18,351 nt of DNA from Phytoactinopolyspora endophytica. GTDB taxonomy: Bacteria; Actinomycetota; Actinomycetes; Jiangellales; Jiangellaceae. The stretch lies in assembly GCF_004138495.1 (NCBI RefSeq), contig NZ_ML142870.1, positions 82,996 through 101,346 on the forward strand, in the 5' to 3' direction. The position numbers and the translations under genes are program-made. Shown here in pieces: positions 1 to 18,351 of the stretch. The stretch's first letter is position 1, and each line of letters opens with the position of its first letter. Below the pieces are notes generated by a model. That model did not search any database, had not been told where the DNA came from, and worked only from the letters and a program-made list of their open reading frames with translations.

Positions 1-167
1 CCCGCCTTGCCATGCACGGCGCCCGCCTCGCCGATGACTCGAGCGTGCAGAGCGAGTGCCTCAGTCAGCGTCGACTTCCCGGCGTCCGGGTGGCTGATGA
101 CGGCGAACGTGCGGCGTCGCGAGGCCTCAGTGACGACTCCGCTCGCCGTGAGTGGGCCGGCCGTCAT
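1..167 (-). CDS. prfC: Peptide chain release factor 3 (RF3), N-terminal fragment
   Basis: The fragment encodes the first 55 residues of a translational GTPase; the rest lies beyond the left edge. After a short leader it reads [20 protein letters not shown], whose HPDAGKST (about residues 26-33) is the P-loop of the RF3/EF-G group. The following [16 protein letters not shown] matches the RF3 switch I approach (the E. coli form is QTAGTVKGRG). RF3 is a cytosolic GTPase that recycles RF1/RF2 from the ribosome after peptide release. The ATG at 167 overlaps the TGA of the upstream MerR gene (164-166) in an ATGA, so the two are probably cotranscribed and translationally coupled. RF3 is favoured over EF-G or LepA because of the spacing and the [10 protein letters not shown] segment. 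Confidence 0.85.
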
Positions 168-580
168 CGTGCGAGTCCCGCATAGCGTCGTTGCCGGGAC
201 AGTTCGCTGCGCAGGTCGGCCGCGAGAGCCTCGGCTGTCTCCAGCTGTGCGCGCAACGCGGCGCAACGTTCTTCCGCCGCGGCGCGATACATGCCCAGCC
301 GGTCGATGATCACGCGACGATCCTCGTTCGTGTCGTCGCCGCCCTCCAGCCGGTCCAGGAGGGCGAGCAGGTCGCCCATCTCTTCCACCGAGAAGTCCAG
401 CGTCTTCATCCGCTTGACCAGGTTGAGCCGCGCGACGTCGGGCTCGGTGTACAGGCGGAAGCCACCGGGTGTGCGCGCCGACGGCCGCACCAGCCCGACT
501 TCCTCGTAGTAGCGGATCGTGCGCAGGGACAAGCCCACACGCTCAGCGACCTCACCGATCTGCATGTGCCGCAGGGACAC
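164..580 (-). CDS. MerR-family transcriptional regulator
   Basis: This is a 138-residue cytosolic DNA-binding protein. The N-terminal winged helix-turn-helix is typical Mer[27 protein letters not shown], then [12 protein letters not shown] and a [21 protein letters not shown] segment (about residues 6-72). The rest is a long helix rich in Ala, Glu and Arg that probably forms the antiparallel coiled-coil dimer interface. There is no cysteine-rich metal loop, so a metal sensor is unlikely and the effector is unknown. I chose GTG at 580 because AAAGG lies 7 bases upstream; the ATG at 565 has no ribosome site, and the longer open frame to 898 crosses the divergent gene. Its stop overlaps the start of prfC. 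The pairing with a release factor gene suggests control of that gene or simple autoregulation; which one cannot be read from the sequence. Confidence 0.85.
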
Positions 581-590
581 GAGATGACCT

Positions 591-632
591 TTCACGTACG
601 ACAACAAAAGACCAAGGTTACCCGCACGTGAA
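591..632. promoter_or_regulatory. Inverted repeat upstream of the MerR gene
   Basis: TTCACGT (591-597) and ACGTGAA (626-632) form a perfect 7-bp inverted repeat with a 28-base spacer, in the gap between the MerR gene and the divergent DUF2795-like gene. The left arm lies just outside the MerR ribosome site. It could be an operator, but the wide spacing is not the compact dyad between -35 and -10 that is usual for MerR proteins, so the assignment is weak. Confidence 0.25.
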
Positions 633-704
633 GAATCCGGTCGAATCAATGCTGCGACCGCGCCACTAGGTGGAGCCCGCCCACAATCTTCCCTGACGTT
701 ACGG

Positions 705-710
705 TAGTGT
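705..710 (+). promoter_or_regulatory. Likely -10 element for a leaderless gene
   Basis: TAGTGT fits the actinobacterial TANNNT -10 pattern and ends 8 bases before the GTG at 719. No useful ribosome site precedes either candidate start (707 or 719), so transcription probably begins at or next to the 719 start codon. No clear -35 is visible. Confidence 0.4.
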
Positions 711-718
711 ATGAGGAT

Positions 719-925
719 GTGAACGTCACAAGACTGGAAATCGCCGACGCTGTCGAAGGCGCGTTCAGCACATCGCCCGCCAACAAGGCAGACATCCTCG
801 CGCAGGCCACCGCCAACCACGCCCGGACCGAGCTCCTGGACACGTTGGGCCGGCTTCCGGAACGCGACTACCGGACCTTGCGAGACCTCTGGCCGCACCT
901 CGCCGGCGTGCCGGTCGGCGACTGA
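719..925 (+). CDS. Small DUF2795-like protein
   Basis: This is a 68-residue protein with no membrane segment. The core LEIADAVEGAFSTSPANKADILAQATAN followed by LLDTLGRLPERDYRTLRDLWPHLAGVPVG resembles small actinobacterial DUF2795 proteins, which share a 'LP-x-R-x-Y-x-x-x-x-D-L-W' half and a conserved leading helix. Function is unknown for that family. GTG at 719 is preferred because of the -10-like TAGTGT just upstream; an in-frame GTG at 707 would add four residues. It stands alone between the divergent MerR gene and the convergent acetyltransferase. The family call rests on pattern memory. Confidence 0.65.
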   Translation: MNVTRLEIADAVEGAFSTSPANKADILAQATANHARTELLDTLGRLPERDYRTLRDLWPHLAGVPVGD

Positions 926-926
926 T

Positions 927-955
927 CCCCCGTCGCCCTGGATCTTTCGAGGGGG
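927..955. terminator. Weak stem between convergent genes
   Basis: CCCCC (927-931) can pair with GGGGG (951-955) across a 19-base loop in the 33-base gap between the convergent DUF2795-like and GNAT genes. The stem is short, the loop long and there is no T-tract, so a terminator role is only suggested by position. Confidence 0.25.
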
Positions 956-958
956 CGG

Positions 959-1474
959 TCAGAGCTCGCGGAACGGCTTGGCGTAGCTGAACTCCCCACG
1001 GATCCAAGGATCGTACGCGGAGAGGGTGCGCGCCTGGAAATGCGCACGCCACTCCGGGTCCGGGGGAAGAATGCCGTATTCGCTCGCGGGCCGGAACCCG
1101 AACCGCGGGTAGTAGTCCGTATGCCCGAGGAGCACTACCACGGGCTCATCGAGCGCATCGGCGGCGCCCAGAATCGCGTGCATCAGGGCACCCCCGACGC
1201 CCTGCCCCTGGTAGGCCGGCAGCACGCCCAAGGGCCCCAGACCCAGTGCGGGATGATCGTCGATGGCCGCCCGGGTACAGACCACGTGGCCCACGACGTC
1301 CTCGCCGTCCAGCGCGACGAGTGACAGCGACGGGATCCATCCGTCGTCGGCCCTAAGCGCGTCGACGAGGCCGGCCTCCACCGGCGCACCGGCCCGGTGT
1401 GGGTCGGCGAACGCCGCGGTGTGCACGGCTCGGATGGGCTCGACATCGGCAACGGTCTCGCGTCGGATCAGCAC
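959..1474 (-). CDS. GNAT N-acetyltransferase, YhbS-like
   Basis: A 171-residue cytosolic acetyltransferase of the GNAT fold. The acetyl-CoA binding motif A is clear: [23 protein letters not shown], with Q-x-x-G-x-G/A as QGQGVG at about residues 90-95. The C-terminal [24 protein letters not shown] is characteristic of the YhbS group (COG3153), where YYPRFGF follows beta strand 5. The substrate is unknown. GTG at 1474 is the only sensible start; it has no Shine-Dalgarno, and AATGCT ends 6 bases before it, so the mRNA may be leaderless. The gene is single, convergent with the DUF2795-like gene and divergent from the LysR gene. Confidence 0.85.
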
Positions 1475-1563
1475 CGGGACAGCATTTCAGGTCGCACCTG
1501 GGCGCTTCTACGGATTTTCCGCGCCCGGATCATCCGAGGCCATGAATCCGTCACCGCTCGCCG

Positions 1564-1569
1564 TATCCT
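1564..1569 (+). promoter_or_regulatory. -10 element of the leaderless lysR promoter
   Basis: TATCCT matches TANNNT and is followed by six bases and then the ATG at 1576, the exact geometry of a leaderless actinobacterial transcript. No Shine-Dalgarno precedes that ATG. The -35 region (about 1541-1546) is not recognisable. Confidence 0.55.
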
Positions 1570-1575
1570 GCGGCC

Positions 1576-2490
1576 ATGGCTCCCGACGACCGGACGCTGC
1601 GCTACTACCGGACCGTATACGCGACCGGCTCCATCCGAGCAGCCGCCCGGCAGTTGGGCATGGCTCCGTCGGCAGTAAGCCGCAAGATCGCCGAGCTCGA
1701 GCGCAGGCTCGACACCGCTCTTCTCGAGCGCAGCGCGCGTGGAATCCGGCCCACCCAGGCCGGCGACCTGTTGGCCCGGTTCGCGGACGACCGTGCCCAC
1801 CTCGAGGAGCTGCTCCACGAGGAGTTGGAACAGCTAGCCGGGCTTCGCCGTGGCCGAGTCCGGATCGCCGCCGGAGAAGGTTTCATCGACGACCTCGTCA
1901 CACATGGCCTGAACGGCTTCCTTCAGGACTATCCCGGCATCTCGGCGGAACTGACCGTCGGCGGCACGGACGAGATCTGCGATCTCCTCCGCAACGACGA
2001 CGTCGACCTGGGCCTGGTCTTGCACGCCAGACCGCACCACGATCTGACCGTCGTCGCGCAGGCCCCGCAGCCCTTGTACCTGATCTGCCGGCCGGACCAT
2101 CCGCTGGCAGGACAACCGCGCGTGGCCCCTGGCGACCTCGACGGGCAGCCGGCCACCGTGCTCCCGCCGCGGTTCGGCATCCGGACCCTGACCGATCAGC
2201 TGGAGCGAATGCACGGTGTCTCGCTCGATGTTCGTCTGGTCAGCGGGTCCATCCAGGCGATGGCCGACTTCGTACTCGCCGGAGCCGGAATCACCTTGCT
2301 TCCGCGATTCGCCGTCGGGCGTCATGTCGACCGGGGCCGGCTTCGGGCGGTTCCGGTGCCCGCATACGAGCCCGGGACGGTGCGCGCGCAACTGCTCGTC
2401 CGCCGCGGGCGCACGCCCTCGCACGGGACCTCACGGTTGCTCGACTATTGCGCCGACCGGCTCTCGTCGCTGCAGAGCCCGGCTCAGTAA
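1576..2490 (+). CDS. LysR-family transcriptional regulator
   Basis: A 304-residue regulator of standard LysR length. The N-terminal helix-turn-helix spans about residues 5-64, with AARQLGMAPSAVSRKIAELE and the LLERSARGIRPTQAG wing. After a linker helix, a periplasmic-binding-like effector domain starts near RGRVRIAAGEGFIDDLV (about residue 92) and contains the usual CRPDHPLAG and ADFVLAGAGITLLPRFA motifs. It lies 163 bp upstream of, and on the same strand as, a four-gene catabolic operon, so it is probably that operon's activator. The effector is then likely the operon's substrate or an intermediate. Same-strand placement is less common than the divergent arrangement for LysR activators. ATG 1576 is supported by the TATCCT -10 six bases upstream. 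Confidence 0.93.
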   Translation: MAPDDRTLRYYRTVYATGSIRAAARQLGMAPSAVSRKIAELERRLDTALLERSARGIRPTQAGDLLARFADDRAHLEELLHEELEQLAGLRRGRVRIAAGEGFIDDLVTHGLNGFLQDYPGISAELTVGGTDEICDLLRNDDVDLGLVLHARPHHDLTVVAQAPQPLYLICRPDHPLAGQPRVAPGDLDGQPATVLPPRFGIRTLTDQLERMHGVSLDVRLVSGSIQAMADFVLAGAGITLLPRFAVGRHVDRGRLRAVPVPAYEPGTVRAQLLVRRGRTPSHGTSRLLDYCADRLSSLQSPAQ

Positions 2491-2502
2491 GCGTCACCGC
2501 AT

Positions 2503-2570
2503 GGCAGGTGTTGCCTTTTCGGCAACGCCCTAATGCCGGAGTTGACGTCTTGTGCAACGGTCGCACTCTT
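2503..2570 (+). promoter_or_regulatory. Putative LysR operator and promoter of the DUF3100 operon
   Basis: GTTGCC (2510-2515) and GGCAAC (2521-2526) form a perfect 6-bp dyad around TTTTC. Its inner T-N11-A spacing is the LysR-box geometry. Further half-sites flank it: GGCA at 2503-2506 and TGCC at 2534-2537, so four alternating GGCA/TGCC half-sites lie within 35 bp. Downstream, TTGACG (2542-2547) and CACTCT (2564-2569), 16 bases apart, form a plausible promoter. The dyad centre would then lie near -58 to -60, close to the usual LysR recognition position. The dyad could instead be a short lysR terminator, but it has no T-tract. Confidence 0.45.
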
Positions 2571-2653
2571 CCGTACCGTCCTGCCACAGCGCGCAGAGCT
2601 GCGCACCCGCCCGGCCACATCAAACCCGCTGGTCTTGGCCCGAGGAGGCTGGA

Positions 2654-3478
2654 ATGCACGTGCTTATCGATGCCGTGAAACTATGGCGGCTTCACCTCGC
2701 CGTGGCGGTGATCGCGATCGTCGCACAGCTCATCGGCATCCGACAGATCTCGCTCGGCAACGGCGCCATCCTGTTCCTGCCGCTGCTCTACGCCTTCCTT
2801 ATCGGTGTGCTCCTCAATCCGAACGTGATGGCCAAGGCGGCGGTCTTCATCCGGCAGCGCGAGGTGCGTGCGGCGTCGCCGCTGATCGTCGTCGCGATCA
2901 TGCCGTTCATCGCCAAGTTCGGCACCACGATCGGGCCAGCCGTCGAAGACCTCGTCGACGCCGGGCCGGCCCTCCTGCTGCAGGAGATCGGCAACCTCGG
3001 CACTGTCGCGCTGGCCTTCCCGATCGCCGTCTGGGTTTTACGCATGGGCCGCGAGTCGATCGGAGCCACATTCTCCGTCGCCCGAGAGCCCAACATCGCC
3101 ATCATCGCCGACCGGTACGGGCTGAAGAGTCCGGAAGGCACCGGCGTCATGGGCGTGTACGTCGTCGGCACGCTGTTCGGCACCCTCATCTTCGCCGTGA
3201 TGGCGTCCATGCTGGCCACTTTCGACCTTCTCGATCCGCAGGCGCTCGCCATGGCGTGCGGCGTCGGCAGCGGCTCGATGATGGCCTCATGCACCGGAGC
3301 GCTCAGCGAGGCGCTCCCTGAGATGAGCGACACGATCGTGGCGATGGCCGGCGCCAGCAACCTGCTCACCTACGCGACCGGCATGTACCTCGGCCTCTTC
3401 GTCGCCTTGCCGTTTGTGGAATGGCTGTACAGCAAGGCCCGCCCCGCCAACCCGGTTTCCAAGGAGGCACCAGCATGA
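2654..3478 (+). CDS. DUF3100 family integral membrane protein
   Basis: A 274-residue polytopic inner-membrane protein with about seven hydrophobic segments (roughly residues 14-30, 37-54, 73-88, 105-128, 164-190, 198-216, 228-256). Conserved-looking stretches GPALLLQEIGNLGTVALAFP, IGATFSVAREPNIAIIADRYG, SPEGTGVMGVYVVGTLFGT and ALAMACGVGSGSMMASCTGAL match what I recall of DUF3100. That family is often beside catabolic genes and is presumed to transport small organic acids, without proof that I know of. ATG 2654 is fixed by AGGAGG at 2642-2647. The stop overlaps the next start by ATGA. First gene of the operon; with the following small membrane protein it probably forms a two-subunit permease. 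The substrate is unknown. Confidence 0.85.
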   Translation: MHVLIDAVKLWRLHLAVAVIAIVAQLIGIRQISLGNGAILFLPLLYAFLIGVLLNPNVMAKAAVFIRQREVRAASPLIVVAIMPFIAKFGTTIGPAVEDLVDAGPALLLQEIGNLGTVALAFPIAVWVLRMGRESIGATFSVAREPNIAIIADRYGLKSPEGTGVMGVYVVGTLFGTLIFAVMASMLATFDLLDPQALAMACGVGSGSMMASCTGALSEALPEMSDTIVAMAGASNLLTYATGMYLGLFVALPFVEWLYSKARPANPVSKEAPA

Positions 3479-3969
3479 GCGCAGACAACGCCGCCGAGAT
3501 CGGCGTGCGCCCGGCCCGGGAGAAGATCGCCCTCCTGCCCCACTTCCGCGACCTGGTGCTGATCAGCGTCATCGGATGGGCGCTCCAGCTGATCGCCACC
3601 GACATGTCTCCGATTGCCGCGCTCGGCGGCATGGCCGGCCTCTACGCGATTTGCGCGGGCGGTCTGGTGCTCGCCAGGTTCGCGCCGTTCTACCTGCCCA
3701 GTGTCGCGTGGATCTCATTGCTCGGGATCGCAGCGACGGTCCCTTTCGTTCCGTGGGACCAGGCAGTGCTCGGCGTCGTCGAGGAAATAGATTTCCTCGC
3801 TCTGAGCGTGCCGTGCCTCGCGTACGCCGGCCTGGCGGTCAGCCGTGACGAGGTCACCATCGCCAAACGCACCGGCTGGAAGCTCGCGGTGATCGCCGTC
3901 TTCGTGCTCGCGGGCACATACCTGGGCTCGGCCGTCATCGCCGACCTCGTTCTCCGGATCACCGACTGA
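3475..3969 (+). CDS. Small integral membrane protein, partner of the DUF3100 protein
   Basis: A 164-residue protein with about five hydrophobic segments (near residues 26-41, 45-66, 72-92, 106-122, 135-160) and a short charged N-terminus. I do not recognise a named family. AAGGAGG at 3461-3467 and the 4-bp ATGA overlap with the preceding gene fix the ATG at 3475 and imply coupled synthesis, as is usual for subunits of one complex. The plain reading is the second half of a two-component carboxylate permease or a helper subunit. Pairs of a larger and a smaller hydrophobic protein such as MadM/MadL are known for malonate uptake, but I see no direct homology to them. Confidence 0.8.
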   Translation: MSADNAAEIGVRPAREKIALLPHFRDLVLISVIGWALQLIATDMSPIAALGGMAGLYAICAGGLVLARFAPFYLPSVAWISLLGIAATVPFVPWDQAVLGVVEEIDFLALSVPCLAYAGLAVSRDEVTIAKRTGWKLAVIAVFVLAGTYLGSAVIADLVLRITD

Positions 3970-4014
3970 CCAGGCACGCCACCGTACCGCCCGACACGAG
4001 GAGCACACCGCATC

Positions 4015-4869
4015 ATGCCTGACACCGTCGCCGTCGTCGGCCTCGGCAACATGGGCGCCGGAATCGCCCGAACACTGGCAAGGGCCGGCTACCACGTCCT
4101 CGGGGTCGATCCGTCGCCCGACGCGCCTGCCCGGATCGGGGCTGACCTGCCCGTGGTCGATCTCCACCAGGCCCTGCGCCGAGCGGCAACCCTCGTGCTC
4201 TCCCTCCCCGGCTCACCCCAGGTCGAGAAGGTACTGCTGGGAACCGGTGGACTCACCGACACGGACGTCCCCCATCGCCTCGTCATCGACACCTCCACCA
4301 GCGATCCGCTCTCCAGCCGGAGGATCGCCCAGCGGCTCGCCGACGGTGGCAACAGTTACGTCGATGCGCCGGTGAGTGGCGGCCCGTCGGGGGCGGCACA
4401 GGGCACGCTCACGATGTTCCTCGGCGGGGAGGACGACGCAGTGGCCGAGGCGAAGGGCGTCCTGGACGTCATCGCGGCGCACGTCGTCCGTGTCGGCGGT
4501 CCCGGCGCCGGCCATGTCGCCAAGCTGATCAACAACTTGCTCTGCGCCACCCACCTGCAGATCGCGGGGGAAGCGCTTCGCATCGCCCGTGCCGCAGGGC
4601 TGGACCCGGAACGGGTAGTGGGCGCCGTCAACGCCGCTTCCGGCCGGAGCGCGGTGACCGAAGTCAACCTGGCCCGATGGGTCTTGCCGGGCACGTTCGA
4701 CTCCGGCTTCACACTCGGCCTGATGGCCCGCGACGTCGCGCTGGCCACCGAGGTCGCACGCGCGCTTCAGGTGGACACCCCGCTGGTCGAGGATGTCAGC
4801 CAGACGTGGCAGGAGACGCGCGACCGGCTCGGAGCGGATGCGGACTTCAACAGGATGGCGCAAGCATGA
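4015..4869 (+). CDS. NAD(P)-dependent beta-hydroxyacid dehydrogenase (3-hydroxyisobutyrate dehydrogenase family)
   Basis: A 284-residue cytosolic oxidoreductase of normal length for the family. The Rossmann motif VVGLGNMGAGIA is at residues 7-18, the substrate motif DAPVSGG at 117-123, and the catalytic segment GAGHVAKLINN at 164-174 with catalytic Lys170. The family interconverts beta-hydroxyacids and their semialdehydes (3-hydroxyisobutyrate, tartronate semialdehyde, glycerate, sulfolactaldehyde); which one applies here cannot be decided by eye. GAGGAG at 3998-4003 lies 11 bases before the ATG. The stop overlaps the aldehyde dehydrogenase start by ATGA. The direct pairing with an aldehyde dehydrogenase suggests a two-step oxidation of a hydroxyacid through a semialdehyde. 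Confidence 0.9.
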   Translation: MPDTVAVVGLGNMGAGIARTLARAGYHVLGVDPSPDAPARIGADLPVVDLHQALRRAATLVLSLPGSPQVEKVLLGTGGLTDTDVPHRLVIDTSTSDPLSSRRIAQRLADGGNSYVDAPVSGGPSGAAQGTLTMFLGGEDDAVAEAKGVLDVIAAHVVRVGGPGAGHVAKLINNLLCATHLQIAGEALRIARAAGLDPERVVGAVNAASGRSAVTEVNLARWVLPGTFDSGFTLGLMARDVALATEVARALQVDTPLVEDVSQTWQETRDRLGADADFNRMAQA

Positions 4870-6425
4870 ACAGATCCGACGTGACCGACGAGGTGATCCG
4901 CGGTTCCGACCTGGTTACCGGGATCTGGGCCGGCTGGTTCGGGCCGGAGCAGCCGGTGGCCAGCTTCATCGGCGACGATCTCCACCCGGGCGACGGCACT
5001 ACCGTCGACCTCGAGGATCCCGCGACCGGAACGCCGCTGCTCTCCTACCCGGATGGAGGGGCCGCGGCAGCGGCAGAGGCGGTCCAGGCCGCCGAGTCCG
5101 GCGCGGCCGCGTGGCAGGGGTTGACCGCATCCGAACGTGGGCGCCTGCTGTGGATGCTCGGCCAGCGCATACGCGAGGCGGCCGGCGAGCTCAGCCGGCT
5201 GGAGGCGGTCGTCGCCGGAAAGCCTCTGGGCGACGCAAGCACCGAGGTCGCCAAGGTCGCCGAGATGTTCGAGTACTACGCGGGCTGGGCGGACAAGCAG
5301 CACGGCGAGGTCATCCCGGTCCCGACGTCGCACCTGAACTACACCCGGCGCGAGCCATACGGTGTGGTCGCGGCGATCACACCCTGGAACGCACCGATCT
5401 TCACCGCGGGCTGGCAGCTGGCACCGGCGCTCGCGGCCGGAAACGCGATGGTGCTCAAACCGTCCGAGCTGACGCCGCTGACATCAGTGGCGCTGGCCAA
5501 GCTCGCCATCGACGCGGGCATCCCGCCCGGCACAGTCACCGTCCTAGCCGGGCTGGGCGCCACCACCGGCCAGGCGCTCGTCACCCACCCGTCCGTCGGC
5601 AAGGTGGTGTTCGTCGGATCGCCGCAGACCGGGCGCCACATCGCGGTCGCTGCCGCGGAGAAGTTGACCCCGTGCGTACTGGAGCTCGGCGGAAAGTCCG
5701 CCAACGTGGTGTTCGCCGACGCCCAACTCGACCGTGCGGTCGGCGGCGCGGCGGCCGCCGTCTTCGCCGGCGGTGGCCAGAGCTGTGTCGCCGGTTCCCG
5801 GCTGCTGGTGCAGCGCGGTGTGTACGACGAGGTGGTCGATCGGCTGGGTCGGCTGGCTGAACGTATCCGGCTGGGGCACCCGCTCGACGCCAGCACGCAG
5901 GTCGGGCCGCTACAGAACCGGGCCCAGCTCTCCCGGGTCCGGGAGCTCGTGGATCATGCGGTCGCCGCGGATGGCGGCGGCACGCTCATCACCGGTGGAC
6001 GGGCAGGCCATCCCGACGACACGCTCGATGGCGGGTTCTTCTACCAGCCCACAGTGCTCGGCAGCGTCACGAACCAGGCGACGATCGCGCGCCAGGAGGT
6101 CTTCGGCCCCGTCGTGGTGGCGATCCCGTTCGACGACGAGGACGAGGCGGTCGAGATCGCCAACGACTCGGAGTTCGGTCTGGCCGGCGCCGTGTGGACG
6201 CAGGACGTGGGCCGGGCTCATCGGGTGGCGGCGCGGCTACGGGCGGGTACCGTGTGGATCAACAGCTATAAGACGATCAGCGTCATGTCGCCGTTCGGTG
6301 GGTTCAAGGACAGCGGATACGGCCGCTCCAGCGGCCTGGACGGGTTGCTGGAGTACAGCCAGCCGAAGTCGGTCTGGACCGAGACCGCACGGGATCCGTC
6401 GCTGCCTTTCGGCTACGGCGGATAA
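4866..6425 (+). CDS. NAD(P)-dependent aldehyde dehydrogenase
   Basis: A 519-residue cytosolic aldehyde dehydrogenase. All key elements are present: ITPWNAP with Asn175, Lys198 in VLKPSELTP, the FVGSPQTGR cofactor turn, general base Glu273 in LELGGKS, and nucleophile Cys307 in GGGQSCVAGS. The C-terminal QEVFGPVVVAIPFDDEDEAV and FGGFKDSGYGR motifs complete the fold. It carries about 25-30 residues more at the N-terminus than a minimal enzyme. The non-acylating superfamily type is favoured; the substrate is probably the product of the adjacent dehydrogenase. Its start overlaps that gene's stop by ATGA. Last gene of the operon; a 9-bp dyad follows the stop and may terminate it. Confidence 0.93.
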   Translation: MNRSDVTDEVIRGSDLVTGIWAGWFGPEQPVASFIGDDLHPGDGTTVDLEDPATGTPLLSYPDGGAAAAAEAVQAAESGAAAWQGLTASERGRLLWMLGQRIREAAGELSRLEAVVAGKPLGDASTEVAKVAEMFEYYAGWADKQHGEVIPVPTSHLNYTRREPYGVVAAITPWNAPIFTAGWQLAPALAAGNAMVLKPSELTPLTSVALAKLAIDAGIPPGTVTVLAGLGATTGQALVTHPSVGKVVFVGSPQTGRHIAVAAAEKLTPCVLELGGKSANVVFADAQLDRAVGGAAAAVFAGGGQSCVAGSRLLVQRGVYDEVVDRLGRLAERIRLGHPLDASTQVGPLQNRAQLSRVRELVDHAVAADGGGTLITGGRAGHPDDTLDGGFFYQPTVLGSVTNQATIARQEVFGPVVVAIPFDDEDEAVEIANDSEFGLAGAVWTQDVGRAHRVAARLRAGTVWINSYKTISVMSPFGGFKDSGYGRSSGLDGLLEYSQPKSVWTETARDPSLPFGYGG

Positions 6426-6448
6426 CCTCCGGCTCGACCATGTCAACG

Positions 6449-6491
6449 GGCGCTCGTCGTGCCGGCTCGCCTGATCGCGTCCACGAGCGCC
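6449..6491. terminator. Dyad between convergent aldehyde dehydrogenase and CPBP genes
   Basis: GGCGCTCGT (6449-6457) and ACGAGCGCC (6483-6491) are a perfect 9-bp inverted repeat with a 25-base spacer. They fill the 70-base gap between two convergent stop codons. The position suits a bidirectional terminator, although there is no T-tract and the loop is long. Confidence 0.4.
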
Positions 6492-6495
6492 ACCG

Positions 6496-7290
6496 TCATG
6501 GCAGGTCGAGAACGTCTTCGAACAGCTCGTAGCCGACGAAGGAGACGACGTCGAGCAGCGTGTGCGCGACGACGAGCGGCATCACCCGTCTCGTCCGGTA
6601 GTACCACCATCCGAACAGCACCCCCATCGCGACGTTGCCCAGCGCCATGCCGTAGCCCTGGTAGAGGTGGTACGAGCCGCGCAGCAGCGCGCTGGCCGCG
6701 ATCGCGGCCGGAATCTGCCACCCGAGCTGGCGCAGCCGCTCCATCAGGTAACCGACGGCGACGACCTCTTCCAGCAACGCGTTCTTCAGCGCGGACAGGA
6801 TGAGCACCGGCACCGTCCACCAGTATTGCTCAAGCCCGCTCGCGGAGATGGAGACGTTCATGTTCAGCGCGAGGCCCACGAAGTACACGCCCAGTCCGGG
6901 GATGCCGACGACCACGGCGAGGCCGGCGCCGATGCTCAGATCACGCCAGGGCCGGCTGGCGTCGAGGCCGATCCGCCGCATGGCGGAACGTCCGGGCGAG
7001 GACAGCAGATAAAGCGCGAGCGCCACCGGCACCAGCGCGAAGCCCATGCGCAGCAGCTGGAATGTGAGGTCCAGGTACTCGTAGTCGCTCCTTGAGGTGT
7101 TCATCGAAGCGGTCTGGTCCGACAGCCGAGTGTCCTCCACCAGCTGTTCCACTAGCCGCTCGACCAGCCGCACGACCGCGAAGACGCCGGACTGTCCCAA
7201 GGAGAGTCCCAGGACGATCCACACCTCGATGCCCAGCCGTCGTCTGGACCGGGCGTCCGTCGGCCTCTCTTCGGCGGATTCTGTCACCAC
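6496..7290 (-). CDS. CPBP-family intramembrane glutamic endopeptidase
   Basis: A 264-residue multi-pass membrane protein of the CPBP (Abi/CAAX protease-like) family. Motif 1 is NALLEEVVAVGYL with Glu174-Glu175, motif 2 is RGSYHLYQG with His208, and motif 3 is HTLLDVV with His243 and Asp247. The usual Arg of EExxxR is Val here, which I recall as a common variant in actinobacteria, so it need not mean inactivity. The N-terminal 20 residues are charged and cytosolic, followed by about seven hydrophobic stretches. Members range from prenyl-protein proteases to bacteriocin immunity factors; the role here is unknown. GTG 7290 follows TACCCT by six bases, so the transcript may be leaderless; GTG 7287 is an alternative. 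Divergent from the Nudix gene. Confidence 0.88.
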   Translation of the reverse strand: MVTESAEERPTDARSRRRLGIEVWIVLGLSLGQSGVFAVVRLVERLVEQLVEDTRLSDQTASMNTSRSDYEYLDLTFQLLRMGFALVPVALALYLLSSPGRSAMRRIGLDASRPWRDLSIGAGLAVVVGIPGLGVYFVGLALNMNVSISASGLEQYWWTVPVLILSALKNALLEEVVAVGYLMERLRQLGWQIPAAIAASALLRGSYHLYQGYGMALGNVAMGVLFGWWYYRTRRVMPLVVAHTLLDVVSFVGYELFEDVLDLP

Positions 7291-7296
7291 CCTTCG

Positions 7297-7302
7297 AGGG
7301 TA
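7297..7302 (-). promoter_or_regulatory. -10 element upstream of the CPBP gene
   Basis: On the minus strand, TACCCT (TANNNT) is followed by six bases and then the GTG at 7290. This is the leaderless geometry also seen for the lysR gene in this window. A GAAGG touches the start codon and is too close to act as a ribosome site. Confidence 0.45.
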
Positions 7303-7361
7303 GTGCGGCGTGCAGCACCGCCGGTCGTCGGAGATGATGGAGGCATGGTGAGGAACGACCT

Positions 7362-7805
7362 ATGAGCGACGCAAGCGACGGTACCGTCCGAGCGGCTGGA
7401 GGTGTCGCCTGGCGCGTCGGCGACGACGTGCAGATCGTCGTCGTTCACCGCCCGAAGTACGACGACTGGTCGCTGCCGAAGGGCAAGCTCGATCCTGGAG
7501 AGACCTGGGAAGAGGCCGCGGTCCGGGAAGTACTTGAAGAGACCGGCCTGACGGTCGAGCTCGGCCGCTTCCTCGACGAGGTTCACTACATCGACCGGAG
7601 TTCCAAGAAGTACCCGCAGGGCCGCCCGAAGGTGGTCCGCTATTGGGAGATGTCCGCGCTCGGGGGCACGTTCGTCGCGCACAAGGAAATCGACGCCATC
7701 CGATGGGTGTCGCCTCACGCCTCGCTGAGCGTGCTCAGCCATGACCTCGACCGCCGCATCGTCCGCCGGTTCGTCGACCTCACATCCCGTTCCATGCCCA
7801 CCTAG
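7362..7805 (+). CDS. Nudix hydrolase, MutT1-like
   Basis: A 147-residue cytosolic pyrophosphohydrolase. The Nudix box is complete at residues 41-63 (GKLDPGETWEEA...REVLEETGL), fitting GX5EX7REUXEEXGU and preceded by WSLPKGK. The family hydrolyses nucleoside diphosphates linked to another moiety, such as oxidised dNTPs, Ap4A or diphosphoinositol phosphates. The sequence resembles the N-terminal half of mycobacterial MutT1 but lacks the C-terminal histidine phosphatase domain. AGGA at 7351-7354, seven bases before the ATG, supports this start. The gene precedes csoR by 136 bp, which includes the CsoR operator, so it is probably a separate unit. Confidence 0.9.
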   Translation: MSDASDGTVRAAGGVAWRVGDDVQIVVVHRPKYDDWSLPKGKLDPGETWEEAAVREVLEETGLTVELGRFLDEVHYIDRSSKKYPQGRPKVVRYWEMSALGGTFVAHKEIDAIRWVSPHASLSVLSHDLDRRIVRRFVDLTSRSMPT

Positions 7806-7884
7806 GAACGCACCGCGCGAACGGCTCGCCCGCGCCCACGCCACGAACCGTGGTGAAGACGGGCGGACGCGACCCCGACGGGAT

Positions 7885-7899
7885 TACCCTGGGGGGGTA
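7885..7899. promoter_or_regulatory. CsoR operator upstream of csoR
   Basis: The 15-base sequence TACCCTGGGGGGGTA is a dyad of TACCC and GGGTA arms around a short centre, lying 42 bp before the csoR start. It closely resembles known CsoR sites, which have TACCC...GGGTA arms with a G-rich core (for example the Bacillus subtilis copZA operator). It is G-rich even against this background. A TGTTAT at 7903-7908 may be the -10 of the csoR promoter, which would place the operator over the promoter spacer and fit copper-relieved autorepression. Confidence 0.7.
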
Positions 7900-7941
7900 C
7901 AGTGTTATGCAGGGCGCTACCGCCGTACTCGGAAGGATGCC

Positions 7942-8223
7942 ATGGCCAGCAACAGCGATTCCAAAGACAAACACCTCATGCGGTTGCGGCGGATCGAAGG
8001 ACAGGTCAGAGGACTTCAGCGGATGGTCGATGAGGACCAGTACTGCATCGACATCCTGACCCAGGTCACCGCGGCCACCCGTGCGCTCCAGTCGTTCTCG
8101 CTGGAGCTTCTCGACAAGCACATCGCCACCTGTGTGGTCGACGCCGCCCGAGCCGGCGGTGAGGAGTCCGACGAGAAGGTCCGGGAAGCCCAAGAGGCCA
8201 TCGCCCGCCTCGTCCGCTCCTGA
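7942..8223 (+). CDS. csoR: Copper-sensing transcriptional repressor CsoR
   Basis: A 93-residue all-helical repressor of the CsoR/RcnR family. It begins its core at HLMRLRRIEGQVRGLQRMVDE and has the Cu(I)-binding C-H-C triad as Cys35 (YCIDIL), His60 and Cys64 (KHIATCV). That triad separates CsoR from RcnR, FrmR and CstR relatives. Without copper it binds the operator; Cu(I) releases it. ATG 7942 is preceded by GGAAGGA at 7931-7937. A CsoR-like operator lies 42 bp upstream and copZ follows after 67 bp, so this is an autoregulated copper-response unit. Unusually, no copper P-type ATPase follows. Confidence 0.93.
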   Translation: MASNSDSKDKHLMRLRRIEGQVRGLQRMVDEDQYCIDILTQVTAATRALQSFSLELLDKHIATCVVDAARAGGEESDEKVREAQEAIARLVRS

Positions 8224-8290
8224 CGTGTCGTCCAACGGCGACACCCGGTCATCAGGACCGCCACACCCCGCAACAAGGAAGGAATGCACT

Positions 8291-8503
8291 ATGAGCAACA
8301 CCGCCACGTACAAGGTCACCGGCATGACGTGCGGGCACTGCGCCTCCGCGGTTACGTCGGAGGTCTCGAAGCTCGACGGCGTCTCCGACGTGCAGGTCGA
8401 TCTCGGCTCCGGTGATGTCACCGTCACCAGCTCCGCTCCGCTGGACGCCGACAAGGTCCGTGCGGCTGTCGACGAGGCCGGCTACGAGCTCGCGGCGGCC
8501 TGA
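8291..8503 (+). CDS. copZ: Heavy-metal-associated domain copper chaperone
   Basis: A 70-residue single HMA domain (ferredoxin-like fold). The metal motif GMTCGHC lies at residues 11-17, with Cu(I)-binding Cys14 and Cys17. Family members carry Cu(I) through the cytosol to a CopA-type ATPase or to CsoR. AAGGAAGGA at 8275-8283 lies seven bases before the ATG. It follows csoR in the same direction and is probably in the same copper-induced transcript. A stable stem-loop follows directly after the stop codon. Confidence 0.92.
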   Translation: MSNTATYKVTGMTCGHCASAVTSEVSKLDGVSDVQVDLGSGDVTVTSSAPLDADKVRAAVDEAGYELAAA

Positions 8504-8504
8504 T

Positions 8505-8537
8505 GGGCCGTCTCCGGGCGTGAAAGAGACGTGGCCC
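8505..8537 (+). terminator. Stem-loop after copZ
   Basis: GGGCC-GTCTC (8505-8514) pairs with GAGAC-(GT)-GGCCC (8526-8537): ten base pairs with a two-base bulge and an 11-base loop, beginning one base after the copZ stop. There is no T-run, which is usual for high-G+C terminators. It probably separates csoR-copZ from the next gene. Confidence 0.55.
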
Positions 8538-8640
8538 GGACGCACCATGTGAGTGTCCGACGGCATTCGACTGGCGATCAAGGGAGAGATCGCGTCATAC
8601 TTATGCGCTCACAACCGTCTACATGCGGGACAACGGAGTC

Positions 8641-8664
8641 GCGCGCCTCCTCGAGGAGGTACGC
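8641..8664 (+). promoter_or_regulatory. Hairpin that buries the ribosome site of the His-rich gene
   Basis: CCTCC (8646-8650), a TCGA loop and GGAGG (8655-8659) form a perfect stem. An outer G-T pair, one mismatch and then GCG/CGC (8641-8643 with 8662-8664) extend it. GGAGG is the Shine-Dalgarno of the gene starting at 8666, so the folded RNA would hide it completely and end one base before the ATG. Confidence 0.5.
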
Positions 8665-8665
8665 C

Positions 8666-8866
8666 ATGAGTAATGACCGGCGCCTCGACATCGAGTTCGC
8701 TTACACCAGTTTCCAGGATTCGTGCCGGGATCTCTTCTCCCTGCACTACCGCTGCCGACGGCCGCTGGGCCACCACGGGGTGCACGCGGCCGGCTTCGGT
8801 GAGCACCGGGTGCGCTGGACGCACCATCAGGACCACGACCTCGACACCCCGCTTCCGACGCACTGA
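8666..8866 (+). CDS. Small His/Cys-rich hypothetical protein
   Basis: A 66-residue soluble protein with nine histidines and two cysteines (Cys20, Cys30). The centre, CRRPLGHHGVH, fits a C-x5-GH-x-G-x-H pattern that recurs in small actinobacterial and phage proteins thought to bind zinc. With Cys20 and His27 it could form a metal site, and HHQDHD near the C-terminus adds more ligands. No named family is recognised. A strong GAGGAGG at 8653-8659 lies six bases before the ATG. It is 162 bp downstream of copZ with a terminator-like stem between, so it probably has its own promoter. A metal-linked role is inference from composition and neighbourhood only. Confidence 0.65.
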   Translation: MSNDRRLDIEFAYTSFQDSCRDLFSLHYRCRRPLGHHGVHAAGFGEHRVRWTHHQDHDLDTPLPTH

Positions 8867-8952
8867 GCCGGAAACCGCGACCTCACCAAAGGTCTCGGCG
8901 CGCCCAGGTGTGTTTCGTGGCCGGATCCGCTCCGGCTGCGGGCCGGCGCCCC

Positions 8953-8971
8953 GGGGCACGAAGCGTGCCCC
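8953..8971. terminator. GC-rich hairpin between convergent genes
   Basis: GGGGCACG (8953-8960), loop AAG, CGTGCCCC (8964-8971): a perfect 8-bp stem with a 3-base loop. It lies in the 146-base gap between the His-rich gene and a convergent membrane protein gene. It would work on both strands as a high-G+C terminator; no T-tract is present. Confidence 0.55.
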
Positions 8972-9012
8972 TGACTCGTCCGTGTCCCGGGCTGCCCGGT
9001 TGTCGACGTGCG

Positions 9013-9438
9013 TCACGGCGCGGCGCGGCGCAACCCCAAAGCTTGCGCCGTCGCGAACCCGGCCACGACGACGGCCTGCGCCAGGATCCACGCGATCCCG
9101 ATGCCTTGCGGGTCGAACCAGCCCGAGAAGGCGACGACCAAGCTGTCGACCACCCACAGGGCGTTGAGCACGATCACCGCCCTGACCGCTCCGCGACCCA
9201 ACCTCGGTCGCATCGACATCACGACCAGCGCCGCCCCGTACACGACGAGGAACGCGCCGATGGGAACCAGGAGGGCCGTGGAAAGGCCCAGCCGGTCGCC
9301 GATCGCGCCCGCGGCGACCACGTACGCCAAGCCGTTGAGCGCGGACACAGCGCCGTCGATTTCCAGGGCCCAGCGCAGCAGCGGTGTCTCTCGTATGCGC
9401 ACAGCGCTGGTGGCTGGACTGAACGTTCCCGTGGCCAT
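9013..9438 (-). CDS. Four-helix integral membrane protein, unknown function
   Basis: A 141-residue protein with four predicted membrane helices (about residues 28-45, 53-74, 85-104, 115-134) and a short polar N-terminus. The layout resembles small actinobacterial membrane proteins annotated only as hypothetical. I do not recognise a family. ATG 9438 is chosen over ATG 9447 because GAAGGAG ends right at 9447 but sits nine bases from 9438. The gene lies 88 bp after the larger membrane protein gene on the same strand; a dyad in the gap suggests its own regulation. Confidence 0.7.
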   Translation of the reverse strand: MATGTFSPATSAVRIRETPLLRWALEIDGAVSALNGLAYVVAAGAIGDRLGLSTALLVPIGAFLVVYGAALVVMSMRPRLGRGAVRAVIVLNALWVVDSLVVAFSGWFDPQGIGIAWILAQAVVVAGFATAQALGLRRAAP

Positions 9439-9499
9439 GGCGACCATCTCCTTCGGTGTCTCGGTGATGAGGACACCGTCACCTTGGCCGCGAAACCAC

Positions 9500-9519
9500 T
9501 GCCATCTGCAGACATGGCA
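9500..9519. promoter_or_regulatory. Dyad upstream of the four-helix membrane protein gene
   Basis: TGCCAT (9500-9505) and ATGGCA (9514-9519) form a perfect 6-bp inverted repeat with an 8-base spacer that itself contains CTGCAG. Further TGCCA copies follow at 9521-9525 and 9531-9535. The dyad lies about 60-80 bp before the start at 9438, a reasonable operator position; a terminator for the gene ending at 9527 is the alternative. Confidence 0.35.
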
Positions 9520-9526
9520 CTGCCAA

Positions 9527-10846
9527 CTACTGCCAGTCGCGGGATCTCAGGTCCGCCGCGACCACCCGCGTCGCCGCATTCTGCCAGTTGTACAGAGTCC
9601 GCTCCGGGACGTAACGGCGGAACCAGTCGAAGGCGCGGCGCGAGGTCTCGTCAAGCCCGCTCAGGTCCGGCTGCCGCCGGTACGGCCGAAGACCCGTCAC
9701 GTACGGAAAGAAGAGGGCGTTGTAATGGCGCCACTCCTCACTCGTCCCGAACTCCTGGTCCGGAGGCTTCAGCCGGTCGATGCATTCGAGGAGCATCGCC
9801 TTGAGCTCGATAGCCCGGTCGAGCGAGTGGTCCGCGCGGTCGCGCTCGACCAGCCGCTTGTCGATGGCCGGGAGGTCGGTCAACGGGTTTGCCAACAACT
9901 TTCCCAGGTCGCCGTAGTGCCGTAGGGCCGCACGGACCAGCCTGGCGAAGTCGTCGTCGGTCAGCTCCGCCAGCTGCTGATGCTCGCTGCGCCGGGGTAA
10001 GGCGTCGGCGGCATCGCGCAGCTGCGCGCGTTGGTCGCGCACGTCCGAGGCGCCGGCGAAGACAAGCCGGTCGATCATCGCCTGCAGCGGGCTGGCCAGG
10101 GTGACCACCGCGATGGCGGCCCCGACGACCCCGAAGGCCAGCGGCCGCAGCACGTCCGCGTCCGCCGTGCCGAGCGCCACCAGCCCGAACTGCGCGCCGA
10201 AGACCAACGCGACCAGGACGGCGCCCGCCGCGGATCGGCGAAGGTCCGCGGCCAGCGTCTCACCGGTCTCGATCGCGTTCGAAGCCGCGACGACGATCCC
10301 GAGGACGACGAGGTCTACGCCGACCGCCGCCACGACCAGCCCGTCCGGTAACCAGCCCAGCGGCATCAGCAACGCCGCGACGCCCAAGCCGAAGAACAGG
10401 CTGGCGAGCAGGATCAGGCCATCCCGGACCCCGCTCCCGCGGCGTTCACGGACAACCATGACCAGCACCGCGAGCAGCGGCGCAAGCACGACGGCGGCGG
10501 TGATCGGCTGCCACCACCCGCCGACGACGGACGCCAGCACCAGTTCGACGGATCCCACTGGGACAACAACGGTCAGCCACAGCCGGTCGGCACGCACACG
10601 CCACGGATGGTCCAGCGGCAGCAGCGCGATCAGGACACCGGTCCAGATCAGGGCCGGCAGGCCCGCCAGCACCTCATGCGCGTGTGTCGGCACTTCGCCG
10701 TCGAACGGGGCGAAGGCCAGGGCCAGCGCGTAGACGGCCAAGCCCAGTCCGGTTCTGAGCATGACCGGACGCCTGGGGTCGCGGCCGAGCAGATACAACC
10801 CCAGCCACCAGGCGACGGCGAACGCGCCAACGGTCAGTCCAAGCAC
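9527..10846 (-). CDS. Polytopic membrane protein with cytosolic C-terminal domain, unknown function
   Basis: A protein of about 439 residues. The first two thirds hold eight to ten hydrophobic segments, starting LGLTVGAFAVAWWLGLYLLGRDPRRPV. The last 170 residues, from about ASDVRDQRAQLRDAADALPRR, are soluble and charged, ending ERTLYNWQNAATRVVAADLR. The layout recalls sensor-like membrane proteins, but I see no kinase, cyclase or phosphatase motif. Homologues I recall from actinobacteria are simply hypothetical membrane proteins. The start is uncertain: GTG 10846 is seven bases after a TACTCT -10 and gives a short N-terminus before helix 1, while GTG 10897 would add 17 residues without a ribosome site. 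It is separated by 107 bp from the MOSC gene on the same strand. Confidence 0.7.
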   Translation of the reverse strand: MLGLTVGAFAVAWWLGLYLLGRDPRRPVMLRTGLGLAVYALALAFAPFDGEVPTHAHEVLAGLPALIWTGVLIALLPLDHPWRVRADRLWLTVVVPVGSVELVLASVVGGWWQPITAAVVLAPLLAVLVMVVRERRGSGVRDGLILLASLFFGLGVAALLMPLGWLPDGLVVAAVGVDLVVLGIVVAASNAIETGETLAADLRRSAAGAVLVALVFGAQFGLVALGTADADVLRPLAFGVVGAAIAVVTLASPLQAMIDRLVFAGASDVRDQRAQLRDAADALPRRSEHQQLAELTDDDFARLVRAALRHYGDLGKLLANPLTDLPAIDKRLVERDRADHSLDRAIELKAMLLECIDRLKPPDQEFGTSEEWRHYNALFFPYVTGLRPYRRQPDLSGLDETSRRAFDWFRRYVPERTLYNWQNAATRVVAADLRSRDWQ

Positions 10847-10853
10847 ACCATGC

Positions 10854-10859
10854 AGAGTA
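10854..10859 (-). promoter_or_regulatory. -10 element upstream of the large membrane protein gene
   Basis: On the minus strand TACTCT (TANNNT) ends seven bases before the in-frame GTG at 10846. This leaderless spacing decided the start. If translation began at 10897 the element would be inside the coding sequence. Confidence 0.35.
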
Positions 10860-10953
10860 GCCCGGTCACGCGGTCCTGTTTGATCACCGACCGGCACCCG
10901 AGCAAGGTGCGGCGACCAGATAGTGATCCTCCCGGCCGCTCAACCACGCGCGG

Positions 10954-11709
10954 CTAGGCAAGACGGACGGGGTCGCCTGTGGAGACATGTCCGGGCTGCT
11001 CAACGTCGCCGGAGACACCGCAGAAGATGTCATTGCCCTCCACACGGTCGCCGGAGAGCGCCTTGAGCACTGCGGCGTCGCGACCGCCTGCCGCGGGCTT
11101 GCTGTTGACGACGGCGCACCGGGGCAGCCGCTCATCGACGGTGATGACAGCGCCGCCGATCCGCAGCCGCGAGCCGACCCAGGTGTCCTCGACGAACGGG
11201 GGCGCATCGCCGGTGTCGACCACGACCGTGGGCCGGAAGCGGGCGCCGTCGTCGTCCGGGCGATCGATCCGCCGGGCCAGCTCGGCCAGCGACGACGTCG
11301 ACACGAGGGACACCGAGCCGGCCCACACCACAGCACCCGGATCGGGAACGCGGCACAGCGTCACCGGGCGGTCCAGGTAACGGCTCACGACCTCGGACCA
11401 CGGGCCGTCGACCGACACGAGCTTGACCTCGCGCTCCCAGTAGTAGCCGGTCATCGGCACGCCGTCCACCACTTTGCCCGTGGCGTCGCCTACCGGAGTC
11501 CGGATGGTCAGCACCGGCGGCTCCAAGGAAGCCCGGCACGCCATGAGGAGGTCGTTCTCCACTGTGCGGAGCACCCGTCCGCTGGCCGGGTCGACCAGGC
11601 AGAATACGCGGTCATAGACCGGGCCGTCGGCCGTCAGGTCCACATCCGGGAGAGCCGTGTGCGCCATCCCCTTCACCGGTGTCAGCCCAAGCCTCACGAC
11701 ATGCATCAT
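10954..11709 (-). CDS. MOSC domain-containing protein
   Basis: A 251-residue cytosolic protein. The N-terminus (LGLTPVKGMAHTALPDVDLTADGPVYDRVFCLVD) is the beta-barrel region common to MOSC_N proteins, and the C-terminal MOSC part includes ARFRPTVVVDT, WVGSRLRIGGAVITVDERLPRCAVVN with a conserved Cys, and GNDIFCGVSGDV. MOSC proteins bind the molybdenum cofactor or carry its sulfur (MOCOS C-terminus, mARC, YcbX, YiiM). This one lacks the C-terminal ferredoxin domain of YcbX, so its reductase partner is unknown. GAAGG lies six bases before ATG 11709. Divergent from the alkyltransferase gene, with a 70-bp shared promoter region. Confidence 0.85.
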   Translation of the reverse strand: MMHVVRLGLTPVKGMAHTALPDVDLTADGPVYDRVFCLVDPASGRVLRTVENDLLMACRASLEPPVLTIRTPVGDATGKVVDGVPMTGYYWEREVKLVSVDGPWSEVVSRYLDRPVTLCRVPDPGAVVWAGSVSLVSTSSLAELARRIDRPDDDGARFRPTVVVDTGDAPPFVEDTWVGSRLRIGGAVITVDERLPRCAVVNSKPAAGGRDAAVLKALSGDRVEGNDIFCGVSGDVEQPGHVSTGDPVRLA

Positions 11710-11779
11710 GCGCTGCCTTCCACGACGACGTCACGGCCGGGCCCATCTTAGTGTCGGTGTCAGCGGGCAGAATGGCGGC

Positions 11780-12337
11780 ATGGACAACGACGACGTCGCG
11801 GTCGCGAGCCTCGACACCCCGGTCGGCAGGCTGAGCGTCGCGGTCACCACGGTAGGCGTGACCATGGTGGGGTGGGCCGACCGAGACGAGGTCGCTACCC
11901 GCCTCACGTTGCCGATGGCCGACGACGAAGGACGCGTCGCGCCGGTGCTCGAGCAGCTCACCGAGTACTTCGATGGCGCGCGGCGTGACTTCGACCTGCC
12001 GTTGGACTGGAGGTACGTGTCCGGGACGCAGCGCACAGTCCTGCAGGCCCTGCACACCACCGTGCCCTACGGCAGCTCCGTGACATACGGCGAGCTCGCG
12101 AGCCGCAGCGGCACCTCGGTGCCGGCACGCGGCATCGGCTCGATCATGGGCTCCAACCCGATCCCGGTGATCGTCCCTTGCCATCGGGTGCTGTCCCACG
12201 ATGGGCTCGGCGGGTACAGCGGCGGAGCGGGCGTCGAGGTCAAGCGATGGCTGCTCGCACTCGAGGGTGTACTCCCGCCTACCCTCGACTGGAGTCCGGA
12301 CACCTGGGACACGTCGCCCGCCTCGCGTCCGCTCTGA
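11780..12337 (+). CDS. ogt: Methylated-DNA-[protein]-cysteine S-methyltransferase
   Basis: A 185-residue suicide repair protein that transfers the alkyl group from O6-alkylguanine to its own cysteine. The active-site motif IVPCHRV carries Cys134. It is preceded by ARGIGSIMGSNPIPV (the DNA-binding recognition helix and the NPIP turn) and followed by GGYSGG. The N-terminal ribonuclease-H-like domain is present and there is no Ada metal-binding domain, so this is the Ogt type. ATG 11780 has no Shine-Dalgarno; CAGAAT at 11768-11773 ends six bases before it, suggesting a leaderless transcript. Single gene, divergent from the MOSC gene and convergent with ecfT. Confidence 0.93.
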   Translation: MDNDDVAVASLDTPVGRLSVAVTTVGVTMVGWADRDEVATRLTLPMADDEGRVAPVLEQLTEYFDGARRDFDLPLDWRYVSGTQRTVLQALHTTVPYGSSVTYGELASRSGTSVPARGIGSIMGSNPIPVIVPCHRVLSHDGLGGYSGGAGVEVKRWLLALEGVLPPTLDWSPDTWDTSPASRPL

Positions 12338-12391
12338 CCGCCCGTCCGCTGACCGTCGGTCCCTCGGGCAGAGCTCTCCCGCGGATCGCAG

Positions 12392-12991
12392 CTAATCGTC
12401 CATGCCGCGGGCCTGGAGCGCCTCGCCGAGCGTGTCCGCGTACCTGAGCACGCCGACCACCAGCGGCACGGCGAACGCTCGGATGCTGCGTTCCTGCCCA
12501 CGGGCGCGCTGTGCGTCCCGTACCCGCTGGGCGATGTCGGCGACGACCGGGATGCTGCGGATCGCCAGGGACATCATCAACGCGATCCGTGCCGGATCCA
12601 CGCCGATACGTCGCAACGGCGACAGGCCCTTCTCCATCGCGTCCATCAATGCCGTGGTCCGGGTGGTCAGCGTCACCAGCCCGGCGAGGGCGACGGCGAG
12701 CACGATCCGCGAGGTCAGCGACACTGCCGTCACCCAATCTGTGACCAGCAGCTGGACGGCGAGGATCACGAGCACGAACCACCGCAGCGGCCGGACCTGC
12801 GACCAAGCCTCGCGCGGCCGGACCCGCCCGACGGCGTACAGCACCGCTACGACAGCCACCGCGACACCGACGCTCAGCGGCGTCCGCACCCACAGCAGCC
12901 CGATGCACACGATCGCGAGGACCAGGAGCTTCACACCCGCCGGTAGCCGGTGCAGGGGCGATGAGCGAGCCACGTAGGCGCCGGTCAGCAT
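12392..12991 (-). CDS. ecfT: Energy-coupling factor transporter transmembrane protein (EcfT/BioN-like)
   Basis: A 199-residue inner-membrane protein with about five hydrophobic segments. The C-terminal half holds the two Ala-Arg-Gly coupling motifs that bind the ECF ATPases: ARG at 163-165 (in RDAQRARGQE) and ARG at 194-196 (in EALQARGMDD). SSPLHRLPAGVKL at the N-terminus is typical of the family, and the short length suits BioN. It couples ATP hydrolysis to an S component, here presumably BioY. ATG 12991 begins one base after the thiolase stop, so it is coupled to that gene. The usual ATPase gene is absent beside it. Confidence 0.9.
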   Translation of the reverse strand: MLTGAYVARSSPLHRLPAGVKLLVLAIVCIGLLWVRTPLSVGVAVAVVAVLYAVGRVRPREAWSQVRPLRWFVLVILAVQLLVTDWVTAVSLTSRIVLAVALAGLVTLTTRTTALMDAMEKGLSPLRRIGVDPARIALMMSLAIRSIPVVADIAQRVRDAQRARGQERSIRAFAVPLVVGVLRYADTLGEALQARGMDD

Positions 12992-12992
12992 C

Positions 12993-14279
12993 TCAGCGGA
13001 CCACTTCGAACAAGGCCGCCACACCCAGGCCGCCGCCGACCGCGGCGGTCGCCAGTCCGAGCGTTCCGGCCGGCGCACCGCCCCGAACCAGCCTGCTGAA
13101 CAGCCGGACCACGGTTACAGCGCCGGTGGCACCCCACGGGTGGCCGAGCGCGAGCGCGCCCCCGTCCGGGCAGACCGTCGTAACACCGTTGTGAGAGACG
13201 TCCGTGGTGGTGTCTCCCGGCACTCCAGGCGTCATGATGTCGCCAGGTGCTCCAGGCACAGAGAGAGGATCCAGTCCGAGCGCATCGGTCACGGCCAGGA
13301 CTTGTCCGGCGAAAGCTTCGACGATCTCGACGACGGCGACATCGCGGATCTTCACACCCGCGGATCGCAGCACGCGTTCCACTGCGGGTACCGGACCCCA
13401 CCCTGGCAGCCGGGGATCGCAGCCCACGATGGCACCGGACACCAACCGCAGCCCGGGCCGTCCCCCGCGCGCGTCCTCACCGATCACGCCGACAACCGCG
13501 GCGCCGTCGCTCACCGGGCACGAGTTCCCCGCCGTCACGCTGCCGCCGGGCACGAACGCCGCCGGCATCCGCGCGAGCACCGACTCCCGCAACGGTCGAG
13601 GCCGCTCGTCGTGGTCCAGCCTGCCGACCGGTACCAGCTCCGCATCGAACCGCCCGGCTTCCCTCGCCGCCAACGCCTTGGCATGGCTGGCCACGGCGTA
13701 GTCGTCCTGCCGATTCCGGCTGACACCGCAGGCCGCGGCGAGGGCGTCGGCGGCCGCGCCCATGTCCGGGTCGCCGAACTCCGGCGGGGTGAACGGCGCC
13801 CGCTGATACGGCACCGGCTGCGCGCCGTCGAACGCTGGGCGGAACGCGCGGATCGGCGCCGTCGATGCGCTCTCCGCCCCGCCGGCCAGGACGAGCGCGG
13901 CGTCGCCCGCACGTATCGCCTGCCCGGCCTGAAGGATCGCGGCGAGGCCGCTCCCGCACTGCCGGTCGATCGTGACACCCGGCACGGCGTCGCCCAGCCC
14001 GGCCGCCAAGGCGCTCACCCGAGCGATGTTGCCGCCCGGGCCCATGCAGTTGCCCAGCACCACGTCGTCGATCCGACCCGGCACCGCCGTCCACCGAACG
14101 TGTCGATCCGTCTGACCGCCAGCAGCGTCGCTGACCCTGGCAGTCACGTCCCCACCAAGGTCATCCATAACGGCTTCGAGCACCGGAGCCGCCAGCCGAT
14201 CGACCGTGACCCCGGCCAGCGCCCGGCCGGCGGTGCCGATCGGCGTACGACGCGCCGCAACGACCACGGCCGACGTCAT
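12993..14279 (-). CDS. Thiolase-family protein with altered active site and two extra segments
   Basis: A 428-residue protein, about 45 longer than a usual thiolase. The nucleophile Cys108 (DRQCGSG) and His380 (GHPWGATGA) are present. The Asn of the NEAF motif is Val320 (IVEAFAGQ), the final catalytic Cys of the CxGGG motif is Ala413 (ATAAVGGGLG), and the VN-x-x-GG segment reads VCPDGG. It resembles the YhfS-type thiolases near bioY, whose reaction is not settled; degradative or condensing activity is therefore uncertain. Extra segments lie at about residues 44-69 and 340-368. ATG 14279 gives the family's normal N-terminus TSAVVVAARRTPIGTAG. It lies between the ligase and ecfT in the bioY operon. 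Confidence 0.85.
   Translation of the reverse strand: MTSAVVVAARRTPIGTAGRALAGVTVDRLAAPVLEAVMDDLGGDVTARVSDAAGGQTDRHVRWTAVPGRIDDVVLGNCMGPGGNIARVSALAAGLGDAVPGVTIDRQCGSGLAAILQAGQAIRAGDAALVLAGGAESASTAPIRAFRPAFDGAQPVPYQRAPFTPPEFGDPDMGAAADALAAACGVSRNRQDDYAVASHAKALAAREAGRFDAELVPVGRLDHDERPRPLRESVLARMPAAFVPGGSVTAGNSCPVSDGAAVVGVIGEDARGGRPGLRLVSGAIVGCDPRLPGWGPVPAVERVLRSAGVKIRDVAVVEIVEAFAGQVLAVTDALGLDPLSVPGAPGDIMTPGVPGDTTTDVSHNGVTTVCPDGGALALGHPWGATGAVTVVRLFSRLVRGGAPAGTLGLATAAVGGGLGVAALFEVVR
13176..13262 (-). repeat. Coding insertion 2 in the thiolase, with an internal 27-base direct repeat
   Basis: Codons about 340-368 have no counterpart in ordinary thiolases, where LGLDP is followed almost directly by the VN-x-GG segment. 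The extra stretch contains two related nine-codon units, VPGAPGDIM and TPGVPGDTT, with much identity at the DNA level (shared GCCTGGAG and GGxGACA blocks). It is probably a surface loop grown by duplication. Confidence 0.5.
14113..14146. repeat. Imperfect palindrome within coding insertion 1 of the thiolase
   Basis: TGACCGCCAG (14113-14122) and CTGGCAGTCA (14137-14146) pair at nine of ten positions across 14 bases. The palindrome falls inside an apparent extra segment of the thiolase (residues about 44-69, 14073-14150) that ordinary thiolases lack between the first helices and the VVLGN strand. Confidence 0.5.
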
Positions 14280-14330
14280 CGCCCGACGCTTCCGGGAGAG
14301 ACATGAGCCACGTCTGTGCCCGGTCGGAAC

Positions 14331-14372
14331 GAGCATGCGTTTCGGTCACCATGACGACCGCCATGCATGCTC
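14331..14372. repeat. Two-part hairpin in the ligase-thiolase gap
   Basis: GAGCATGC (14331-14338) pairs perfectly with GCATGCTC (14365-14372). Inside, after symmetric four-base gaps, CGGTC (14343-14347) pairs with GACCG (14356-14360) around an eight-base loop. The structure lies 52-93 bases upstream of the thiolase start in the 211-base gap, so it would form in the operon mRNA. It may be a processing or attenuation site, or a palindromic element. Confidence 0.55.
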
Positions 14373-14418
14373 TTACCGTGACCTCGGCGGATGAGCGCAC
14401 CATGCAGCTTCTGTTCGC

Positions 14419-14514
14419 CCACCACGGGTCCGGTCATGGCGCTCACCGCACTGGCCGGGCGTTCAGCCACCACGGGTCCGGTCATGGCGCTCACCGCACT
14501 GGCCGGGCGTTCAG
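14419..14514. repeat. Exact 48-bp tandem duplication across the ligase stop codon
   Basis: The unit beginning CCACCACGGGTCCGGTCATG occurs twice without a mismatch, at 14419-14466 and 14467-14514. The right copy contains the last codons and TGA stop of the ligase (14491-14493); the left copy lies in the gap before the thiolase. The unit length is a multiple of three. Perfect identity suggests a recent event, such as replication slippage. Confidence 0.95.
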
Positions 14515-16026
14515 CGTGCCCGACGCCAAGCCCTCGCTGATAGCGGCCCGAGCAGGCTTGCCGACCGCCGTCCGCGGCATCCGGTCGATCTCGAACCAGC
14601 GCCGGGGGCGCTGCGCGAGCGACAGCTCCCGCCGTGCGACCGACTCCAGCAACGCCCTGGTCACCGGTGTGCCATCCATGCTCGTGTCGCCACCATCCGC
14701 GCCGTCGTTCTCCGCGTCGTCACCGGCCGCTCCCCTCTCGATGTCCGCGACCTCGACGACCGCCGTGACGACCGCACCGAGTTGCTCGTGCGGCATTCCC
14801 ACGACGACGACGCCGGCAACTCCGGGTACCGCTGCCAGCACCGCCTCCACGTCCTCCGGCACGACGGTGGCGCCGCCGGTCAGGATGGCGCCGTCACCAC
14901 GCCCGCGCAACTGGATCGAACCATGATCATGAACACTAACCGTGCTATATGAACGGTTAGTGTTCATGATCATGGGAGGTGGGAGTTCGGCGAGGTCGCC
15001 GACGGTGGCCCAGCCGTCATCGTCCCACCGGAACGGGCCGGTGGCACCGCCGAGATAGCCCTCGGCGACCCACGGCGAACGCACCCACACCTCGCCCAGC
15101 GTGGCCTCGTCGCCGGTCGGGCGGACGTCGATCTCCACCTCGTCGAACGGGCGCAGGCCCGCTCCGTCGGGATCCACGGCGACGAACGACAGCTCGACAG
15201 CCCCGTAGTACGCGACGACACCGACGCCGGCGGCGGCAGCCCGCTCGCGCAGGCCCGGCGGGAGTGCGGCTCCACTGACCAGCGCGGTTCGTGGCCGGTT
15301 CCTTCGCTGGCTCGCTTCTGGTCCCTGATCCTCGATCCAGGTCAACATCTGGTCGAGCATGTGCGGCACGGCGTGCACGACATCCACCTCGGACAAGACC
15401 TCGCGCACCGCCCGCGGCGACCAGCGCCCGGTGACGATCACCTCCGCGCCCGCGGCCAGCCCGTGCAGAGCTGCGAAGCAGAACAACGACGAGACCAGCG
15501 GCCCGGGAACCAGGACGGTGTCCGACCAGCTCAGACCGCTGAGTTTCTCCGCCGCCGGATACGATCCGATCCACGACTCACGGGTGCGCACGATCGCGCG
15601 TGGGCGGCCGGTGCTGCCCGAGCTGAACCCAGCCCACGCCAGGTCTTCCGGATGCGGCACGTACCTCTCCGGCGGCGGACGCCGTTCCTGCTCCGCCTCT
15701 GGGCGTGGGCGCTCCCGCACGTGGATCTCGGGGGCGACGGCGTCCAAGACGGCTGACCTCTGCTCCTGCGACCACGCGGAGTCGCATACCAGTGGCACCG
15801 CACCGATCGTGTCGGCGGCGAGGAGCACCGTGAGCATGTCCACCGGCTCGGCAACGTCGACCGCGACCAGCCCACCCGGCCGGGCGCCCCGCTCCAACAG
15901 GCCTACCGCGGCAGCGTCCACATCCGCCGCGAGCGAAGCATACGTGCAGGTCCGCGACGGCGAACGCAGCGCGAGACGATCTGGACGCTCCGCGGCACGG
16001 CTGCGGACCTGTTCAGCTACCGGCAC
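14491..16026 (-). CDS. Acyl-CoA synthetase / AMP-dependent ligase of the bioY operon
   Basis: A 511-residue adenylate-forming enzyme. The P-loop-like A3 motif is FSSGSTGRPR (residues 134-143, with Arg in place of the usual Lys), A5 is YYGAVELSF, A8 is GDGAILTGGATVVPEDVEAVL, and the A10 lysine is Lys490 in PRTAVGKPAR. Gene order matches the ligase (YhfT) beside bioY2 in Bacillus subtilis, suggesting activation of a biotin-related or pimelate-like acid, which is inference. Two stretches look inserted: residues 352-368, encoded by a perfect palindrome just before A8, and an acidic, glycine-rich segment at about 429-453 (14668-14742). GTG 16026 has GGGAG five bases upstream. It follows bioY by 34 bp. 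Confidence 0.87.
   Translation of the reverse strand: MPVAEQVRSRAAERPDRLALRSPSRTCTYASLAADVDAAAVGLLERGARPGGLVAVDVAEPVDMLTVLLAADTIGAVPLVCDSAWSQEQRSAVLDAVAPEIHVRERPRPEAEQERRPPPERYVPHPEDLAWAGFSSGSTGRPRAIVRTRESWIGSYPAAEKLSGLSWSDTVLVPGPLVSSLFCFAALHGLAAGAEVIVTGRWSPRAVREVLSEVDVVHAVPHMLDQMLTWIEDQGPEASQRRNRPRTALVSGAALPPGLRERAAAAGVGVVAYYGAVELSFVAVDPDGAGLRPFDEVEIDVRPTGDEATLGEVWVRSPWVAEGYLGGATGPFRWDDDGWATVGDLAELPPPMIMNTNRSYSTVSVHDHGSIQLRGRGDGAILTGGATVVPEDVEAVLAAVPGVAGVVVVGMPHEQLGAVVTAVVEVADIERGAAGDDAENDGADGGDTSMDGTPVTRALLESVARRELSLAQRPRRWFEIDRMPRTAVGKPARAAISEGLASGTLNARPVR
14921..14975. repeat. Perfect 23-bp inverted repeat inside the ligase gene
   Basis: Arms 14921-14943 and 14953-14975 are exact reverse complements, separated by GCTATATGA. 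Each arm consists of the self-palindrome CATGATCATG and an inner GAACACTAACCGT-type block. The arm has 10 G/C of 23, far below its surroundings. On the minus strand it is translated in frame as MIMNTNRSYSTVSVHDH (residues 352-368 of the ligase), between LAELPPP and GSIQLRGRGDG, where related enzymes need only a short turn. Inside it, ATGAAC-N7-GTTCAT (14949-14967) forms an operator-like dyad. It looks like a small inserted element. Confidence 0.95.
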
Positions 16027-16060
16027 CTCTGCTCCCGTCGGTGTGGGCGGGTCTTCTCAC

Positions 16061-16675
16061 TCAAGACGACGAGTTCGACAGCCGTTGGCGCCGGGCAGCC
16101 GGGGACGCGTCAGGGTACGCGCGCTGGGCTCCGACGACGACGGCCGCGGCGGCGACGGACTTCATCGCGTCACCCGGCACGAACACCAACGACAGCGTGA
16201 CCGTCTCCCCCAGCGGCACGCCGGTCACCAACGACTGCACCGGCACACCTATGACCAGGATCAACGTCGAACCGATCAGGCATCCTGCCAGCACCCAGTG
16301 CATGCCCGGACGACGGCCACCCCGTTCGACCAGCCATCCCACGACGAAGGCGCCCACGACCCAGGCGGCCAGGTATCCGACAGACGGCCCGGCGAACACG
16401 CCGAGACCGCCCCGGCCACCGGCGAGCAACGGCAGGCCGGTGGCGACCAGACCCAGGAACAACATCACCGTGAGCGCACCACGCCACGCCCCGAGAATCG
16501 CCCCGGCCAGCAGCACTCCGAGGGTCTGCAGCGTGATCGGCACCGAGTTTCCGAAGAGGTGGAACTGCCCGGGCATGCCGAGCACCGCGATCAGGGCGGC
16601 GAAGACCGCTACTCGGGCCATGTCCGCCGCGGGTAGCACACGCCGGGACGGTGTGCGGGAGTCGGACGTGTTCAT
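16061..16675 (-). CDS. bioY: Biotin transporter S component BioY
   Basis: A 204-residue inner-membrane protein with about six helices. The family hallmark GGRGGLGVFAGPSVGYLAAW is present (about residues 86-105), with FGNSVPITLQTLGVLLAGAILG before it and a PGDAMKS segment near the C-terminus. BioY binds biotin with high affinity; it works with EcfT and an ATPase (BioNM), and some solitary BioY proteins are reported to transport alone. GGAGGA, six bases before ATG 16675, fixes the start. It heads a minus-strand operon with the ligase, thiolase and ecfT. Biotin-dependent control (BirA or BioQ) would be expected, but I find no convincing operator upstream. Confidence 0.93.
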   Translation of the reverse strand: MNTSDSRTPSRRVLPAADMARVAVFAALIAVLGMPGQFHLFGNSVPITLQTLGVLLAGAILGAWRGALTVMLFLGLVATGLPLLAGGRGGLGVFAGPSVGYLAAWVVGAFVVGWLVERGGRRPGMHWVLAGCLIGSTLILVIGVPVQSLVTGVPLGETVTLSLVFVPGDAMKSVAAAAVVVGAQRAYPDASPAARRQRLSNSSS

Positions 16676-17253
16676 CGGCAGTCCTCCAGGTCCGTCGGTC
16701 AGAGCCGTGAACCCGCCGACGTCCTTGTCTGACGGCTCGTCGCTTCAGATCTTATGGTGCGATCTCGGGAATGCCTCGTGGGATCTCACGAAGGCACACT
16801 CACACGATGACGGAACGGCACGCGGAGAAGCAGCCGCGATACGCACCAGCAATCGTGGCGGCTCTTGGAGAACTCCCACAAACGAAGGTCTTAACAGACC
16901 ATTCCGTACATGCTGATTGACGGGCGTACCGAGCGGACTTAGGGTCAAAGTGTCCGCGATGGGCGGCTGTTTTCGCCCACCGAGACGTTCACCAGAGCGG
17001 GGCCCGCGATGACCACATCGCACCCGGGCAGGGTCCGCGCTAACCGGGCTTCTGCCGTGCCGTCCCACGTGCTGAACCGAGTGCGTCCGGTTCACCACGA
17101 GCCAGGCCATGCTCCGCGTGCGGCCAAGAGTGACGCGTCCCGCCTCCACCGCACGACGGGGAGGTGATGCCTTCAGATCGCACGACTCATCCCAGGACCC
17201 GAGAGGTCCTCATCGTGCCGGCACGCAGCCATTCAATGGAGAGGAGCATCGCT
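16676..17253. other. Gene-free region with several small dyads
   Basis: These 578 bases between divergent bioY and fdhA hold no convincing gene. Visible structures are TGCCTCGTG with CACGAAGGCA (16772-16796, one bulge), GGTCT-TAAC-AGACC (16887-16900), GCGGAC with GTCCGC (16933-16957) and TGGGCG with CGCCCA (16960-16979). They could be operators or parts of a small RNA. Both promoters, for bioY and for fdhA, must lie here, but I cannot pick clear -35/-10 pairs. Confidence 0.5.
17194..17210. promoter_or_regulatory. Inverted repeat upstream of fdhA
   Basis: AGGACC-CGAGA-GGTCCT is a perfect 6-bp dyad with a 5-base centre, ending 43 bases before the fdhA start codon. It is suited to an operator or a leader hairpin for the dehydrogenase. 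No regulator gene lies next to it. Confidence 0.4.
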
Positions 17254-18351
17254 GTGCCTGGAAACAAGGCAGTCATCTACAGAGGTCCCGGCCATGTCGA
17301 GGTGGAGGAACTCGACTACCCGACGTTCGAGTTGAAGGACGGCCCGGGTGTGAACCCTGACAACGTCGGGCGTCAACTACCCCACGGCGCCATTCTGAAG
17401 GTCGTCGCGACGAACATCTGCGGCAGCGACCAGCACATGGTCCGCGGCCGCACCACCGCTCCCGAAGGGCTCGCCCTCGGTCACGAGATTACCGGTGAGG
17501 TCGTAGAGACCGGGCGGGACGTCGAGTACATCAAGACCGGCGACATCGTCTCGGTGCCGTTCAACATCGCATGCGGGCGATGCCGCAACTGTAAGGAGCG
17601 CAAGACCGGAATCTGCCTGAACGTCAACCCGGATCGGCCCGGTTCCGCCTACGGGTACGTCGACATGGGCGGCTGGGTAGGTGGCCAGGCCGAGTACGCC
17701 ATGGTGCCCTACGCGGACTGGAACCTGTTGCGCTTCCCCGACCGTGACCAGGCCATGGCCAAGATCGTCGACCTCGCCATGCTCTCGGACATCTTCCCGA
17801 CGGGCTTCCACGGCGCGGTGACCGCGGGTGTCGAGCCGGGCTCCACGGTGTACGTCGCCGGCGCGGGTCCGGTCGGGCTGGCAGCGGCGACGTCGTCGTT
17901 CCTGCTCGGTGCGGCCGTCGTCATCGTGGCCGATCTGAACACCGAGCGGTTGGAACAGGCGCGCAGCTTCGGCTGCGAGACGGTCGACGTCTCCAAGGGC
18001 GACCCGGCCGAGCAGATCGAGCAGATCCTCGGCGCACCCGTGGTCGACAGTGCCGTCGACGCGGTCGGCTTCGAGGCTCGCGGCCATGGCGAGCACGCGC
18101 AGGTGGAACGCCCTGCCACAGTCCTGAACACTGTCATGGGCATCACACGCGCCGGCGGCAAGGTCGGTATTCCCGGGCTATACGTCACCGGGGACCCGGG
18201 CGCCAGCGACGAGGCGGCCAAACACGGGTCGCTGTCCCTGGAGTTCGGGCTCGGCTGGGCGAAGTCGCTGGCGTTCACCACCGGGCAGTGCCCGGTCATG
18301 CATTACAACCAGCAGCTGATGATGGCGATCCTGCATGACCGGGTGAACATC
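17254..18351 (+). CDS. fdhA: Glutathione-independent formaldehyde dehydrogenase, C-terminus cut by window edge
   Basis: The first 366 residues of a zinc-dependent medium-chain dehydrogenase closely resembling the Pseudomonas putida enzyme (about 399 residues), which oxidises formaldehyde to formate with tightly held NAD and no thiol cofactor. Catalytic zinc ligands are Cys56 (NICGSDQH), His77 (LGHEITGE) and Asp179 (LSDIFPTGFHGA). The structural zinc cysteines are 107, 110, 113 and 121. The Rossmann motif is VAGAGPVGLA (191-200). A ten-residue extension within the N-terminal segment (about residues 26-42) is unusual. GTG 17254 is preferred, with GAGGAG seven bases upstream; an in-frame ATG at 17167 would add 29 residues not seen in the family. 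The substrate may be another aldehyde or alcohol. Confidence 0.92.
   Translation, partial: MPGNKAVIYRGPGHVEVEELDYPTFELKDGPGVNPDNVGRQLPHGAILKVVATNICGSDQHMVRGRTTAPEGLALGHEITGEVVETGRDVEYIKTGDIVSVPFNIACGRCRNCKERKTGICLNVNPDRPGSAYGYVDMGGWVGGQAEYAMVPYADWNLLRFPDRDQAMAKIVDLAMLSDIFPTGFHGAVTAGVEPGSTVYVAGAGPVGLAAATSSFLLGAAVVIVADLNTERLEQARSFGCETVDVSKGDPAEQIEQILGAPVVDSAVDAVGFEARGHGEHAQVERPATVLNTVMGITRAGGKVGIPGLYVTGDPGASDEAAKHGSLSLEFGLGWAKSLAFTTGQCPVMHYNQQLMMAILHDRVNI

Follow-up and report, generated by a model that had tools for sequence, protein, structure and literature searches.

The palindrome within the AMP ligase gene of Phytoactinopolyspora endophytica is very likely one copy of a dispersed family of 55-bp palindromic repeats, a family which occurs in the Jiangellaceae and in a few other actinomycetes, has stems particular to each sampled species, sits, in the copies sampled, mostly at gene 3' ends and, where intragenic in the genome of origin (G000), is read through in a single open frame. 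The best reading is that these are REP/RPE-like palindromic repeats whose arms would be re-matched on the DNA itself. The family is apparently undescribed and new in this lineage. Literature searches turned up no such repeat family for these bacteria, and the accessible part of the Jiangella genome paper uses the word 'palindromic' solely for CRISPR (PMC5292007).

The palindrome in the ligase gene

The features at the locus, within the window (the whole stretch of 18,351 nucleotides that was analysed), are:

14921..14975, no strand assigned: 55-bp palindromic repeat with 23-bp arms (C plus CATGATCATG... at each end) and a 9-nt loop, GCTATATGA
14491..16026, minus strand: host gene, an AMP-binding acyl-CoA ligase-like enzyme of 511 aa (PF00501, PF13193)
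14920..14973, minus strand: element-derived codons of ligase residues 352-369 (MIMNTNRSYSTVSVHDHG)

The earlier note had described two perfect 23-base arms around a 9-base spacer in an AMP ligase gene, and this is what is found: the arms, 14921-14943 and 14953-14975, have 23 nt each, are 100% complementary and enclose 9 nt. Chance would not produce perfect arms this long. The higher A+T content claimed for the palindrome is equally evident. GC content is 42% in the 55-bp element vs 69% over the window, and among 60-base windows from 14000 to 16000 the two centred on the element have 47% and 50% GC, the remainder 62-82%. Only one of the six reading frames is open through the element. No Rfam family matches within the window at gathering score. 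At 14419-14515 a different repeat, a perfect 48-bp unit in two tandem copies, extends across the 3' end of the ligase gene. The gene itself belongs to a group on the minus strand (12392-16675) in which bioY, the AMP ligase, a thiolase and a CbiQ/EcfT-type gene stand together as a biotin-uptake-linked ligase-thiolase cluster.

The translation is in frame, as had been noted, with 18 residues (352-369) instead of the 17 counted then. A comparison of the ligase in 20 genomes bears out that related enzymes have just a short turn at this site (17 of 20), and the alignment with these insert-free homologues establishes the palindrome as an insertion. A copy is present in G000, in P. halotolerans (G002) and in G005; it is missing in G001, G003, G004 and 14 further genomes. 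AlphaFold2, run on a 15-row alignment, places residues 352-369 between two strands with pLDDT <50 (mean 76, pTM 0.69), a score which the presence of the insert in only 3 of the 15 rows may by itself depress. The ligase copy is predicted to form a disordered loop in the turn preceding the A8 hinge and is probably neutral for ligase function.

The perfect arms had been taken to argue for a recent arrival or for selection. Recent arrival is not supported: the same site is occupied in P. halotolerans, whose ligase is about 72% identical, and in G005, which belongs to another genus. When the variable segment is left out of the ligase tree, G005, G004, G000 and G002 group together with good support (98/92). 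The placement of G004 inside this clade is weak (85/60), so that the tree would accommodate one origin, followed or not by a loss in G004, as well as two gains. Perfect arms give no date because the arms of diverged copies are also largely paired. Judged from these sequences, the copy need not be recent.

Distribution and anatomy of the repeat family

Searching the genome and its relatives, as the earlier note had proposed, revealed a dispersed repeat. When 3 mismatches or fewer are allowed, the 22-base arm matches the 7.6-Mb G000 genome 41 times in forward and 40 times in reverse orientation, the reversed control pattern not once. These matches resolve to 43 places, i.e., 39 complete copies, which were aligned, 3 at assembly gaps and 1 decayed. 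In this draft genome the arm matches make up 53-bp pairs, adjoin a gap or a more diverged arm, or belong to the decayed copy, and no autonomous element with the same ends was seen. By a strict pattern, arms without partner in the fetched loci number 1 of 82 in G000 and 7 of 272 elsewhere. Assembly gaps fall within or border elements at L014, L046, L047 and L024 of G000; draft genomes may undercount copies.

A covariance model of the 39 G000 copies has matches in 22 of 80 genomes, G000 included. A broader model from 27 diverse copies is positive in 21 of the 22 genomes of the family, which we take to be the Jiangellaceae, P. halotolerans among them; the exception, G007, is 81% complete at 2.3 Mb. 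Over the class the broader model found 28 of 393 genomes positive, 7 of these outside the family, in a strictly filtered scan that scored a small number of candidates in each genome. A pattern modelled on the G000 stem type, scanned against named genomes with records of the window's own genome possibly excluded, found P. halotolerans CCTCC AB 2017055 alone, with 49 stretches. At an E-value of 0.01 the 55 bp matched nothing in phages or plasmids. In viral contigs 11 stretches fit a loose end pattern; all are poorly palindromic (11-15 of 26-28 pairs) and were taken as chance.

The element has a core of 53-54 bp, to which one C/G pair is added to give 55 bp. TGATCAT ends recur across species and the loop usually contains YAT; the stems are species-specific, e.g., CACTTTGCCGTGC in G003 and CAACGGTTGGCGAC in G020. 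One alignment (A1) comprises the 39 G000 copies retrieved with the arm pattern; every one of them has TGATCA at either end and AT in the loop. In a second alignment (A2) the constancy of ends and loop is partly by construction, since rows needed TGATCAT ends and the strand was picked to show YAT. The 10-mer CATGATCATG occurs 97 times in G000, its reversed control twice. Of 50 listed places 39 lie inside the 43 elements and 11 elsewhere; ten of the latter pair too poorly for a good hairpin (9-12 of 20 pairs), and the remaining one folds into an imperfect hairpin of a different sort (14 of 20). An uptake-sequence function was considered and rejected: among the listed places the 10-mer mainly represents element ends. 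Other TGATC-containing hairpins with unrelated stems were seen in G003 (L237, L098) and G000 (L047 at 6412, L260), which suggests several subfamilies per genome.

With 43 places, mostly at gene 3' ends, a BioQ-like operator dedicated to the bioY-ligase cluster is hardly credible, and the ligase lacks the element in 17 of 20 compared genomes. The earlier note had offered such a regulatory site as an alternative; bioY does adjoin the ligase, and the inner TGAAC/GTTCA half-sites of the palindrome may loosely resemble those of BioQ-type operators, though with different spacing.

Gene ends, open frames and pairing

Genes were called with a home-made codon-score caller trained on the same loci. A stop codon lies within 20 bp of, or inside, 30 of the 39 scored G000 copies (random intergenic placement, 29%) and 33 of 44 copies in P. 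halotolerans (random placement, 33%). The neighbour's stop codon is located within the 53 bp in 17 of 39 and 24 of 44 copies, respectively; sampled copies often supply a gene's stop codon. Convergent neighbours surround 13 of 39 copies in G000 (33%, p 0.025) and 22 of 44 in P. halotolerans (50%, p 1e-5) against a background of 18%. G003 shows less of a 3'-end trend (9 of 16 copies close to a stop vs 36%; convergent 3 of 16, p 0.28), and these are the top-scoring copies, not a random sample. Copies at 3' ends may serve as bidirectional terminators or as mRNA-end hairpins.

Copies within called genes are few, 2 of 41 in G000 and 2 of 47 in P. halotolerans. Both in G000 are translated in frame, one in the ligase and the other in a urea-carboxylase-like protein, in which it lies in the linker between the CT_A_B and CT_C_D domains; the P. 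halotolerans counterpart (61% identical) has no copy. The second intragenic copy of P. halotolerans is probably read in frame in an ORF of 767 codons. This case is less certain because the opposite strand is open as well (517 codons) and no Pfam family matched the 742 residues tested. The comparison with Rickettsia RPEs made in the earlier note is thus apt, and its proposal to look for other genes with the element has yielded a second G000 gene and probably this ORF. In-frame copies are a minority outcome of the repeat family. Both intragenic G000 copies, at L034 and in the window, happen to lie in biotin-linked genes (a biotin-dependent carboxylase and the bioY-adjacent ligase), probably a coincidence.

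The arms are kept paired, with about 18-20 or more pairs in the listed copies. Among the 39 G000 copies, retrieved with a single arm, 94.1% of stem cells are paired vs 91.4% after shuffling, and 0 of 500 shuffles reached as high. In 27 copies from 11 genomes, retrieved by structure model or end pattern and hence biased towards pairing, the values are 98.1% vs 80.3%; of their 20 stem pairs 12 display two-sided changes, 7 are invariant, 1 has only unpaired departures and none has one-sided changes. A count of 1683 stem cells in 153 copies (entry threshold 14 of 20 pairs, at least one copy entered twice, L114 = L213) comprises 1549 Watson-Crick, 29 GT, 20 AC and 85 other cells. With GT at 29 and AC at 20 wobble is not favoured, a preference which RNA from both strands, if relevant, would mask, as a G-U pair in one transcript corresponds to A-C in the complementary one. 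The composition of the stems points to pairing that would be kept at the DNA level.

This bears on the view that the family consists of non-mobile bidirectional terminators, i.e., one sequence selected for recognition by a protein or by RNA polymerase, with the ligase copy as an oddity. We regard it as unlikely, yet deserving some weight. Placement at 3' ends and between convergent pairs would suit terminators, as would the sites kept in G000 and P. halotolerans and the predicted RNA hairpin of the 55 bases (-38.6 kcal/mol). The U-tract of an intrinsic terminator, however, is absent: the flanks are G-rich outward and none of columns 1-8 is T-dominated. Nor is wobble favoured, G003 has nearly identical copies at different sites, and intragenic copies together with species-specific stems suggest spread.

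Spread, turnover and comparison with known repeats

On the preferred reading as REP/RPE-like repeats, copies may have spread like small non-autonomous mobile elements, in species-specific bursts. A RAYT-type transposase (Y1_Tnp) was found in none of the 22 family genomes, some of which are incomplete; across the 40 genomes searched 2 are positive, both outside the family. Direct repeats of 2-5, 8 or 9 bases in the flanks, within 2 bases of the ends, occur in at most 3 copies, near shuffled means (G000, G002, G003), a test which leaves room for duplications of other lengths or within the element ends. The earlier note had suggested that the outer CATGATCATG could be a target duplication; none was detected at the tested lengths, and this sequence is part of the element, present at both ends of most copies. 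In the flank columns of G000, G002, G003 and G005 copies there is a C at -1, a G at +1 and beyond that only a C-rich or G-rich trend, without a GTAG or CGTC tag.

Classical REPs or REPINs mobilised by a RAYT transposase are therefore a very improbable explanation: Y1_Tnp is unmatched in the 22 family genomes, some of them incomplete, the flank tag is missing, and the stems have at least 20 bp. Their genomic habits, as far as the accessible text goes, are similar. GTAG and CGTC REPs follow genes, in the gaps that separate convergent or tandem ORFs, their termini may provide a stop codon and they are sometimes intragenic; CGTC REPs have no known transposase (PMC3733652). Position, stop codon supply and occasional intragenic copies are shared with the present family. 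Different are the stems, which according to the same text span 5-13 bp in GTAG and 8-9 bp in CGTC REPs (23-bp arms in the window), the missing flank tag and the lack of a wobble preference.

Further likenesses are likewise drawn from partial texts. RPEs are palindromic, several are in frame in unrelated genes at solvent-exposed positions, and they occupy the same locus in orthologues (PMC3767692); with time their repeat identity is said to be lost (PMC6649704). Unrelated protein genes have in-frame insertions here, too (ligase and urea-carboxylase-like gene; the third less certain). RPEs differ in length, 100-150 bp vs 55 bp, and here 2 of 41 copies are intragenic. The SPRITE of Streptococcus pneumoniae, with 30 copies in one genome, is a hairpin repeat near gene 3' ends like the present one, yet its 18-bp duplex is followed by a U-rich tract which has no equivalent here (PMC3049150). 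Mitochondria of Nematomorpha possess perfect coding inverted repeats, comparable to that in the ligase, for which repeat conversion or template switching was proposed to keep the arms; theirs, however, are in conserved protein regions, at least 48 are species-specific in place, and the excerpt does not present them as one dispersed repeat (PMC6649704).

How old are the sites? When the 39 G000 copies were compared with the loaded P. halotolerans copies (53 counted) at a tolerance of 200 bp, 14 of 39 sites were shared. Five of these lie at exactly the same distance from the neighbouring gene and 12 agree within 30 bp, two being off by 65-68 bp; loop orientation is concordant at 9 of 14. Copies differ by 5.86 at shared and by 6.10 at different sites. 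Copies at shared sites are as different as any others; together with the loop orientations, this would also fit repeated insertion into hot spots. Among 57 copies from 17 other genomes, a 150-bp criterion places 5 near a G000/G002 site, two with an offset of 70-80 bp. Copies occur at the end of one gene, presumably an ABC ATPase by its motifs, in G000, P. halotolerans and G011, of a third genus, whose copy has a stem of its own; G001, G003, G004 and G020 have none there. At that gene end G020 has a different inverted repeat, TTGATCTTGGAGTTT...AAACTCCAAGATCAA (L238).

Copies with GCTAT[TC]TAC loops, a class picked after inspection of the data, are at 1 shared and 11 unshared sites, those with other loops at 13 and 13 (p 0.027); their pairwise difference is 3.6 vs 6.7, as would be expected of a young subfamily. 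In G003 the flanks contain locus-specific contiguous palindromes, which lengthen the 53-54 bp core by as much as 18 bp. Runs of at least 8 are present in 6 of 16 copies vs 0.4% expected, and of 10000 flank permutations 0 (G003), 16 (G000) and 89 (G002) attain the observed sum.

At inverted repeats, template switching reportedly homogenises arms and inverts spacers (PMC8604942). By analogy this would fit the turnover facts, without being shown here. Arms may be re-matched at the DNA level by such hairpin-templated copying, a process that could account for flipped loops and for the palindromic growth of flanks, too. Tentatively, and with more doubt than confidence, we propose that a transposase-less family perfects and enlarges itself: template switching during replication would re-match the arms of an existing copy, flip its loop and copy the flanks outward into locus-specific perfect stems. 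If so, hairpins at old sites would look new, and even copies within coding sequence would remain palindromic.

The family is a high-GC actinobacterial example of dispersed palindromes, some translated in frame, for which a RAYT transposase was not found. Recurring ends combined with species-specific stems make the spread of CGTC- or RPE-type repeats testable by strain comparison, and the flank palindromes, each peculiar to its locus, may document template switching as it occurs naturally in bacteria.
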